From Alphaproteobacteria bacterium (GTDB taxonomy: Bacteria > Pseudomonadota > Alphaproteobacteria > UBA2966), in assembly GCA_018650465.1 (NCBI GenBank), contig JABIFY010000020.1, forward strand, positions 1-64,000: a DNA stretch of 64,000 bases. The letters are read 5' to 3'. Below, in pieces: positions 1 to 64,000 of the stretch (position 1 is the first letter of the stretch; each line of letters begins with the position of its first letter). The notes under the pieces are model-generated. The model saw only the letters and a list, made by a program, of their open reading frames with translations, ran no database searches and was not told where the DNA came from. The translations under genes and the position numbers were made by a program.

Positions 1-26
1 CAAAGGGGGATGTGCTCTCCTAACGG

Positions 27-35
27 TGTGGATAA
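27..35 (-). promoter_or_regulatory. Isolated DnaA-box-like 9-mer
   Basis: TGTGGATAA is an exact match, on the minus strand, to the classical DnaA box TTATCCACA. It stands alone in the non-coding DNA before the mucR-like gene, with no second box or AT-rich unwinding element beside it. One exact 9-mer in 64 kb is close to chance expectation, so function is doubtful. The rest of the leading gap up to position 254 holds no gene I can support; its last 80 bases are very AT-rich and probably form the promoter of the next gene. Confidence 0.25.
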
Positions 36-254
36 GGCCTTGCCAAGTAATTGCTGCATATTTTGAGACTTTCTTTGGTCGGAGAATCTCAAAGTATGAA
101 TCACTTCAGGGCTTTATCCTATTAAGTCGGGTACTGTGGTGCAATAGTCAATATCTCGCCACTTCTTAAAAGCAACTGTAATAATTGTTTGATAAGTAAC
201 ACAAAACAAAATATAAATTTCAGTATAAGTTAAAAAATATTGTAGGTAAATTTT

Positions 255-662
255 ATGTCTGAAAAAATTGAAACAAACGAACTTCTTGCGCTGACCACAG
301 ATATCGTGGCTTCTCATGTTTCCAACAATGAAGTACCTGTTGCTGACTTGCCGAATTTGATTCAGCAAGTATTTGGCGCCCTGGCCCAACTTGGCGGTGC
401 CTCGTCGGCAGCACAGGAAAAACTTAACCCCGCAGTGCCCATCAAAAAATCGATTACACCAGACCACATTATCTGCCTGGAAGATGGCAAGAAATTGAAG
501 ATGCTCAAGCGCCATATCAAAACACGGTATAATCTCAGCCCTGAGGAATATCGTGAAAAATGGAGTCTTCCTGCTGACTATCCCATGGTCGCGCCTAACT
601 ATGCCTCCCAGCGCAGTGAACTCGCGAAAAAGATAGGTTTGGGTACGAAACGAAGCCGTTAA
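255..662 (+). CDS. MucR/Ros-family transcriptional regulator with degenerate zinc site
   Basis: This 135-residue protein has the MucR/Ros layout: a helical N-terminal oligomerisation region (residues 1-50), a linker, and the C-terminal DNA-binding domain (about 70-130) ending in the hallmark LPADYPMVAPNYA. MucR proteins are nucleoid-associated regulators of surface polysaccharide, motility and cell-cycle genes that bind AT-rich DNA with TpA steps. The AT-rich segment directly upstream therefore suggests autoregulation. The usual C-x2-C...H...H zinc ligands are incomplete: C74 and H87 are present, but the second Cys is Asp77 and the expected second His region reads R91-Y92. The domain may fold with little or no zinc, as reported for some Mesorhizobium Ros homologues. 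Family assignment is firm; targets are unknown. Confidence 0.93.
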   Translation: MSEKIETNELLALTTDIVASHVSNNEVPVADLPNLIQQVFGALAQLGGASSAAQEKLNPAVPIKKSITPDHIICLEDGKKLKMLKRHIKTRYNLSPEEYREKWSLPADYPMVAPNYASQRSELAKKIGLGTKRSR

Positions 663-725
663 TGGCTTCATTTTGAGTAGAAAAATCACTGACCGAAGGC
701 TGGTTTACTAATTCCTGTGGGTTAT

Positions 726-748
726 GATCAAACACATATAGTTTGATC
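726..748. promoter_or_regulatory. Perfect inverted repeat at the fur start
   Basis: GATCAAAC (726-733) and GTTTGATC (741-748) form a perfect 8-bp inverted repeat with a 7-bp A/T-rich spacer, ending about 16 bp before the probable fur start. The position suits an operator or a translation-blocking hairpin. It does not match the classical Fur box or the Irr ICE motif. Confidence 0.5.
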
Positions 749-763
749 GGGGAGAATTTGATC

Positions 764-1189
764 TTGTCTACGACATCCCGCCTTGAGACACTTTGTATCG
801 GAAAAGGTATGAAAATGACCGGCCAACGGCGGGTTATTGCGCGTGTTCTGTCTGATTCTGATGATCATCCGGATGTCGAAGAAGTTTATGCCCGTGCCAG
901 TGCCATTGATCCCAAGATCAGCATTGCCACCGTTTACCGAACTGTCCGCCTGTTTGAAGAAGCCGAAATCCTCGAACGACATGATTTTGGTGATGGCCGG
1001 TCCCGTTATGAAGAAGTATCTGACGAGCATCATGACCACCTGATCGACATTCGCACTCGCGAAGTTGTGGAATTCCAGGACCCCGAAATCGAAGCCCTCC
1101 AAGCTGAAATTGCCCGACGCCTCGGCTATAAACTGGTTGGACACAGGCTGGAACTGTATGGCGTTCGCATCGGTGATAATAAAAGCTGA
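764..1189 (+). CDS. fur: Fur-family ferric/manganese uptake regulator
   Basis: This is a Fur-superfamily repressor of about 141 residues. The N-terminal winged helix is recognisable from MTGQRRVIARVL through ISIATVYRTVRLFEEA, and the dimerisation domain carries the metal-binding EHHDHLID segment. The structural-zinc CxxC pairs of E. coli Fur are absent, which is usual in alphaproteobacteria, where this orthologue is Fur or the manganese-responsive Mur. I favour the TTG at 764 because GGGGAG at 749-754 is suitably placed; in-frame TTGs also occur at 743 and 758. A perfect inverted repeat abuts the start. A second superfamily member, Irr, is encoded at 22327, so iron control is probably divided between them. 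Confidence 0.92.
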   Translation: MSTTSRLETLCIGKGMKMTGQRRVIARVLSDSDDHPDVEEVYARASAIDPKISIATVYRTVRLFEEAEILERHDFGDGRSRYEEVSDEHHDHLIDIRTREVVEFQDPEIEALQAEIARRLGYKLVGHRLELYGVRIGDNKS

Positions 1190-1217
1190 CATTCATTCCT
1201 GATATAATCTAATCAAT

Positions 1218-2018
1218 TTGCCTCATACCATGTTGCGTGGCCTGGTCAAATCAGTACTGACACTCACCTGGACGGCATTTCTGCTGCCTGTTCAATTTCT
1301 GGCGCTGAAATTCTGTGATCCTGTGGCGGGCTTGATTCCTCGCCTCTATCACCGGGGGGCAGCACGTATTCTCGGTCTTCATATATCTGTCCAGGGCCAG
1401 CCTTTGATTGAGCCTCGGGTTCTATATGTGGCAAATCATGCGTCATGGCTGGATATTGTCGCACTTGGTTCGGTTCTGGAGGCAGGGTTCATCGCAAAAA
1501 GTGAAGTTGCCAGCTGGCCCGGGTTTGGTTTGCTGGCAAAATTACAGCAGTCCATTTTCATAGACCGCCGCCGAAGCCAAATCCAGATCGGTACACAAAT
1601 GGTGTCGAGGCATCTGGCGACCGGCAAAAGGCTGATCTTGTTCGCTGAGGGAACCAGTAACGACGGGGTTCGCATTCTGCCGTTTCAAAGCAGTTTTTTT
1701 GCCGTTGCGGGTCAGGGTCCATCATCTGAAAACGTACCCGTTCAACCGGTCAGCATCAGCTATACCCGCCGCGCTGGCCTTCCTGTTATTCGTGGTGACA
1801 TGCCGGCAATTGCCTGGTATGGCGATATGTTCTTGCTGCCCCACTTGTGGCGCATGTTTTGCGAAGGCGGCAGGATTGACGTGACGGTGCATTTTCACCC
1901 ACAGGCCGATCATCAAAAATTTAATTCCCGCAAGGCGTTGGCGCGTTATTGCTACGACAAGGTAAATGACGGCGTCATGGAAAGCAGGCGAGGAAGGTCA
2001 CCAAAAGCTGGTTCTTGA
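1218..2018 (+). CDS. plsC: 1-acyl-sn-glycerol-3-phosphate acyltransferase (PlsC-like)
   Basis: A 266-residue acyltransferase of the PlsC/LPLAT family, which transfers an acyl chain to lysophosphatidic acid or a related acceptor at the inner membrane. The catalytic NHxxxxD block is NHASWLD near residue 74, followed by the FIDRRR motif near 116 and EGTSNDG near 143. An N-terminal hydrophobic segment (about 13-31) probably anchors it. Start choice is uncertain: TTG 1218 or ATG 1230, neither with a clear ribosome binding site. It lies just downstream of fur in the same direction. The acceptor cannot be told from sequence, and a lyso-ornithine-lipid acyltransferase (OlsA-like) role is possible. 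Confidence 0.88.
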   Translation: MPHTMLRGLVKSVLTLTWTAFLLPVQFLALKFCDPVAGLIPRLYHRGAARILGLHISVQGQPLIEPRVLYVANHASWLDIVALGSVLEAGFIAKSEVASWPGFGLLAKLQQSIFIDRRRSQIQIGTQMVSRHLATGKRLILFAEGTSNDGVRILPFQSSFFAVAGQGPSSENVPVQPVSISYTRRAGLPVIRGDMPAIAWYGDMFLLPHLWRMFCEGGRIDVTVHFHPQADHQKFNSRKALARYCYDKVNDGVMESRRGRSPKAGS

Positions 2019-2060
2019 CAGGCTGATGGTCCGGTGCGCATGTTCGGGCCAATAACCAGG

Positions 2061-2085
2061 GCGTTTCCCTTAAGATTGGAAACGC
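2061..2085. promoter_or_regulatory. GTTTCC-N9-GGAAAC dyad before miaB
   Basis: GCGTTTCC and GGAAACGC form an 8-bp inverted repeat around a 9-bp spacer, 61 bp before the miaB ATG and 43 bp after the plsC stop. The core GTTTCC-N9-GGAAAC recurs exactly at 20671 and 23583. No U-run follows, so it is not a standard intrinsic terminator. Confidence 0.55.
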
Positions 2086-2112
2086 TGCAACCTGAACAAA
2101 CAACTGTGCCAT

Positions 2113-2148
2113 AGAAACTGCACCTGAGAAACTGTACCCGAGAAAATG
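2113..2148 (+). repeat. 14-bp tandem repeat running into the miaB start codon
   Basis: AGAAACTGCACCTG (2113-2126) is followed by AGAAACTGTACCCG (2127-2140) and a third partial copy AGAAAATG whose ATG is the miaB start. The duplication repeats the ribosome-binding region, giving a repeated GAGAA-like sequence before the start. Confidence 0.8.
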
Positions 2149-3513
2149 ACGAACCACAAAAAACTGCATGTCCAGACCTGGGGCTGTCAGATGAATGTCT
2201 ATGACTCCTCCCGGATGAAAGATGTTCTGGCCCCATTGGGATATCAGGCCTGCGATAACGCTGCCGATGCCGACATGGTCATTCTGAATACGTGCCACAT
2301 CAGGGAAAAGGCTGCCGAAAAGATCTATTCCGAACTGGGTCGATTGCGCAAACACAAAGATGCCCTGGCAAAAGATGGTCGTCATATGGTCATTGCTGTG
2401 GCCGGTTGCGTGGCCCAGGCCGAAGGTGCCGAAGTTCGCAGGCGAGCACCGTGGGTCGACATGGTCTTCGGGCCGCAAGCCTATCACCAGTTGCCCGATA
2501 TGGTACGAGAAGCGGCGCGTGGAGCAAGAGTCGTCAAAACCGATTTTCCGCCAGAGCCAAAATTTGATGCCCTGCCAAAATCCGGTGGTCAGGGACCGGC
2601 GGCCTTTTTGACAGTTCAAGAGGGCTGCGACAAGTTCTGCACATTTTGTGTTGTTCCCTATACGCGGGGAGCTGAATATTCCCGTCCATCGGCTGACGTT
2701 ATCGCCGAGGCCCGCGATCTGGTTGCCCTGGGTGCGCGTGAAATAACTTTGCTTGGCCAGAACGTCAACGCCTATCACGGCGATGCCCCGGATGGCTCAG
2801 GTCAGGCCTGGTCGCTGGGTCGCCTGATCGAGGGTTTGACCGATGTCGAAGGGCTGGCACGTTTGCGCTATACGACGTCACATCCCCTGGACATGGATGA
2901 AGATCTGATCGCCGCACATCGCGACATTGATATTCTGATGCCTTATCTGCATTTGCCGGTGCAGTCCGGATCTGACCGGATTTTGGAAGCCATGAATCGG
3001 CGACACAAAGTCGCTGACTATCGCCGCGTTGTCGACGTGCTGCGCGCATCGCGCCCGGATATCGCCTTGTCATGTGATTTCATTGTGGGGTTTCCGGGTG
3101 AAACGGATCAAGACTTTGAAGATACTCTCGCCCTCGTCCGTGATGTTGGTTATGCCAGTGCTTATTCCTTCAAATACAGCCCGCGACCCGGGACAACAGC
3201 GGCCAGCAGCGATGGTCATGTGCCGGAACCGGTTAAAGCCGAGCGTTTGGCCATTTTGCAGGACTTGCTGACGGAACAGGCAACAGACTTTAACCGCCAA
3301 TCAATTGGTGCGCAATTTGACGTTTTGATCGAACGGGTCGGTAAGCGAGAGGGCCAAATGCTGGGCCGAAGCCCATATAATCAAGCCGTTTACGTGGATG
3401 GTGGTGTTGATGCCGGATTTGCGATTGGTGATTTGGTCAAAGTTCGCGTAAAATCAGGTTATGCGAACAGTGTGGCAGCAGAGCCGTTGAATTCTGCCTC
3501 AGATACTGCATGA
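2146..3513 (+). CDS. miaB: tRNA-2-methylthio-N6-dimethylallyladenosine synthase
   Basis: This 455-residue radical-SAM methylthiotransferase modifies A37 of tRNAs reading UNN codons. The N-terminal UPF0004 domain carries the three cluster cysteines in [14 protein letters not shown] and AGCVAQ. The radical-SAM core has the CxxxCxxC motif in [17 protein letters not shown] near residue 160, and a C-terminal TRAM domain covers about 375-440. Length and motif order match the family. It precedes phoH and ybeY, the usual neighbours in alphaproteobacteria. Both a dyad element and a 14-bp tandem repeat lie in its upstream gap. Confidence 0.97.
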
Positions 3514-3532
3514 TTGAGATAGTGTTTGTTTA

Positions 3533-3566
3533 GAGACTAATTTTGTTCAGAGACCAATTTTGTTCA
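3533..3566 (+). repeat. 17-bp tandem duplication in the phoH leader
   Basis: GAGACTAATTTTGTTCA (3533-3549) is followed at once by GAGACCAATTTTGTTCA (3550-3566), two 17-bp units differing at one base. They lie between the miaB stop and the phoH ribosome-binding site. Confidence 0.85.
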
Positions 3567-3608
3567 GATCATTTTGAACACCCAAACCCAGGAGGGACCG
3601 GGAACGCG

Positions 3609-4667
3609 TTGACAGTAGAAACCGATGCTCGTGGCACTGCGCCACTGTTAATGGACTTTGACGACAACAGCCTGCTGTCAGAGTTATTTGGTGAACACGA
3701 CCGAAACCTAGCCCGGATCGAACAGCGTTTAGACGTTTCCCTTTCGTCGCGCGGCAACCGCGTGGCAATTATTGGTGATCCCAGCGCCCAGGCCGCCGCC
3801 AAAATTGTTCTGGAAGATCTCTACGCACGATTAAAAAAAGGTCACGAAATGGGCAATGGTGAAGTCGATGCTGCCATCCGCATGGCCGAAGCCGCAGCGA
3901 CAGGGCGCGGACCAAAATTATCCGTTGCCTCTGAAGAATATATGATCCGCACGCCGCGTCGCAGCCTGACGCCGCGGTCACCGACTCAAGCCAGCTATAT
4001 TCAGAATTTGCGCTCCAGTGAATTGACTTTTGGCCTTGGGCCCGCTGGCACAGGAAAAACGTTTCTGGCTGTTGCCGTTGCCATAGAGGCTCTGATGGAC
4101 GGTGCCGTGCAGCGCATTATCCTGTCACGCCCTGCCGTTGAGGCAGGGGAACGGCTGGGTTTTTTGCCGGGCGACATGCGCGATAAAATCGACCCCTATT
4201 TGCGCCCACTTTATGATGCCCTGAATTATATGATGCCAGGCGACCAGGTTGTCCGCCTGATGGAAAGTGGTGAAATTGAAGTCGCCCCCGTTGCCTTCAT
4301 GCGCGGCCGGACATTGACCAATGCCTATATCATTGTTGATGAAGCCCAGAACACGACAACGGTGCAGATGAAGATGCTCCTGACGCGTTTGGGTGAAGGT
4401 AGCCGCATGGTGGTTAATGGCGATTTGTCGCAAATTGATCTACCGCGTGGAACCCGCTCTGGCCTCGCCCATGCTGCCGATGTGCTGCAGGGCGTAAAGG
4501 GTGTAAAATTCACGCGATTTGGCGAAGAAGATATCGTGCGACATGATTTGGTGACGCGGATTGTTCATGCCTACGGTGTCTTTGACAAAGCTCAGGGAGA
4601 GCCTGACGAATATGGCTTGGACCGAACTTTGTCGCGAAAAGGAATCGACGGAAAAGACGATGCCTGA
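3609..4667 (+). CDS. phoH: PhoH-like ATPase
   Basis: This PhoH-family P-loop protein of about 352 residues has an N-terminal KH-like region, Walker A in GPAGTGKT, the SRPAVEAGERLGFLPGD signature and Walker B in YIIVDEAQN. PhoH proteins have NTPase and helicase-like activity and are tied by gene context to YbeY and ribosome/RNA metabolism. I choose TTG 3609 because a strong AGGAGGG sits at 3590-3596; a longer frame from 3543 would run through the tandem repeat. The 3' end overlaps the probable ybeY start by 8 bp, indicating coupled translation. Confidence 0.94.
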   Translation: MTVETDARGTAPLLMDFDDNSLLSELFGEHDRNLARIEQRLDVSLSSRGNRVAIIGDPSAQAAAKIVLEDLYARLKKGHEMGNGEVDAAIRMAEAAATGRGPKLSVASEEYMIRTPRRSLTPRSPTQASYIQNLRSSELTFGLGPAGTGKTFLAVAVAIEALMDGAVQRIILSRPAVEAGERLGFLPGDMRDKIDPYLRPLYDALNYMMPGDQVVRLMESGEIEVAPVAFMRGRTLTNAYIIVDEAQNTTTVQMKMLLTRLGEGSRMVVNGDLSQIDLPRGTRSGLAHAADVLQGVKGVKFTRFGEEDIVRHDLVTRIVHAYGVFDKAQGEPDEYGLDRTLSRKGIDGKDDA

Positions 4668-5241
4668 AGACCCGGGATCCAGCGTCCTGCAAGTAAAAAC
4701 ACCCGATTTTGAAATCGCAGAAGGCCTCGCAATTTCTGTTTCTTGTCCGCTTTGGCAAAGTCGCTTGTCCGATGCCGGGGCGCTCTGTCTGCAGGCCGTT
4801 ACGGCTGTTTACCAGGTAATCGGTCATGAAGATGGGGCAACGCCACCGGAAATTTCTGTGGTGCTGGCCGATAACAAGACCGTCCATGAACTGAACCGGG
4901 ATTACCGTGGCTTTGACAAGCCCACCAACGTTTTGTCTTTCGCTTTGACTGACGGCGAAACCGGGGCACAAATTCCAGGTGCTGCAGGTGCTCCGGGTAT
5001 TGTGATGTTGGGCGATGTTATTCTGGCTTTCGAAACAGTCGAGAACGAAGCTCGATCTCAGGAAAAGTCTTTTGAAAGCCATGCCAGTCATTTGGTGGTG
5101 CATGGTGTTTTGCATTTGCTGGGTTATGACCACGAAGAAGACGATCAGGCAGAGGAAATGGAGGCTTTGGAAAAACGTATCCTGGCGGTTCTTGGAATCG
5201 ATGATCCCTATAGCCTGCCCGATGAAAGAGGCGTGGCATGA
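4660..5241 (+). CDS. ybeY: Endoribonuclease YbeY
   Basis: YbeY is a single-strand endoribonuclease involved in 16S rRNA 3'-end maturation and 70S ribosome quality control. The zinc site HGVLHLLGYDH is intact near the C terminus, as is the family motif LNRDYRGFDKPTNVLSF. ATG 4660 gives about 193 residues and overlaps the phoH 3' end; an alternative ATG at 4612 would add a 16-residue extension. Its stop overlaps the corC start as ATGA. The phoH-ybeY-corC-lnt order is a classic conserved operon. Confidence 0.95.
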   Translation: MPEDPGSSVLQVKTPDFEIAEGLAISVSCPLWQSRLSDAGALCLQAVTAVYQVIGHEDGATPPEISVVLADNKTVHELNRDYRGFDKPTNVLSFALTDGETGAQIPGAAGAPGIVMLGDVILAFETVENEARSQEKSFESHASHLVVHGVLHLLGYDHEEDDQAEEMEALEKRILAVLGIDDPYSLPDERGVA

Positions 5242-6170
5242 GCGACGACACGGCGGGAAAACACAGCCCTCTGAGCCCTGAAGGTGATCGACCGAGTGGG
5301 GGCGTGTTTGGCTGGCTGCGCCGTTTGTTCACCTCTCGAAATGGCGACGCCAATTTGCGGGAAACGCTTGAAGAGCTGATCGAAGACAGCGACAGCGACG
5401 CGGATTCCAGGGAACCGATCAACGCTGAAGAGCGCTTGATGTTGATGAATATTCTTGACCTTGGCGAGCTCAGGGTTGATGACGTCATGGTACCAAGGGC
5501 CGATATTATTTCGCTGGGTGCAGACACCAGCCTTGCAGACCTGGTTGATTTGATCCAGACCGAATTGCACTCCCGCATTCCGGTTTTTCAGGAGAACCTG
5601 GATGATGTGCTGGGTATGGTCCACATCAAGGATTTGCTGACACACTGGGATAATCGGGAAGACTTCGACCTGAAGGCCATCATGCGCCAGGTCTTGTTTG
5701 TACCGCCGAGTATGGCTGTGTTGGATCTTCTGTTGCAAATGCGCCAAACCCGCATCCATATGGCAATTGTGGTGGACGAATATGGTGGCACGGATGGCCT
5801 GGTGACCATTGAAGACCTGGTCGAAGAAATCGTCGGTGAGATCGAAGATGAACATGACGAGGAAGAAGGCCCGCTGATTGTTGTCCGGGATGATGGCGCC
5901 CTCGATGCTGACGCCCGCACACCCATTGCCGAACTTGAGAACCGCGTCGGCCTGGATTTACTGCCGGACGAACAAGATGAAGATGTCGATACCCTGGGCG
6001 GCCTGGTGTTTTCCCTTTTGGGACGCGTGCCACAGCGTGGTGAACTGATCGCCCATGCCACAGGACTTGAATTTGAAATTATCGATGCTGATCCCCGGCG
6101 GATCAAACGCTTGCGTGTGCGAGGTGCACCGCTTGACGGGCAGAACAGCGTCGCCGGCTCGAAAGATTGA
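5238..6170 (+). CDS. corC: CorC/HlyC-type CBS-domain protein
   Basis: A 310-residue soluble protein with paired CBS domains (about 70-190, including MVPRADIISL and VVDEYGGTDGLVTIEDLVEEIVGEI) followed by a C-terminal CorC_HlyC domain. There is no DUF21 membrane domain. Such proteins are linked to magnesium/cobalt resistance and divalent-cation efflux and are nearly always encoded between ybeY and lnt. The start overlaps the ybeY stop (ATGA) and the stop overlaps the lnt start (TTGA), so translational coupling is likely along the chain. Confidence 0.94.
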   Translation: MSDDTAGKHSPLSPEGDRPSGGVFGWLRRLFTSRNGDANLRETLEELIEDSDSDADSREPINAEERLMLMNILDLGELRVDDVMVPRADIISLGADTSLADLVDLIQTELHSRIPVFQENLDDVLGMVHIKDLLTHWDNREDFDLKAIMRQVLFVPPSMAVLDLLLQMRQTRIHMAIVVDEYGGTDGLVTIEDLVEEIVGEIEDEHDEEEGPLIVVRDDGALDADARTPIAELENRVGLDLLPDEQDEDVDTLGGLVFSLLGRVPQRGELIAHATGLEFEIIDADPRRIKRLRVRGAPLDGQNSVAGSKD

Positions 6171-7789
6171 TACGATCAGCTGAATTTCTGGCTGCGTATC
6201 TCGCCAGTCTAGCGGGCTGGCGTCGCTTATGCCTGGTGACGTTGATGGGTATCGTTGCCGCCCTGGCTTTACCCCCGCTTTATCTCGCGCCATCCCTGAT
6301 CATTGCCTTTACGGCGTTGGTCTGGCTGCTGGCGGGTGTAAAATCGAAAAAAAGTGCCTTTGCTCTGGGCTGGTGGTTTGGCTTTGGTTACTTCACCATC
6401 AGTCTTTACTGGGTTGGGTTTGCCCTGTTTGTTGAGGCTGACAAATATGCTTGGTTGCTGCCCTTTGCAGCCCTCGGTCTGCCGGCGCTACTGGCCATCT
6501 TTACCGGCCTTGCGACCCTCATGGCTTATTTGATCATACGACGATTTGATCTGACCGGGCTGTCACGTGTGCTGGCTCTGGCGATGTCCTGGACCTTGTT
6601 TGAATGGCTGCGCAGTTTTGTTTTGACCGGCTTTCCCTGGAACCTGACAGGCTATGCATGGGGCGCTTCTGACGCCCTGGTGCAGTTTGCCTCGGTTGTC
6701 GGTGTGCATGGCCTTGGTTTGACAGGGCTGATCATCGCGGCCAGCCCGGCGACCCTTGCTGACGTGCCGCCAGCGTCGCCAGGTCTGAAACGCTGGGCCA
6801 CCGTAACTGGGTCGATCATTTTGTTGCTGGCTATTGGCATCTGGGGCCAGGCCCGGTTGATGCAAAATCCCACGGCATATGTGTCCGGTGTCAATTTGCG
6901 ACTGGTTCAACCGGCTATCGAGCAAAAGGATAAATGGCGTAGAGAGTTTCGCCATATTTTTCTTGAGCAATATTTGCAAATGTCGACGCAAGGGCAGAAC
7001 CAGCCATCCCTGTTGATATGGCCGGAAACCGCCATCCCCTATTTTCTGGATCGTGATCCGGAAATACGCCGTACGCTGGGCCACATCCTGGCACCGGGCA
7101 GCCTTTTGATCACGGGTGTCCCTCGTACACATGCTGCCCCACGCAAACCAGGAGCACGCTTTGAAGTCTGGAACAGTATTCAGGCCCTGAATGCACAGGG
7201 TGGTATCGTGGCGACCTACGACAAACATCACCTTGTGCCGTTTGGCGAATATGTGCCTTTGCGATCTGTTCTTGGTTTGCTGGGCATCGAACGATTGGCC
7301 GCGGGTCGAGGAGACTTTTTACCGGGACCGGGGCCACAGACAATGACCCTGCCGGGTTATCCCACCGTCGGTCCCCAAATATGCTACGAAGCCATTTTCC
7401 CCGGCGATGTTGTATCGAAGGCGCAACGACCTGGCTGGATGCTGAATGTGACCAATGACGCCTGGTTTGGGGTCAGCGCCGGTCCCTGGCAACATTTTGC
7501 CATCGCCCGGATGCGGGCCATTGAAGAAGGCTTGCCGCTTGTACGTTCCGCCAACAGCGGAATCTCGGCGATCTTTGATCCTTATGGCCGTGTCACCGGG
7601 CAGCTAGGTCTGGGTGTCAGTGGTATCCTTGACGGGCAACTGCCCCGGGCATTGAAACAGGCTCCTTTGTTTGCCAGATATGGCAATATCGGCCTTCTTG
7701 TTTTGTTGCTGTTTGTATTTTTCCTTGCTTCAGGTCTGACCTTGGTCGCAAGAACCGGAATGCAGGCTGAGAGCCCCGGGGCTAAATAA
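6167..7789 (+). CDS. lnt: Apolipoprotein N-acyltransferase
   Basis: This 540-residue inner-membrane enzyme transfers the third acyl chain onto the N-terminal Cys of outer-membrane lipoproteins. About six hydrophobic segments span residues 20-225. A periplasmic nitrilase-like domain follows with the catalytic triad visible: Glu in WPETAIP, Lys in YDKHHLVPFGEYVP and Cys in QICYEAIFPG. A final membrane segment lies near 505-525. The start is a TTG overlapping the corC stop. The stop codon lies within the 5' arm of an intrinsic terminator, marking the end of the phoH-lnt operon. Confidence 0.96.
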   Translation: MIRSAEFLAAYLASLAGWRRLCLVTLMGIVAALALPPLYLAPSLIIAFTALVWLLAGVKSKKSAFALGWWFGFGYFTISLYWVGFALFVEADKYAWLLPFAALGLPALLAIFTGLATLMAYLIIRRFDLTGLSRVLALAMSWTLFEWLRSFVLTGFPWNLTGYAWGASDALVQFASVVGVHGLGLTGLIIAASPATLADVPPASPGLKRWATVTGSIILLLAIGIWGQARLMQNPTAYVSGVNLRLVQPAIEQKDKWRREFRHIFLEQYLQMSTQGQNQPSLLIWPETAIPYFLDRDPEIRRTLGHILAPGSLLITGVPRTHAAPRKPGARFEVWNSIQALNAQGGIVATYDKHHLVPFGEYVPLRSVLGLLGIERLAAGRGDFLPGPGPQTMTLPGYPTVGPQICYEAIFPGDVVSKAQRPGWMLNVTNDAWFGVSAGPWQHFAIARMRAIEEGLPLVRSANSGISAIFDPYGRVTGQLGLGVSGILDGQLPRALKQAPLFARYGNIGLLVLLLFVFFLASGLTLVARTGMQAESPGAK

Positions 7790-7812
7790 TAATTGAAACA
7801 ATTATCTTTTTT
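7789..7812 (+). terminator. Intrinsic terminator after lnt
   Basis: ATAATTG (7789-7795) and CAATTAT (7799-7805) form a short A/T-rich stem with an AAA loop, followed by CTTTTTT. It begins at the last base of the lnt stop codon. Confidence 0.7.
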
Positions 7813-7853
7813 ACACGTGCAGAGTACTTTTCTTTTTGCCATACTCATGTATG

Positions 7854-7875
7854 TGTCGAGCAATTTTACTCGACA
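7854..7875. promoter_or_regulatory. Inverted repeat upstream of the XRE regulator
   Basis: TGTCGAG (7854-7860) and CTCGACA (7869-7875) form a perfect 7-bp dyad with an 8-bp A/T-rich spacer, 32 bp before the XRE gene start. Symmetry and position fit an operator, possibly for autoregulation by the adjacent HTH protein; this is inference. Confidence 0.45.
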
Positions 7876-7907
7876 ATGAATTGTAATTGTAATCAAGGAA
7901 GTTTGTT

Positions 7908-8345
7908 GTGGCAAAAAACCCGAACCCGGTCGACATACATGTTGGAGGCCGCATACGCTTGCGCCGCACCCTGCTGGGCTATAGTCAGGAAAAACTGGGC
8001 AATGCAGTTGGCTTGACGTTTCAGCAAATACAGAAATATGAACGCGGTGCCAATCGCATAGGCGCCGGGCGGTTGTACGATTTTTCGCAAATCCTTGAAG
8101 TGCCTGTATCCTTTTTTTATGATGACATGCCAGGTGGAACCTCTTCGCACGGTCCCGGCCTGTCTGAGGGTGATCGCGAACCCTTTGATCAGGAAAACCT
8201 GACTCAGCGGGAAACCCTGAAATTGATCCGGGCCTATTATTCGATCTCCAATCCTGAAATCAGGCATCGGATTTATGAATTAACCAAATCAGTTGCCCGA
8301 ATGGACGACGAACTGTCTGGCGAGTTGGAATTGGCGGACAAATAG
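7908..8345 (+). CDS. XRE-family transcriptional regulator
   Basis: This 145-residue protein has an N-terminal lambda-repressor-type helix-turn-helix (about 12-66: RIRLRRTLLGYSQEKLGNAVGLTF, then QQIQKYERGANRI) and a C-terminal helical region containing LIRAYYSISNPEIRHRIYELTKSV. The type is common in alphaproteobacteria and is often encoded next to metK. The start is GTG 7908, preceded by AAGGAAG. The gene has its own upstream gap with an inverted repeat and is followed by the metK riboswitch. Targets are not evident. Confidence 0.9.
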   Translation: MAKNPNPVDIHVGGRIRLRRTLLGYSQEKLGNAVGLTFQQIQKYERGANRIGAGRLYDFSQILEVPVSFFYDDMPGGTSSHGPGLSEGDREPFDQENLTQRETLKLIRAYYSISNPEIRHRIYELTKSVARMDDELSGELELADK

Positions 8346-8414
8346 AGCTGCCGAAATTTGCCAAAAACACTTGACCGCAGACAAAATCCTTGTCAAATAG
8401 TCGCCGCTCCCTTG

Positions 8415-8470
8415 GGCGCCGTGGATGATTTGGACCGCTTGCAGCCACGTTAAGACAAAGTGCTAAGTGA
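8415..8470 (+). ncRNA. SAM-II riboswitch (metA RNA motif) controlling metK
   Basis: The metK leader contains CGTGG (8420-8424) pairing with CCACG (8445-8449). Between and after these lie GATGATTTGG, GCTTGCAGCCACGTTAA and GTGCTAA, in the order of the SAM-II pseudoknot consensus known from alphaproteobacterial methionine genes. The element ends about 75 bp before the metK GTG. SAM binding normally sequesters downstream initiation, so excess SAM would repress its own synthase. The call rests on remembered consensus, not a covariance-model score. Confidence 0.75.
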
Positions 8471-8543
8471 GGTATTCGGTGCTTCCTGCCCGTATCGCCC
8501 CTGGTCCGACAACTTAAACCTAATTCGACCAGAGGAGAATTCC

Positions 8544-9713
8544 GTGGCGAGAAGCGAATATCTGTTTACCAGCGAGTCCGTATCTGAAGGCCATCCCGAC
8601 AAGGTTTGCGACCGTATTTCTGACTCAATTGTTGACCTGTTTCTGGGAGCCGAGGCGGAAGCCCGTGTTGCTGTTGAAACCCTGGTCACAACAAACCGGA
8701 TCGTGTTGGCTGGCGAAGTGCGCGGCCCTGATTCTATCACTGCCGACAAGATGGAAGCCGCCGCCCGCAACGCCGTCAAGGAAATCGGCTACGAGCAAGA
8801 CGGTTTTCACTGGAAAAACTCTACCGTTGACGTGTATGTGCACTCGCAATCTTCCGATATCGCGCAGGGCGTCGATGCCGCGGGTAACAAGGATGAAGGC
8901 GCTGGTGATCAGGGCATCATGTTTGGCTATGCCTGTCGTGAAACCAAAGTACTGATGCCGGCCCCGATTTATCTTTCCCACAAAATTCTCGAAGACATGG
9001 CCACAGCCCGTCATTCCGGTGCCGAGCCCGGCCTTTTGCCAGATTCAAAAAGCCAGGTTACCCTGAAATATGTTAACGGTGAGCCGGTTGGGGCAACTTC
9101 CGTCGTTGTGTCGACCCAGCATACCGAAGATCTGGATCAAGCCCAGGTCAAGGAAATCGTTCGACCCATCGTGGAAAATGTTTTGCCTGATGGCTGGATG
9201 TGTCCGGAAGAAGAATTCTACGTGAACCCAACCGGTCGCTTTGTCATCGGCGGACCCGATGGTGACGCCGGTTTGACCGGTCGCAAGATCATAGTCGATA
9301 CATATGGCGGCGCTGCTCCTCATGGTGGTGGTGCGTTCTCTGGTAAGGATCCAACCAAGGTTGATCGCTCGGCTGCCTATGCCGCACGTTACCTTGCCAA
9401 GAATGTTGTTGCCGCCGGTCTGGCAGACCGTTGCACAATTCAGCTGGCCTATGCCATTGGCGTATCCAAACCCTTGTCGGTTTATGTTGATATGCATGAC
9501 ACAGGCAATGTTGATGCAGCGAAACTTGAAGGTGCGTTGGTTGAAGCCATGGACCTTAGCCCACGTGGCATTCGTGAGCATTTGCAGCTCAGCCGCCCGA
9601 TCTATGTGCCTTCTTCGTCCTATGGCCACTTCGGTCGTATTCCGACGGATGACGGTGGCTTTTCATGGGAAAAAACCGATCTGGCCGAGGCTATCAAGGC
9701 TGCCCTGACTTAA
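8544..9713 (+). CDS. metK: S-adenosylmethionine synthase
   Basis: MetK makes SAM from methionine and ATP. The 389-residue protein carries [16 protein letters not shown] at the N terminus, [10 protein letters not shown] in the ATP/methionine site, and the phosphate-loop [20 protein letters not shown] place the start at GTG 8544, preceded by AGAGGAGAA; upstream in-frame codons would run into the riboswitch. A SAM-II element in the leader suggests feedback control by the product. Confidence 0.97.
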
Positions 9714-9758
9714 GGTATCTTTGAGACGAGACCGCTTGGTCATTAAGAACAAAGCAAT

Positions 9759-10481
9759 ATGACTGACAGGTCTCTTGATCAAAAACGAGTTCTGTATGGT
9801 CGGCGCCGGGGGCACAAGCTTCGGCCCGGCCAGCAGGGACTTGTAGACACTCTCCTGCCCCATCTACGCGTGGCCCTTCCAATGGAAGGTATGATTGATC
9901 CAGCGAATCAGTTTGAAGTTCGTCAAAAGCCTGGCAATCAGGAATACTGGTTGGAAGTGGGATTTGGTGGCGGTGAACACCTCGCGGCTCAGGCTGAAGC
10001 AAATCCTGAAGTCGGAATTTTTGGCTGTGAGCCTTTTGAAAATGGCGTTGCCAGCCTGTTGTCGCATATCGAAAACAAGGGTCTACGCAACGTCTCTATT
10101 CATGATGACGATGCCCGCGATCTGATAGCGGTTCTGCCGGGTGCTTCTATCAGCAAAGCTTTTTTGCTGTTTCCCGATCCATGGCCCAAAAGCCGCCATG
10201 TCAAGCGGCGCTTCGTTTCGCTGGAAAACCTGACATCGCTGGCGCGGGTTTTGAAGGACGGGGCTGAATTCAGGGTGGCGACGGATCATGTATCCTATTG
10301 CCGCTGGGCGCTGTCGCAACTGTTAAAGCATCCCGATTTTGACTGGCACGCCGAGTGTGCGGCGGACTGGAAAGTCAGGTCGCCAGACTGGCCTGCAACC
10401 CGATATGAACAAAAAGCCTTCGATCAGGGCCGCAAGCCGGTATATTTCAGGTTTACAAGAAAAATGCGCGGTTCGATCTGA
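9759..10481 (+). CDS. trmB: tRNA (guanine-N7-)-methyltransferase
   Basis: This 240-residue SAM-dependent methyltransferase forms m7G46 in tRNA. Class-I features are clear: EVGFGGGEHL (SAM loop), FGCEPFENGVA, the characteristic LFPDPWPKSRHVKRRF, and TDHVSYCRWAL. It follows its methyl-donor synthase metK by 45 bp and may be co-transcribed. The stop codon adjoins the GANTC repeat array. Confidence 0.96.
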   Translation: MTDRSLDQKRVLYGRRRGHKLRPGQQGLVDTLLPHLRVALPMEGMIDPANQFEVRQKPGNQEYWLEVGFGGGEHLAAQAEANPEVGIFGCEPFENGVASLLSHIENKGLRNVSIHDDDARDLIAVLPGASISKAFLLFPDPWPKSRHVKRRFVSLENLTSLARVLKDGAEFRVATDHVSYCRWALSQLLKHPDFDWHAECAADWKVRSPDWPATRYEQKAFDQGRKPVYFRFTRKMRGSI

Positions 10482-10531
10482 ATCAAGCTGAATCACAATG
10501 AATCTGCATGAATCCGGATTCCTGGTGATTC
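10480..10531. repeat. Phased array of six GANTC sites (10-bp period)
   Basis: GAATC occurs at 10480, 10490, 10500 and 10510, then GATTC at 10517 and 10527. The first four are exactly 10 bp apart, within a degenerate 10-bp tandem repeat that starts at the trmB stop. GANTC is the target of the alphaproteobacterial cell-cycle methylase CcrM, so this short stretch offers six closely phased methylation sites. Confidence 0.85.
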
Positions 10532-10616
10532 ATCTCTTGAATTTCTCTCGCTCTCGGCGCATAGTCCCGCCCGATATCGTTATTTGAACGTTATTAACCC
10601 CGATAAAAACATAAAT

Positions 10617-10634
10617 GTGGGTTCAGTGACCCAC
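10617..10634 (+). other. Hairpin in the trmB-rimP gap
   Basis: GTGGGT (10617-10622) and ACCCAC (10629-10634) form a 6-bp stem with a TCAGTG loop. Only a weak T-run follows, so termination or attenuation is possible but unproven. The gap 10482-10764 otherwise holds the GANTC array and a second short dyad, GTTTCC-N4-GGAAAT, at 10691-10706; I see no gene in it. Confidence 0.45.
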
Positions 10635-10764
10635 TTTGAATTGCCGCCGGGCGGGGTACCGGGGCGAGGCCATTCGCTATTGGTTTCGCAGTTTCCAAAC
10701 GGAAATGGCACAAAGATGATTTGAGATTTACGACAGAATGTACGAAGCAGGATTTTTGAGCTGA

Positions 10765-11295
10765 ATGGACGCAACGGTCAAAATTGAAGCGATGATATCG
10801 CCAACACTCGAAGACATGGGTTTCGATGTGGTACGCGTGCGCTTTGAGGGTGGAAAAAAACCAATGTTGCAGATCATGGCTGAGCCAAAAGATGGCAAGG
10901 AAATGACTGTGCAGCATTGTGCTGATATCAGCCGGGCTGTTTCTGCGATCCTTGATGTTGAGGACCCGATCCCCGATGCCTATGAGCTGCAAGTCTCCTC
11001 CCCTGGTATGGATCGACCTTTGGTCCGGATTGGCGACTTTGAAGTTTATGCCGGGAATGTCGTAAAGATCGAATTGAAAATGTTGATGGAAGGTCGCAAA
11101 CGCTTCAGGGGTAGATTGCTGGGCGTTGTGGATCAAACCATTAATCTGGACATGGAGGGCCAGAACGTTGCGCTGCCCTTCGACCAGATTGCCGAAGCCA
11201 AGATTATTATTACCGACGAACTGATCGCCGAGACGATGCGCAAACAAGCGGCATTAAGCGAAACAGAGGAAAAAGACGTGAGCCAAAACGCATGA
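10765..11295 (+). CDS. rimP: Ribosome maturation factor RimP
   Basis: RimP assists 30S assembly. The 176-residue protein has the N-terminal domain with LEDMGFDVVRVRFEGGKKPMLQIM and YELQVSSPGMDRPL, then a C-terminal SH3-like domain. It is the usual first gene of the nusA-infB operon and its stop overlaps the nusA start. Upstream, the gap carries a GANTC array and a hairpin, so operon transcription may respond to methylation or attenuation (inference). Confidence 0.95.
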   Translation: MDATVKIEAMISPTLEDMGFDVVRVRFEGGKKPMLQIMAEPKDGKEMTVQHCADISRAVSAILDVEDPIPDAYELQVSSPGMDRPLVRIGDFEVYAGNVVKIELKMLMEGRKRFRGRLLGVVDQTINLDMEGQNVALPFDQIAEAKIIITDELIAETMRKQAALSETEEKDVSQNA

Positions 11296-12869
11296 GTACC
11301 GTGGAAACAGAAACGGCCACCGGCTGGAACCGGATGGAACTTCTTCAGATTGCCGATTCTGTCGCGCGTGAGAAAAATATTGATCCGCGCACCGTTCTTG
11401 AAGCAATGGAAGAAGCGATCCAGAAAGCGGCCCGCTCCAAATATGGTCATGAAAATGACATCCGGGCAGAGATCAATCCGAAGACCGGGCAGATCAATCT
11501 GTATCGCTGTCTTGAAGTCGTTGAAACTGTTGAAAACGACTATGTCGAAATTTCACTGGGATCAGCCAGCCGCCGCAATCCGGACGCGCAAGTGGGCGAC
11601 ACTATCGCTGATGAATTGCCGCCGATTGACTTTGGGCGTATTGCTGCCCAGACCGCCAAGCAGGTCATCGTGCAAAAAGTGCGCGAAGCTGAGCGCGAAC
11701 GTCAGTTCGAAGAATACAAGGATCGCATTGGTGAAATCATCAATGGTCTGGTCAAGCGCATGGAATATGGCAACGTAACCGTCGACCTTGGTCGCGGTGA
11801 AGCCGTTGTTCGTCGTGATGAATTGCTCCAGCGGGAAAGCTTCCGCCAGGGTGATCGCATTCGCGCCTATATCTATGACGTGCGTCGCGAACAGCGTGGC
11901 CCGCAGATTTTTCTGTCGCGGACACATCCGCAGTTTATGGCCAAACTGTTTACCCAGGAAGTGCCTGAAATTTATGATGGCATTATTGAAATCAAGGCTG
12001 TGGCCCGTGATCCAGGCAGTCGTGCCAAGATCGCTGTCCTGTCAAATGATGGCGCCATTGATCCGGTTGGTGCCTGTGTTGGTATGCGTGGAAGTCGCGT
12101 GCAGGCGGTTGTGAACGAACTGCAGGGTGAAAAAATTGACATCATCCAATGGTCGCCTGATCCCGCAACTTTCATCGTGAACGCTTTGGCCCCGGCCGAA
12201 GTTGCCAAAGTGGTTCTTGACGAAGATGCCATGCGCATTGAAGTTGTTGTGCCTGATGACCAGCTCAGCTTGGCTATTGGCCGACGCGGTCAAAATGTGC
12301 GCCTTGCGTCTCAGCTGACCGGCTGGGATATCGACATCATGACGGAAGCGGAAGAATCCGAACGTCGCCAGGAAGAGTTCCGCCAGCGCAGTGAAATGTT
12401 CATTACATCGCTGGATGTTGATGAAGTGATTGCCCAGTTGCTGGTGACCGAAGGTTTCACAACCATCGATGAAGTGGCTTTTGTCGCCATTGAGGAAATT
12501 GCCGAAATCGAAGGCTTTGACGAAGATATCGCGGCCGAGCTTTCCAGCCGGGCAAATGAATTCCTGACAGCAGAAGAAGAGCGCCATACTGAGCGTCGGA
12601 CAGAACTTGGTGTCGGCGACGATGTGGCTGAGATCGAGGGTCTTACCTCGGCCATGCTGGTTGTGCTGGGCGAAAATGAGATTAAGACACTGGATGATCT
12701 TGGCGATCTGGCCGGTGACGAATTGATTGAGATGCTACCTGACTTTGTTTTGGCTGAAGAAGAGGCTAACACCATCATCATGGCTGCGCGTGCGCACTGG
12801 TTTGATGATGAAGATGAGCCTGCAGTTGAAGAAGAGCCAACAGAGGCAAGTGAAGGAAGTGACGCGTAA
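11292..12869 (+). CDS. nusA: Transcription termination/antitermination factor NusA
   Basis: This 525-residue NusA has the N-terminal RNA-polymerase-binding domain (1-125), S1 domain (about 135-200), two KH domains with GACVGMRGSRVQAVVNELQGEKIDI and SLAIGRRGQNVRLASQLTGW, and two C-terminal acidic helix-hairpin repeats (about 370-500). These C-terminal repeats are standard for proteobacterial NusA. The start lies inside the rimP 3' end, and the stop is overlapped by the ylxR-like gene. Confidence 0.97.
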   Translation: MSTVETETATGWNRMELLQIADSVAREKNIDPRTVLEAMEEAIQKAARSKYGHENDIRAEINPKTGQINLYRCLEVVETVENDYVEISLGSASRRNPDAQVGDTIADELPPIDFGRIAAQTAKQVIVQKVREAERERQFEEYKDRIGEIINGLVKRMEYGNVTVDLGRGEAVVRRDELLQRESFRQGDRIRAYIYDVRREQRGPQIFLSRTHPQFMAKLFTQEVPEIYDGIIEIKAVARDPGSRAKIAVLSNDGAIDPVGACVGMRGSRVQAVVNELQGEKIDIIQWSPDPATFIVNALAPAEVAKVVLDEDAMRIEVVVPDDQLSLAIGRRGQNVRLASQLTGWDIDIMTEAEESERRQEEFRQRSEMFITSLDVDEVIAQLLVTEGFTTIDEVAFVAIEEIAEIEGFDEDIAAELSSRANEFLTAEEERHTERRTELGVGDDVAEIEGLTSAMLVVLGENEIKTLDDLGDLAGDELIEMLPDFVLAEEEANTIIMAARAHWFDDEDEPAVEEEPTEASEGSDA

Positions 12870-13482
12870 GGCCCCGGAAAAGGAGATTCCGGAACGGCGT
12901 TGCATCGTTGAAGGAGAGGTAAAGCCGGTCACAGAACTGATCCGGTTCGCAGTTTCGCCGCAAGGCGATATTGTACCCGACCTTGATGCAACACTGCCTG
13001 GGCGTGGTTTGTGGGTATCGTCCCGGCGTGACGCCGTCGACGAAGCTGTGAAGAAGAGGCGATTTGCCAAGGCTGCCAAAGCAAAAGTACGTGCGGAGGC
13101 TGGATTGGCGGACCTTGTTGAGGCCCGGTTACGGGTCAAATGTCTGGATTTGTTGGGTCTTGCCCGCCGGTCCGGTGATTTGATTTCCGGGTTTGAGAAA
13201 GTCAAAGCCACGCTGGCAGCAGGTGAAGCTGTTGTATTGCTGGCGGCGGCGGACGGTGCTGCGGATGGTCGCGAAAAATTGATGCGGCTTGGTCGGGACC
13301 TGCCCGTTGTGACGCTGTTTGGCGTCGCTGATATGAGTTTGGCGTTGGGACGCGAAAATGTTGTGCATGCGTCCCTGTCGTCTGGTGGTTTGGCGGACCG
13401 GTTTCTGAAGGAAGCCAAGCGTTTGGCCGGTTTTTGTGGTGATCGGGAAAATGATCCGGTTTTGCAAGAACCTGAGAAATGA
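12850..13482 (+). CDS. YlxR-domain RNA-binding protein with L7Ae-like C terminus
   Basis: A protein of about 210 residues of the alphaproteobacterial two-domain type. The N-terminal YlxR (DUF448) domain has the RRCIVEGE and GRGLWVS segments, and the C-terminal region (about 95-190, from LGLARRSGDLISGFEKV) resembles L7Ae/Gadd45-fold RNA-binding proteins. It sits between nusA and infB, the conserved place for this family. The upstream frame runs back inside nusA; I choose GTG 12850, overlapping nusA by 20 bp, with GTG 12859 as an alternative. A role in rRNA transcription or translation is likely by context. Confidence 0.88.
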   Translation: MKEVTRKAPEKEIPERRCIVEGEVKPVTELIRFAVSPQGDIVPDLDATLPGRGLWVSSRRDAVDEAVKKRRFAKAAKAKVRAEAGLADLVEARLRVKCLDLLGLARRSGDLISGFEKVKATLAAGEAVVLLAAADGAADGREKLMRLGRDLPVVTLFGVADMSLALGRENVVHASLSSGGLADRFLKEAKRLAGFCGDRENDPVLQEPEK

Positions 13483-13563
13483 AGAATTTAAGCGTGTCTG
13501 AACAAGGCCAATTGTGGTTTTGCAGATACGGCAGACTTGTCAATGCGGAAAGCAAGCGTGGGT

Positions 13564-16416
13564 ATGAGCGATACTGAAGAGCCTAAGGACAAAAAGAAGT
13601 CCCTGAGTTTAACTGGCGGAAGCCGTCTGGAATTGAAGAAAACAGTTTCTTCCGGACAGGTACGCCAGAGTTTTTCACACGGCCGCTCCAAAGCGGTAAC
13701 GGTGGAGGTCCGTAAAAAACGGTCCATCAAAGGCGCGAAGTCAGAAAGTGTCGTATCGAGAGGCGAAGCTGCCGCCGCACCAACTGTCACACCGCCACAG
13801 CCGGATAATGAAGCACCGAACGTAAAGCCGGTTGAGCTGGAAGTTCCAAAAACAGCTGCTCCGGCACCTGTTGTTGAGAAAGCTGTTGAAGCTACGGCAC
13901 CCGAACCGGTAGTGGAAGAGCCCGTCGCTGCTGCCACTGCTGAAGTGGCGCCTCCTGTGGCTGAACCTGAAGCAAAAACTCCGGTAGTCGAAGCCGCAGC
14001 AGAAGCAGTCGTTACACCCAAACCTGCGGCAGCGGCCAAACCGCCAGCACCTGTAAAGTCAGCAGCGGAAAGTCGCGGCGGTAACAAACCGGCACGTGCA
14101 CCCCGCCGTGATGGTAAATCCGGCCGTGGTCGTGTGGTTCTCAAATCCCTGACGGACGATGAAAAACGTGCTCGTTTAAAAGCCCTCGAAGGTGCCAAGC
14201 ACGCGGATGACCAAGCGCGGGCTCGTTCCGATGTTTTGGCCCAACGTCGTATTGACGAAGATGGCCGGCGGGCACAAGAAAAAGAAGAAGCCGAAACGCG
14301 CGTTCGTGAAGAAGCGGATCGCAAAGCCGCCGAAGCTGAATCCCGTAAGCGGGCCGAGGATACGGCTGCCAAGCGCCTGGAAGTTAAACCAGCGGCAGAA
14401 GTAGAGCCTGGTCGCGGTGGACCAGCGGTACCAGCAGGTCCGGCAGGTCGTCGTACGACGGAAGAAGAGCCTGCCCGTACCAAGGCCAAGCGTCCACGTA
14501 GCACTCGCAATGACGGTGGCAATCGCCGCCGTGGTGGTGGCAAGCTGACAATTTCAGATGCCTTGTCTGATCGTGATCCAAGGACACGTAGTCTGGCTGC
14601 GGTCAAACGTGCGCGGGAACGCGAACGTCGGGCCATGGAACAGGAAGAACGGACCAAGATTTTGCGTGATGTTGTGATCCCTGAAAGCATCTCGGTTCAG
14701 GAACTGGCCAGTCGTATGGCAGAGCGTGGCGTCGATGTGATCAAGACCATGATGGGTATGGGCGTAATGGCCACCATCAATGATACGCTTGATGCAGATA
14801 CGGCTGAATTGGTCGTGGCTGAATTTGGCCACCGCGCCAAACGTGTCGCTGATGCAGATGCCGATGTTGACCACACAGAAGAAGTTGATGAAGACGGTGA
14901 TATGCTGCCCCGTGCGCCGGTTGTCACGATTATGGGTCACGTTGATCACGGTAAGACATCCTTGCTGGATGCCTTGCGCTCAACGGATGTGGCCGAAGGC
15001 GAAGCCGGTGGTATTACCCAGCATATTGGTGCCTATCAGGTTCACCTGCCTTCCGGTAACGCTATTACTTTCCTTGATACACCAGGCCACGAAGCCTTCA
15101 GTGCCATGCGGGCACGTGGTGCGGAAGCTACCGACATCGTCGTGTTGGTTGTTGCAGCCGACGACGGCATTATGCCGCAAACGGTGGAAGCCATCCGCCA
15201 TGCCAAAGCGGCCAAAGTGCCAATCATTGTTGCCATCAACAAGATGGATAAACCAGGCGCCAATCCAGAGCGCGTGCGCAACGAATTACTAAGCCACGAA
15301 ATTCTTCTGGAATCTGTGGGTGGTGATGTGCTGTCGGTCGAGGTTTCGGCCAAGGAACGCACGGGCCTGGATAAACTGGAAGAAGCCATATTGCTTCAGG
15401 CCGAAGTGCTTGAATTAAGAGCCAATCCAGAACGTGCCGCCAGCGGTGTCGTTGTGGAAGCCAAGATTGACCGTGGTCGTGGCCCTGTGGCAACTGTTCT
15501 TGTTCAACGTGGGTCTCTGTCGGTTGGCGATATCTTTGTTGCCGGTAACGAAAGTGGTCGTGTTCGTGCCCTGATCGATGATCATGGCAAGAAGATCAAA
15601 ACTGCCGGACCATCTGTACCAGTTGAAGTTCTCGGCCTGAATGGTGCGCCGGATGCCGGTGACAATTTCACCGTTGTTGATTCCGAAGCCAAGGCTCGCG
15701 AAGTTGCAGAATTCCGCACACGTCGTACCAAAGACCAGTCTGCCGTCGCTTCGCCACGCAATACGCTGGAACAGATGTTCAGTCAGATCCAGGAAGGCAA
15801 AGCCAGCGAATTCCCGGTTGTCATCAAGGCCGATGTGCAGGGCTCACTTGAGGCCATTACAGGTGCCCTGAACAAATTTGGAACAGATGAAGTCAAAATC
15901 CGGATTTTGCATGGTGCCGTTGGTGGTATTAACGAATCGGATATCAGCCTCGCGCAAGCTTCCAATGCCCTGGTTATCGCCTTTAATGTTCGGGCCAATG
16001 TTCAGGCCCGCGATATGGCTCGTCGCGAAAGCACTGAAATTAGATATTATTCGGTGATTTACGATGTCACGGATGACATGAAAGACATCCTGTCCGGCAT
16101 GCTGGAGCCAACCAGGCAAGAAAACTTCATCGGCAATGCCGAGGTCAAGGAAGTCTTTGGCGTCTCCAAGATCGGCAAGGTCGCTGGTTGTTTGATTACC
16201 GATGGCTTGGTCAAAAAAGGTGCCGGTGTGCGGTTGCTGCGTGATAATGTTGTTGTCCACGAAGGCACGCTCTCGACCCTGCGTCGCTTCAAGGACGATG
16301 TAAATGAAGTGCGCGCTGGTACTGAATGCGGTATGTCGTTTGAAAATTACGATGATATCAAAGTCGGTGACGTCATCGAGGCTTTTGAAGTCGAGATCGT
16401 CGCCCGCACGCTCTAG
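13564..16416 (+). CDS. infB: Translation initiation factor IF-2
   Basis: This IF-2 of about 950 residues has a long low-complexity Ala/Pro/Glu/Lys/Arg-rich N-terminal region (to about 370). The GTPase domain follows with G1 GHVDHGKT, the switch segment GGITQHIG, G3 DTPGH and G4 NKMDK, then the fMet-tRNA-binding C-terminal domains. It positions initiator tRNA on the 30S subunit. [13 protein letters not shown] starting at ATG 13564 resembles the usual alphaproteobacterial N terminus; in-frame ATGs at 13537 and 13543 are alternatives. The gene is followed by a long hairpin before rbfA. Confidence 0.96.
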
Positions 16417-16439
16417 AAGCGGAATTTATTGATTGGGTT

Positions 16440-16480
16440 CCAGGTCGCCCACATCTCCTTGAGGGATGTAGGCGACCTGG
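16440..16480 (+). other. Long hairpin between infB and rbfA
   Basis: CCAGGTCGCC (16440-16449) pairs perfectly with GGCGACCTGG (16471-16480). After one mismatch, ACATC (16451-16455) pairs with GATGT (16465-16469), leaving a 9-nt loop. No U-run follows. A stem this long inside a multicistronic ribosomal transcript looks like an RNase III processing site or a stabilising/attenuating structure. Confidence 0.75.
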
Positions 16481-16514
16481 TAATCCCGACTAAAATTTAA
16501 TAAGGAATATTGCC

Positions 16515-16934
16515 ATGGCAGGTCGCAATCGTGCGCCAAGCCAGCGCCAACTGCGCGTCGGCGAGGAACTTCGCCACGTCATTTCCGGCATTTTGTCGCG
16601 CGGCGAAATCCGCGACCCGGACGTTGAAGGTGTGGTCCTTACGGTAACAGAAGTCAGGGCGAGCCCTGACCTGAAATATGCCACTGTCTTTGTTGCCCCT
16701 CTGGGTGGTGGTGATGTGGACGCGATTCTTGCTGGCCTCAAGCGCTCAGCCAAATATGTCCGCGGCCAGGTCGCCCGTCAGGTCCGTCTGCGCAATACGC
16801 CGCAGTTCGTGTTCGAGCTGGACACTTCATTTGATACCGGCAGCCATATCGACAGCCTGCTGCACCGACCTGAAGTCCAGCGCGATCTCGGCGAAGATGA
16901 TGCGGGCCAGGATGATTTGGGCCAGGATGATTGA
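16515..16934 (+). CDS. rbfA: Ribosome-binding factor A
   Basis: RbfA binds 30S precursors and supports 16S 5'-end maturation. The 139-residue protein has the family's KH-like fold, with RQLRVGEELRHVISGIL, the ASPDLKYATVFV strand and LRNTPQFVFELDTSFD. The C terminus is acidic with a short repeated motif (DDAGQDDLGQDD), apparently made by local duplication. The start ATG 16515 follows AAGGAATA. Its stop overlaps the truB start as TGATG. Confidence 0.96.
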   Translation: MAGRNRAPSQRQLRVGEELRHVISGILSRGEIRDPDVEGVVLTVTEVRASPDLKYATVFVAPLGGGDVDAILAGLKRSAKYVRGQVARQVRLRNTPQFVFELDTSFDTGSHIDSLLHRPEVQRDLGEDDAGQDDLGQDD

Positions 16935-17833
16935 TGGGCCAGCGTAAACGCAAAGGCTTGCCGATCCACGGATGGCTGATCATCGATAAACCTTTGGGGA
17001 TTTCATCGGCCAAAGTCGTGGCTCAGGTCAAACACAAGACCGGGGCTGCCAAGGTTGGTCATGGCGGCACGCTTGATCCGTTGGCGACAGGTCTTTTGCC
17101 GATCGCTCTGGGCGAAGCCACAAAAACGACGGCCTGGGCCATGGACGGCAGCAAGACATATACCTTCGTCATTCGTTGGGGTGTGGCTACAGAAACCGAA
17201 GATGCCGAAGGCGCTGTGACCGACACAAGTGATGTGCGACCAACATCTGATCAGGTGGAAGCCGCACTTCCTCATTTTATCGGTGACATCGAACAGATGC
17301 CGCCCATCTTTTCCGCCCTGAAAGTGGATGGTGAACGAGCCTATAAAAAAGCTCGTCGGGGCGAAACTGTGGAATTAAAGCCCCGTAAGGTCACAATATG
17401 TGGTCTGAAGGCCCTTAAATACATAGATAATGACCATACAGAATTCGAAGCTCATTGCGGGAAAGGCACATATATACGGTCCCTGGCCCGCGATATTGCC
17501 CTATATCTTGGGACTGTAGGCCATATTGCCGCCCTGCGCCGCACATCCGTCGGCCCCTTTGAAATTAATCAAGCGATTTCGCTGGATTCTCTAAACGACA
17601 TAGGCCATAACTACGCGCCTAATTCGTATCTGCTACCGGTTGAGACAGCGCTGGCCGACATCCCGGCGCTGCCATTGACCGGCCCGCAGGCCGAACGTCT
17701 CCATCATGGTCAGACGGTCCGGGTGCTCGATGCACCTGATGGGCCTTGTTTGGCAATGGCAGACGGGAAAGCCATAGCCCTCGCCACTGTTGAAAACGGC
17801 GAGGTCAAACCTCAGCGGGTGTTTAACCTCTAA
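16934..17833 (+). CDS. truB: tRNA pseudouridine(55) synthase
   Basis: TruB makes the universal pseudouridine 55 in the tRNA T-loop. The roughly 299-residue protein has the catalytic motif GHGGTLDPLATGLLPIALGEATK with the essential Asp, then KTYTFVIRWG and the C-terminal PUA-like region. The start overlaps the rbfA stop by one base. The next gene, rpsO, begins 18 bp after its stop, a conserved truB-rpsO-pnp order. Confidence 0.96.
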   Translation: MGQRKRKGLPIHGWLIIDKPLGISSAKVVAQVKHKTGAAKVGHGGTLDPLATGLLPIALGEATKTTAWAMDGSKTYTFVIRWGVATETEDAEGAVTDTSDVRPTSDQVEAALPHFIGDIEQMPPIFSALKVDGERAYKKARRGETVELKPRKVTICGLKALKYIDNDHTEFEAHCGKGTYIRSLARDIALYLGTVGHIAALRRTSVGPFEINQAISLDSLNDIGHNYAPNSYLLPVETALADIPALPLTGPQAERLHHGQTVRVLDAPDGPCLAMADGKAIALATVENGEVKPQRVFNL

Positions 17834-17851
17834 CCTTTAAAAGGAGTAACG

Positions 17852-18121
17852 ATGTCGATTACAGCTGAGAAGAAAACCGAAGTTGTTGGCGAATATGCCA
17901 TCAAACAAGGTGACACAGGTTCCCCCGAAGTTCAGGTCGCGGTTCTGACGACCCGCATTGTTAACCTGACGGAACATTTTAAAACCCACAAAAAAGACGT
18001 GCATTCGCGTCGCGGTTTGATCCGTATGATCAACACCCGCCGCAGCTTGCTCGACTATTTGAAGCGCAAAGATCAGTCTCGCTATGAAAAACTGATCAAA
18101 TCGCTGGGCTTGCGCAAGTAA
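17852..18121 (+). CDS. rpsO: 30S ribosomal protein S15
   Basis: This 89-residue S15 has typical length and sequence ([37 protein letters not shown]). It binds the central domain of 16S rRNA. The start follows AAAAGGAGTAACG, a strong ribosome-binding site. A 10-bp stem follows the stop and separates it from the pnp leader. Confidence 0.98.
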
Positions 18122-18132
18122 GCGTTACAAGT

Positions 18133-18172
18133 TTGCACCACCTCTGTTTATCAGTTGGTGGTGCAATCGTTT
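18133..18172 (+). terminator. Hairpin after rpsO (terminator or RNase III site)
   Basis: TTGCACCACC (18133-18142) pairs perfectly with GGTGGTGCAA (18157-18166) around a 14-nt loop, followed by TCGTTTTC. The U-run is imperfect, so partial termination or RNase processing between rpsO and pnp are both plausible. Confidence 0.6.
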
Positions 18173-18190
18173 TCAGATCAGGAAAAGTCA

Positions 18191-18397
18191 GGCGGGCCCG
18201 GGAAAATTCCCCGCCCGCATTCGGGATTCCACAAAACTGAAAACGAAAACCGGCTATCCGGAAGTTCCGGATCTGGAGATTGAGAAGAGAGCTCTTTCAA
18301 GGGCTCGGATATGAAATCGGAACCGTTCGGGTTCCGGTCTGAAATCGAAGCCGCGAGACGGCTTCACGCGGATTGCTCACCATGGGGTGGCCAATCC
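18191..18397 (+). promoter_or_regulatory. Highly structured pnp leader
   Basis: At least four further stems precede pnp. GGCGGG (18191-18196) pairs with CCCGCC (18210-18215). ATCCGGAA (18256-18263) pairs with TTCCGGAT (18265-18272), a perfect palindrome around one G. GAAGCCG (18347-18353) pairs with CGGCTTC (18359-18365), and GGATTG (18370-18375) with CAATCC (18392-18397). In enterobacteria the pnp leader forms an RNase III substrate through which PNPase autoregulates; this roughly 290-base leader suggests comparable control. Confidence 0.55.
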
Positions 18398-18416
18398 TTG
18401 AGGCAAGGAATGAAAT

Positions 18417-20537
18417 ATGTTTACAACCCATCGAACTGAATTGATGTGGGGTGGTCGCAAAATGACCATCGAAACGGGCAAGATAGCCCGTCAAGCCAAC
18501 GGCGCTGTCATGGTGACCTATGGTGATACTGTGGTACTGGCCACAGCTGTTGCAGAAAAGAATGCGCGCCCAGGCGTCGACTTCTTTCCCCTGACAATTA
18601 ACTACCAGGAAAAGACATTTGCTGCCGGTAAAATTCCGGGTGGTTTCTTTAAACGTGAAGGTCGCCCTTCCGAAAAAGAAACCCTGACGTCGCGCCTGAT
18701 TGATCGCCCGCTCCGTCCGCTGTTCGCCAAAAGCTTCACCAATGATACTCAGGTCATGATAACCGTTCTCGGCCACGATCTGGAAAATGACCCGGACATC
18801 GTTGCTCTTGTAGCGTCGTCAGCAGCCCTGACAATTTCCGGCCTGCCTTTCATGGGCCCAATTGGTGCTGCCCGCGTTGGCCTGATTGACGGTGAGTTCG
18901 TCTTGAACCCGCTGCAGGATCAAATGCCTGATACCAAACTGGATCTGGTTGTTGCCGGCACACGTGATCATGTGATGATGGTTGAATCAGAAGCCAGCGA
19001 GTTGTCCGAGCAGCAAATGCTGGACGCCGTTAAATTTGGTCACGAGCAATTCCGTCCGGTCATCGATGCCATCATCGATCTGGCCGAAGTTGCTGCCAAA
19101 GAACCTTGGGTCATGCCTGAAGAAGTAGATTTCAGTGCAATATCTGATGCCTTGGCCGCTGAATTTGAAGCTGATCTGCGCGAAGCCTATGCGGAAAAAG
19201 ACAAAAGCCTGCGGACTGCCAAAGTTGGCGATGTTCGGCGCGCTGCTGTTGCAAAGCTGGCCACAGACGACATGGACAGCACCACCATTGGCGGTTTGTT
19301 CAAAGGTCTTGAGAAAAAGATTGTGCGCGGAAATATCCTCGACACCGGTACCCGTATCGATGGTCGTGATACCAAGACCGTTCGTGCCATTGAATCAGAA
19401 GTTAACCTGCTGCCACGCAGTCACGGTTCAGCCCTGTTCACCCGTGGTGAAACCCAGGCAATGGTTGTTGCCACATTGGGTACAGGCCGTGACGAGCAGA
19501 TTATCGATGCACTGGAAGGCGAATATCGCGAGCCCTTCATGTTGCACTATAACTTCCCACCCTACTCGGTTGGTGAAACTTCTTTCCGTCTCAGCCCGGG
19601 GCGTCGTGAAATTGGCCACGGTAAACTTGCATGGCGTGCCATCAAACCACTGATGCCGTCGGCAGAAGATTTTCCTTACACAGTTCGTGTTGTGTCAGAA
19701 GTGACCGAATCAAACGGTTCATCTTCCATGGCAACTGTCTGTGGCACGTCTTTGTCCTTGATGGATGCCGGCGTTCCTCTGAAAAGCCCTTGCGCCGGTA
19801 TCGCCATGGGCCTGATCAAAGACGGTGACCGTTTCGCAGTGTTGTCCGACATCCTCGGTGATGAAGATCATCTTGGTGACATGGACTTCAAGGTTGCGGG
19901 TACACTGAATGGCGTGACTTCATTGCAGATGGACATCAAGATTGCTGGTATTACACCGGAAATCATGGAAATCGCTTTGGATCAGGCCAAAGAAGGTCGT
20001 GCCCACATTTTGGATGAAATGTCCAAGGCTCTGACATCGGCTCGTGATGAAGTTGGTGAACATGCACCACGTATCACCACCATGTCCGTACCTAAAGACA
20101 AAATCCGTGATGTCATCGGGACCGGCGGTAAGGTTATTCGCGAAATCTGCGAAGTCACCGGCGCCAAGATCGATATCGACGACGATGGCACTATTAAGGT
20201 CGCTGCAACATCAACTGAATCTGCAGACGCTGCGCTGAAGTGGATCAAGGACATTGTTGCCGAGCCTGAAATTGGTGTGATCTACAAAGGTAAAGTCGTC
20301 AAGGTTGTCGACTTCGGCGCCTTTGTGAACTTCATCGGTAATCGCGATGGCTTGGTTCACATCAGTGAACTGGCAGACCACCGCGTCGGTCAGGTAACAG
20401 ATATCGTCAACGAAGGCGACGAAATTTTTGTCAAAGTTCTGGCTGTTGATGATCGTGGTAAAGTACGCCTCTCCATGAAAGTTATTGATCAGGAAACTGG
20501 TGAAGAACGCGCCAAGGAAGAAGCTGCTTCCGAGTAA
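18417..20537 (+). CDS. pnp: Polyribonucleotide nucleotidyltransferase (PNPase)
   Basis: A 706-residue 3'-5' phosphorolytic exoribonuclease of the RNA degradosome. Two RNase PH domains flank a helical domain: the first has [27 protein letters not shown], the second [11 protein letters not shown] with the catalytic region. KH ([20 protein letters not shown]) and S1 ([15 protein letters not shown]) domains follow. ATG 18417 is preceded by CAAGGAATG. The long structured leader suggests post-transcriptional autoregulation. Confidence 0.97.
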
Positions 20538-20550
20538 AGAGTACAGATCC

Positions 20551-20582
20551 AGGCCCGGTCTTATTGATCGGGCCTGTTTTCT
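20551..20582 (+). terminator. Intrinsic terminator after pnp
   Basis: AGGCCCG (20551-20557) and CGGGCCT (20569-20575) form a G/C-rich stem with an 11-nt loop, followed by GTTTTCT, 13 bp after the pnp stop. Confidence 0.85.
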
Positions 20583-20668
20583 GAAAGCCCCCCCCAAAGC
20601 TGTTTCGTGCATGATGGAATTGCTTCGGAGACTAATTTGTACGGATACCCTTTGGTGTCCGTATGCCC

Positions 20669-20693
20669 ATGTTTCCACTAGAGGCGGAAACAT
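20669..20693. promoter_or_regulatory. GTTTCC-N9-GGAAAC dyad before the flavin oxidoreductase gene
   Basis: ATGTTTCC and GGAAACAT form an 8-bp inverted repeat with a 9-bp spacer, ending 20 bp before the probable GTG start. The core is identical in sequence and spacing to copies at 2063 and 23583. It could be an operator or a leader hairpin over the initiation region. Confidence 0.55.
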
Positions 20694-20713
20694 CCCAGTG
20701 GTACGGTGCTGAC

Positions 20714-22111
20714 GTGAAAACACTCAATCCGATGATGATATCCGGCAAGGAAATGCTGCCGCTTATAGAAGGCGGCAAAGGCGTCGCCGTTTCAGATGGT
20801 CAAAGCTCGGGCGCCTGGGCAGTTGCTGGCGGCGTCGGAACGGTCTCCGGCGTGAACCCAGATTACCGGGATGAAGACGGCAACATCGTTGCCCCCACCT
20901 ATAAAGGCAAAACCCGGGTCGAGCGTCACGAAGAACTGGTGGCGCAAGGCATCAAGGGTTGCATGACCCAACTACAAATTGCGCGTGACGTAACGGGTGG
21001 CCAGGGCCGTATTCACCTGAACGTCCTTTGGGAAATGGGTGGATCGGAACGTATTCTCGAAGCCGTGCTGGAGCAGGGCGGTGAATTGATTGACGGCATT
21101 ACCTGTGGTGCGGGCATGCCTTACCGGGTTGGCGAAATCGCCACGCGTCACGGCGTCTACTATTATCCTATTGTTTCGTCTGCGCGCGCATTTCGCGCCC
21201 TGTGGAAACGTGCTTTCCATAAACAAAGTGAAATGCTTGGTGGTGTGGTCTATGAAGACCCATGGCTGGCTGGCGGCCATAATGGCCTCAGCAATGCTGA
21301 AGACCCGCGCGTGCCACAAGATCCTTTCCCGCGTGTACTTGAACTCCGTAAATTGATGGCCAGTGTTGGTCTGGCGGAAACACCGATCGTCATGGCCGGC
21401 GGTGTCTGGTATTTACGCGACTGGGAAGACTGGATCGACAATCCTGATTTGGGACCCATCGCCTTTCAGTATGGCTCCCGTCCTCTACTGACGCAGGAAA
21501 GTCCCATTCCGCAAGAATGGAAAGATCGGCTGACAACTCTGACTGACGGCGATGTTCTTCTTCAGAAATTCAGCCCGACCGGTTTCTGGTCATCGGCAAT
21601 CTACACAGATTATATCCAGTTACTGGAGCGGCGCAGCGAACGCCAGGTAGCCTATCGTCGCAAACCGGAAGATGATTTCATCGCCAGCATCAAGGTCGGT
21701 CCGCGCGGACGCGAAATGTTTGTTTTACCTGACGACAAGGAAAAAGCGGAAAAATGGATGGCTGCCGGCCATACAGATGCGCTGCGTACGCCAGATGATA
21801 CGGTGGTTTTTGTCTCGACAGAAGAAGCGGCAGAGATCCACAAGGATCAGGTCGATTGCATGGGCTGTCTGACTCAATGTGCTTTTTCCAACTGGTCTCA
21901 GCATGAAGGCAATACAACAGGTCGCAAGACCGATCCGCGCAGCTTCTGCATTCAGAAAAAACTGCAAGGTGCAGCGCATGGTGAACCCCTGAAAGATAAC
22001 CTGGCTTTCAGTGGACACAATGCCATCAATTTCTCGAACGACCCGTTTTATTCAAACGGCTTTGTGCCAACGGTAAAAGAACTGGTCGACCGGATCGTTA
22101 CCGGCGATTAG
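20714..22111 (+). CDS. NAD(P)H-dependent flavin oxidoreductase / nitronate monooxygenase family
   Basis: A protein of about 465 residues with a TIM-barrel FMN domain of the 2-nitropropane dioxygenase (COG2070) family: GVAVSDGQSSGAWAVAGGVG, GGELIDGITCGAGMPY, PIVMAGGVWYLRDW and FQYGSRPLL. It is longer than classical nitronate monooxygenases (about 320-350) and carries an extra C-terminal region with CMGCLTQC near 400. These cysteines might bind metal or a cluster. I choose GTG 20714 because the frame upstream crosses the dyad element. The substrate is not evident. Its neighbours are irr and rubrerythrin, suggesting an oxidative-stress or lipid role; PfaD-like enzymes are an alternative comparison. 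Confidence 0.82.
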   Translation: MKTLNPMMISGKEMLPLIEGGKGVAVSDGQSSGAWAVAGGVGTVSGVNPDYRDEDGNIVAPTYKGKTRVERHEELVAQGIKGCMTQLQIARDVTGGQGRIHLNVLWEMGGSERILEAVLEQGGELIDGITCGAGMPYRVGEIATRHGVYYYPIVSSARAFRALWKRAFHKQSEMLGGVVYEDPWLAGGHNGLSNAEDPRVPQDPFPRVLELRKLMASVGLAETPIVMAGGVWYLRDWEDWIDNPDLGPIAFQYGSRPLLTQESPIPQEWKDRLTTLTDGDVLLQKFSPTGFWSSAIYTDYIQLLERRSERQVAYRRKPEDDFIASIKVGPRGREMFVLPDDKEKAEKWMAAGHTDALRTPDDTVVFVSTEEAAEIHKDQVDCMGCLTQCAFSNWSQHEGNTTGRKTDPRSFCIQKKLQGAAHGEPLKDNLAFSGHNAINFSNDPFYSNGFVPTVKELVDRIVTGD

Positions 22112-22216
22112 GCAGTTTCTGAAATTACATAGGTAGACACCGGTTGTGACGGCAGAAGCTATTCCGTTCAAACCGGAATAGCCTTTGTCGACCGGATCGC
22201 TACTGGCGGATAGCAA
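22086..22216 (+). repeat. Duplicated 3' end of the oxidoreductase gene
   Basis: The last codons and stop of the upstream gene (about 22086-22113, GTCGACCGGATCGTTACCGG onwards) recur with five differences at about 22187-22214, 101 bp downstream. The second copy is non-coding. This looks like a partial segmental duplication that now carries a dyad element between the copies. Confidence 0.7.
22158..22182. promoter_or_regulatory. Variant dyad TATTCC-N9-GGAATA
   Basis: GCTATTCCG (22158-22166) and CGGAATAGC (22174-22182) form a perfect 9-bp inverted repeat. Read as TATTCC-N9-GGAATA it has the same spacing as the three GTTTCC-N9-GGAAAC copies, and its spacer (GTTCAAACC) resembles that at 23583 (GGTTAAACC). 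It could be the terminator of the upstream gene, but no U-run follows. Confidence 0.5.
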
Positions 22217-22311
22217 AAACCGCCCGAATCAATGAACTTGAGCCAAATCAAGGGCGGGTGCGACATAATGCCCCGGCCTTTTTTGTTATCTTTCATCTAC
22301 CTATACGTTGG

Positions 22312-22318
22312 TTTAGAA
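22312..22318 (+). promoter_or_regulatory. Half ICE-like site before irr
   Basis: TTTAGAA matches one arm of the Irr ICE consensus (TTTAGAA-N3-TTCTAAA) and lies 9 bp before the irr ATG. The second arm is poor, so autoregulation is only a suggestion. Confidence 0.3.
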
Positions 22319-22326
22319 TAATCAGC

Positions 22327-22761
22327 ATGAGCATTCAGGAACAACATGTGGATCGCCCCTACACGGGTGTCATCGAACGACTGAAAAATGCAGGTCTTCG
22401 TCCGACGCGTCAGCGTCTGGCTTTGGCCAAGCTATTGTTTGATGGCGATGATCGTCACATTACGGCTGAGACACTTCATGCTGAAGTTATGGCCGCCAAC
22501 GTACGTGTTTCACTGGCGACAGTGTATAACGCGCTACATCAATTCACGCGGTCGGGTTTGTTGCGGGAAGTTGTGGTTGATTCCAGCCGCGCCTATTTCG
22601 ATACCAACACGACTGGCCATCACCATTTCTTCGATGAAGATACGGGTGATCTGAGCGACATTCCAGACGGTGAAATCTCCGTGAGCAGCTTGCCCGGCGC
22701 ACCCATAGGCAAAGTCCTGAGCGGCGTTGAGGTTGTCGTAAGAGTACGCAGCCAGCAATAA
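22327..22761 (+). CDS. irr: Iron response regulator Irr (Fur superfamily)
   Basis: This 144-residue Fur-superfamily protein has the alphaproteobacterial Irr features: a winged helix with LRPTRQRLALAKLLF and RVSLATVYNALHQFTRSGLLREV, then the histidine cluster GHHHFFDE near 97 used for heme sensing. Irr acts under iron limitation and is destabilised or inactivated by heme. The N-terminal GCP heme motif of Bradyrhizobium Irr is absent. The ATG at 22327 gives a normal N terminus; the frame extends upstream without family similarity. An ICE-like operator lies before the next gene, rubrerythrin, linking the two. Confidence 0.93.
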   Translation: MSIQEQHVDRPYTGVIERLKNAGLRPTRQRLALAKLLFDGDDRHITAETLHAEVMAANVRVSLATVYNALHQFTRSGLLREVVVDSSRAYFDTNTTGHHHFFDEDTGDLSDIPDGEISVSSLPGAPIGKVLSGVEVVVRVRSQQ

Positions 22762-22767
22762 GATCAG

Positions 22768-22798
22768 ACTGGAAGCCAGATATCTGACTTCCAGTTTA
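22768..22798 (+). terminator. Hairpin after irr
   Basis: ACTGGAAG (22768-22775) pairs perfectly with CTTCCAGT (22788-22795). The loop contains a second self-complementary stretch, CAGATATCTG. Only a short T-run follows, so the call as a terminator is moderate. Confidence 0.6.
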
Positions 22799-22889
22799 CT
22801 GCTTTTGGATCAGGCGATAGTTGCTCTTTGAATAATACGATTTTGTTGGCCTTTGTTCCCAAATGGGGACATCTGCGCCTTGCAGTTAG

Positions 22890-22906
22890 TTTAGAGTTAT
22901 TCTAAT
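22890..22906. promoter_or_regulatory. ICE-like Irr box upstream of rubrerythrin
   Basis: TTTAGAGTTATTCTAAT matches the Irr control element (TTTAGAA-N3-TTCTAAA) at all but two of the fourteen arm positions and is about 86 bp upstream of the rubrerythrin ATG. With irr itself next door, control of the rubrerythrin gene by Irr is a strong inference. Confidence 0.65.
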
Positions 22907-22991
22907 TTATATCTATCCAACATTCAGTTGCACTTAACTAATTTCAATCCTTAACGTCAATTGTGGCACTTAATAATAACAGGAGAACATT

Positions 22992-23411
22992 ATGTCTTTG
23001 GCAGGCACCAAAACAGAACAAAATCTAAAAGACGCTTTCGCTGGCGAAAGTCAGGCCAACCGTCGTTACCTCTACTTCGCCCAAAAAGCTGATGTAGAAG
23101 GCTACAATGATGTTGCGGCTGTTTTCCGCTCAACCGCAGAAGGCGAAACAGGTCACGCCCATGGCCACCTGGAGTATCTTGAGGAAACCGGCGATCCGGC
23201 AACCGGCAAGCCTATCGGCCCTACTTCTGATAACCTGGCTGCTGCTGTTGCAGGTGAAACACACGAATATACAGACATGTATCCTGGTATGGCTCGGACG
23301 GCACGCGACGAAGGCCTGGACGAAATTGCGGACTGGTTTGAAACGCTTGCCAAGGCAGAAAAAAGCCACGCAGGTCGTTTCCAGAAAGCGCTGGATTCAC
23401 TCGACGACTAG
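22992..23411 (+). CDS. Rubrerythrin-family diiron protein lacking the rubredoxin domain
   Basis: A 139-residue four-helix ferritin-like protein with the diiron ligands in [33 protein letters not shown] and [11 protein letters not shown]. Rubrerythrins reduce hydrogen peroxide. The usual C-terminal rubredoxin domain with two CxxC motifs is missing, so an external electron donor is needed, possibly the Fe-S protein encoded next. The start follows AGGAGAAC. An Irr-type box lies upstream and an intrinsic terminator downstream. It is typical of the alphaproteobacterial irr-rubrerythrin arrangement. Confidence 0.93.
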
Positions 23412-23442
23412 AGCGGCTATTTATAGACCGATACAAAATCAG

Positions 23443-23472
23443 GGGGACTGGCTTACGCCTGTCCCCTTTTTT
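23443..23472 (+). terminator. Intrinsic terminator after rubrerythrin gene
   Basis: GGGGAC (23443-23448) and GTCCCC (23461-23466) form the stem, followed by six T residues. Confidence 0.85.
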
Positions 23473-23514
23473 GATTTGGTTTATCTCTGAACCCCAGAGT
23501 GCTTTCAAGAGGGT

Positions 23515-23532
23515 TTTCAATCTTGATTGAAA
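23515..23532. promoter_or_regulatory. 8-bp-arm palindrome in the Fe-S gene promoter region
   Basis: TTTCAATC and GATTGAAA flank a central TT. The site lies about 95 bp before the Fe-S protein start, beyond the rubrerythrin terminator, so it is in promoter territory. It resembles, but does not match, FNR/NnrR-type TTGAT-N4-ATCAA sites. Confidence 0.45.
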
Positions 23533-23582
23533 CACCTGATGACAGTAATCCTTTGCAAAGCGATGCAAATATGAAACGAAGC

Positions 23583-23603
23583 GTTTCCGGTTAAACCGGA
23601 AAC
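23583..23603. promoter_or_regulatory. Perfect 10-bp-arm palindrome GTTTCC-N9-GGAAAC
   Basis: GTTTCCGGTT (23583-23592) and AACCGGAAAC (23594-23603) are perfectly symmetrical around one A, ending 24 bp before the Fe-S protein ATG. It contains the same GTTTCC-N9-GGAAAC core as the copies at 2063 and 20671 and is the most symmetrical of the set. Confidence 0.6.
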
Positions 23604-23627
23604 ACTCTTGGAAATGAAGTAGCGATA

Positions 23628-24974
23628 ATGGCGCCAAAAGAAGGCAGCACAGAAGCCCCGACCCGTCATGCAATCGGATGGCAGAGCGATGCTTATTATG
23701 ACATGGCGGCGATAGAGACCGAGCTAACCCGTGTCTTTGACATTTGCCACGGTTGCCGGCGGTGTTTCAATTTGTGTGACAGTTTTCCGAAACTGTTTGA
23801 CTTGATTGACGATAGCGAAAGCGGTGAGCTGGACAGTGTATCAGCGGCCGATTACAAGCCCATCGTTGATGCATGCACCCTTTGCGACATGTGTTTTATG
23901 ACCAAGTGTCCCTATGTGCCGCCACACGAATTTGATCTCGATTTTCCACATCTTATGTTGCGCTATCGGGCGGCTGAACACCGGGCCGGGAAAACCGGAT
24001 TTGTCATCCGGCAAATAACCGAAACTGACCGTAACGGTAAAATTGCCTCAAAAATCGCACCGCTGGCCAATTGGGCCACGGCGACGACAAACAGATTAAC
24101 CCGTGGTGCCATGCACCGGATTGGTGGCATCCACCCGCAAGCCGCTCTGCCAAAATATTACAGCGAAACATTTGTGGCTGCGGCCAAAAAGGCGCCGCCC
24201 GTCCGTAATCCGGATGCGCCAGCTGCTAACCGAAAAGCAGTTCTATATGCAACCTGCTTTGTGAATTACAACAATCCAGGCATCGGCAAGGCCGCACAAT
24301 ATGTGTTGGCACAGAACGGTGTAGAAACCCGCGTTGATTATCCTGGCTGTTGTGGCATGCCACAGCTAGAACAAGGTGACCTCGCCGATGTGGCGGCGAA
24401 AGCAAGGCATGTGGCATCTGAAATGTCATCGTTGATTGATGAGGGTAACACCATTGTTGCGCTGACACCCAGCTGTGCCTTGATGCTGAAATTTGAATGG
24501 CCATTGCTGTTGCCAGATGATGACAGTGTTGCCAAATTAGCAGCAGCGACCATGGACATTACCGAGTATGTTGTTGATATCGCTCGTAAAGACGGCTTGG
24601 CTGAAGGGCTTGGTCCGCTGGAAGGTGGTATCGCCCTGCATTTCGCCTGCCATGCCCGGGCCCAGAATATGGGGCCCAAGGCCGCAGATATGTTGCGCCT
24701 GATCCCGGATGTCGACTTGCAGGTTATCGAGCGTTGTTCCGGTCACGGTGGATCATCGGGCGTGATGGCGGACAATTTCGAGGTGGCTATCAAGGTCGGC
24801 ACCCCGGCCGGGCGGCAGATCAAAAAGGCTGACAAAAAGTGGACGGCGTCAGAATGTCCTCTGGCTGGAGAACACTTGTTGCAGGTCGCATCGAGTCTCG
24901 ATGAAACGGTGCCTGCTAAACAGGCCCCACACCCAATCGAGCTTTTGGCCATGGCCTGGGGTTATACGTCCTGA
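23628..24974 (+). CDS. Heterodisulfide-reductase-type Fe-S protein (CCG-domain)
   Basis: This 448-residue protein has two ferredoxin-like cluster motifs: CHGCRRCFNLC (C40, C43, C46, C50) and CTLCDMCFMTKCP (C83, C86, C89, C94). Two cysteine-rich CCG-type regions follow, around YPGCCGMPQ and HFACHARAQNMG...CSGHGG, as in HdrD/GlpC proteins. Such proteins pass electrons between cofactors or a membrane quinone pool. It is followed 25 bp later by a DUF3501 gene and preceded by rubrerythrin, a neighbourhood I recall from many proteobacteria. It could supply electrons to the rubredoxin-less rubrerythrin, which is an inference from context. Confidence 0.88.
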   Translation: MAPKEGSTEAPTRHAIGWQSDAYYDMAAIETELTRVFDICHGCRRCFNLCDSFPKLFDLIDDSESGELDSVSAADYKPIVDACTLCDMCFMTKCPYVPPHEFDLDFPHLMLRYRAAEHRAGKTGFVIRQITETDRNGKIASKIAPLANWATATTNRLTRGAMHRIGGIHPQAALPKYYSETFVAAAKKAPPVRNPDAPAANRKAVLYATCFVNYNNPGIGKAAQYVLAQNGVETRVDYPGCCGMPQLEQGDLADVAAKARHVASEMSSLIDEGNTIVALTPSCALMLKFEWPLLLPDDDSVAKLAAATMDITEYVVDIARKDGLAEGLGPLEGGIALHFACHARAQNMGPKAADMLRLIPDVDLQVIERCSGHGGSSGVMADNFEVAIKVGTPAGRQIKKADKKWTASECPLAGEHLLQVASSLDETVPAKQAPHPIELLAMAWGYTS

Positions 24975-24999
24975 ACACAGGACCAATTGACATGAGAAT

Positions 25000-25596
25000 A
25001 TGATGACTGAATTCCTATCCGAAATAACGCCTGACCACATTCTTGACCTCGTGGCCTATGAAGCCGTGCGCAAGCAGCGCAAGTCGGCCATTGTCGCCAC
25101 CAAGAAAGATCGCCGCCTTGCCATTGGTCCTGATGCCACGATCTATTTTGAAAGCCGGGATACGATGTGGCTGCAAATCCAGGAGATGTTACGCATTGAA
25201 AAGGGTGGTGCGGCACAGCTGGCTGACGAACTGGCCGCTTATAACCCTATGGTGCCGAAAGGCCGTAATTTGTCAGCAACATTCATGATCGAAATTGATG
25301 ACGAGGTGCGTCGCGATCGCGTGTTAAGCCAGGTTGGACATATCGACAAAACCATCTCGATCAAATTTGCTGATGAAACGGTTATGGCCCGGGCTGATGA
25401 CGACACGGACCGAACCGATGAAGACGGCAAGGCATCTTCTGTGCATTTTCTGCTGTTTGATTTTACCGATGCCCAGGCGGACCTGTTCCGCACGACCGAG
25501 GCGGATATTGTTATTTCTGTTGGTCAGGAAAATTACCGCCATATGGCCGTTATGCCTGCAGCCATGCAAGCGGCCCTTGCGTCTGATTTTTCCTGA
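25000..25596 (+). CDS. DUF3501 family protein
   Basis: A 198-residue soluble protein beginning with LSEITPDHILDLVAYEAVRKQRKSAIVATKKDRRLAIGP. It has FESRDTMWLQIQEMLRIEKGG and a long central PKGRNLSATFMIEIDDEVRR block, all as in DUF3501. No catalytic motif or signal peptide is evident. The family has no established function to my knowledge but is almost always next to the rubrerythrin/Fe-S gene pair, as here. Two adjacent ATGs at 25000 and 25003 are possible starts. It converges with the SH3 gene, 20 bp away. Confidence 0.85.
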   Translation: MMTEFLSEITPDHILDLVAYEAVRKQRKSAIVATKKDRRLAIGPDATIYFESRDTMWLQIQEMLRIEKGGAAQLADELAAYNPMVPKGRNLSATFMIEIDDEVRRDRVLSQVGHIDKTISIKFADETVMARADDDTDRTDEDGKASSVHFLLFDFTDAQADLFRTTEADIVISVGQENYRHMAVMPAAMQAALASDFS

Positions 25597-25616
25597 CTTT
25601 TGCTGATCAGGGGCGA

Positions 25617-26117
25617 CTAGTCGAAATTTTCGCCTTTGTAGGTTCCCCAAATCTGGTTACGCCTTAACCAGCCATCGGTACCGCCGATGCGTAATTTACA
25701 CCAGCTTGCCTTGCAGGTCAGCAAGCCCGCCTGAACCCCGGTTTCAGCACGCAAGACCGGCACATCACCGTCGGCGCGGCGATACAGGGTCCGGACTTTG
25801 CCGGTGATGATGGCCGACCGCCGACCACTGAGTAGGCTTTTGTGGACCCAGCCCTCAGTGCCGTCTTGGCTGCGGATTTTTCGCCACAGCTCGAACTCAG
25901 CCAGAATTTCTACCGGTAAGCTTTTGCGTACAAATATCCATGATATCGGGTAGCGCACGCCTGGTCCTGCCCGCAGGTTTACCTTGTCTGCACGTAGACT
26001 GGCAAAGCGCGGCGCATTCCCCGCAGCATTGGCGTTGGCCGTCAGCCAGCTGGTCAATAACAGGCCCGAAAGTGCCAGGAGAAAGACTGCTATGAAATTT
26101 CTGCGAATAAAGGGCAT
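25617..26117 (-). CDS. Secreted SH3-domain protein
   Basis: A 166-residue protein with an N-terminal signal sequence (hydrophobic FIAVFLLALSGLLLTSWL, cleavage likely near ANA). A bacterial SH3 domain follows (RADKVNLRAGPGVRYPISWIF to TEGWVHKSLL), then a second SH3-like repeat ending in DGWLRRNQIWGTY. Such proteins usually bind peptidoglycan in the periplasm. It is divergent from the hydroxyacid dehydrogenase gene, with 229 bp between them. Confidence 0.85.
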   Translation of the reverse strand: MPFIRRNFIAVFLLALSGLLLTSWLTANANAAGNAPRFASLRADKVNLRAGPGVRYPISWIFVRKSLPVEILAEFELWRKIRSQDGTEGWVHKSLLSGRRSAIITGKVRTLYRRADGDVPVLRAETGVQAGLLTCKASWCKLRIGGTDGWLRRNQIWGTYKGENFD

Positions 26118-26306
26118 GGGGTAATCTATGCCATGAATGTTGCGGGCGCAAAGCTGACAGTCCGGGAATTGGGCATATCTCGCAACTTCTATAGACCAAA
26201 TCCATTATCATGCGCTGAATCAGCTGCAAATTTGCTGACGTCAATTGTATCAGAGCCGCAGTTTTGATAGTTATGGCGCAAGAGCACTCTTTGTTTTGAC
26301 CTGTCT

Positions 26307-26322
26307 GATAATTTTGATTATC
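26307..26322 (+). promoter_or_regulatory. Inverted repeat before the hydroxyacid dehydrogenase gene
   Basis: GATAAT and ATTATC flank TTTG, ending 24 bp before the ATG in the divergent gap. It may be an operator or part of an AT-rich promoter. The remainder of the gap 26118-26346 shows no gene. Confidence 0.35.
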
Positions 26323-26346
26323 GAGGTCGCCGCCTGAGGACGCCCC

Positions 26347-27336
26347 ATGAGCCAGCAAAAACCTGTCGTTGTCGTCACTCGTAAGCTTCCGGATGCCATT
26401 GAAACGCGCATGATGGAACTTTTCGATACGCGCCTGAACCATGATGATCACCCCATGGAACAGTCTGAATTGATCGAAGCAGTGAAGACGGCCGATATTT
26501 TAGTGCCGACGGTTACTGATCGCATTGACTCGCGTGTTCTCAGCCAGGCCAATCCTGAACTGCGCCTGATTGCCAATTTTGGCACCGGCGTTGACCACAT
26601 TGATTTGGCCAGTGCGCGGGAACGCGGCATTACGGTCAGCAATACGCCAGGTGTGCTGACAGAAGACACCGCCGATATGACCATGGCTCTGATTTTGGCT
26701 GTACCGCGTCGCTTGGCAGAAGGGGAGCACGTGATGCGCTCCGGCGACTGGAAGGGTTGGTCACCGACCGGCATGCTGGGCCATCGTATTTTTGGCAAAC
26801 GTCTGGGGATTGTTGGCATGGGTCGCATCGGCCAGGCCGTGGCCCGTCGTGCCCGTGGCTTTGGCCTTTCTGTGCATTACCACAACCGCAACCGCGTGCA
26901 TGAAGAGATCGAAAACGAACTGGAAGCGACTTATTGGGAAAGCCTCGACCAGATGCTGGCCCGCATGGATATTATTTCGGTCAACTGCCCGCATACACCT
27001 GCGACCTACCATCTGTTGTCGGCTCGCCGTTTGAAATTAATCCAGCCCAACAGCTATATCGTCAATACGGCACGAGGCGAGATTATTGATGAAAACGCGC
27101 TGACCCGCATGTTACGGGCGAAGGAACTGGCTGGTGCCGGTCTGGATGTGTTTGAACATGAACCGGCTGTAAACCCGAAACTGCTGGAACTGGACAACGC
27201 CGTTCTGCTCCCACACATGGCGTCCGCCACCATTGAGGGCCGCGCCGAAATGGGCGAAAAAGTTATCATCAATATCAAGACATTTGTTGATGGCCATGTG
27301 CCGCCAGACCGTGTTCTGCCTGGCGAATATATATAG
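26347..27336 (+). CDS. D-isomer 2-hydroxyacid dehydrogenase (glyoxylate/hydroxypyruvate reductase-like)
   Basis: This 329-residue NAD(P)-dependent dehydrogenase has the Rossmann motif LGIVGMGRIGQAVARRARGFG, the substrate-binding NFGTGVDHIDLASARERGI, the catalytic Arg in VNTARGEIIDENAL, Glu in AGAGLDVFEHEP and the His in LLPHMASAT. The closest functional type is glyoxylate reductase (GyaR), reducing glyoxylate or hydroxypyruvate; formate dehydrogenase and phosphoglycerate dehydrogenase fit less well. It converges with the dsrE-like gene 10 bp downstream. Confidence 0.9.
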   Translation: MSQQKPVVVVTRKLPDAIETRMMELFDTRLNHDDHPMEQSELIEAVKTADILVPTVTDRIDSRVLSQANPELRLIANFGTGVDHIDLASARERGITVSNTPGVLTEDTADMTMALILAVPRRLAEGEHVMRSGDWKGWSPTGMLGHRIFGKRLGIVGMGRIGQAVARRARGFGLSVHYHNRNRVHEEIENELEATYWESLDQMLARMDIISVNCPHTPATYHLLSARRLKLIQPNSYIVNTARGEIIDENALTRMLRAKELAGAGLDVFEHEPAVNPKLLELDNAVLLPHMASATIEGRAEMGEKVIINIKTFVDGHVPPDRVLPGEYI

Positions 27337-27346
27337 AGCGCCCTCG

Positions 27347-27781
27347 TCAGATATAGATTATCTGGCCGTCCTGTTCGGCATCTGACAGGAAGGTCACCAA
27401 GCCGCCGACTTCAAAATTGAGGTCTGTCCGCAGGCCGTCTCGGCCAAGATCCAAGGCCTTCAGGCCCATTTCACAAATCAGAAAGCGCCCCCCAAGGGCG
27501 ACACACGCGGAAATCAGTTCCTCCATGGTGCCGATGTTGCGGGCGGTAAAGCCCGCGTCCATATCGGCGCCAGTTTGGCCATCGCCCGTTTTCATACCGC
27601 GCCAGCCCGCATGATTGTTCATGCCCATAACCGCACGGGATGCGGCCATGGTAAAAAACATTGTCACCGGAATATTGATCGCGAGGGCTGCACTTGCTGT
27701 GGCAAAGGCGTAGTGGATTTGATCCACCTTTGCGGATTGCACGATCAGGGACAGTTTTGATATCTGTTGATTATCCGTCAT
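27347..27781 (-). CDS. DsrE/DsrF-like sulfur-relay family protein
   Basis: A 144-residue DsrE-fold protein with hydrophobic AINIPVTMFFTMAASRAVM and a conserved Cys in CVALGGRFLICEMGLKALDL. Members of this family carry sulfane sulfur or act as small membrane-associated redox partners. Its start overlaps the end of the moeB-like gene by 4 bp, so it is last in a leftward run with moeB, cysK and an Rrf2 regulator, pointing to sulfur transfer. Confidence 0.8.
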   Translation of the reverse strand: MTDNQQISKLSLIVQSAKVDQIHYAFATASAALAINIPVTMFFTMAASRAVMGMNNHAGWRGMKTGDGQTGADMDAGFTARNIGTMEELISACVALGGRFLICEMGLKALDLGRDGLRTDLNFEVGGLVTFLSDAEQDGQIIYI

Positions 27782-28593
27782 GGCATTTGATTTTTGTAGG
27801 CGCTTTGATGGGCGCTGAGATCATGGATGGATTTTTGCGGACCACATAATGGGCAGGTTGCTGAAGGCTTCAGTTTGATCTTGTGCCAGGTTGCACCCAG
27901 TGCATCATAGATCGATAGCCAGCCTGACTGACTTTCGCCAATCGTCAGAATCTCCTTAATAACTTCAACACCTTGCATGGCACCCATGACGCCCGCCAAG
28001 GCTCCAAAAACTCCCCCTTCGGCACAGCTGGGGACAATGCCAGGTGCCGGGGGTGCCGGGTAGAGGCAGCGGTAGCAGGGATTGTCTCCCTCCTGATGTG
28101 CCTTGAATGTTGAAATTTGGCCCTCAAATTTCAGCATGGAGGCCGCGACCAGGGTTTTACCGGAAAGGTAGCAGGCGTCGTTAACCAAAAAGCGTGTGGC
28201 GAAATTGTCGGACCCATCGGCGACAATGTCATAGTCTTTTAACAAGGCCATGGCATTGTCCGCCGTCAGGCGCACTTTATGTTCAACAACCGATACATCC
28301 GGGTTGAGGTCACGCAGCGTTTGCGCCGCACTTGTTGTTTTATCCAACCCTACGCGACTGGTGCCGTGCACGATTTGGCGTTGCAGATTGGACAGGGACA
28401 CGGTGTCATCATCTACCAACCCCAAAGTGCCCACGCCCGCCGCCGCCAGATACATGGCCAGGGGCGAGCCCAGACCACCGGCTCCAATGATCAGGACTTT
28501 AGCGCCGAGTAATTTTGCCTGACCAATACCCCCGACTTCTTTCAGAACGATGTGCCGGGCGTAGCGTTCAATTTGGCTTTCGGAAAAATCCAT
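27778..28593 (-). CDS. moeB: HesA/MoeB/ThiF-family adenylyltransferase
   Basis: A 271-residue E1-like enzyme that adenylates the C terminus of a sulfur-carrier protein (MoaD or ThiS). The motifs are present: RYARHIVLKEVGGIGQAKL, nucleotide loop IIGAGGLGSP, LSNLQRQIVH, ADGSDNFATRFLVND, the active-site Cys region GIVPSCAEGGVFG, and zinc CxxC pairs in CYRC and CPLC. Whether it serves molybdopterin or thiamine is not decided by sequence. It overlaps the dsrE-like gene and lies 18 bp after cysK. Confidence 0.92.
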   Translation of the reverse strand: MDFSESQIERYARHIVLKEVGGIGQAKLLGAKVLIIGAGGLGSPLAMYLAAAGVGTLGLVDDDTVSLSNLQRQIVHGTSRVGLDKTTSAAQTLRDLNPDVSVVEHKVRLTADNAMALLKDYDIVADGSDNFATRFLVNDACYLSGKTLVAASMLKFEGQISTFKAHQEGDNPCYRCLYPAPPAPGIVPSCAEGGVFGALAGVMGAMQGVEVIKEILTIGESQSGWLSIYDALGATWHKIKLKPSATCPLCGPQKSIHDLSAHQSAYKNQMP

Positions 28594-28611
28594 GGTTAGA
28601 CCAAGCGAACT

Positions 28612-29547
28612 CTAGACGTCGTCAAAAAGCGCCGTGGACAGATAGCGTTCGGCGAAATCAGGCAGAATGACGACAATATTCTTGCCCGCCATTTCCGGCT
28701 TTGATCCGATCTCCAGTGCCGCCGCCAGGGCTGCACCCGATGATATGCCAACAGGGACCCCATCAGTGCGGGCCACTTGGCGGGATGTCTCGAACGCTGT
28801 TTCATTGGCAATGGTGACGATTTGATCAAATACTTGTGTGTTCAGAATGTCCGGCACAAAGCCTGCACCAATGCCCTGAATTTTATGGGGGCCAGGATTA
28901 CCGCCGGACAAGATCGGGCTGTCCTCTGGTTCAACGGCGATAATCTGAATGTCGGGATTGCGTTCTTTCAGAACTTCGCCAATGCCGGTAATCGTGCCGC
29001 CTGTGCCTATGCCAGCCACAACAACATCAACCTTGCCATCTGTGTCGCGCCAAATTTCTTCTGCCGTTGTTTCGCGGTGCACCTGGGGATTGGCAGGGTT
29101 CATGAATTGCTGCGGCATCACGGCATTGGGGTTTTCCGTCAGGATTTCTTCGGCCCGGGCGATGGCGCCTTTCATGCCCTTGGCGGCGTCGGTTAATTCC
29201 AGTTCAGCCCCCAGAAAGGATAACATTTTGCGGCGTTCAATGGACATGCTTTCCGGCATTGTCAGAATCAGTTTGTATCCCTTTGACGCGGCCACAAATG
29301 CCAGGGCAATACCTGTATTGCCCGATGTGGGCTCGACCAGAACCGTATCCGGTCCGATCTTGCCCTCGGCTTCCAGGGCTTCAATCATGGCCAGGCCAAT
29401 GCGGTCCTTGACGGAGGCCAGCGGGTTGAAAAATTCCAGTTTGCCAACAATGTCAGCCTTGCAGTCATGCGCCTTTGTCAGTCCGGAAAGCCGGACCAAA
29501 GGTGTGTTGCCAATGGTATCGATAATGCTGTTGTGAATGCCGCTCAT
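28612..29547 (-). CDS. cysK: Cysteine synthase A
   Basis: This 311-residue PLP enzyme makes cysteine from O-acetylserine and sulfide. The PLP lysine is in [11 protein letters not shown], the substrate loop is [19 protein letters not shown], and the phosphate-binding [16 protein letters not shown] and [11 protein letters not shown] are intact. Encoded next to an Rrf2-type regulator (upstream) and moeB, which fits cysteine-responsive control. Confidence 0.95.
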
Positions 29548-29628
29548 GAGTATCCCCCGTTAGATCCATTTTTATCGCGCTATGTGAAACGCATTTGTTC
29601 AAATTGTGTCGCTAATTACCGGATTTGG

Positions 29629-30084
29629 CTAGATCGAATAGTCCGCAACTTCTTGTGATTCGTTGCGAATACCCTCCTTATTGGCGCGTGTGCACAATTC
29701 CTCGATTGTCACGCCGGCCAGTTCAACCATCAGGCTTTCCCGTAAATCACGCCACAAGGGGCGCACGACTTTTTCAGCCAGTTCGGATGTGGTGCCTTTT
29801 TCAACGACATCGGTACCGGCTTCCAGCTCAAAGACGACCTTTGCCACGTCGGACACAAGAATACGTCTACGTTCACGGGCCAGGCGATAACCACCTTTTG
29901 GACCCCGGACCCCTTTCAGGATCCCGGCCCGCACCAGACGTTGCATGACTTGCTCCAGATAGCGTTGCGGAATTTCCTGACGGCGACTGATATCGCGTGA
30001 CTGAACTGGCTCTGCGCCGCCGTGATAGGCAATATCGACAACTGCTTCCAGGGCAAAAATCATTTTTTTGGATAATCGCAGCAT
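29629..30084 (-). CDS. Rrf2-family transcriptional regulator
   Basis: A 151-residue Rrf2 protein with winged helix MLRLSKKMIFALEAVVDIAYH, SRRQEIPQRYLEQVMQRLVRAGILKGVRGPKGGYRLAR. Cluster-binding members (IscR, RirA, NsrR) have three cysteines in the middle; here only one Cys occurs (EELCTRAN, near 132), so an Fe-S cluster of that type is unlikely. The position directly upstream of cysK suggests a CymR-like regulator of cysteine metabolism, an inference. It starts 2 bp after the dut stop. Confidence 0.88.
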   Translation of the reverse strand: MLRLSKKMIFALEAVVDIAYHGGAEPVQSRDISRRQEIPQRYLEQVMQRLVRAGILKGVRGPKGGYRLARERRRILVSDVAKVVFELEAGTDVVEKGTTSELAEKVVRPLWRDLRESLMVELAGVTIEELCTRANKEGIRNESQEVADYSI

Positions 30085-30086
30085 CT

Positions 30087-30530
30087 TCAGGATTTTCCGG
30101 TGGAGCCAAAACCACCAGCACCACGGTCGGTTTCGCCAAGGGTTTCCGACTCTTGCCAGCTCGCGCGTTCATGCCGGGCGATGACCATCTGGGCAATGCG
30201 GTCGCCGCGCTGGATGATAAAGGGCTTAGACCCCAGGTTGGCCATTATGATGCCGATTTCCCCGCGATAATCGGCGTCGATGGTGCCAGGGCTGTTCAGC
30301 AGGGAAATACCATGTTTCAGGGCCAGACCGGAGCGCGGCCTGATCTGGGCTTCAAATCCGACGGGCAGTTCAATGCAAAAGCCGGTCGGGATCAGTTTGC
30401 GGTTCCCCGGTGCCAGTTCGATGTCTTCTGTAACAGCGGCCCGCAAGTCCATCCCTGCAGACGCTCCAGTGGCATAGTCCGGCAAGGTCAGGCCCTCGGC
30501 GTGGGCCAGTCTCAGGATCGCGATATCCAT
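30087..30530 (-). CDS. dut: dUTP diphosphatase
   Basis: Trimeric dUTPase of about 147 residues hydrolysing dUTP to dUMP. All five motifs are visible: [42 protein letters not shown] and [12 protein letters not shown] 30530, one base past the coaBC stop, gives the normal N terminus MDIAILRL; the longer frame runs into coaBC. The coaBC-dut pair is conserved across proteobacteria. Confidence 0.95.
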
Positions 30531-30531
30531 A

Positions 30532-31749
30532 TCAAGTGTCCCTGTCGGCCAGCCAGCTGGCAATGCGGCTCGTCAATTGTTCGGCAACGCCGGTTTTGCT
30601 CAATCGGGGCCAATCTTCGACACCGTCGTCCGTGACCAGATGCACCGTATTTTCATCGCCGCCGAATGTGCCCGTACCTGTCGAGACATCATTGGCAACG
30701 ATCCAGTCGCATTGTTTGCGGGCCCGTTTTTTGGTGGCATTATCGATCAAATCATTTGTTTCGGCTGCGAAACCTATGACCAGCCGGGGCCTGTTATCTG
30801 TTGCCTGGCTTAGTGTAGCGAGGATATCGGGGTTTTCGACCATGGCCATTGGCGGCGGTGTACCACCGTTCTTTTTCATCTTCGATCCGGCTTCTTCCGC
30901 GATGCGCCAATCGGCTACAGCGGCGGCACATATGGCTATATCAGCAGGTAAAGCCGCTTCGCAGGCCGCCAACATATCGCGGGCACTCTCGATTTTAACA
31001 ATTGTCACACCAGCCGGGTCCGGCTCGCTGGTTGGACCGCTGACAAGGGTGGTTTGCGCACCCGCAGCCGCCAGTGCTGCTGCAATGGCGTGCCCCTGCT
31101 TGCCAGAAGAATGATTGGAAAGGTAGCGTACAGGATCAATGGCCTCACGCGTTGGGCCTGATGTCACCAAAGCGCGCTTTCCGGCCAGCGGCAGCGAAGC
31201 CGTGGCGCGCGCCAGCCGTTCTTGAATGGCGGCGATAAGGTCGGGCACTTCAACCATGCGACCCTGCCCCACTTCACCGCAGGCAAGATCACCTGCTGCG
31301 GGTCCCACCAAAGTAATGCCGTCACTGGCAAGTGTCGCCGCATTTCGTTGCGTCGCCGGATGGTTCCACATTTCAACATTCATGGCGGGCGCGATGAGCA
31401 CAGGTTTGTCGGTTGCCATCAAAGCCGTGGAGGCCAGATCATTGGCATGACCTCCGGCCATCTTTGCCATGATATCGGCTGTGGCAGGGGCAACGACAAC
31501 CAGATCAGCCTCCCGAGACAGCCGGATATGACCCATATCCGATTCGTCTGTCAGATCAAACAGGTCCATAAAAACCTTTTCGCCAGACAAGGCAGATACG
31601 GACAACGGCGTGACGAATTCTGCACCTGCCTTTGTCAAAATACAGCGCACCGAGGCCCCCTGATCCATCAAGCGTCTGATCAGGTCGAGACTTTTGTAGG
31701 CGGCAATGCCCCCGGCGATGATCAGCAGTATGCGTTTGCCTGTTAACAA
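30532..31749 (-). CDS. coaBC: Bifunctional phosphopantothenoylcysteine decarboxylase / phosphopantothenate-cysteine ligase
   Basis: This 405-residue CoA biosynthesis enzyme joins two domains. The FMN-dependent decarboxylase (about 1-185) has [23 protein letters not shown] with the catalytic region and the [10 protein letters not shown] substrate-recognition clamp. The ligase (about 190-400) has [25 protein letters not shown] and the KMKK segment. The start is TTG 31749 with GGGGAA upstream. A 153-bp gap separates it from ubiB; no gene is seen there. Confidence 0.95.
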
Positions 31750-31902
31750 GTGGAGTTCCCCGCAAAATGGCTATGTCAAAATTAAATACGACCTCGATCT
31801 GTTAGACCGTATAATTTACGCTAAACCATTGTGAATAGGAAATATAAACACAAAAATATTCTAAAGCCCTGGGTGTGACAAACCAGGTCACGCTTGTTTC
31901 AC

Positions 31903-33483
31903 CTATCCCCGGAAAAGAAGCACCGCGATAACTGCCACTAACAATATGATGACATACATGGACGGCATGCCCCGGCGGCGGGCACCGAAGCCTGTTTGCT
32001 GGCGCTGTTGCAGAGGTGACAACCCGTTCTGATCCTGGTCATTCTTGAAAGCCAGCCCGGCGGCACTGAGAAATTCGGTGGCTTGTTCGGCTTGGTCAAG
32101 AATATGCGGAATGCGGCGGGCGGCGGCGGCTGTTTCAACAACGGCATCTCGCACGCGGGCTTCTGGTCCCAGATTTTCGCGCACCCATTCCGTCAGGAAA
32201 GGGCGGGAAGCTTCAAAGAAATTTGTCTCCGGGCTCAGGTCCCGACAAACGCCCTCAACCACCACCAGGGTTTTTTGCAAAAGTAACAACTGCGGCTGGG
32301 TGCGCATGGCAAAGGTTTCAGTGATCTGGAACAATTGGGCCAGCAACCGTCCAATAGATATTTCATTGGCAGCACGGCCCATCAAGGGCTCACCTATGGA
32401 GCGACAGGCTTGCGCAAAAACATCCACGGATTTGTTGCGTGGCACATAACCGGCTTCGAAATGAATTTCAGCGGCCCGCTTCCAGTCACCGGTGACAAAG
32501 GCCAGCAAAAGTTCTGCAACAAACTGCCGGGTCTGACGGTCAAGCCTGCCCATAATGCCGAAATCAACGGCCAGAATGCGCCCTGCTTCATCGGTAAACA
32601 GATTGCCTGGATGCAGGTCCGCGTGGAAAAAACCATCGCGAAAAACCTGCTTCAGAAAAGCCACAAGTAAATTGCTGGCAAGATGGTCCTTGTCCAGTCC
32701 GGCTTCTTCTATTGCGGCGGTATCTGCAATGGAAATTCCGCGAATTCGTTCGATGGTCATGACCCGACGCTGGGTCAGGTTCCAGTCAATTTGTGGCACA
32801 CCAAAATCAGGATCATGTTCAAAGGCGTCGGATAGTTCTGATGCGGCAGCTGCCTCCAGGCGTAAATCCATTTCGAGATCAACAGAATCGGCAAAGGTGC
32901 GCACAACTTCAACCGGACGCAGACGACGAAAACCAGGTTGCAAGGTCTCAATGACCTCGGCCATCCAGTAAAACAGATCAAGATCGCGCCGAAAGGCCTC
33001 TTCAATACCTGGTCGCAAAATTTTGACGGCGACCTCCTCCCCGGCCAAGGTCGTGGCGAAATGAACCTGGGCAATGGAAGCTGCCGCAACGGGTTCATCG
33101 TCAAAAGTCTCAAACAGGGCGTCCAGCGGTTGTTCGAACTCGCTTTCAATCGTTTTACGGGCTTCTGAGGCGCTGAAAGGCGGCAACCGGTCCCTTAAGG
33201 AAGCCAGATCCTGGGCCACGTCTTCGCCGATTAAATCCGACCGTGTTGATAATGACTGGCCAAACTTGATGAAACTGGGGCCTTGTTCCTGTAGCGCCAA
33301 GGCAAGGCGTTCACCCGGTCTGTGGTCGGCAAACTTTTTGCTGGCGCGACCTGCCAGCAGGCTAAGGCCTTTTACAGCCCAGTCCGGCAAATCAAGTTTT
33401 TCCAGTGGAAAGACAGCATCATATCGCGCCAGAGTACGCATGATGCCGATCAGGCGAAAAAGGTTTTTGATGGTTCGGAACAC
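31903..33483 (-). CDS. ubiB: Ubiquinone biosynthesis atypical kinase UbiB
   Basis: A 526-residue ADCK/UbiB family protein with the signature KxGQ segment in SFIKFGQSLSTRSD, the Ala-rich nucleotide loop AAASIAQVHFA, kinase-like HADLHPGN and VDFGIMGRL, and a hydrophobic C-terminal membrane segment (about 505-524). UbiB has ATPase activity supporting coenzyme Q assembly at the membrane. It starts 12 bp after ubiE in the same direction. Confidence 0.95.
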   Translation of the reverse strand: MFRTIKNLFRLIGIMRTLARYDAVFPLEKLDLPDWAVKGLSLLAGRASKKFADHRPGERLALALQEQGPSFIKFGQSLSTRSDLIGEDVAQDLASLRDRLPPFSASEARKTIESEFEQPLDALFETFDDEPVAAASIAQVHFATTLAGEEVAVKILRPGIEEAFRRDLDLFYWMAEVIETLQPGFRRLRPVEVVRTFADSVDLEMDLRLEAAAASELSDAFEHDPDFGVPQIDWNLTQRRVMTIERIRGISIADTAAIEEAGLDKDHLASNLLVAFLKQVFRDGFFHADLHPGNLFTDEAGRILAVDFGIMGRLDRQTRQFVAELLLAFVTGDWKRAAEIHFEAGYVPRNKSVDVFAQACRSIGEPLMGRAANEISIGRLLAQLFQITETFAMRTQPQLLLLQKTLVVVEGVCRDLSPETNFFEASRPFLTEWVRENLGPEARVRDAVVETAAAARRIPHILDQAEQATEFLSAAGLAFKNDQDQNGLSPLQQRQQTGFGARRRGMPSMYVIILLVAVIAVLLFRG

Positions 33484-33495
33484 AGGATTTTCCAG

Positions 33496-34299
33496 CTAGA
33501 TTCGCCAGGCCGAATGCAAGGCGGCAATGCCGCCCGAGAGGTTTCGCACTTTGACTTGCCCCAGCCCGGCGTCGGCAATCATTTCTGCGAATGTTTCCTG
33601 CTCGGGAAACTGGCGAATACTTTCGGCCAGGTATTGATAAGCTTCACGGTTTTTGGCGACCAGTTCACCCAAGGCCGGAAGGACCTTGAAAGAATAAGTG
33701 TCATAGGCCGATTTCAGGCCGGGAATTATCACATGGCTGAATTCAAGACACATGAAGCGACCCCCCGGTTTCAGAACGCGCTTTGCTTCTGCCAGGGCGG
33801 CTTCAATGTTGGTGACATTGCGAATACCAAAAGCAATGGTATAGGCATCCACACTGGATGACGCCACGGGCAGTTTCTCAGCATCGCCACAGGTCCAGCT
33901 GATGCGTTCCAGAGCACCGCGATCCAGGGCGCGGTCTCGACCCACGCCGACCATGGCTTCATTGATATCACATACGGTGACAGCAGATGACGGGCTGCAT
34001 TCCCGGCTGCGCTCATCAGCGCGTTCCAGAAAACGCTGGGCGATGTCGCCTGTACCCCCGGCCACATCCAGCAAGCGCCAACCTGGTTGCGGGTTCAGCC
34101 AGTCGATCATCGCGGTTTTCCACAACCGGTGAACGCCCATACTCATCAGGTCGTTCATCAGGTCGTATTGACCGGCCACACCATTAAAGACGGATCGCAC
34201 CATGCCCGATTTCTGGTCACGCTCGACCGTCTTGAATCCGAAATGGGTTTCGTCTTTTACCGCCCCGTCATCGAGGTCCGTTGGATTTTCTCTATTCAT
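33496..34299 (-). CDS. ubiE: Ubiquinone/menaquinone methyltransferase UbiE
   Basis: This C-methyltransferase of about 267 residues acts on demethoxy-quinones in ubiquinone synthesis. It has the UbiE/COQ5 features [40 protein letters not shown] and [25 protein letters not shown] take ATG 34299 (MNRENPTD) because the longer frame to 34353 overlaps the divergent mutM promoter. The 76-bp gap to mutM must hold both promoters. Confidence 0.95.
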
Positions 34300-34375
34300 G
34301 CCCGGACCATAGCGCAGGCCCTTCATCCGCGCTACCTTGCTGGTCCAATTCAAAACAATTACAGGCCCTCACAAA

Positions 34376-35212
34376 ATGCCCGAATTACCCGAGGTCGAAA
34401 CTGTTTGCCGGGGCCTGGCTCCCTTCATGGAAGGCCGCACATTGGCGCGGGTTGATCAGCGCCGAAAAGACCTGCGCTTCCCCTTTCCAAAACAATTCGC
34501 CAAACGCCTGGTGGGCCGACGGGTCGAACGCATCCGCAGACGGGCAAAATATATTCTGATCTCCCTGGATGATGGTGCGGTGCTGATTATCCATCTTGGT
34601 ATGTCAGGTCGCATGACGATTACACCCCCTGGCCGATGCGCACCGGAACCAGGCAAACATGATCACGTGGTTTTTGGCATGGATGCCGGGGCGGTTATCA
34701 TGTTCAACGATGTGCGGCGGTTTGGTTTGATGGATCTTGGACGGGAAGACACTTTGGATCAGCACCCCCTGCTTTGTGATATTGGCCCGGAGCCTCTGGG
34801 CAATGTCTTTTCCGGGGCCTATTTGAGTGAACGACTGAAGGGCCGTAAAACGCCGATCAAATCCGCCTTGCTGGACCAGAAAATTGTCGCAGGACTTGGC
34901 AATATTTATGTCTGTGAAGCCTTGTATCGAGCGGGAATCTCGCCCAAACGACTAGCCTCAACGGTGGCCGGTGTCCGGGCAGAACGGCTGGTGCCGATTG
35001 TGCGGAACGTTCTGGAAGAAGCCATCGCCAAAGGCGGCTCCACTTTAAAAGACTATGTACAGACCGATGGAGAACTTGGCTATTTCCAGCATGAATTTGC
35101 CGTCTATGGTCGTGAGGGCGAGCCCTGTCCGGGTTGTGATTGCAAAACATCAGTACAGCGTATTGTGCAATCCGGGCGGTCAACTTTTTATTGTGCCAAA
35201 CGTCAGCGCTAG
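34376..35212 (+). CDS. mutM: Formamidopyrimidine-DNA glycosylase
   Basis: MutM/Fpg excises 8-oxoguanine and formamidopyrimidines. The N terminus [10 protein letters not shown] fixes the start at ATG 34376, since Pro2 is the catalytic nucleophile; the upstream in-frame extension from 34337 would abolish activity. The H2TH region ([25 protein letters not shown]) and the C-terminal zinc finger ([20 protein letters not shown]...YCAKRQ) are complete, although the second pair reads F-Y-C-A-K. The protein has about 278 residues. Confidence 0.96.
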
Positions 35213-35230
35213 TGAGGCCCTGTTGCAAAC

Positions 35231-36481
35231 TCAATGATCGCCCCAACTCTCTGGCTTGCTGTTCATCACCCGTTTCAGGAGCACCGGCACCAACAGGGTC
35301 GTGACCACAGCCATAATGACGATGGATGAAAACAAGCTCTCGGTAATCGGGGAATCACTGCCTTTGACATCGAACAAGCCCGCATCCAGGGCAATCCCTG
35401 CGATAACCAACTCGACGGCGCCACGCGCACTCATGCCAACACCAACCGCAAACGATTCCCGTTTGCCAAGCCCTGAAAGTAACGCCCCTGCTCCGGCACC
35501 TACCAGTTTTCCAATGAAGGCAAATATTATCAGCGCCAACACAAACACAGGCACTTTGAAAACGGCACTCAAATCCAGTTCAAATCCGATGGAGGCAAAA
35601 AACAACGGTGCGAAAAAACCGAAAGTCACACCGGAAACCTTGCTGCGCACGCTATCGTAATTCTTTTCGCCTGCGACACCAGGGCCAAAAAACACACCTG
35701 CAGTAAAAGCACCGATAATCAGGTGCAGACCTAATGCATGGGCCAGCAAGCCGAAGGCAAGGGCGATGATAACGATGATGCTGAAGTCGATTTCCTTGAC
35801 ATGAACCTTGTCGAGATGTTTGCCGATCAATGGAAACAGAAAGCGACCAGCTGGAATGACCACGACAAAAAATAATATGACCTTGCCTGCAATGATTGCA
35901 ATGTCCACCAGGCTCGGCGAAGCGTCAGCGCCGATCAGGCCGGTCAGCCACGCGAGCAGTACCAGGCTCAGGATGTCGTCAAATACAGCGGCGGCGACAA
36001 TCACCTGGCCTATTCCCTTTTTCAATAAATCAAGGTCAATCAAGATACGGACAGTCGCCGGTACAGCAGTCACGGCCAACGCGATTCCGATGAAAATCGA
36101 CTGGGCAAGCTTCGCTTCGCCATCGGGCAGTACGTACCAACCCAGAGCAATGCCGAGGGCAATGGGCACGATCATGCCACCCACAGCGGTTAAAATGGCA
36201 CTTTTGGAATGGGCTGCTACTTCCTTGGGGTGCATTTCGATTCCGGCAAACAGCATGATGAAAAACATGCCAAGCTCGGTTAGTGCCTGAAATACTCTGC
36301 TTTCCTGAAGCTCGTGCAGTACCTCCAACATCCCGCCGTCGAATTCCTGGGCGAAGACTGCACCAAGCAGGACGCCGGAAACCAGTTCGCCGATCAGCGC
36401 TGGCTGCCCCAGGCGTTCAGCCAACTCGCCAAACAGGCGTGTTACCACCAGCAACACCAAAATGAGGAAGAAAAGCTCCAT
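35231..36481 (-). CDS. CPA2-type cation/proton antiporter
   Basis: A 416-residue membrane protein with about 12 transmembrane segments of the Na+/H+ exchanger domain (CPA2 family, KefB-like). The N-terminal ERLGQPALIGELVSGVLLG and the unwound-helix region around LAVTAVPATVRILIDL are typical. The C-terminal TrkA/RCK domains of Kef proteins are missing, so it is the short membrane-only form. Cation specificity (Na+ or K+) cannot be read from sequence. It converges with mutM. Confidence 0.88.
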   Translation of the reverse strand: MELFFLILVLLVVTRLFGELAERLGQPALIGELVSGVLLGAVFAQEFDGGMLEVLHELQESRVFQALTELGMFFIMLFAGIEMHPKEVAAHSKSAILTAVGGMIVPIALGIALGWYVLPDGEAKLAQSIFIGIALAVTAVPATVRILIDLDLLKKGIGQVIVAAAVFDDILSLVLLAWLTGLIGADASPSLVDIAIIAGKVILFFVVVIPAGRFLFPLIGKHLDKVHVKEIDFSIIVIIALAFGLLAHALGLHLIIGAFTAGVFFGPGVAGEKNYDSVRSKVSGVTFGFFAPLFFASIGFELDLSAVFKVPVFVLALIIFAFIGKLVGAGAGALLSGLGKRESFAVGVGMSARGAVELVIAGIALDAGLFDVKGSDSPITESLFSSIVIMAVVTTLLVPVLLKRVMNSKPESWGDH

Positions 36482-36681
36482 ACTTCAAGATTAGCCCCAC
36501 AACCTGCCTGCAGGCCAGTATTTTGCCGCAGATTCCAGGACATCTTCCAAAAGATTGACCCTACCGCCAATCGACCGGACATATCTTCGACATGACCATT
36601 CCCTGAATTTCTGTTTGTTTCCTGTTTGGGGCGCAACATATCGATCGGCATCGGCGACGTTTGATTTCACCGAGCAATTTT

Positions 36682-36713
36682 CTGCCAAGGGTCTGCCAGG
36701 GGTCTGCCAGGAG
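36682..36713 (+). repeat. 11-bp tandem repeat (three units)
   Basis: TCTGCCAAGGG, TCTGCCAGGGG and TCTGCCAGGAG follow each other at 36682, 36693 and 36704 in non-coding DNA. Confidence 0.8.
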
Positions 36714-36896
36714 AACGGGTCCCCTGCCAAACCAGATCGAACATCAAACATGTCAGAACACTCTGCTGAATGTCCGTTGCAGACTAAAAACGGCCTTAAA
36801 CCCGAATTTGCAATTATGTTTGTTATTGAAATCATTGCAGTCATATTATTTTGAGAATAAATGATTACAATATTCGAACCGACGGCCCGCCATCAG

Positions 36897-36943
36897 CCGG
36901 ACATATAAATCAGCGATATGGACTTGCGCGATTTTATGTCCGG
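36897..36943. promoter_or_regulatory. CCGGACATA inverted repeat before enoyl-CoA hydratase gene
   Basis: CCGGACATA (36897-36905) faces TATGTCCGG (36935-36943), and pairing extends by four more bases past a one-base bulge. A third CCGGACATAT lies at 36575. The pair ends about 77 bp before the enoyl-CoA hydratase ATG and could be paired operator sites for a fatty-acid regulator or a leader hairpin. Confidence 0.5.
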
Positions 36944-37020
36944 ACCCCCTGCTGCGACCAGGCCAACAACGCCACCTACAAAGCTACCTGGCGACACCCT
37001 TTACTGGAGAACTTCCTGAA

Positions 37021-37797
37021 ATGAGCTATCAAAATATCATTGTCGAAACCCACGGCGCCGTCGGCCTGATCACACTGGACCGGCCCGACGCGCTGAACGC
37101 TCTAAGTTCGCCCTTGCAGGCTGAACTCACCGCCGCCCTTGATGACTATGAAGCCGACGAGGCCATTGGCGCGATCGTCATAACCGGCAGCAAAAAAGCC
37201 TTTGCCGCCGGCGCCGATATCAAGGAAATGCAGAGCAAAACTTATGCCTCTGTGCAGGCCGAAGACTTTATCACTGCGGGCTGGGAACGTGTCACCCGTT
37301 GTCGCAAACCGGTGATTGCAGCTGTTGCAGGATTTGCCTTGGGTGGTGGTTGCGAGATGGCCATGATGTGTGACTTTATCCTCGCTGCGGATAACGCCAA
37401 ATTTGGCCAACCGGAAATCAAACTGGGTATTATCGCCGGCGCCGGGGGCACCCAGCGCCTGACTAGGTTTGTTGGCAAATCCAAATCCATGGAAATGCAC
37501 CTGACAGGCCGCATGATGGATGCCGAAGAAGCCGAACGCAGTGGTCTCGTCAGTCGCATTATTCCCGTCGATGACCTGCTGGACGAAGCCCTGAAAGTGG
37601 CGGCGCAAATCGCCGCGTTGTCCCGTCCGTCTGTCATGATGGCCAAGGAATCTGTTAACCGGGCCTATGAGACGACCTTGCGCGAAGGCATTTTGTTTGA
37701 ACGCCGGGTCTTTCAATCCCTGTTCGCATTTGAAGATCAGACCGAGGGCATGCAAGCTTTTGTGGAGAAACGAAAACCGGACTTCAAGAACCAATAG
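37021..37797 (+). CDS. Enoyl-CoA hydratase
   Basis: A 258-residue crotonase-family enzyme hydrating trans-2-enoyl-CoA in fatty-acid beta-oxidation. The oxyanion-hole segments are [11 protein letters not shown] and [15 protein letters not shown]. Both catalytic glutamates are placed as in rat mitochondrial ECH (ALGGGCEMA and [18 protein letters not shown]). GGAGAA precedes ATG 37021. It lies before rpsT as in other Rhodospirillales-type genomes. Confidence 0.93.
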
Positions 37798-37980
37798 AAG
37801 GCTCTTTTTCGATCAGGTCGTGTGCTTCCCAGGCCACGACCTGGTGCAAAAGATGAGTAGGCACTGCTAAGGCTTTGAAAAGAATCTCCAAATCCCTGGA
37901 ACTGTACGGTTGACGGCGGGCTGTGGGAGTACTATAAGCGCGCCTTCGCAATCAAAATAATTGAATATGAGTAATAACCC

Positions 37981-38247
37981 ATGGCGCACCATAAATCGTC
38001 GCTGAAGCGTATTCGTCGCACCGAGCGGGCAACTGCTGTTAACCGTGATCGTCGCGGTCGCATTCGCACCGAAATTCGCAATGTTGAAGAAGCCATTGCA
38101 GCTGGTGATCAGACCGCAGCTCAGGTAGCCCTGAAACAAGCGCAGCCTGAAATCATGCGCGGTGTGACACGCGGTATTCTCAAGCAGAATACAGCTTCCC
38201 GGAAAGTGTCTCGCATGGCACACCGGATCAAAGGCATGGCTGGCTGA
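37981..38247 (+). CDS. rpsT: 30S ribosomal protein S20
   Basis: This 88-residue S20 begins MAHHKSSLKRIRRTERATAVNRDRRGRIRT and is rich in basic residues throughout, as expected. It binds the 5' domain of 16S rRNA. It is followed by a strong terminator, so it forms its own unit upstream of dnaA. Confidence 0.97.
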   Translation: MAHHKSSLKRIRRTERATAVNRDRRGRIRTEIRNVEEAIAAGDQTAAQVALKQAQPEIMRGVTRGILKQNTASRKVSRMAHRIKGMAG

Positions 38248-38275
38248 CGCTTCTGCGTTAACCGTCAACTTAATA

Positions 38276-38310
38276 AACCGCGTACCTGATTTTCGGGGCG
38301 CGGTTTTTTT
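38276..38310 (+). terminator. Intrinsic terminator after rpsT
   Basis: AACCGCG (38276-38282) and CGCGGTT (38299-38305) form the stem, followed by a run of T residues. Confidence 0.88.
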
Positions 38311-38338
38311 GTGTCCAAAATTCTTGTGTCCAAATTTT
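38309..38338 (+). repeat. 15-bp tandem duplication after the rpsT terminator
   Basis: TTGTGTCCAAAATTC (38309-38323) is followed by TTGTGTCCAAATTTT (38324-38338), two units with two differences; the first overlaps the terminator T-run. Confidence 0.75.
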
Positions 38339-38796
38339 TGTGGCAATTTGTTCAGGAAATTATTCGATGAATTAGCCTGAAATATACTGCCGGTTTCACC
38401 TGACATTTTTGACTTTGAACATTTTGCATTTACGACAAATTGTCTTCAGCTACATCTTGTGCCTGGAATCGAAGATAGACCGATTCAGGGCATGTTTTTT
38501 TTGGCGTTCTGGTTTCGTCCCGTTGCGATTCAATTTCTGGCGATTTACTGTACGGAACATCAGCGAGGGTCGCTGGCTTCAAGTTGTAACATTTAATTAA
38601 AATTTGTTTTTCTGTACGATTACTTCGCATAGACTCGTAAAATTTGTTGATAATGCGTAAACGACAAATAAAACATAAGTAATGATTTGTTAGAATCGAT
38701 GGGGTTCGGGCGTCGGGAAATTGTTGATCACTAAATAGATCGTCGGTCACCAATTTGACTGATGTAAGAATTGTTATCTGGGGAGTATCACCTTCA
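38339..38796. other. AT-rich gap between rpsT and rhodanese/dnaA with GANTC sites
   Basis: This stretch is visibly AT-rich, especially 38581-38700, and I see no gene. Five GANTC (CcrM) sites lie at 38466, 38482, 38527, 38632 and 38693. A weak DnaA-box-like TGTTGATAA (one mismatch) is at 38645. I do not see a box cluster that would support calling this the replication origin. It must contain the promoter for rhodanese and probably dnaA. Confidence 0.55.
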
Positions 38797-39255
38797 ATGT
38801 CTGAGGCATCATCTGTGTCGGACGGTCCTGGTTATGCCGGTGATCTTTCGGTTGACGAAGTTTGGGCACTTTTGTCTTCAGATCCGACAGCAGTTTTGAT
38901 CGATGTGCGTACTGCGGCGGAGTGGGGTTATGTGGGCGTACCGGATCTGGAAGGGCTGAACAAAACTCTGCTGACCATTGAGTGGGTTTCGTATCCGGGC
39001 AATGTCAAAAACGAGAATTTTGCGGAACAGGTTCTGGACCAGGTCCAGGCGATGACCGCGTCGAAAGATGCACCGCTGTTGATGTTGTGTCGTTCTGGTG
39101 TGCGCTCCAAGGGAGCCGCCACTGTGATGACAGAAGCAGGATATACGCGGTGTTATAATGTTGTGGGTGGGTTTGAAGGCGATCTGAACGACCAAAAACA
39201 TCGTGGCAACACTGGCGGCTGGAAGGTCGCCGGATTGCCCTGGTTACAAAAATAA
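38797..39255 (+). CDS. Rhodanese-like sulfurtransferase domain protein
   Basis: A single-domain rhodanese of about 152 residues. The domain runs from LSVDEVWALLSSDPTAVLIDVRTAAEWGYVG to the active-site loop MLCRSGVRSKGAA, where Cys is the likely sulfur-accepting residue, and ends VVGGFEGDLN. It may transfer sulfane sulfur; the physiological partner is unknown. ATG 38797 with GGGGAG upstream is preferred over TTG 38755. Its position between rpsT and dnaA, only 46 bp before dnaA, raises the possibility of co-transcription with dnaA. Confidence 0.9.
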   Translation: MSEASSVSDGPGYAGDLSVDEVWALLSSDPTAVLIDVRTAAEWGYVGVPDLEGLNKTLLTIEWVSYPGNVKNENFAEQVLDQVQAMTASKDAPLLMLCRSGVRSKGAATVMTEAGYTRCYNVVGGFEGDLNDQKHRGNTGGWKVAGLPWLQK

Positions 39256-39301
39256 TGCCCGTATCAAAACGTGATGCAAACATAGTGGTGCAAAAATAAA
39301 A

Positions 39302-40744
39302 ATGAGTAACAGTATCGTTCTAGACGCCGAAACCGAGGCCCAGTGGGCAGAAGTCCGATCGGCCCTCAAAGCCGAAGTTGGCGACGCTGCCTTTAACAGC
39401 TGGCTTAAGCCAGTTGTTCTGGCGGCCCTTCGCGAAGGCCAGGCAGTGATGACAGTGCCTACGCGATTTATGCGCGACTGGGTTGTTTCGCACTATGGTG
39501 ATCGCCTGAGAGAACTTTGGGCAGCGGCAAATCCAGGTATCCATTCGGTCGATATTCATGTGAAAACGGTGCAGCAGCGCCGCAGTGCAAATGCTCAATC
39601 TGTTGTCACAGAGGAAGCCAGGGAACCAGTTGTTGCAGCCTCGGAAGAAGCCGCGCCTGCAAGTGCCGCACCTCGAAGCCGGGTCGAAGATTACGAAAAC
39701 CGGGCTGAAGTCTTTGATGTAGGTGCCTCGCTTGATCCCCGGTTTACCTTCGAAAACTTTGTTGTTGGCAAACCCAATGAGCTGGCTTATGCGGCTGCCC
39801 GACGCGTGGCAGATTCACCTGCTGTGCCGTTTAATCCGTTGTTTCTTTATGGCGGTGTGGGGCTTGGTAAAACCCATTTGATGCACGCCATTGCAGCTCA
39901 TATCGGGGAACGGTTTCCGGAACGCAAAGTGCTTTACCTGTCAGCTGAGAAGTTCATGTACCAGTTTATTCGCGCCTTGCGGATCAAGAATGTCATGGCC
40001 TTCAAACAACAGTTCCGCTCTGTTGACGTGCTGATGATTGATGACGTGCAATTCATCGCTGGCAAGAATACGACCCAGGAAGAATTCTTCCATACCTTCA
40101 ATGCCCTGGTAGATCAAAACCGGCAGATCATCATTTCCGGTGACCGTTCACCCAGTGATCTGGATGGCATCGAGGAACGCATGCGCTCCCGCCTGGGCTG
40201 GGGTCTGGTGGCGGATATTCATGCCACGGATTACGAACTGCGTCTTGGTATCCTGCAAAGCAAAGCGGAACAGGCCGGGGCTGCTGATGTACCCGTGCGG
40301 GTCCTGGAATTCCTCGCCCACCGGATCACCTCCAACGTGCGTGAGCTGGAAGGCGCCCTGAACCGGGTTCTGGCTTATTCCAACCTGGTTGGGCGGGCCA
40401 TTACGCTGGAAGGTACTCAGGAAGTCCTCAGGGACCTTCTCAGGGCCAATGACCGGCGTGTGACCATCGAAGATATCCAGAAACGCGTTGCCGAGCATTA
40501 TAACATCCGTCTGGCAGACATGTATTCCGCCCGCCGGGCCCGGGCCGTGGCTCGACCGCGCCAGGTGGCCATGTATCTGGCCAAACAGCTGACATCACGC
40601 AGTTTACCGGAAATTGGCCGTAAATTCGGTGGCCGCGACCACACAACGGTCATGCATGCCGTCAAAAAAATCGATGAATTGCGCCAGGATGATAATATCT
40701 TGTCTGAAGATATCGATCTGCTGCGCCGCATGTTGGAAGCCTGA
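39302..40744 (+). CDS. dnaA: Chromosomal replication initiator DnaA
   Basis: This 480-residue AAA+ initiator has domain I (about 8-85), a variable linker, the AAA+ domain with Walker [10 protein letters not shown] and Walker [10 protein letters not shown], and domain IV with the DnaA signature [16 protein letters not shown]. It binds DnaA boxes and melts the origin. It is followed by dnaN, recF and gyrB in the ancestral order. GANTC sites enriched in the upstream gap hint at CcrM-dependent control, as known for dnaA in Caulobacter. Confidence 0.97.
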
Positions 40745-41178
40745 TCCGGGAGCGATATTTCGGGGCAAAATAAGCTGCCTCGCCCATCCTGTGAAACAGC
40801 CTTAAAAATGGCAATAAACCATGCCTTTTCCAGCATGGTCTGTTATACTTGCACACCGGTAAGGGTGCGGTGCCGGGGGAATGCCATTCGTTGCACGCCG
40901 CCCTGATCTTCCGAGGTGTTTGTTCTGATATTTCCTGTGTTATTTCAGTCTGTTAGGTCCGCTATACCGGAACATGATCCGGCGGCGGTCATGCGGCGTT
41001 CTGAATTCGCAGCAGGCCACAAATCCGTCTTGAATTGCGCTCAGGCCTGCGCACAGGTTTTTTCCGTTCAAATATTCACCCGTTCCGTGATCCTGAATTT
41101 GCTGATCCCAGGACTAGCTGCTCCCAAGACGAGCTGCTCCATTATTTAGAGAATCATGTTTAGAGAATTTGAAACGAT
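40745..41178. other. 434-bp dnaA-dnaN gap
   Basis: No gene recognised. A hairpin (ACCATGC 40818-40824 with GCATGGT 40833-40839) may end dnaA transcripts, although it lacks a U-run. The last 65 bases hold two short direct repeats: AGCTGCTCC at 41116 and 41132, and TTTAGAGAAT at 41145 and 41159, the second ending 10 bp before the dnaN ATG. Confidence 0.6.
41116..41168 (+). repeat. Two nested direct repeats in the dnaN leader
   Basis: AGCTGCTCC recurs at a 16-bp period (41116, 41132) and TTTAGAGAAT at a 14-bp period (41145, 41159). Each is a near-tandem duplication. TTTAGAG also resembles an ICE half-site, but the two copies are in direct, not inverted, orientation. Confidence 0.75.
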
Positions 41179-42297
41179 ATGAAACTGACCATCGAACGCG
41201 CCACCCTGCTGGCATCTCTCGCCCACGTACAAAGTGTTGTTGAGCGGCGAAATACCATCCCGATCCTGTCCAACGTTCTGCTGGAAGCGGATGCTGGTTT
41301 GCTGAAGCTGACAGCCACGGATATGGATCTGTCCATTGTTGAGGCCACTCCGGGTGATATTTCCCAAAGCGGGGCCACAACGACGCCGGCGCACACCCTG
41401 TATGATATCGTGCGCAAATTGCCGGATGGGGCGCAAGTGGAACTGGCGCTGGGCACCGGAGATGGCCGTTTGGCCCTGAAGGCCGGTCGCTCGGAATTTG
41501 TTCTGCCGTGTCTGCCCCGGGAAGATTTTCCAACCATGGCGGACGATGACTTGCCGATCAGCTTTTCTGTGGCAGCCGAGGCTCTGCGTCGCTTGATCGA
41601 CAAGACACGCTTTGCGGTTTCGACGGAAGAAACCCGTTATTACCTGAACGGTATTTATTTGCACGCAGCTGAATCAGGTGGCATTGCCATGTTGCGGGCT
41701 GTCGCCACCGATGGACACCGCCTGGCGCTGGTAGATACGCCTTTGCCGGATGGGGCTGCGAACATGCCGGGCGTCATTGTGCCGCGAAAGGCGATTAACG
41801 AGCTGCGCAAGCTGATTGATGAAACCGCAGACGATATCGTTGTCTCCCTGTCAGAAACCAAAATTCGCTTTGAATTTGACGATGCAGTGATGTCTTCCAA
41901 ACTGATCGATGGCACCTTCCCGGAATATCAGCGGGTCATTCCCGAAGGCAATGACAAGGTTATGGAAGTTGAAGCCAAAACTTTTGCCCAGGCCGTAGAC
42001 CGTGTGTCGACCATTTCGACGGAAAAATCACGTTCAGTCAAACTTGGCCTGGCAAACGGCTTGGCGACCTTGATCGCCACCAGTCCGGACAATGGCAGTG
42101 CCACGGAAGAACTGGCCGTGATCTATGAATCGGATGATATGGAAATCGGCTTTAATTCTCGGTATCTACTTGAAATGACAGCGCAAATTGAAGGTGATAT
42201 GGCACAGTTTGTGTTGTCTGATGCGGTCTCACCAACATTGGTGAAAGACAGCTCCGATGAAGGCGTTGTCTACGTCCTGATGCCCATGCGCGTTTAA
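41179..42297 (+). CDS. dnaN: DNA polymerase III beta subunit (sliding clamp)
   Basis: This 372-residue clamp has the three-domain repeat structure, with MKLTIERATLLASLAHVQSVVERRNTIPILSNVLLEA at the N terminus and the C-terminal YVLMPMRV that lines the protein-binding pocket. It tethers polymerase III to DNA and recruits MutS, Hda and others. It lies in the canonical dnaA-dnaN-recF-gyrB order. Confidence 0.97.
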   Translation: MKLTIERATLLASLAHVQSVVERRNTIPILSNVLLEADAGLLKLTATDMDLSIVEATPGDISQSGATTTPAHTLYDIVRKLPDGAQVELALGTGDGRLALKAGRSEFVLPCLPREDFPTMADDDLPISFSVAAEALRRLIDKTRFAVSTEETRYYLNGIYLHAAESGGIAMLRAVATDGHRLALVDTPLPDGAANMPGVIVPRKAINELRKLIDETADDIVVSLSETKIRFEFDDAVMSSKLIDGTFPEYQRVIPEGNDKVMEVEAKTFAQAVDRVSTISTEKSRSVKLGLANGLATLIATSPDNGSATEELAVIYESDDMEIGFNSRYLLEMTAQIEGDMAQFVLSDAVSPTLVKDSSDEGVVYVLMPMRV

Positions 42298-42311
42298 TTG
42301 CTGGTTATTTT

Positions 42312-43529
42312 ATGCCGGAAACATCGACGACGACCTCCCAGCCCATGACCTCGGCCCCGAACCGGGCAGAGGCAGCGGCAGTGACTCGTCTGGTGCTGAC
42401 GAATTTTCGTAATTACACCAGCTTGAAAATGAACATTGCCGCAGCACCCGTGGTTCTGACCGGTGAAAACGGCGCTGGTAAAACCAATTTGCTGGAAGCG
42501 GTCAGTTTTTTGTCACCAGGGCGTGGCTTGCGGCGGGCGAAGTTGCCGGATGTGACTCGCCGGGGGCGGGACCAGAGTCGGGGTTTGTGGGCTGTGGCAG
42601 CCACCTTACAAGACCAGACCGGAAAAACCGATATCGGTACAGGCCTTGAGCCAGTGTCTGCGGAGAGTGATGCAGAGCCCTCAACCCGCCGGGTGGTGCA
42701 TATCGATGGCGTACCAGCCCGCAGTGCCAATGTTCTGGCAGATATCAGCGTCGTTGGCTGGCTGACGCCGCAGATGGATCGTTTGTTTATTGAAGGGGCT
42801 TCGGCCCGTCGCCGCTTTTTGGATCGCCTGGTTTACGGCTTTGATACCGGTCATGCGCGCCGGGTATCAGCATACGAAAAGGCCCTCAGGGAACGGGCCC
42901 GGTTGTTGCGCAGTGGTCAACGCGACCTGGCTTGGTTATCTGCTCTTGAAAACACCATGGCTGAACATGGCATTGCCGTAGCAGCCGCGCGCCGCGATGC
43001 GGTGTTGCGTCTGGGTGCGGCTATGGACGACGGTTTTGGTTTGGCTGGTGAAAATTTTCCGAGGGCCGAAGTCCGGGCCGACGGTGTTGTCGAGGACTGG
43101 CTGGCGGTTCATCCCGCAGTTGAAGTCGAAAGCCGGTTTCTGGATGCCCTGAAAGCTTCACGTGATCAGGATGCTGCCTCAGGTGGGGCCAAAACTGGTC
43201 CTCACCGCAGCGATATGGCCGTCGTGCATGGGCCAAAATCCATGCCAGCCAACCAATGTTCGACCGGCGAGCAAAAAGCCTTGCTGATCGCCATCATATT
43301 GGCTGATGCGCGGCTGCAGGCGGCCCGGCTGGGACGGGCACCGATCCTGTTGCTGGACGAAGTTGCCGCCCACCTGGATGACACAAGGCGTGCTGCATTA
43401 TTCGAGGAACTGATTGAGATCGGCGGCCAGGCCTGGTTAACGGGCACGGATGCCGCCCTGTTTAAGCCTTTGCGTAACAAGGCCCAGTTCATCACAGTTT
43501 CGCAAGGCGAAATCGCCGTTGCGGCATGA
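42312..43529 (+). CDS. recF: DNA replication and repair protein RecF
   Basis: A 405-residue SMC-like ATPase that loads RecA at single-strand gaps with RecO/RecR. Walker A is GENGAGKTNLLEAV, the ABC signature region is STGEQKALLIAIIL, and Walker B is ILLLDEVAAHLDD. The stretch VTRRGRDQSRGLW to EPSTRRVVHIDG contains a longer insertion than in E. coli RecF. The start lies 14 bp after dnaN. Confidence 0.96.
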   Translation: MPETSTTTSQPMTSAPNRAEAAAVTRLVLTNFRNYTSLKMNIAAAPVVLTGENGAGKTNLLEAVSFLSPGRGLRRAKLPDVTRRGRDQSRGLWAVAATLQDQTGKTDIGTGLEPVSAESDAEPSTRRVVHIDGVPARSANVLADISVVGWLTPQMDRLFIEGASARRRFLDRLVYGFDTGHARRVSAYEKALRERARLLRSGQRDLAWLSALENTMAEHGIAVAAARRDAVLRLGAAMDDGFGLAGENFPRAEVRADGVVEDWLAVHPAVEVESRFLDALKASRDQDAASGGAKTGPHRSDMAVVHGPKSMPANQCSTGEQKALLIAIILADARLQAARLGRAPILLLDEVAAHLDDTRRAALFEELIEIGGQAWLTGTDAALFKPLRNKAQFITVSQGEIAVAA

Positions 43530-43535
43530 GTTTGA

Positions 43536-46052
<2,517 letters not shown>

Positions 46053-46064
46053 CTTCCTTTCTAC

Positions 46065-46859
46065 ATGTCTACAGACAGCAGGCAGTTGAAAATCCACAAT
46101 TTTTTTCTGATAAGTTGTTTTCTGTTGGTGTTGGCTGCCTGCACAACGCCAATTGATGCCCAGTTTGATGAAGTCGCCTCTGAGGATGACCTACAGCGAA
46201 TTTTCGCCCGTCTGGGTGCGGGGTTTGGCAGGGACGGCAACACGGAAGCATGGGTGCGCAAGTGGGTTTCGCCGATCCGTATTGGCCTCGAAAACCAGCA
46301 ATCCCCTGAAGATGCCCGTTTAGTTGTGGCAGCCTTTGAAAAACTGGTGCCCCTCACCGGTATTCCCGTTGAATTTCCCCCTGAAACGGGCAGCAAAAAT
46401 TTTACGGTTCATTTTGTTGAACATGCAAATCTGAGACGCGAGATTTTAAAACGCTATGGAAGTGTTGCCAAGCTTCAGAAATTGCCTAAAGGGACCATAT
46501 GTTTTGCCCTGCCCAGGGGGCGGAATAATATTGGATATGCTGACATTTTTGTGGCCTTTGATGCCGGTAAACATATTCGGGATATCTGCATATTGCACGA
46601 AATGATGCATGCAATGGGCCTTATTGGACATCATCAGGCCTTTGGCCCTTCAATCCTCTATTACAAAGATATTTCCCAGCAACAGTTTTCGATCAATGAT
46701 CGAATTTTGCTGCGAACACTTTATGACCCGTCGATTTCACCTGGCATGTCCCACAACAAGGCGATTAAGATCGCAAAAAGTCTAATCGTTCGGTTCAGGC
46801 AGGAAATTCTGGAAAATGGTTCATCCGCCAAGGTTCTGGAACAGCCCCTAAGTTGGTAA
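46065..46859 (+). CDS. DUF2927 family lipoprotein with HExxH motif
   Basis: A 264-residue protein with a lipoprotein signal peptide (hydrophobic NFFLISCFLLVLAAC, lipobox LAAC). The remainder matches the DUF2927 pattern as I recall it: WVSPIRIGL, ILHEMMHAMGLIGHH, FGPSILYYKDISQQ and LRTLYDPSISPGM. The HEMMH motif with a glycine and a further histidine resembles a metzincin-like zinc protease, though the third His is one residue later than the consensus. It is presumably a periplasmic or outer-membrane metalloprotein; no substrate is known. It starts 12 bp after gyrB and precedes a large AT-rich gap. Confidence 0.82.
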   Translation: MSTDSRQLKIHNFFLISCFLLVLAACTTPIDAQFDEVASEDDLQRIFARLGAGFGRDGNTEAWVRKWVSPIRIGLENQQSPEDARLVVAAFEKLVPLTGIPVEFPPETGSKNFTVHFVEHANLRREILKRYGSVAKLQKLPKGTICFALPRGRNNIGYADIFVAFDAGKHIRDICILHEMMHAMGLIGHHQAFGPSILYYKDISQQQFSINDRILLRTLYDPSISPGMSHNKAIKIAKSLIVRFRQEILENGSSAKVLEQPLSW

Positions 46860-47315
46860 TAATCAAACAAATTTGTCGGTTGATTTGGTGATCCAATTTA
46901 TCTTGAAAGTAAACTAAGCAATTGAATATTATAGAACAAATTAATAATAGAAGCAAAATATATTTGGTACCAAATCGGTTATTTATTATGTATTTATTTG
47001 CCCATATTCACACAAATTCATTCCGCTAGAGGCTAAAAAACATTTCCGGTGCATCTTTGTTATTTTGATAAGATTCAATTGGCATAACTGAACCTTAGTT
47101 CAAAATATTTCCTAAAAATTGATTCAAATTTGAACTCATAACCAATTGAAAATGCGAATATTTTTCTAAAAAAATTAATATCTATTAATACGTCATGTAT
47201 CCATACCTGTTATTCAGTCGATGTAAATATTATCAAACGTCGATGTAGGATAACTTGATCCACAAAAATGCCAGGTAAACTTTCCCTGTTAACCAGTTGG
47301 ATGGTAGGTTAGCTC
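46860..47315. other. Strongly AT-rich 456-bp gap upstream of PBP1
   Basis: This is the most AT-rich stretch in the window and I see no gene in it. Two perfect palindromes occur: ATTTGGTACCAAAT (46962-46975) and TTCAAATTTGAA (47123-47134). Two one-mismatch DnaA-box-like sites (ATATTCACA at 47004, TGATCCACA at 47257) are present but isolated. It could hold promoters bound by nucleoid proteins such as MucR, foreign DNA remnants, or less likely an origin element. Confidence 0.6.
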
Positions 47316-49250
47316 ATGGTCAAAAAGACTGAAGCCGATCAGGACGAGCCTGACAGTCCCGGAAAAGGCAGGCATTTTACCCGTTTCCTCGCTTATTGGG
47401 GCGCCGTTGGCCTGATCTGGTTGATAATTGGTGTTTTTGGCATGATTGGCTGGTACGCCATGGAATTGCCGGATGTGCAGTCGCCGGAATATAATGCTGC
47501 CAGTTCAGGGCCATCGATCAAGTTGCTTTATGCCAATGGCAAACCCCTGGCGACGCGGGGCGGGATGCGAGGCAATTCGCTTACTTACCCCGAATTACCC
47601 AAAAGCCTTGTAGAGGCCGTTGTCGCAACTGAAGACCGGCGATTCTTTGACCATGTGGGTATTGATTTAGTCGGGCTGGCCCGCGCGGCAGCGGTTAACC
47701 TGATGGCTTTGCGCGTTGTTCAGGGTGGCAGTACTATCTCTCAGCAGTTGGCCAAAAATGCATTTTTGACACCTGAACGCAGTTTTCGCCGAAAACTGCT
47801 GGAAGTGATGATGGCTTTTTGGCTGGAAGCCAAATATAAAAAGCCCGAAATCCTCTCCATGTATCTCAACCGGGTCTATTTGGGGGCGGGGACCTATGGT
47901 GTCGATGCGGCAGCCCGTCGTTACTTCAATAAAGCCGCAGCGGATCTGTCGCTGGAACAGTCCGCGATCATCGCCGGGCTTCTGAAGGCGCCTACCAGGT
48001 ATGCCCCGTCTCATAATCCGAAGGCCGCGCGTAAACGTGCCAATGTAGTGATCGACAATATGCTGGCCGCCGGATTCCTCACCTCTGCCCAGGCTGGAAA
48101 AGCCAAGTCCAGACTGGCAAAAGTAATTGCCCGTGTGCCGTCCGCCAGAAGTTCGGGCGGTGGGGGCAGCGGCGGGCGCTATTTTGCGGACTGGATCCAT
48201 GAACAATTAGCCGACTATGTCAGTCAATCCGGTCGCAGTTTAATCGTGCAGACGACGCTGGATGCGAAACTGCAAAAGGCTGCCGAACGTGCTGTGCAAA
48301 GAGGCCTCGATGGGGAAGGCCGGAGGGTTTCGGCCGGCGAGGCCGCCTTGGTTGCCATGACCGATGATGGTGCGTTGCGCGCCATGGTTGGTGGGCGGTC
48401 CTACGGCAAAAGCCAGTTTAATCGGGCGACCTCAGCCCATCGCCAGGCTGGTTCAACCTTTAAACTGTTTGTCTATCTGGCTGGGCTGGAACACGGCTTT
48501 GGACCCGAAACCGTTTTCAGTGATCGGCCTGTGACCGTTGGCAAATGGCAGCCCCGGAATTTTTCCGCTTATAAGGGCCGCGTCAGTATGCGCGACGGTC
48601 TCGCTAAATCCCTGAATTCGGTTGCCGTGCAAATTTCGGAAAAAGTTGGTCGGAAGAATGTTATTTCTGCCGCGATGCGACTTGGTATGTCGGCAAATAT
48701 GAAACCGCATCCCTCCATTGCCCTTGGCGTTGCCACGGTAACGCCGCTGGAAATTACCAGCGCCTATGCCACGGTAGCGGCGGGCGGTATTGGCAACTGG
48801 GCCTGGGGCATACAACAGGTACGTGATTCATCGGGCGAAATTCTGTACCAGCGCAGTGGCGCCGGGCCTGGGCAAGTGATTGCACCTGAACTCGCTGGTG
48901 CACTGAACGATATGCTTACCGCCACCATCAAGACCGGCACAGGCAGGGCCGCCCGGCTGGACCGCCCGGCAGCGGGCAAAACTGGCACCAGTCAGGATCA
49001 TCGCGATGCCTGGTTTGTCGGCTACACCTCTGATCTGGTGGCGGGTGTCTGGGTTGGCAACGACAATGGGGCCAGGATGAAAAAAGTCACCGGCGGCGGC
49101 CTGCCCGCCCGCGTCTGGAAAGAATTCATGCTGGCCGCCCACCGTGGCCGCCCCATCACACCACTCACCGTTTCAAAATCGCCTGCGATGCAGCCTGAAA
49201 AATCAAAAGTCTGGCAAGACCCCTACAAAACCGAAAAGTTTGACCGTTAG
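47316..49250 (+). CDS. Penicillin-binding protein 1 (bifunctional transglycosylase/transpeptidase)
   Basis: A 644-residue class A PBP that polymerises and cross-links peptidoglycan in the periplasm. After a cytoplasmic tail, one membrane segment spans about 30-52. The glycosyltransferase domain has VATEDRRFFDHVGID and GGSTISQQLAKN. The transpeptidase domain has SxxK in GSTFKLF, SxN in KSLNSVAVQ and KTG in AAGKTGTSQDHRDAWFVGYT. No C-terminal OB or PASTA extension is seen, so it is the compact PbpC/PBP1b-like form common in alphaproteobacteria. Its promoter lies in the large AT-rich gap. Confidence 0.94.
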   Translation: MVKKTEADQDEPDSPGKGRHFTRFLAYWGAVGLIWLIIGVFGMIGWYAMELPDVQSPEYNAASSGPSIKLLYANGKPLATRGGMRGNSLTYPELPKSLVEAVVATEDRRFFDHVGIDLVGLARAAAVNLMALRVVQGGSTISQQLAKNAFLTPERSFRRKLLEVMMAFWLEAKYKKPEILSMYLNRVYLGAGTYGVDAAARRYFNKAAADLSLEQSAIIAGLLKAPTRYAPSHNPKAARKRANVVIDNMLAAGFLTSAQAGKAKSRLAKVIARVPSARSSGGGGSGGRYFADWIHEQLADYVSQSGRSLIVQTTLDAKLQKAAERAVQRGLDGEGRRVSAGEAALVAMTDDGALRAMVGGRSYGKSQFNRATSAHRQAGSTFKLFVYLAGLEHGFGPETVFSDRPVTVGKWQPRNFSAYKGRVSMRDGLAKSLNSVAVQISEKVGRKNVISAAMRLGMSANMKPHPSIALGVATVTPLEITSAYATVAAGGIGNWAWGIQQVRDSSGEILYQRSGAGPGQVIAPELAGALNDMLTATIKTGTGRAARLDRPAAGKTGTSQDHRDAWFVGYTSDLVAGVWVGNDNGARMKKVTGGGLPARVWKEFMLAAHRGRPITPLTVSKSPAMQPEKSKVWQDPYKTEKFDR

Positions 49251-49257
49251 AAGGGCT

Positions 49258-49986
49258 TCAACTCTCAATCGCCGACGTGGCACCGAAGCGGTGCAGGCCG
49301 GAGCCGTGGAGGCGGAGCCAGGCTTTGGGGGTATCGGAGTCGGGGATCATTTGCTCGACCAGTCTCCAGAATTTGGCGCTGTGGTTCATTTGCCTCAGAT
49401 GCGCGACCTCGTGGGCGACGACGTAGTGGAGGACATTTTCCGGGGCCATGATCAGGCGCCAGGAAAATGACAAGCCGCCATCAACCGAACAGCTGCCCCA
49501 GCGACTGCGGGGGTCGCGCAGGGTGATGGCTTTTATGCTGACGTCCAGGTTCTTGGCCATGGCCTGGCCGCGGTCGGTGATTTCTTGCCGGGCTTGGGCT
49601 TTCAGCCAGTCGTGTACGCGCCGGGTCATGTGGCGGGGATCGCCGGTGACGCATAGATTATCGCCTTCGCGCCAGACCGGACCAAACACGGATCGCCGAC
49701 GGCCCATATGCCGGATTATCAAGGGCACGCCAAAATGTGGGACTTCTGCGCCTTCAACAAAGGGGATTGGTTTTGGCAGGGCCAACAGATGTTCCCACAG
49801 CCAGTCACCTTTGGAACGGGCAAATTTCAGGCCACTGTTTTTGGAAACGCCTTTAGGCAAAACAAGTTCGGCACCGCCAATTCTTGGGTCGACCCGCAGG
49901 CCAATAGACTGCGCCCGGGCGCTGACGCGGATATTCAGGGAAATCTCTCCCTTGTCCGTTTTCAGCAGTGCTATTTCTCGACCCAT
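49258..49986 (-). CDS. M48/SprT-like metalloprotein (YgjP family, DUF45)
   Basis: A 242-residue protein with the family's SARAQSIGLRVDPR N-terminal region, the invariant RWGSCS near residue 165, and the zinc motif HEVAHLRQMNHSAKFW. DUF45 proteins are predicted zinc-dependent peptidases; cellular roles are unclear. The gene converges with PBP1, with 7 bp between stops. Confidence 0.9.
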   Translation of the reverse strand: MGREIALLKTDKGEISLNIRVSARAQSIGLRVDPRIGGAELVLPKGVSKNSGLKFARSKGDWLWEHLLALPKPIPFVEGAEVPHFGVPLIIRHMGRRRSVFGPVWREGDNLCVTGDPRHMTRRVHDWLKAQARQEITDRGQAMAKNLDVSIKAITLRDPRSRWGSCSVDGGLSFSWRLIMAPENVLHYVVAHEVAHLRQMNHSAKFWRLVEQMIPDSDTPKAWLRLHGSGLHRFGATSAIES

Positions 49987-50015
49987 ATGGTTCCGGTTCC
50001 GGGTGGTCTACCAAA

Positions 50016-50459
50016 CTATTCTGGCCAGCTCACAATGTAGTCTTCAAGGTCATCAGCCTCACGCTCTGATATAACCCGACCCGCTACTGAAATACCAGCT
50101 TTTCGTACACTGTCAGCATCGCCTGAGACAAGGGGATGCCAGTCGGCCAACGTGCCGCCTTCAGACAAAACCCGATAGGCGCATGTTGATGGTAACCAGC
50201 GTAATTCTTCCACGCGCTTTGGCGTCAGGACAACACAGTCGGGCACAAACCGCGTGCGGTCTTCATAATCACTACAGCGACAGGTTTTCAGGTCCAGCAG
50301 ACGACAGGACACATTGGTATAGGCGATATCGCCCGTGTCCATATCTTCCAGCTTGTTCAGACAACAGCGGGCGCAGCCATCACACAGGCTTTCCCATTCT
50401 GCCGTCGACATTTGATCAAGCTTTTTGACCTGCCAAAAAGGCTTGTCGGCCTTCTTCAT
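50016..50459 (-). CDS. YcgN/YkgJ-family cysteine cluster protein
   Basis: About 147 residues starting at ATG 50459 ([18 protein letters not shown]), the normal N terminus. The longer frame to 50666 runs inside phaZ. The UPF0260/YcgN signature [18 protein letters not shown] continues with [23 protein letters not shown] and STCAYRVL, giving many conserved cysteines suggestive of metal or Fe-S binding. It starts 10 bp after the phaZ stop, in one transcript with it. Function is not established. Confidence 0.88.
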
Positions 50460-50469
50460 AAGATTCGCG

Positions 50470-51705
50470 TCAGGTCGCCTGATTGTGTTTAAGAATAAAG
50501 GCACTGACCTTGGGCGAAATCTTTTCGCGCCAGCGCCGACCGTTAAACACACCATAGTGGCCGACACCCTTTTGCTCGTAATGGGCCCGTTTGGACTTGG
50601 ACACATTGAGGCAGATATCGTGGGTGGCTTTGGTCTGGCCAATGCCAGAGATATCGTCCAGCTCACCTTCCACGGTCATGATCGCTGTTTTGCGAATAGC
50701 GCTGGTATCAACCTTGCGGTCGCGCCACATCATGGTGCCACAAGGCAGGGCATGGTCCTGGAAAACCGTCTTGATGGTTTGCAGATAATATTCCGCCGGC
50801 ATATCCATGACGGACATATATTCGGCATAAAAGGCGCGGTGCTGGGCGGCTGAATCACCATCGCCATTGATCAGGTGATTATACATATTCACATGCGCGC
50901 CGATGTGGGTGTCCAGGTTCATGGTCATGAAACCGGAGAGCTGCAAAAAGCCCGGATAAACCTTGCGAAAGGCACCCTCATAGATCATGGGCACTTGGGT
51001 GATAACGTTGTTCTCGAACCACTCAAGCGGTTTGGTTGTGGCCAGATTATTGACCTCGGTCGGGTTGATCCGGGTATCAATGGGGCCGCCCATCAAGGTA
51101 ATGCTGGCAGGCGCGCAATCATCGTCATCTTCGTTCATGATGGCGGTTGCAGCCAGGACCGGCACCGAAGGCTGACAAACAGCCAGGATATGGGTGTTGG
51201 GTCCAAGGAATTTCAGGCAAGAGATGATCTCGTCGATATAATCATCCAAATCAAATGCGCCTTCCGCCAAGGGCACATCGCGGGCATCGCGCCAGTCCGT
51301 AATATAGACGTCATGGTTATGTACCATTTGCTGAACGGTGCCGCGCAGCAAAGTGGCAAAATGGCCAGACATGGGGGCAACGATCAACAATTTGGGATCG
51401 TTTCTACCTGCCGGTCCGGGACTGCGATGAAAACGCTTCAGGGAACAAAAGGCGTGATCCAGAACAGATTCTTCTGTGATCTTGTGTGTCTTGCCGTCGA
51501 TTTTTACATCCTTGATGAAAAAACCGGGGTGACCACGGCGCTTGGTCGTATCGGCAAAGATTTCACAAGCGGCAGCAATGGCTTTACCGCCTTGAGTATA
51601 GGACAGGGGATTAAAAGGTGTGCTGAGAAGTCGTTGATTTGCCGTTGCCATCATGCGTAAGGGGGCGAGGGCGGCGTGCTGCATTTCGTGAATGTTATAA
51701 AGCAA
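50470..51705 (-). CDS. phaZ: Intracellular poly(3-hydroxybutyrate) depolymerase
   Basis: An alpha/beta-hydrolase of about 411 residues of the alphaproteobacterial PHB depolymerase type. Its start resembles [20 protein letters not shown], and it has a PHB_depo_C-type C terminus ([19 protein letters not shown]...[21 protein letters not shown]). The nucleophile region is [14 protein letters not shown] with C in place of S, as in this family. I choose TTG 51705, with GGAGA six bases upstream, over GTG 51747, which has poor spacing. It mobilises stored PHB. A CTGC-N3-GCAG PhaR-type operator lies in its promoter. Confidence 0.9.
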
Positions 51706-51823
51706 TGAGTTCTCCAGTTTCAGGATCGGGGGTGATCCGGTAAACACCTTACCAAGCGCCCCATTAATATGGGGCTAATGGGCCAATTATAACGCGTTGC
51801 ACAAAAATACCACCCCTGTTTTG

Positions 51824-51896
51824 CTGCATTGCGATAAATAGTTACAAAAATAACCCATGTTTTGCAGGATAATTACAAGAATTCGCTGCATTGCAG
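51824..51896. promoter_or_regulatory. PhaR-type operator sites upstream of phaZ
   Basis: CTGC-ATT-GCAG (51886-51896, extendable by one base each side) fits the PhaR consensus CTGC-N3/4-GCAG known from Paracoccus. A second, degenerate copy CTGC-ATT-GCGA starts at 51824. Both lie 120-190 bp upstream of the leftward phaZ start. PhaR senses PHB granules, so regulation of the depolymerase by polymer content is a reasonable inference. The gap 51706-51985 otherwise shows no gene. Confidence 0.6.
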
Positions 51897-51985
51897 CAAA
51901 TTTCTGAAATAATATTTGCAAATTGTATACGTCGCCAAGGTTCGACATGAGCCAACAAGGGCTATCAAGACCTCGCGGATCGGCC

Positions 51986-52606
51986 TTATTTTATGTCTTT
52001 GGCCAGTCTTTCTGCGATCTGTTCGGGCGTGGCGGTATGGCTGAAGTGCCCGACATAGCCGCCGTCCGGTCCCATCAAATAGGTCAACGAGGTGTGGTCC
52101 ATCAGATAGTCAGCCGACGAATCCGGGTCTTTGACCTTGGCATAATAAACGCGATAGGCCTTGCCCATGGCCGTGGTCTGGGCAACCGTGCCGACAAGCC
52201 CCTGAATGGCGGGGTGAAAGTTTGTCAGATATTCCCTCAGGATTTCCACCGTATCACGTTCCGGATCGACGGTGACAAACAATGGCACGATTTTGTCCGC
52301 ATCGCCGCCCTGCTCCTTGAAGATATCGATGGCACTGCCAATGATCTGCAGGCCTTGTGGGCAGACGTCCGGGCAAAAGGTGTAGCCGAAAAACACCATG
52401 AGATATTTCCCGGCGTAGGTGTCTTGTGTGACGGTCTTGCCGTTTTGATCCAGCATCTGGAAGGGGCCACCCACGAGGGCTTTGCCGACGCCAGAGCTAC
52501 TTTGGCCCACAGGTCGGTCATTGCCGCCCATAATCAGATAGCGCCCGGCAAGGCCAATGGCGCCTGCGGCAATCAGGACGATGACGATAATAAGTTGTTT
52601 GTTCAT
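51986..52606 (-). CDS. senC: SCO1/SenC family copper protein
   Basis: A 206-residue membrane-anchored thioredoxin-fold protein: an N-terminal hydrophobic helix (about 4-24), then the copper-binding CPDVC in FFGYTFCPDVCPQGLQ and the distal His in LMDHTSLTYLM. SCO proteins deliver copper to cytochrome oxidase CuA. SenC/PrrC is often encoded between regB and regA in phototrophic relatives; here it is about 2 kb from regB, separated by cobD and a phosphatase gene, which suggests an ancestral redox-control cluster. Confidence 0.92.
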   Translation of the reverse strand: MNKQLIIVIVLIAAGAIGLAGRYLIMGGNDRPVGQSSSGVGKALVGGPFQMLDQNGKTVTQDTYAGKYLMVFFGYTFCPDVCPQGLQIIGSAIDIFKEQGGDADKIVPLFVTVDPERDTVEILREYLTNFHPAIQGLVGTVAQTTAMGKAYRVYYAKVKDPDSSADYLMDHTSLTYLMGPDGGYVGHFSHTATPEQIAERLAKDIK

Positions 52607-52668
52607 AACCAGGGACTATACCCTCCAGAATCAGCCTGTACAGCCCCAAAGCTGCGGCAAATTGAACG

Positions 52669-52687
52669 CTTCTGACGTTGACAGAAG
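52669..52687. promoter_or_regulatory. Inverted repeat in the senC-cobD divergent gap
   Basis: CTTCTG and CAGAAG flank a 7-bp spacer, 52 bp before the cobD ATG. A cobalamin riboswitch is not recognisable in this 132-bp gap. Confidence 0.35.
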
Positions 52688-52738
52688 TGTCCTGTACCCT
52701 GCATTGACCTGCAGGTTTTCCCGGTTGATGCTGTTCTT

Positions 52739-53695
52739 ATGACCGCCTTGCAGTTTGATTATGAAACCTTGGCCTTCGGGCCTGATCTGGTTGGCCTGTG
52801 TTTGCTGGCTATGGCGCTTGATGTGCTGTTTGGCAGCGCACCGTCGTTGCGCCGTCTTTTACCGCATCCGGCCTTGATTATGGCAGCCCTGATTGGCGGT
52901 TTGGCCAACAGATTGAACCGTGCCGAACGCGGACCAACCGCCCGCCTGGTCCGGGGCCTGCTGGTTGAGTTGGTCGTGATCGGCGCGGCCTTCATCGCGG
53001 GGACAGCCGTTGGCTATCTGACAAATTTGGTTCCTTTCTTCTGGCTCGTTTCTCTGTTGCTCTTGGTTTCCCTGACAGTTTTGCGCGGGCCCTTTGATGA
53101 AGTCGGACGGGTTACCCGTGGTTATCTGGCTTCAGGCCTGGCGGGTACGCGCAAGGAAGCAGCTATGGTGATCGGACCAGCCTCGGCGAAAATGACTGAG
53201 GCACAAATCAACAGGGCCATGGCCGAACATCTGGCGGGCCGCTATGCGGACGGTCTGATCGGTGGAATTTTCTGGCTGCTGCTGCTGGGCTGGCCGGGGT
53301 TTTTTATCTGGCGAGCGATTAATATTGCCGGGCGCTTGCTGGATGATGACCGGTCCGACATGAGCCTGTTTGGTCTGATCGCCACACGGGTTAACGAAGC
53401 GGTCGGTCTGTTACCCGCCTTGTTGGCAGCTCTGCTGTTTGCCTTGGCGGCCATATTTGTGCCAGGTGCCAACCCGGCACGGGCCCTGTCAGCCATGTTC
53501 AACAAAAATATTTCTTCGGCAAGACACAGCGAACGGCTGGCTGTGGCCGCCGCCCTGGCAGCCCTGAAAAAGCAAGGCCAGGAAAAATTGATGACCGGGC
53601 CAGATGTCGTCCGGGCGCAATATCTTTATGCCGTAGCAAGCTTGCTGGCTTTCGCCCTTGTTATTGTCTGGGCAACATTACGTTACGCAATCTGA
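52739..53695 (+). CDS. cobD: Adenosylcobinamide-phosphate synthase CobD/CbiB
   Basis: A 318-residue inner-membrane protein with about five hydrophobic segments and the CobD/CbiB pattern: ALDVLFGSAP, HPALIMAALIG, AEHLAGRYADGLIGGIFW and INIAGRLLDDDRSDM. It attaches the aminopropanol side chain in cobalamin synthesis. No other corrin genes are in this window, but the convergent next gene is a histidine phosphatase that could be alpha-ribazole phosphatase (CobC). Its 3' end is part of a 20-bp tandem duplication. Confidence 0.88.
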   Translation: MTALQFDYETLAFGPDLVGLCLLAMALDVLFGSAPSLRRLLPHPALIMAALIGGLANRLNRAERGPTARLVRGLLVELVVIGAAFIAGTAVGYLTNLVPFFWLVSLLLLVSLTVLRGPFDEVGRVTRGYLASGLAGTRKEAAMVIGPASAKMTEAQINRAMAEHLAGRYADGLIGGIFWLLLLGWPGFFIWRAINIAGRLLDDDRSDMSLFGLIATRVNEAVGLLPALLAALLFALAAIFVPGANPARALSAMFNKNISSARHSERLAVAAALAALKKQGQEKLMTGPDVVRAQYLYAVASLLAFALVIVWATLRYAI

Positions 53696-53720
53696 CGGGA
53701 CGTTACGCGATTTGGCGAGA
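53681..53720. repeat. 20-bp tandem duplication spanning two convergent stop codons
   Basis: Unit 1 (53681-53700) holds the cobD stop and unit 2 (53701-53720) the end of the leftward phosphatase gene. They share 16 of 20 positions, starting CGTTACGC. The four differences are all transitions. Confidence 0.8.
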
Positions 53721-54383
53721 TGGGGGGGCCTTGTTACCTGCGCGCTTGTTCACGAAAGCCACGCGCCAGTCCCCACCGGCACCGGGGCCCTTGACGTGAT
53801 CAATGCGTGTTGTCGACAGGTTTTCTGTCTGAAAACCAAAAGCATGATCCGGTTTCAGGTTCAGAGCCAGAGCCAGGGCTGCCCGGATCACACCACCATG
53901 GGCAACGGCGACAATATTTCGTCCCTGATTGGCCGCGGTCAGACGCTTGATGACGAGTGAAACGCGCTCAATCATATCAACAAAACTTTCACCGCCTTCG
54001 GGCCGGAAATCGGCTGGGCAGTACCAGAACTTGTGCAAGGTGTTGTCACCAAAACGCGCACGCCAGTCGGCATCCTGGGCGGCATAGGTCATGTCCTGCC
54101 ACTCACCAAAATTTTGCTCCCCCAGACCCTCCTCAACAAGGCGTTCAGGGTGGGTCAAGCCGGCCTCGGCAATGGCGTCAGCCGTGACGTGGGTACGGGC
54201 CAGGTGGCTGGTGACCCAGAGCGCATCTTTCGGCAACTCTTTTGCAAGGCTCTCATAAGCCTCAACATCAGATGTATCGGCGGGAACATCCTGTGCGCCA
54301 TAAATGATGCCGTCATAACCAACAACGGGCGCATGGCGCACCCACCACCAGCTGGTAATATCTTCAGGCGGAGTCATTTGCAT
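53703..54383 (-). CDS. Histidine phosphatase (possible alpha-ribazole phosphatase)
   Basis: A protein of about 226 residues of the phosphoglycerate-mutase/acid-phosphatase superfamily: WWWVRHAPV (catalytic RH), TSHLARTHVTADAI, E-E-G-L-G-E-Q-N-F-G-E-W and AVAHGGVIRAALA (second catalytic His). ATG 54383 with AAGGA upstream gives a normal start; the frame extends to 54560 without family similarity. Convergence with cobD suggests CobC, the alpha-ribazole-5'-phosphate phosphatase of the same pathway. Other phosphatases of this fold cannot be excluded. Confidence 0.82.
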   Translation of the reverse strand: MQMTPPEDITSWWWVRHAPVVGYDGIIYGAQDVPADTSDVEAYESLAKELPKDALWVTSHLARTHVTADAIAEAGLTHPERLVEEGLGEQNFGEWQDMTYAAQDADWRARFGDNTLHKFWYCPADFRPEGGESFVDMIERVSLVIKRLTAANQGRNIVAVAHGGVIRAALALALNLKPDHAFGFQTENLSTTRIDHVKGPGAGGDWRVAFVNKRAGNKAPPSRQIA

Positions 54384-54589
54384 GGCGGATTGTCCTTGAG
54401 GCAAGCGAAGTAAATTATCTGGCAAGTCGAAGAGTGAAATATATACGCCGTGCCGGGGCTCTGGTGGAAGACACAATTGCAAATGAGACCAATTTTTTGC
54501 CGGTCCTTGATGATAAGTGCGTTGTAACCGCCGTGGACAAATATGTAGATACGGTGACACAAGGCCTCATTTAGGCTATTGCAGGCCAC

Positions 54590-54611
54590 TGCAGATCATA
54601 TGCAGATCATA
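54590..54611 (+). repeat. 11-bp tandem duplication before regB
   Basis: TGCAGATCATA occurs twice in succession (54590-54600, 54601-54611), 22 bp before the favoured regB start; the second copy creates an alternative upstream ATG. Confidence 0.8.
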
Positions 54612-54632
54612 ACCAAAAGTGGATTATCCACC

Positions 54633-55997
54633 ATGACCATGGATAGCGTTGAAACAAACACAGGCGACAATCAGGCCGACATGTTGATGCCTGGGTTCCG
54701 CTTGATGGGGCCGGATGGTATTCATCAGGTCGCGCGCGGCCGTGTCCGGTTGCTCATACTGGTTCTGATTCGCTGGTTTGCCCTGGTGGGTCAATTGCTG
54801 GCGATTCTGATCGTAAAATTTGCCATGGGGTTCGACCTGCCTTTGGGACTTGCCCTCTCGGCAGTTGGGGCCTCAGCGCTGTTGAACGTGGCAGTGTCTG
54901 TGCGACACACAAAATCAAAACGCCTCAGTAACCGGGAAGCAGCCGTATCACTGGCCTATGACATTGTGCAACTTGCGGCCCTGTTATTTCTTACAGGTGG
55001 TCTGGGCAATCCTTTTTCAATTCTGTTCCTGGTGCCAGTAACAATTTCGGCCACGGTCCTCAGCTTGCGATCGACATTGTGGCTGGGTCTGGTCGCTCTG
55101 GTCTGTATTTCTATTCTATCGGGATTTCACATGCCCTTGCCCTGGCGCGGCGTGGCACCACCCTTGCCACAGCTTTATGTGACGGGCATCTGGGCGGCCT
55201 TGGTCTTGGGTATGGGCTTTATATCGGTATATGCGTGGCGCATCGCGGAAGAAGCCCGTCGCATGGGCAACGCCCTTGCTGAAACCCAGCATGTTCTGGC
55301 CCGCGAACAAAAAATGTCCGCCCTTGGTGGCCTGGCGGCAGCGGCGGCTCATGAGCTGGGTACGCCTCTGGGCACCATCGCCCTGGTTGCCAAGGAAGTC
55401 GCGTCGCAATTGCCCGAGGGCAGTGAAATGGCAGAGGACATGGCACTGATTTCCTCTCAAACAGCGCGGTGTCGGGAAATTCTTGGCCAGTTGTCGCGTT
55501 CGCCTGAAGCTGAGGGACGTGGCGGGGAATTCAGCCGGGTTGGCCTGGCAACATTGATGGAGGAAGCGGCGGACAGTTACCGCAGCATAGATGTATCGAT
55601 CAGTGTTGATATAAAAGGTACGCCATGGACAGAATTTGTGCCGCGTCACCCCGAGGTTTTGCATGGCCTGGGCAATTTCATTGAAAATGCTGCCGATTTC
55701 GCCCATTCCCACGTCACAGTCGAAGGCATATGGGAAGCGGGTACCTTGAGCCTGCGTGTGGCAGATGATGGACCGGGCTATTCAGCCGGGATCTTGACCC
55801 GGTTGGGGGAGCCCTATGTGACCAGCAGAACGTTTGATGACGATGGCGGTGGTGGTATGGGGCTTGGGGTATTTATCGCCAAAACCCTGCTGGAAAGAAC
55901 AGGCGCCAATTTAAATTTCAGTAATCAACGTGGCGGTGGTGCTGAAGTTGTCATAACATGGCCAAAATCAGCTTTGGGGGGGAAAGAACGGCGATGA
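54633..55997 (+). CDS. regB: Redox-sensing histidine kinase RegB/PrrB
   Basis: A sensor kinase of about 454 residues with six transmembrane segments in the first ~210 residues. It carries the quinone-sensing loop GGLGNPF, the H-box AAAAAHELGTPLGTIAL, the conserved redox Cys in TARCREILGQLSR, N-box GNFIENAADFA, and G-boxes ADDGPGY and GGGGMGLGVFIAKTLLERTG. RegB tunes expression of respiratory, hydrogenase and other redox genes through RegA. Starts at 54600 or TTG 54579 are alternatives to ATG 54633. Its stop overlaps the regA start (ATGA). Confidence 0.94.
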   Translation: MTMDSVETNTGDNQADMLMPGFRLMGPDGIHQVARGRVRLLILVLIRWFALVGQLLAILIVKFAMGFDLPLGLALSAVGASALLNVAVSVRHTKSKRLSNREAAVSLAYDIVQLAALLFLTGGLGNPFSILFLVPVTISATVLSLRSTLWLGLVALVCISILSGFHMPLPWRGVAPPLPQLYVTGIWAALVLGMGFISVYAWRIAEEARRMGNALAETQHVLAREQKMSALGGLAAAAAHELGTPLGTIALVAKEVASQLPEGSEMAEDMALISSQTARCREILGQLSRSPEAEGRGGEFSRVGLATLMEEAADSYRSIDVSISVDIKGTPWTEFVPRHPEVLHGLGNFIENAADFAHSHVTVEGIWEAGTLSLRVADDGPGYSAGILTRLGEPYVTSRTFDDDGGGGMGLGVFIAKTLLERTGANLNFSNQRGGGAEVVITWPKSALGGKERR

Positions 55998-56587
55998 CAA
56001 GGGACGACAAACAGTCGGCGCCTGGTGACGAGGCTGGTGGTGAAGGACCTGCAGACATTATGGATAAATCACTTTTGATCGTCGACGATGACGAACCATT
56101 TCGCAATCGCCTGGTGCGCGCGATGGAACGTCGGGAATTCGTCGTGCGCTCCGCATCCGGTGTGGGCGAAGCCATTGAAATGGCGCGGGAGAATCCGCCG
56201 GCCTTTGCCGTCGTTGATCTGAAACTGCTGGATGGCAGTGGCCTGGATATCGTGCCGGAACTGCGCGAGCTGCGCGATGACATGCGGGTGGTTATTCTGA
56301 CGGGCTATGGCAACATCGCGACAGCCGTGGCGGCTGTTAAGTCAGGGGCAGTGGATTATCTGGCCAAACCGGCCGATGCGGATGAAATTGTGGCCGCCTT
56401 GATGGCAGCCCCGGATAGCCATCCGGCACCGCCAGAAAAACCCATGTCTGCCGACCGGGTACGCTGGGAACATATTCAGCGTGTCTTCGAGTTATGTGAT
56501 CGCAATGTTTCAGAAACGGCGCGCCGCCTGAACATGCATCGACGCACGCTGCAAAGAATTCTCGCCAAGCACTCCCCGAGGGAGTAA
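55994..56587 (+). CDS. regA: Redox response regulator RegA/PrrA
   Basis: A response regulator of about 197 residues with acidic pocket LIVDDDEPF, phosphoacceptor Asp in AVVDLKLLDGSGLD, Thr in VILTGYGNIATA and Lys in YLAKPADADEI. A proline-containing hinge (SHPAPPEKP) leads to the Fis-type helix-turn-helix VSETARRLNMHRRTLQRILAKHSPRE, nearly invariant in RegA proteins. An N-terminal extension of about 28 residues precedes the receiver domain. Overlap with regB implies coupled expression. Confidence 0.96.
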   Translation: MTRDDKQSAPGDEAGGEGPADIMDKSLLIVDDDEPFRNRLVRAMERREFVVRSASGVGEAIEMARENPPAFAVVDLKLLDGSGLDIVPELRELRDDMRVVILTGYGNIATAVAAVKSGAVDYLAKPADADEIVAALMAAPDSHPAPPEKPMSADRVRWEHIQRVFELCDRNVSETARRLNMHRRTLQRILAKHSPRE

Positions 56588-56602
56588 GGGCAAAAAACTA
56601 GA

Positions 56603-57871
56603 TCAGGCTGTCGTCTGTTTATTGTCTTTATCGGCCAGAAGGGCATCGATGTGGCGGCCCTGAAACAGGGAAATGCCGATGGACTGGCCGAAATCAATGG
56701 CGTTTTGATCATCGCAGCGGCACAGGATGACGCGCCCGGAACCTGCCTGTTTGACGGCCTGGCGAATTTTTTCACGCCTGCTTTCCTGCCCGCCATCTCC
56801 CAGGTCCGGAGCCCAGTACATTTTTTTCAGATCAACGCCCAGGTCTTCCCGGTTGACCAAGGGGAAGGTGAAGTGGGTCAGGCCATCCAGACACATTCTG
56901 TATCCCCGGTCCTGAACGAAGTCCCGGGCAAACAGGAACGCCCCCATGTCGCTGAAGATGTCAGCTGTTTGCAATTCAAAGACGATGGCCTTCTTTGACG
57001 AAGCCCGGAGTTGTGAATCGAAGTGCAGGAATTCATTGGACAACAAGGTGGTGACATTGATGTTGACGCTTAAGGCCCGGTCCAGGTCGGCCTTCATATC
57101 TGGCAGGGCCAACATCATGCGTTTGTCCAGACTTTGGGTCAGACGCTGAAACAGCCAACGATCCGAGAACAAATCAACACCGGGCATGATCTGGCGTTTT
57201 AATTCGGCCATGGCGATGAACAGTTCGTTGAAAACCAGTTTGGGTGCAGTATCCCCGATGATCGCGCAAATGGGCTGCCTGCGGATCAGGCTACGAATGT
57301 CCATGCGGCCCAGGGCGTCTTCCAGTTTGGCCAACAATTCCGGCGTTAACGGTCCGGAATATTCCTTGGAGGTCTGGCGAGTGCCCACGCCCACATCCAT
57401 GACCCGGTTCTGGCGTTCCTTGCTGCGGCGCTCTTCAGCGCGACTATATAGTTGATCGGCAAGCGCCTTGAACGTATTGCGCTCGCCTTCCTTGGATATA
57501 TCGAACCAGGTCGTAAAGCGTTTGCCGTCCTTGGATCCAGCAATTGTCAAAGGATCTTCACTGAACAAAAAGCGTAATTTTTCAATTACGACTTCAATAT
57601 CCGAGACCTCGGCACCCTTGCAGGCAAAGACATAGTCATTGTTTTCCAGCCGGAACAAACGACCGTCAAAGCGTCGCGACAAGCCTTCGAAACTGGCTGC
57701 GGCAATGCGCACATGATGTTCCTGGCGGTTTTGCGCCCGCAAATTGGACAAATGCAAATAAACAGCGCGCCAGCCCGTGGGAAACCGGGTAAGCCGGGCG
57801 GCGTGATCCGCCATCTGCGCTTCATCAGCCGCGCGCTTTGATCCTGCCCCATTATCGTCAGCCATGCTCAT
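56603..57871 (-). CDS. Degenerate GGDEF/EAL-type protein
   Basis: A 422-residue soluble protein. The N-terminal part resembles a GGDEF fold whose active site reads FRLENNDYVFAC instead of GGDEF (about 74-85). The C-terminal part resembles an EAL domain, with weak matches such as FGQSIGISLFQGRHID near the end, but the catalytic EAL and metal-ligand residues are not recognisable. It is therefore probably a c-di-GMP-binding or protein-binding pseudoenzyme. It converges with regA and its promoter faces the PPP phosphatase gene. The assignment is tentative. Confidence 0.6.
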   Translation of the reverse strand: MSMADDNGAGSKRAADEAQMADHAARLTRFPTGWRAVYLHLSNLRAQNRQEHHVRIAAASFEGLSRRFDGRLFRLENNDYVFACKGAEVSDIEVVIEKLRFLFSEDPLTIAGSKDGKRFTTWFDISKEGERNTFKALADQLYSRAEERRSKERQNRVMDVGVGTRQTSKEYSGPLTPELLAKLEDALGRMDIRSLIRRQPICAIIGDTAPKLVFNELFIAMAELKRQIMPGVDLFSDRWLFQRLTQSLDKRMMLALPDMKADLDRALSVNINVTTLLSNEFLHFDSQLRASSKKAIVFELQTADIFSDMGAFLFARDFVQDRGYRMCLDGLTHFTFPLVNREDLGVDLKKMYWAPDLGDGGQESRREKIRQAVKQAGSGRVILCRCDDQNAIDFGQSIGISLFQGRHIDALLADKDNKQTTA

Positions 57872-58082
57872 GATATGTGGTCCGGATTGATTCTGTTCTT
57901 GTCGCGTACCATATTGATTATGCTATTGCCCCTGCGTGACACACTTGTTTCTTCCGGACTTATTCCGCTTGAATATTGAGCAAGTGTCTCCGCCATTTTT
58001 GCGCGTCTGTTCCGTAAATTATTGTGCCAGAATATATATTTAAGGAACATTAATGTATTCTTACCTTAAAACAGAGTCCCTG

Positions 58083-58859
58083 ATGCCAGAAATAATGCAC
58101 CCGTTCCCTTTACGAGACAAAAGCCCACAATCATTTCATATACCGGATGGTGTTCGTGTCTATGCCATTGGCGACATGCATGGGCGCGTTGATCTGCTGC
58201 GCAAGCTGCATGACATGATCCGGATTGATGTTCAGGAAACGCGGTTTGACGCGCCACCCGTGCACCCGGTTGTCGTATATCTGGGCGATTATCTGGACCG
58301 GGGGGATTTTTGCCGGGAACTGATCGATCTATTGCTGGACGACCCGCTGGAGGACATCACTGCTTTTCATTTGCGCGGAAATCATGAACAAAAGGTGTTG
58401 GAATTTTTGGTTGATACGGAAATCGGCTCTGACTGGATTTTTTGGGGCGGCGCTGCCACCCTGCGCAGCTATGGCGCTGACATTGAAGATCCGCGGTTTG
58501 GCCGGCTGGGCTGGGACTGGCTGCAAGAAGAATTTCGCCAGCGCCTGCCTGCCCGGCATTTGGCTTTTTTGAACAAAACCCTTTCCAGCCACACGATTGG
58601 CGACTACTTTTTTGTTCATGCAGGCGTCAAACCTGATGTTCCGTTATCGGAACAAACTTCAAAAGATTTGCTGTGGATCAGAGGCGAGTTTCTCGATAGC
58701 CAACAGGACTTTGGCAAGAAGATCGTGCACGGGCACACCATTGTTGATGATGTCGAGGTCCATCCCAACCGGATCGCTGTCGATACCGGAGCCTGGCGAA
58801 CAAACAAACTCAGCTGCCTGATTCTGGAGCGCGACCATTTGCATCTTTTGCAAACTTGA
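58083..58859 (+). CDS. PPP-family serine/threonine protein phosphatase
   Basis: A metallophosphoesterase of about 258 residues with the three PPP signatures: AIGDMHGRVDLL, YLGDYLDRGDF and LRGNHEQKVLEFL, plus HAGVKPDVPL and HGHTIVDDVEVHPNRIAVDTGAW for the remaining metal and phosphate ligands. Substrates could be phosphoproteins or dinucleoside tetraphosphates. ATG 58083 gives the normal start (TTAAGGA lies before the alternative at 58053). It is followed by gmhA and may form part of the same transcript. Confidence 0.9.
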   Translation: MPEIMHPFPLRDKSPQSFHIPDGVRVYAIGDMHGRVDLLRKLHDMIRIDVQETRFDAPPVHPVVVYLGDYLDRGDFCRELIDLLLDDPLEDITAFHLRGNHEQKVLEFLVDTEIGSDWIFWGGAATLRSYGADIEDPRFGRLGWDWLQEEFRQRLPARHLAFLNKTLSSHTIGDYFFVHAGVKPDVPLSEQTSKDLLWIRGEFLDSQQDFGKKIVHGHTIVDDVEVHPNRIAVDTGAWRTNKLSCLILERDHLHLLQT

Positions 58860-58940
58860 GTATCTGAAGACCTGACGGAAGGCACATTTTCGGTTAAAAG
58901 AGAAACAGTTTTGCTTTCAGGCATCCTCAGGGGAATGTTT

Positions 58941-59552
58941 ATGAATATATCGGATTTTGTGCAGCAGGCCTTTGCCAACCACATGGCAACCGCAGAGGCC
59001 ACGGCAAAATCAATGCCGGAACCATTGGCTCGCTGGGTATCGGCCTGTACGACATCGATTACAAATGGTGGTAAAATTCTCTTCCTGGGGAACGGCGGCA
59101 GCGCTGCTGACGCCCAACATCTGGCAACAGAACTGGTGGTCAGATACAAGGATGATCGCGCCCCTATCGCGGCCATCGCCCTGACGACCGACACATCCAT
59201 GATAACAGCTGCCGGAAATGACATTGGCTATGACAATGTTTTTGCCCGCCAGGTTGCTGCACTTGCCAAGGTCGGTGATGTTGTCGTGGGCATTTCGACG
59301 TCCGGGAACAGTGAAAATGTTGTCCGTGCCATGACCGCCGCTGCAGAAGTTGGAGCTGTTCGGGTTGCCCTGACCGGCGAGGGTGGCGGTAAACTTGCAA
59401 AGAACAGCGATATTCTGCTCGCCGTACCAGACAAGGTAACCGCCCGTATTCAGGAAATGCATATTCTTCTTGGACATTTGTTGTGTGAAGCGCTGGAGCA
59501 GGAACTTGAACTTGTGACCATGCCGCAAAAAATTGGAGGCGGCAGCGCGTGA
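58941..59552 (+). CDS. gmhA: Sedoheptulose-7-phosphate isomerase (phosphoheptose isomerase)
   Basis: A 203-residue SIS-domain enzyme converting sedoheptulose 7-phosphate to D-glycero-D-manno-heptose 7-phosphate, the first step of LPS heptose synthesis. GmhA features are ILFLGNGGSAADAQHLATELVVRY, ALTTDTSMITAAGNDIGYD, VVGISTSGNSENVVRAM and the C-terminal QEMHILLGHLLCEALE. ATG 58941 matches the family start. The stop overlaps the hldE start. Confidence 0.95.
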   Translation: MNISDFVQQAFANHMATAEATAKSMPEPLARWVSACTTSITNGGKILFLGNGGSAADAQHLATELVVRYKDDRAPIAAIALTTDTSMITAAGNDIGYDNVFARQVAALAKVGDVVVGISTSGNSENVVRAMTAAAEVGAVRVALTGEGGGKLAKNSDILLAVPDKVTARIQEMHILLGHLLCEALEQELELVTMPQKIGGGSA

Positions 59553-61042
59553 CCACACAAAAGGCTGACATCCTGCACTTGCTGGACAATTTGTCCGGCA
59601 CTCGAATTTTGATCGTTGGTGACGTCATGCTGGATCGCTTTGTTTATGGCGATGTTGATCGGGTCTCGCCCGAAGCACCGGTGCCGGTTCTTGGGATCCG
59701 ACGGGAAGAAGCCATGCTTGGCGGGGCCGGTAACGTTGCCCGCAATATTTCCGCCCTGGGCGCAAAAGTACACCTGATTGGCCTTTGTGGTGATGACGAT
59801 GCCGGGCGCGCCGTGCATGACATGTTGTCTGGGTTGCCGGGAGTCGATCCCCGGCTGGTTGTCGATGCCGGGCGCGCCTCCTCGGTCAAGACCCGGTTCG
59901 TTGCCGGAAACCAACAATTATTGCGCACAGATATCGATGACCACCAGCCGGTCAGTGCGCAAAGTCTTCAAGCTATTATAACGGCAACTTCAGAAGGACT
60001 TACCCAGGCTGATGTGCTCGTATTGTCCGACTATGCCAAGGGCGTTCTGGCAGATGATGTTTTGGCAACGATCATTGCCGCGGCTCGCAAAGCAGGAGTG
60101 TCGGTCATTGCCGATCCGAAAGGGCATGACTTTGGACGCTATCGTGGTGCCAGTGTGCTGACGCCAAACCGGGCGGAACTTCAGGCGGCGGCTTTGTTGC
60201 CCGTTGGCAATGATGCACAAGCCGTCATGGCGGCGAGACAAATCCAACAGGATTGTGGCATCGACTCTGTGCTGGCAACCCGCGGTCCGCAGGGCATGAC
60301 GCTTTTGTCTGGCAGTCGCGAGCCCTTGCATATTGCAACACAAGCACGCGAAGTTTTTGATGTTTCCGGTGCCGGGGACACGGTTGTTGCTGCCTTGGCT
60401 GTGGGTTTGGCTGCCGGGGCTGATCCTGGACTGGCAGCTGCCTTCGCCAACCAGGCAGCAGGTGTTGTCGTTGGCAAGGCTGGCACAGCTGTTGCCTGGC
60501 CCAACGATATCGTTTCAGCTTTACACAGTGCTGATCTGCATTCGGTTGAAGGCAAGATTTCAGATGCTGCCAGGGCGAAGGATATCCGGGCCAGCTGGCT
60601 TCGAAGTGGTGAACGAGTGGTTTTTACCAACGGCTGTTTTGATCTCGTGCATCCTGGTCATGTGTCCTTGTTATCGCAGGCCCGTTCTGCCGGGGACCGG
60701 TTGATCGTTGGCCTGAATTCAGATCAGTCCGTCAAAAGGCTGAAGGGTGAAAGCAGACCGGTTAATCCTGAAACGGCACGGGCAACCGTCCTCGCGTCGC
60801 TGGGGGCGGTGGACCTTGTCATTATTTTTGACGAAGACACGCCGCTGGAACTGATTGAAGCCTTGCGACCTGATGTCCTGGTCAAGGGCGCGGATTATTC
60901 GGAAGAAGAGGTTGTTGGCGGCAAAGAAGTCAAATCCTGGGGCGGCCAGGTTGTCTTGGCAAACCTTGTTGATGGCGAAAGCACCAGCAACACGATTTCA
61001 AAATTAAACACATCCAATTTAAACAAGGAAAATAACGCATGA
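59549..61042 (+). CDS. hldE: Bifunctional heptose-7-phosphate kinase / heptose-1-phosphate adenylyltransferase
   Basis: A 497-residue two-domain enzyme. The N-terminal PfkB-type kinase (1-330) has VGDVMLDRFVYGDVDRVSPEAPVPVL, GGAGNVARN and the catalytic DVSGAGDTVVAAL. The C-terminal nucleotidyltransferase (about 350-490) has FTNGCFDLVHPGHVSLLSQ. It makes ADP-heptose precursors for the LPS core. The start is GTG within the gmhA 3' end; the gene overlaps hldD by 4 bp, so the three genes form one coupled operon. Confidence 0.96.
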   Translation: MTTQKADILHLLDNLSGTRILIVGDVMLDRFVYGDVDRVSPEAPVPVLGIRREEAMLGGAGNVARNISALGAKVHLIGLCGDDDAGRAVHDMLSGLPGVDPRLVVDAGRASSVKTRFVAGNQQLLRTDIDDHQPVSAQSLQAIITATSEGLTQADVLVLSDYAKGVLADDVLATIIAAARKAGVSVIADPKGHDFGRYRGASVLTPNRAELQAAALLPVGNDAQAVMAARQIQQDCGIDSVLATRGPQGMTLLSGSREPLHIATQAREVFDVSGAGDTVVAALAVGLAAGADPGLAAAFANQAAGVVVGKAGTAVAWPNDIVSALHSADLHSVEGKISDAARAKDIRASWLRSGERVVFTNGCFDLVHPGHVSLLSQARSAGDRLIVGLNSDQSVKRLKGESRPVNPETARATVLASLGAVDLVIIFDEDTPLELIEALRPDVLVKGADYSEEEVVGGKEVKSWGGQVVLANLVDGESTSNTISKLNTSNLNKENNA

Positions 61043-62025
61043 TCGTCGTCACCGGCGGTGCCGGTTTTATCGGGGCAAATATTGTTGCAGCTCTGGAAGC
61101 CCGTGGTATCAGCGAAATAGTTGTCTGCGACTGGCTGGGCCACGAAGATAAATGGCGCAACATTGCCAAGCGTGAATTGGCGGGTGTGGTGCCACCGGAA
61201 GACTTGTTCGATTTTTTGCACATGGAAGCGGGGAATGTGGAAGCCATTTTCCATATGGGGGCGATCTCGGCCACCACGGAAACTGATGGTGACCGCATCA
61301 TGGAAAATAATTTCCAGCTTTCCATGGATCTGTGGCAGTGGTGTGAAGCACACAATGCGCGCCTGATCTATGCCTCGTCAGCGGCGACCTATGGCGATGG
61401 TCAGCAAGGCTTTGATGACGATGGCAGTGCAGATGGCCTGAAAAAATTGCAACCTTTGAACCTTTATGGCTGGTCCAAACATTTATTTGACCGCCGCATC
61501 GCCCGCCTTGTTGCCGACGGAGCCGGGACGCCCAGGCAGTGGGCGGGGTTAAAGTTTTTTAATGTCTATGGGCCCAATGAATATCACAAGGGTAACATGC
61601 GCTCGGTTGTGGCCCAGGTACATGAAAGCATTACATCCGGGCGTCCGGTCATGTTGTTCAAGTCTCACCACGCGGATTACGAAGACGGCGGTCAGTTGCG
61701 CGATTTTGTTTATATCGATGATTGTGTCGATGTGATGATGTGGCTTTATGACAACCCGGACGTTAGTGGCCTGTTCAATCTCGGCACAGGCAAAGCCCGA
61801 ACCTTTGCGGATCTGGCGACGGCGGTTTATTCGGCTCTCGGCAAGGAAGCCGACTTCAGTTTTATCGATACCCCGGTCGAAATTCGCGACAAGTATCAGT
61901 ATTTCACACAAGCACATATGGGCCGACTACTTAGTGCCGGTTATGACGCGCCCTTCACCGAACTGGAACAAGGTGTGCAGAAATATGTTCAGGATTTCCT
62001 CGAAAAAGACGATCCTTACCGCTAG
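61039..62025 (+). CDS. hldD: ADP-L-glycero-D-manno-heptose-6-epimerase
   Basis: A 328-residue SDR enzyme that epimerises ADP-heptose at C6. It has the NADP Rossmann motif VTGGAGFIGANIVAAL, the active-site YASSAATYG and YGWSKHLFD, and the HldD-specific GLKFFNVYGPNEYHKGNMRSVV. It completes the ADP-heptose pathway encoded here, except for the GmhB phosphatase, which is not in this window. Confidence 0.96.
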   Translation: MIVVTGGAGFIGANIVAALEARGISEIVVCDWLGHEDKWRNIAKRELAGVVPPEDLFDFLHMEAGNVEAIFHMGAISATTETDGDRIMENNFQLSMDLWQWCEAHNARLIYASSAATYGDGQQGFDDDGSADGLKKLQPLNLYGWSKHLFDRRIARLVADGAGTPRQWAGLKFFNVYGPNEYHKGNMRSVVAQVHESITSGRPVMLFKSHHADYEDGGQLRDFVYIDDCVDVMMWLYDNPDVSGLFNLGTGKARTFADLATAVYSALGKEADFSFIDTPVEIRDKYQYFTQAHMGRLLSAGYDAPFTELEQGVQKYVQDFLEKDDPYR

Positions 62026-62052
62026 ATCGGACCCGGCTATACAGGCATCACT

Positions 62053-62080
62053 TCTGCGTTAATTCTTGGCGCAGATTTTA
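62053..62080 (+). terminator. Intrinsic terminator after hldD
   Basis: TCTGCG (62053-62058) and CGCAGA (62070-62075) form the stem, followed by TTTTAA, in the gap between convergent hldD and dctM. Confidence 0.65.
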
Positions 62081-62106
62081 AGCCTGCGACACTATTTTAC
62101 TGCCGA

Positions 62107-63408
62107 TCAATGATAAAGCAGGTTGGGCAGCAGCAAAGAAATGCCTGGCACAAAGACCAGCAGGGCCAGGCGCAGGATGTCGGCACACCAGAAGGGGGTA
62201 ACGCCCTTGAAGACGGTTGATGTGCTGACATCACGCAATACGCCTGACAGCACAAATACGTTCAAACCCACTGGTGGTGTGATCAGACTGATTTCGGTCA
62301 CGACGACGACGACGATGCCGAACCAGACAGGATGAAAGCCAAAAGTTTCAACCAGCGGAAAGAAGACCGGGATGGTCAACAGCAACATGGACAGGCTTTC
62401 AAAAACACAGCCCAGGACAATGTAGACTGCCAGGATCAGCACGATGACCACCATGGGCGCGACGTCAAAGCTGTTGACGAGTTCAAGTAGTCCGTCGGGC
62501 AATCCGGCACGATTGACGAAGCTGGAAAAAATCAGGGCACCGATCAAAACTGTGAACAGCGTTGCCGATGTCCGCGCGGTTTCGGCCAGGGTGTCGAACA
62601 GGGTACGCCAGGTCAGGGCTCGACGGCTGAGGGCGATTAACAAGGCACCACCGGCGCCAATGCCCGCGGCCTCGGTTGGGGTGAAAACACCACCATAGAT
62701 ACCACCCATGACAACCCCAAACAGGATCAAGGTGCCCCAAACACCGCGCAGGGCAATCATGCGTTCGGGCCAGTTCAGCCGATCCCCTCTGGGACCCGCC
62801 GCCGGGTTTCGCCAGACCACAAATTGCACAGCACCAAGGTAAAACAGAATACCGATCATGCCTGGAATAAAGCCAGCGGCAAAAAGTTCGCGGATGCTGG
62901 TTTCGGTCATCAAGCCATAGATCACCAGAATGACACTGGGTGGAATCAGGATGCCAAGTGTACCACCCGCCGCAATTGAGGCCGTCGACAGGCTGTCTGC
63001 ATAGCCATATTTGCGCATGGGTGGCATGGCGACTTTGGACATGGTGGCTGCAGTCGCCAGGCTGGATCCGCAGATCGCCGAAAAGCCGCCGCAGGCCACA
63101 ATGGTTGCCATGGAGAGACCGCCCCGGCGATGTCCCAGGAATGCATTGGAGGCGGCATAAAGTTCACTTGATAAACCGGCCCGGCTGACCAGATTGCCCA
63201 TCAAGATGAACAGCGGCACGACCGACAAGCCATAATTTTGCGCTGTGGTGATAACGCGCTGTCCGGCCATGGACGTTGCCGCCAGCCAGTTCCAGTCGCC
63301 AAGCCAGGCAAACCCCACAAAGCCGACGACACCCATGGCAAAGGCGATGGGCATGCGCAAAAAGACAAAGGAGAGAAGAACGGCAAAGCCGATGAGGGCT
63401 TCAGTCAA
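62107..63408 (-). CDS. TRAP transporter large membrane subunit (DctM-like)
   Basis: A 433-residue protein with about 12-13 hydrophobic segments of the DctM family: RMPIAFAMGVVGFVG, GLSMATIVACGGFSAICGSSLATAATMSKVAMPPMRKYGY and AAGGTLGILIPPSVILVIYG. With the small subunit and a periplasmic binding protein it imports organic acids using a sodium gradient. The binding-protein gene is not in this window and may lie beyond the right edge. It overlaps the small-subunit gene by 4 bp. Confidence 0.93.
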   Translation of the reverse strand: MTEALIGFAVLLSFVFLRMPIAFAMGVVGFVGFAWLGDWNWLAATSMAGQRVITTAQNYGLSVVPLFILMGNLVSRAGLSSELYAASNAFLGHRRGGLSMATIVACGGFSAICGSSLATAATMSKVAMPPMRKYGYADSLSTASIAAGGTLGILIPPSVILVIYGLMTETSIRELFAAGFIPGMIGILFYLGAVQFVVWRNPAAGPRGDRLNWPERMIALRGVWGTLILFGVVMGGIYGGVFTPTEAAGIGAGGALLIALSRRALTWRTLFDTLAETARTSATLFTVLIGALIFSSFVNRAGLPDGLLELVNSFDVAPMVVIVLILAVYIVLGCVFESLSMLLLTIPVFFPLVETFGFHPVWFGIVVVVVTEISLITPPVGLNVFVLSGVLRDVSTSTVFKGVTPFWCADILRLALLVFVPGISLLLPNLLYH

Positions 63409-63932
63409 AGGTTTGTTTCCTTGATGCTGGTGTCCTGGGGGCCTGGTGATAATGGCCCTCGGCCGAACAGATATCGGACACCATTGTAGAATAAGGCCAG
63501 GGACGTAATGGCGCTCATAGCGCTAATGAAAAATGTGACGTAATGAACGGGCAGGCGAAGGAATTCCGTCGTATCGCCATATTCCATGGCCCGGAAGGCC
63601 AGCGCTTGCACCCGCCAGGCGATGCCAACCATGGCGACCGCTGCGATAAGGTTCATGACGGCCTGACGGATATTGATCACGGCCTTAGGTGAAAAACTGT
63701 CCAGCAGATCAACGGTGATATGCTCTTCCCGCACGCAGGCCACCGGCAATCCGCAAAAGACGACAATGGCCATCAGGATGCGGGTCAGTTCGGTTGCGCT
63801 GTGAAGGGGTGAATTGAAAAAATAACGTAACGCTACGTCCGCACATGTAATGCTCATGAGCGAAAAGAGAGAGAGAGCGGCAACTATTTCGAGGAACCTG
63901 ACGGTCCAGTCTATCTCACGCCTGTTGGCCAA
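63405..63932 (-). CDS. TRAP transporter small membrane subunit (DctQ-like)
   Basis: A 175-residue protein with four hydrophobic segments typical of DctQ (RFLEIVAALSLFSLMSITCADVALRYFF, then TELTRILMAIVVFCGLPVACVREEHI). It forms the transport complex with DctM and starts just inside the window. The start is TTG 63932 with GGGAG upstream. Substrate is unknown. Confidence 0.9.
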   Translation of the reverse strand: MANRREIDWTVRFLEIVAALSLFSLMSITCADVALRYFFNSPLHSATELTRILMAIVVFCGLPVACVREEHITVDLLDSFSPKAVINIRQAVMNLIAAVAMVGIAWRVQALAFRAMEYGDTTEFLRLPVHYVTFFISAMSAITSLALFYNGVRYLFGRGPLSPGPQDTSIKETNL

Positions 63933-63962
63933 GTCGCCGCTCCCAATCTGCTTATCAATGTC

Positions 63963-63981
63963 AGAATACAGTTTGTATTCT
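63963..63981. promoter_or_regulatory. Inverted repeat upstream of the TRAP genes
   Basis: AGAATAC and GTATTCT flank AGTTT, ending 31 bp before the dctQ start on the minus strand. The symmetry suits a dimeric regulator such as a GntR-family protein, which often governs TRAP operons; the regulator itself is not in the window. Confidence 0.5.
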
Positions 63982-64000
63982 TATGCTTCGGGTTTCTACT

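Follow-up and report, generated by a model that had tools for sequence, protein, structure and literature searches.

A GANTC array upstream of the predicted rimP-nusA-infB promoter, a candidate lineage-specific promoter element in an alphaproteobacterial order without detectable GcrA

Most of what is understood about regulation by CcrM comes from cell-cycle genes and from GcrA, which is known to read methylated GANTC, and the ccrM gene of Caulobacter is itself under methylation control. Several methylation sites upstream of a promoter, read by a methylation-sensitive regulator, are also known from agn43, opvAB and pap. Caulobacter promoters with conserved GANTC are reported to lose activity when the sites are mutated (PMC3667746, PMC3708114). 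Among the 96 Caulobacter cell-cycle transcription start sites with GANTC, 11 have more than one GANTC within 50 bp upstream, and a group whose GANTC falls elsewhere than between the -35 and -10 is reported to be lowest at 40-60 min (PMC4287350), so position-dependent effects of GANTC are already known. The Caulobacter promoter P169 carries four GANTC, the methylation of which depends on a competing DNA-binding protein, MucR (PMC5172544). Switches of the Dam/GATC type, in which OxyR or Lrp takes part, are named in PMC3708114, and UP elements are described as containing helically phased alphaCTD sites centred at about -42 and -52 (PMC4496709). A depletion of GANTC in coding DNA has been reported for CcrM-bearing Alphaproteobacteria (PMC3973325). 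Within the portions of the literature that our search covered, no description was found of GANTC arrays of the size considered here at growth genes.

The locus presented here lies in a window of 64,000 bp, the whole stretch of alphaproteobacterial DNA that was analyzed, and consists of six GANTC sites ahead of rimP. Like the CcrM/GcrA promoters of Caulobacter (mipZ, ftsZ, podJ, ctrA P1), it has conserved promoter GANTC, namely three sites shared with a sister species, in a CcrM-bearing bacterium. However, the Caulobacter promoters usually have one or two sites, whereas three to six are found upstream of the -35 here, and a GcrA gene was not found in the order. With the MucR-protected hypomethylated promoters such as P169, the locus shares the presence of several GANTC in one promoter, although the targets differ. 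Three GANTC are also retained at the ccrM promoter of the genus in both species, in a register unlike that of the rimP group. The Dam/GATC switches involve another methylase, another motif and surface genes, whereas the rimP group is made of housekeeping genes. Finally, the likeness to UP elements is in the phased positions near -42 and -52 of the predicted start, but these are occupied by AT tracts in UP elements and by GANTC dyads here, with no extended A/T tracts found.

The six sites fall within 10480-10531, with 10 bp between the first four, then 7, then 10 (Table 1), in agreement with the original prediction of six GANTC in 52 bp, four of them 10 bp apart. That prediction had taken one GANTC per 256 bp as the expectation; the real background of the window is rarer, at one per 621 bp, with 103 sites observed against a mean of 237.6 in dinucleotide shuffles. 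This scarcity makes six sites in 52 bp more striking than was assumed. Elsewhere in the window, two GANTC are the most that any 52 bp contain, none of 100 whole-window shuffles had more than four in 52 bp, and none of 5000 shuffles of the local 366-bp region reached six. The proposed position at the head of the rimP-nusA-infB operon was also correct, as Pfam assignments gave the gene order metK, trmB, rimP-nusA-ylxR-infB-rbfA, with the last site of the array ending 233 bp before rimP. A TTGAAG with a TAATAT-like -10, judged by eye, precedes rimP in other family members. A search of the window with Rfam returned only one tRNA and no leader RNA family. On the assembly itself, we observed that GAATCTCAAAGTATGAATC is present at positions 84-102 of the window and also near the ends of contigs C3, C12, C13, C15, C19, C25, C28, C43, C44, C47, C48 and C51 of the same genome, mostly 60-105 bases from the contig start. 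It probably marks the terminus of a mobile element present in several copies, at which the assembly was interrupted.

Table 1. Features of the rimP locus (window coordinates) and other GANTC clusters of the genus. Site distances are measured from the first base of the predicted -35 to the start of the site. G000, genome of the window; G001, its sister species.
Feature	Position	Strand	Remarks
trmB (tRNA guanine-N7 methyltransferase)	9759..10481	+	Methyltransf_4; start codon provisional
GANTC site 1 (GAATC)	10480..10484	+	Overlaps the trmB stop codon TGA (10479-10481); -57 from -35
GANTC site 2 (GAATC)	10490..10494	+	-47 from -35
GANTC site 3 (GAATC)	10500..10504	+	-37 from -35; also in G001
GANTC site 4 (GAATC)	10510..10514	+	-27 from -35; also in G001
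GANTC site 5 (GATTC)	10517..10521	+	-20 from -35
GANTC site 6 (GATTC)	10527..10531	+	-10 from -35; also in G001
Predicted -35 of the rimP operon, TTGAAT	10537..10542	+	Best-scoring sigma70-type promoter conserved in G000 and G001
Predicted -10 of the rimP operon, CATAGT	10560..10565	+	17-bp spacer
rimP	10765..11295	+	Pfam RimP_N and RimP C-terminal domain
nusA	11292..12869	+	Pfam
ylxR	12850..13482	+	Pfam YlxR
infB	13564..16416	+	Pfam IF-2 domains
rbfA	16515..16934	+	Pfam RBFA
Cluster upstream of rplU			Five sites in each species (G000, G001)
Cluster upstream of prs			Four sites in each species (G000, G001)
Cluster upstream of ccrM			Three sites in each species (G000, G001)
Cluster upstream of DsbA-like gene adjoining dciA			Present in both species (G000, G001)
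Cluster upstream of pentapeptide-repeat gene	L273:5961-6034 (G001); L274 (G000 C95:9112-9185)		Seven and eight sites in the two species; conserved
Cluster between flgE and fliF	L253 (G000 C27:28912-28938); L268 (G001 C59:13051-13077)		Three sites in each species
Cluster between etfQO and uracil-DNA glycosylase gene	C53 (L007, L248); 9-kb C140 (L008, L277)		On two G000 contigs
Cluster at rpmI-rplT			Seen in G001 only

A role for methylation, one of the two options of the original prediction, depends on the presence of CcrM, and the genome encodes one: on contig C83, a gene with N6_N4_Mtase and RAMA domains adjoins another that we take, from its sequence, to be rnhB. GcrA (PF07750) was found in none of the 15 genomes examined from the order; among 81 further genomes examined from the class, 51 have it. 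In control genomes, the RAMA and GcrA models both matched Caulobacter, and the GcrA model also matched Sulfolobus, presumably spuriously. In the sampled stretches of the genome of the window, the density of GANTC was 2.85 per kb in intergenic DNA and 1.22 per kb in coding DNA, a 2.3-fold difference, and the sister species had 3.15 intergenic vs 1.38 coding sites per kb. The occurrence of the array in relatives, also raised in the original prediction, was verified in part. In the sister species, the array is reduced to three of the six sites, and their distances from the shared -35 are unchanged (-37, -27 and -10), while most of the letters between sites differ and gaps fell at the retained sites when the two arrays were aligned globally. 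The order's 13 remaining genomes, out of 15, showed no array upstream of rimP, with at most one GANTC in 330 bp each. The rimP array is thus recent or dispensable, a point against the reading favored below. Similar arrays shared by the sister species at other growth genes (Table 1) suggest a lineage-specific promoter element, belonging to this genus within the order.

Genome pattern searches, together with sampled stretches (567,672 bp of G000 and 388,173 bp of G001), revealed the other GANTC clusters of the genus listed in Table 1. In the sampled stretches of both species, clusters were nearly all intergenic. Spacings within clusters were mostly 7 to 13, and strict 10-bp spacing was therefore dropped as a general rule. 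No GANTC was found within 130 bp upstream of the three tRNA genes present in the sampled stretches. Between flgE and fliF, a 27-bp element with three GANTC is identical in the two species, its flanks being conserved on one side and the DNA of the other side being different. The etfQO/glycosylase locus has two versions in G000, on C53 and C140, with glycosylase proteins 84% identical. These may be two copies (paralogues) or, more likely, the sign of a sister strain binned into the G000 assembly.

Clusters of at least three GANTC were found in 5 of 97 orthologous upstream regions in each species, and these five were the same in both. In the five clustered regions, 21 sites aligned, out of 23 and 25 in the two species, while in the 92 cluster-free regions 8 aligned, out of 38 and 42, which is the level of control motifs. 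Likewise, once the clusters were removed from the 97 regions, the conservation of isolated GANTC between the two species was at background. The aligned fraction of GANTC over the 97 regions (0.45) was the highest of 24 same-composition pentamers (next, 0.31), an overall value inflated by the fact that the compared stretches were partly picked for holding clusters, which does not inflate the contrast inside the aligned clusters. In eight cluster alignments, the positions of which are not independent, the outer G, A, T and C of the sites were identical at 130 of 156 positions, compared with 27 of 39 for the N position and 161 of 284 for the spacers. Selection on the letters of GANTC is well supported by these sequence comparisons.

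Five clusters lie directly upstream of a predicted -35, namely those of rimP, rplU, prs, etfQO and rpmI-rplT. Their sites start at -7 to -10, -17 to -20, -27 or -28, -37 to -40, -47 to -51 and -57 to -60 relative to the -35, so that, relative to the predicted start, the dyads lie near -42, -52, -61, -72, -82 and -92 (-44, -54, -61 and farther out for rimP). With one species per promoter (22 sites), the register had an R of 0.73 at period 10. Shifting whole arrays at random reached this value in 0.2% of cases, and placing the sites at random did so in 0 of 5000 trials; the other species set (18 sites, rpmI shared) also gave an R of 0.73, with 0.6% of random offsets and 0 of 5000 placements, the five promoters having been picked after their sequences were seen and rpmI coming from one species only. 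A mechanical search returned four of the five as the top-scoring conserved promoter. By eye, the TTGAC of rplU is at the same place in all 15 genomes of the order, and the TTGACC-N17-CATAAC of etfQO recurs in another genus, there without GANTC. The -35 assignments of these two promoters are consequently independent of the GANTC sites. The placement of the rimP sites on one face of the helix, claimed in the original prediction, holds and in fact reaches the -35 and four other promoters, but strict 10-bp spacing is limited to rimP and etfQO. In all five promoters, the sites are carried by the polymerase-facing side of the helix, which is used by activators and alphaCTD. The register fits class I activators, which follow a helical spacing. 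A register shared with the -35 is thus supported on five promoters. The ccrM promoter has its sites at -15, -5 and +19, out of register, the clusters at the DsbA-like gene, the pentapeptide-repeat gene and flgE-fliF yielded neither a clear promoter nor a clear register, and promoters with fewer than three GANTC showed no phase. As a separate observation, another genome of the same class (G119, L017:1501-1560) has six GANTC before a possible promoter, at -81, -58, -48, -38, -19 and -8, near the rimP register.

With a probability of roughly 0.55, we favor the reading that the rimP array acts in cis on its promoter and has been selected for GANTC, as part of a small set of such elements in the genus, the methylation of which would be read by a reader other than GcrA or by alphaCTD. 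The reading would probably go through CcrM methylation and a reader other than GcrA, the candidate being probably a methylation-sensitive activator or RNA polymerase itself. In such a mechanism, CcrM would methylate the sites of the array, and a GANTC-dyad-binding protein other than GcrA, or the alphaCTDs of RNA polymerase, would contact the DNA at about -42, -52, -61, -72, -82 and -92. Binding would differ among fully methylated, hemimethylated and unmethylated DNA, and promoter strength would then track the replication of the locus. Several in-register sites could lead to cooperative binding, much as an extended UP element or a row of class I activator sites would. A more specific and quite tentative version is that of a "methyl-UP element", in which the polymerase-side GANTC dyads would be read by alphaCTD directly or by an m6A-sensitive activator, with the replication fork tuning rimP-nusA-infB, rplU, rpmI-rplT and prs in a GcrA-less lineage.

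Of the 37 sites in these arrays, 36 have A or T at the N position, compared with 204 of 266 isolated intergenic sites. This bias is not something that CcrM alone would require, and it points to a protein contact beyond the methylase. It could also come from an ordinary transcription factor that binds GAWTC, in which case methylation would be irrelevant and the match to the CcrM target a coincidence. The -35 register would suit such a class I/II activator, and the clusters do serve a defined gene set. We nevertheless hold this explanation to be unlikely because no strong consensus beyond GANTC was seen around the 37 sites, because GAGTC and GACTC are also found in the DsbA-like and pentapeptide clusters, and because the scarcity of GANTC in genes is what a CcrM-linked motif would show. 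The same A/T preference, along with dyads near -42 and -52 that match the two alphaCTD sites, proximal and distal (PMC4496709), would be explained if the array were a UP element, with phased short AT islands bound in the minor groove by alphaCTDs and the flanking G and C incidental. This appears improbable, as G and C are conserved together with A and T in the 130 of 156 outer letters, the sites reach about -92, and UP elements are longer A/T tracts, whereas the rimP spacers are mixed (AAGCT, ACAAT, TGCAT) and GANTC alone recurs.

The original prediction had offered, as the other option, a slippage repeat with GANTC in its unit. The exact 10-bp spacing of four sites would be expected from slippage or another tandem duplication, and true slippage of GAATCCCGTT-like units does occur in another genome of the class (G030, L012:1501-1575), as an array of GAATCCCGTT/GAATCCCGCT units. 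At rimP, however, the three spacers differ from one another, Tandem Repeats Finder was silent at a minimum score of 30, and the sister species retains sites between which the spacers have changed, so that we give very little credit to this origin. The four-site 10-bp GANTC pattern was rejected as a diagnostic: among the matches listed, such arrays come from many phyla, a spread that a slippage origin would accommodate. A three-site 10-bp pattern, sought in 143 relatives, was rejected as well; it was present in 17 of 143 vs 4 of 143 for the reversed control, most matches were not near an obvious promoter, and one (L012) was the slippage array. Chance clustering where GANTC is tolerated, in line with its higher density between genes, is hardly conceivable given a P of 3e-7, at the intergenic rate, for another five sites no more than 47 bp away from any one site, and given the conservation of clusters at orthologous loci and their register.

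If the favored reading, a promoter element selected for GANTC and read through its methylation, is true, a second reader of the GANTC mark would exist, in an order without detectable GcrA. The supply of ribosomes and translation factors would then be tied to DNA replication in these bacteria.
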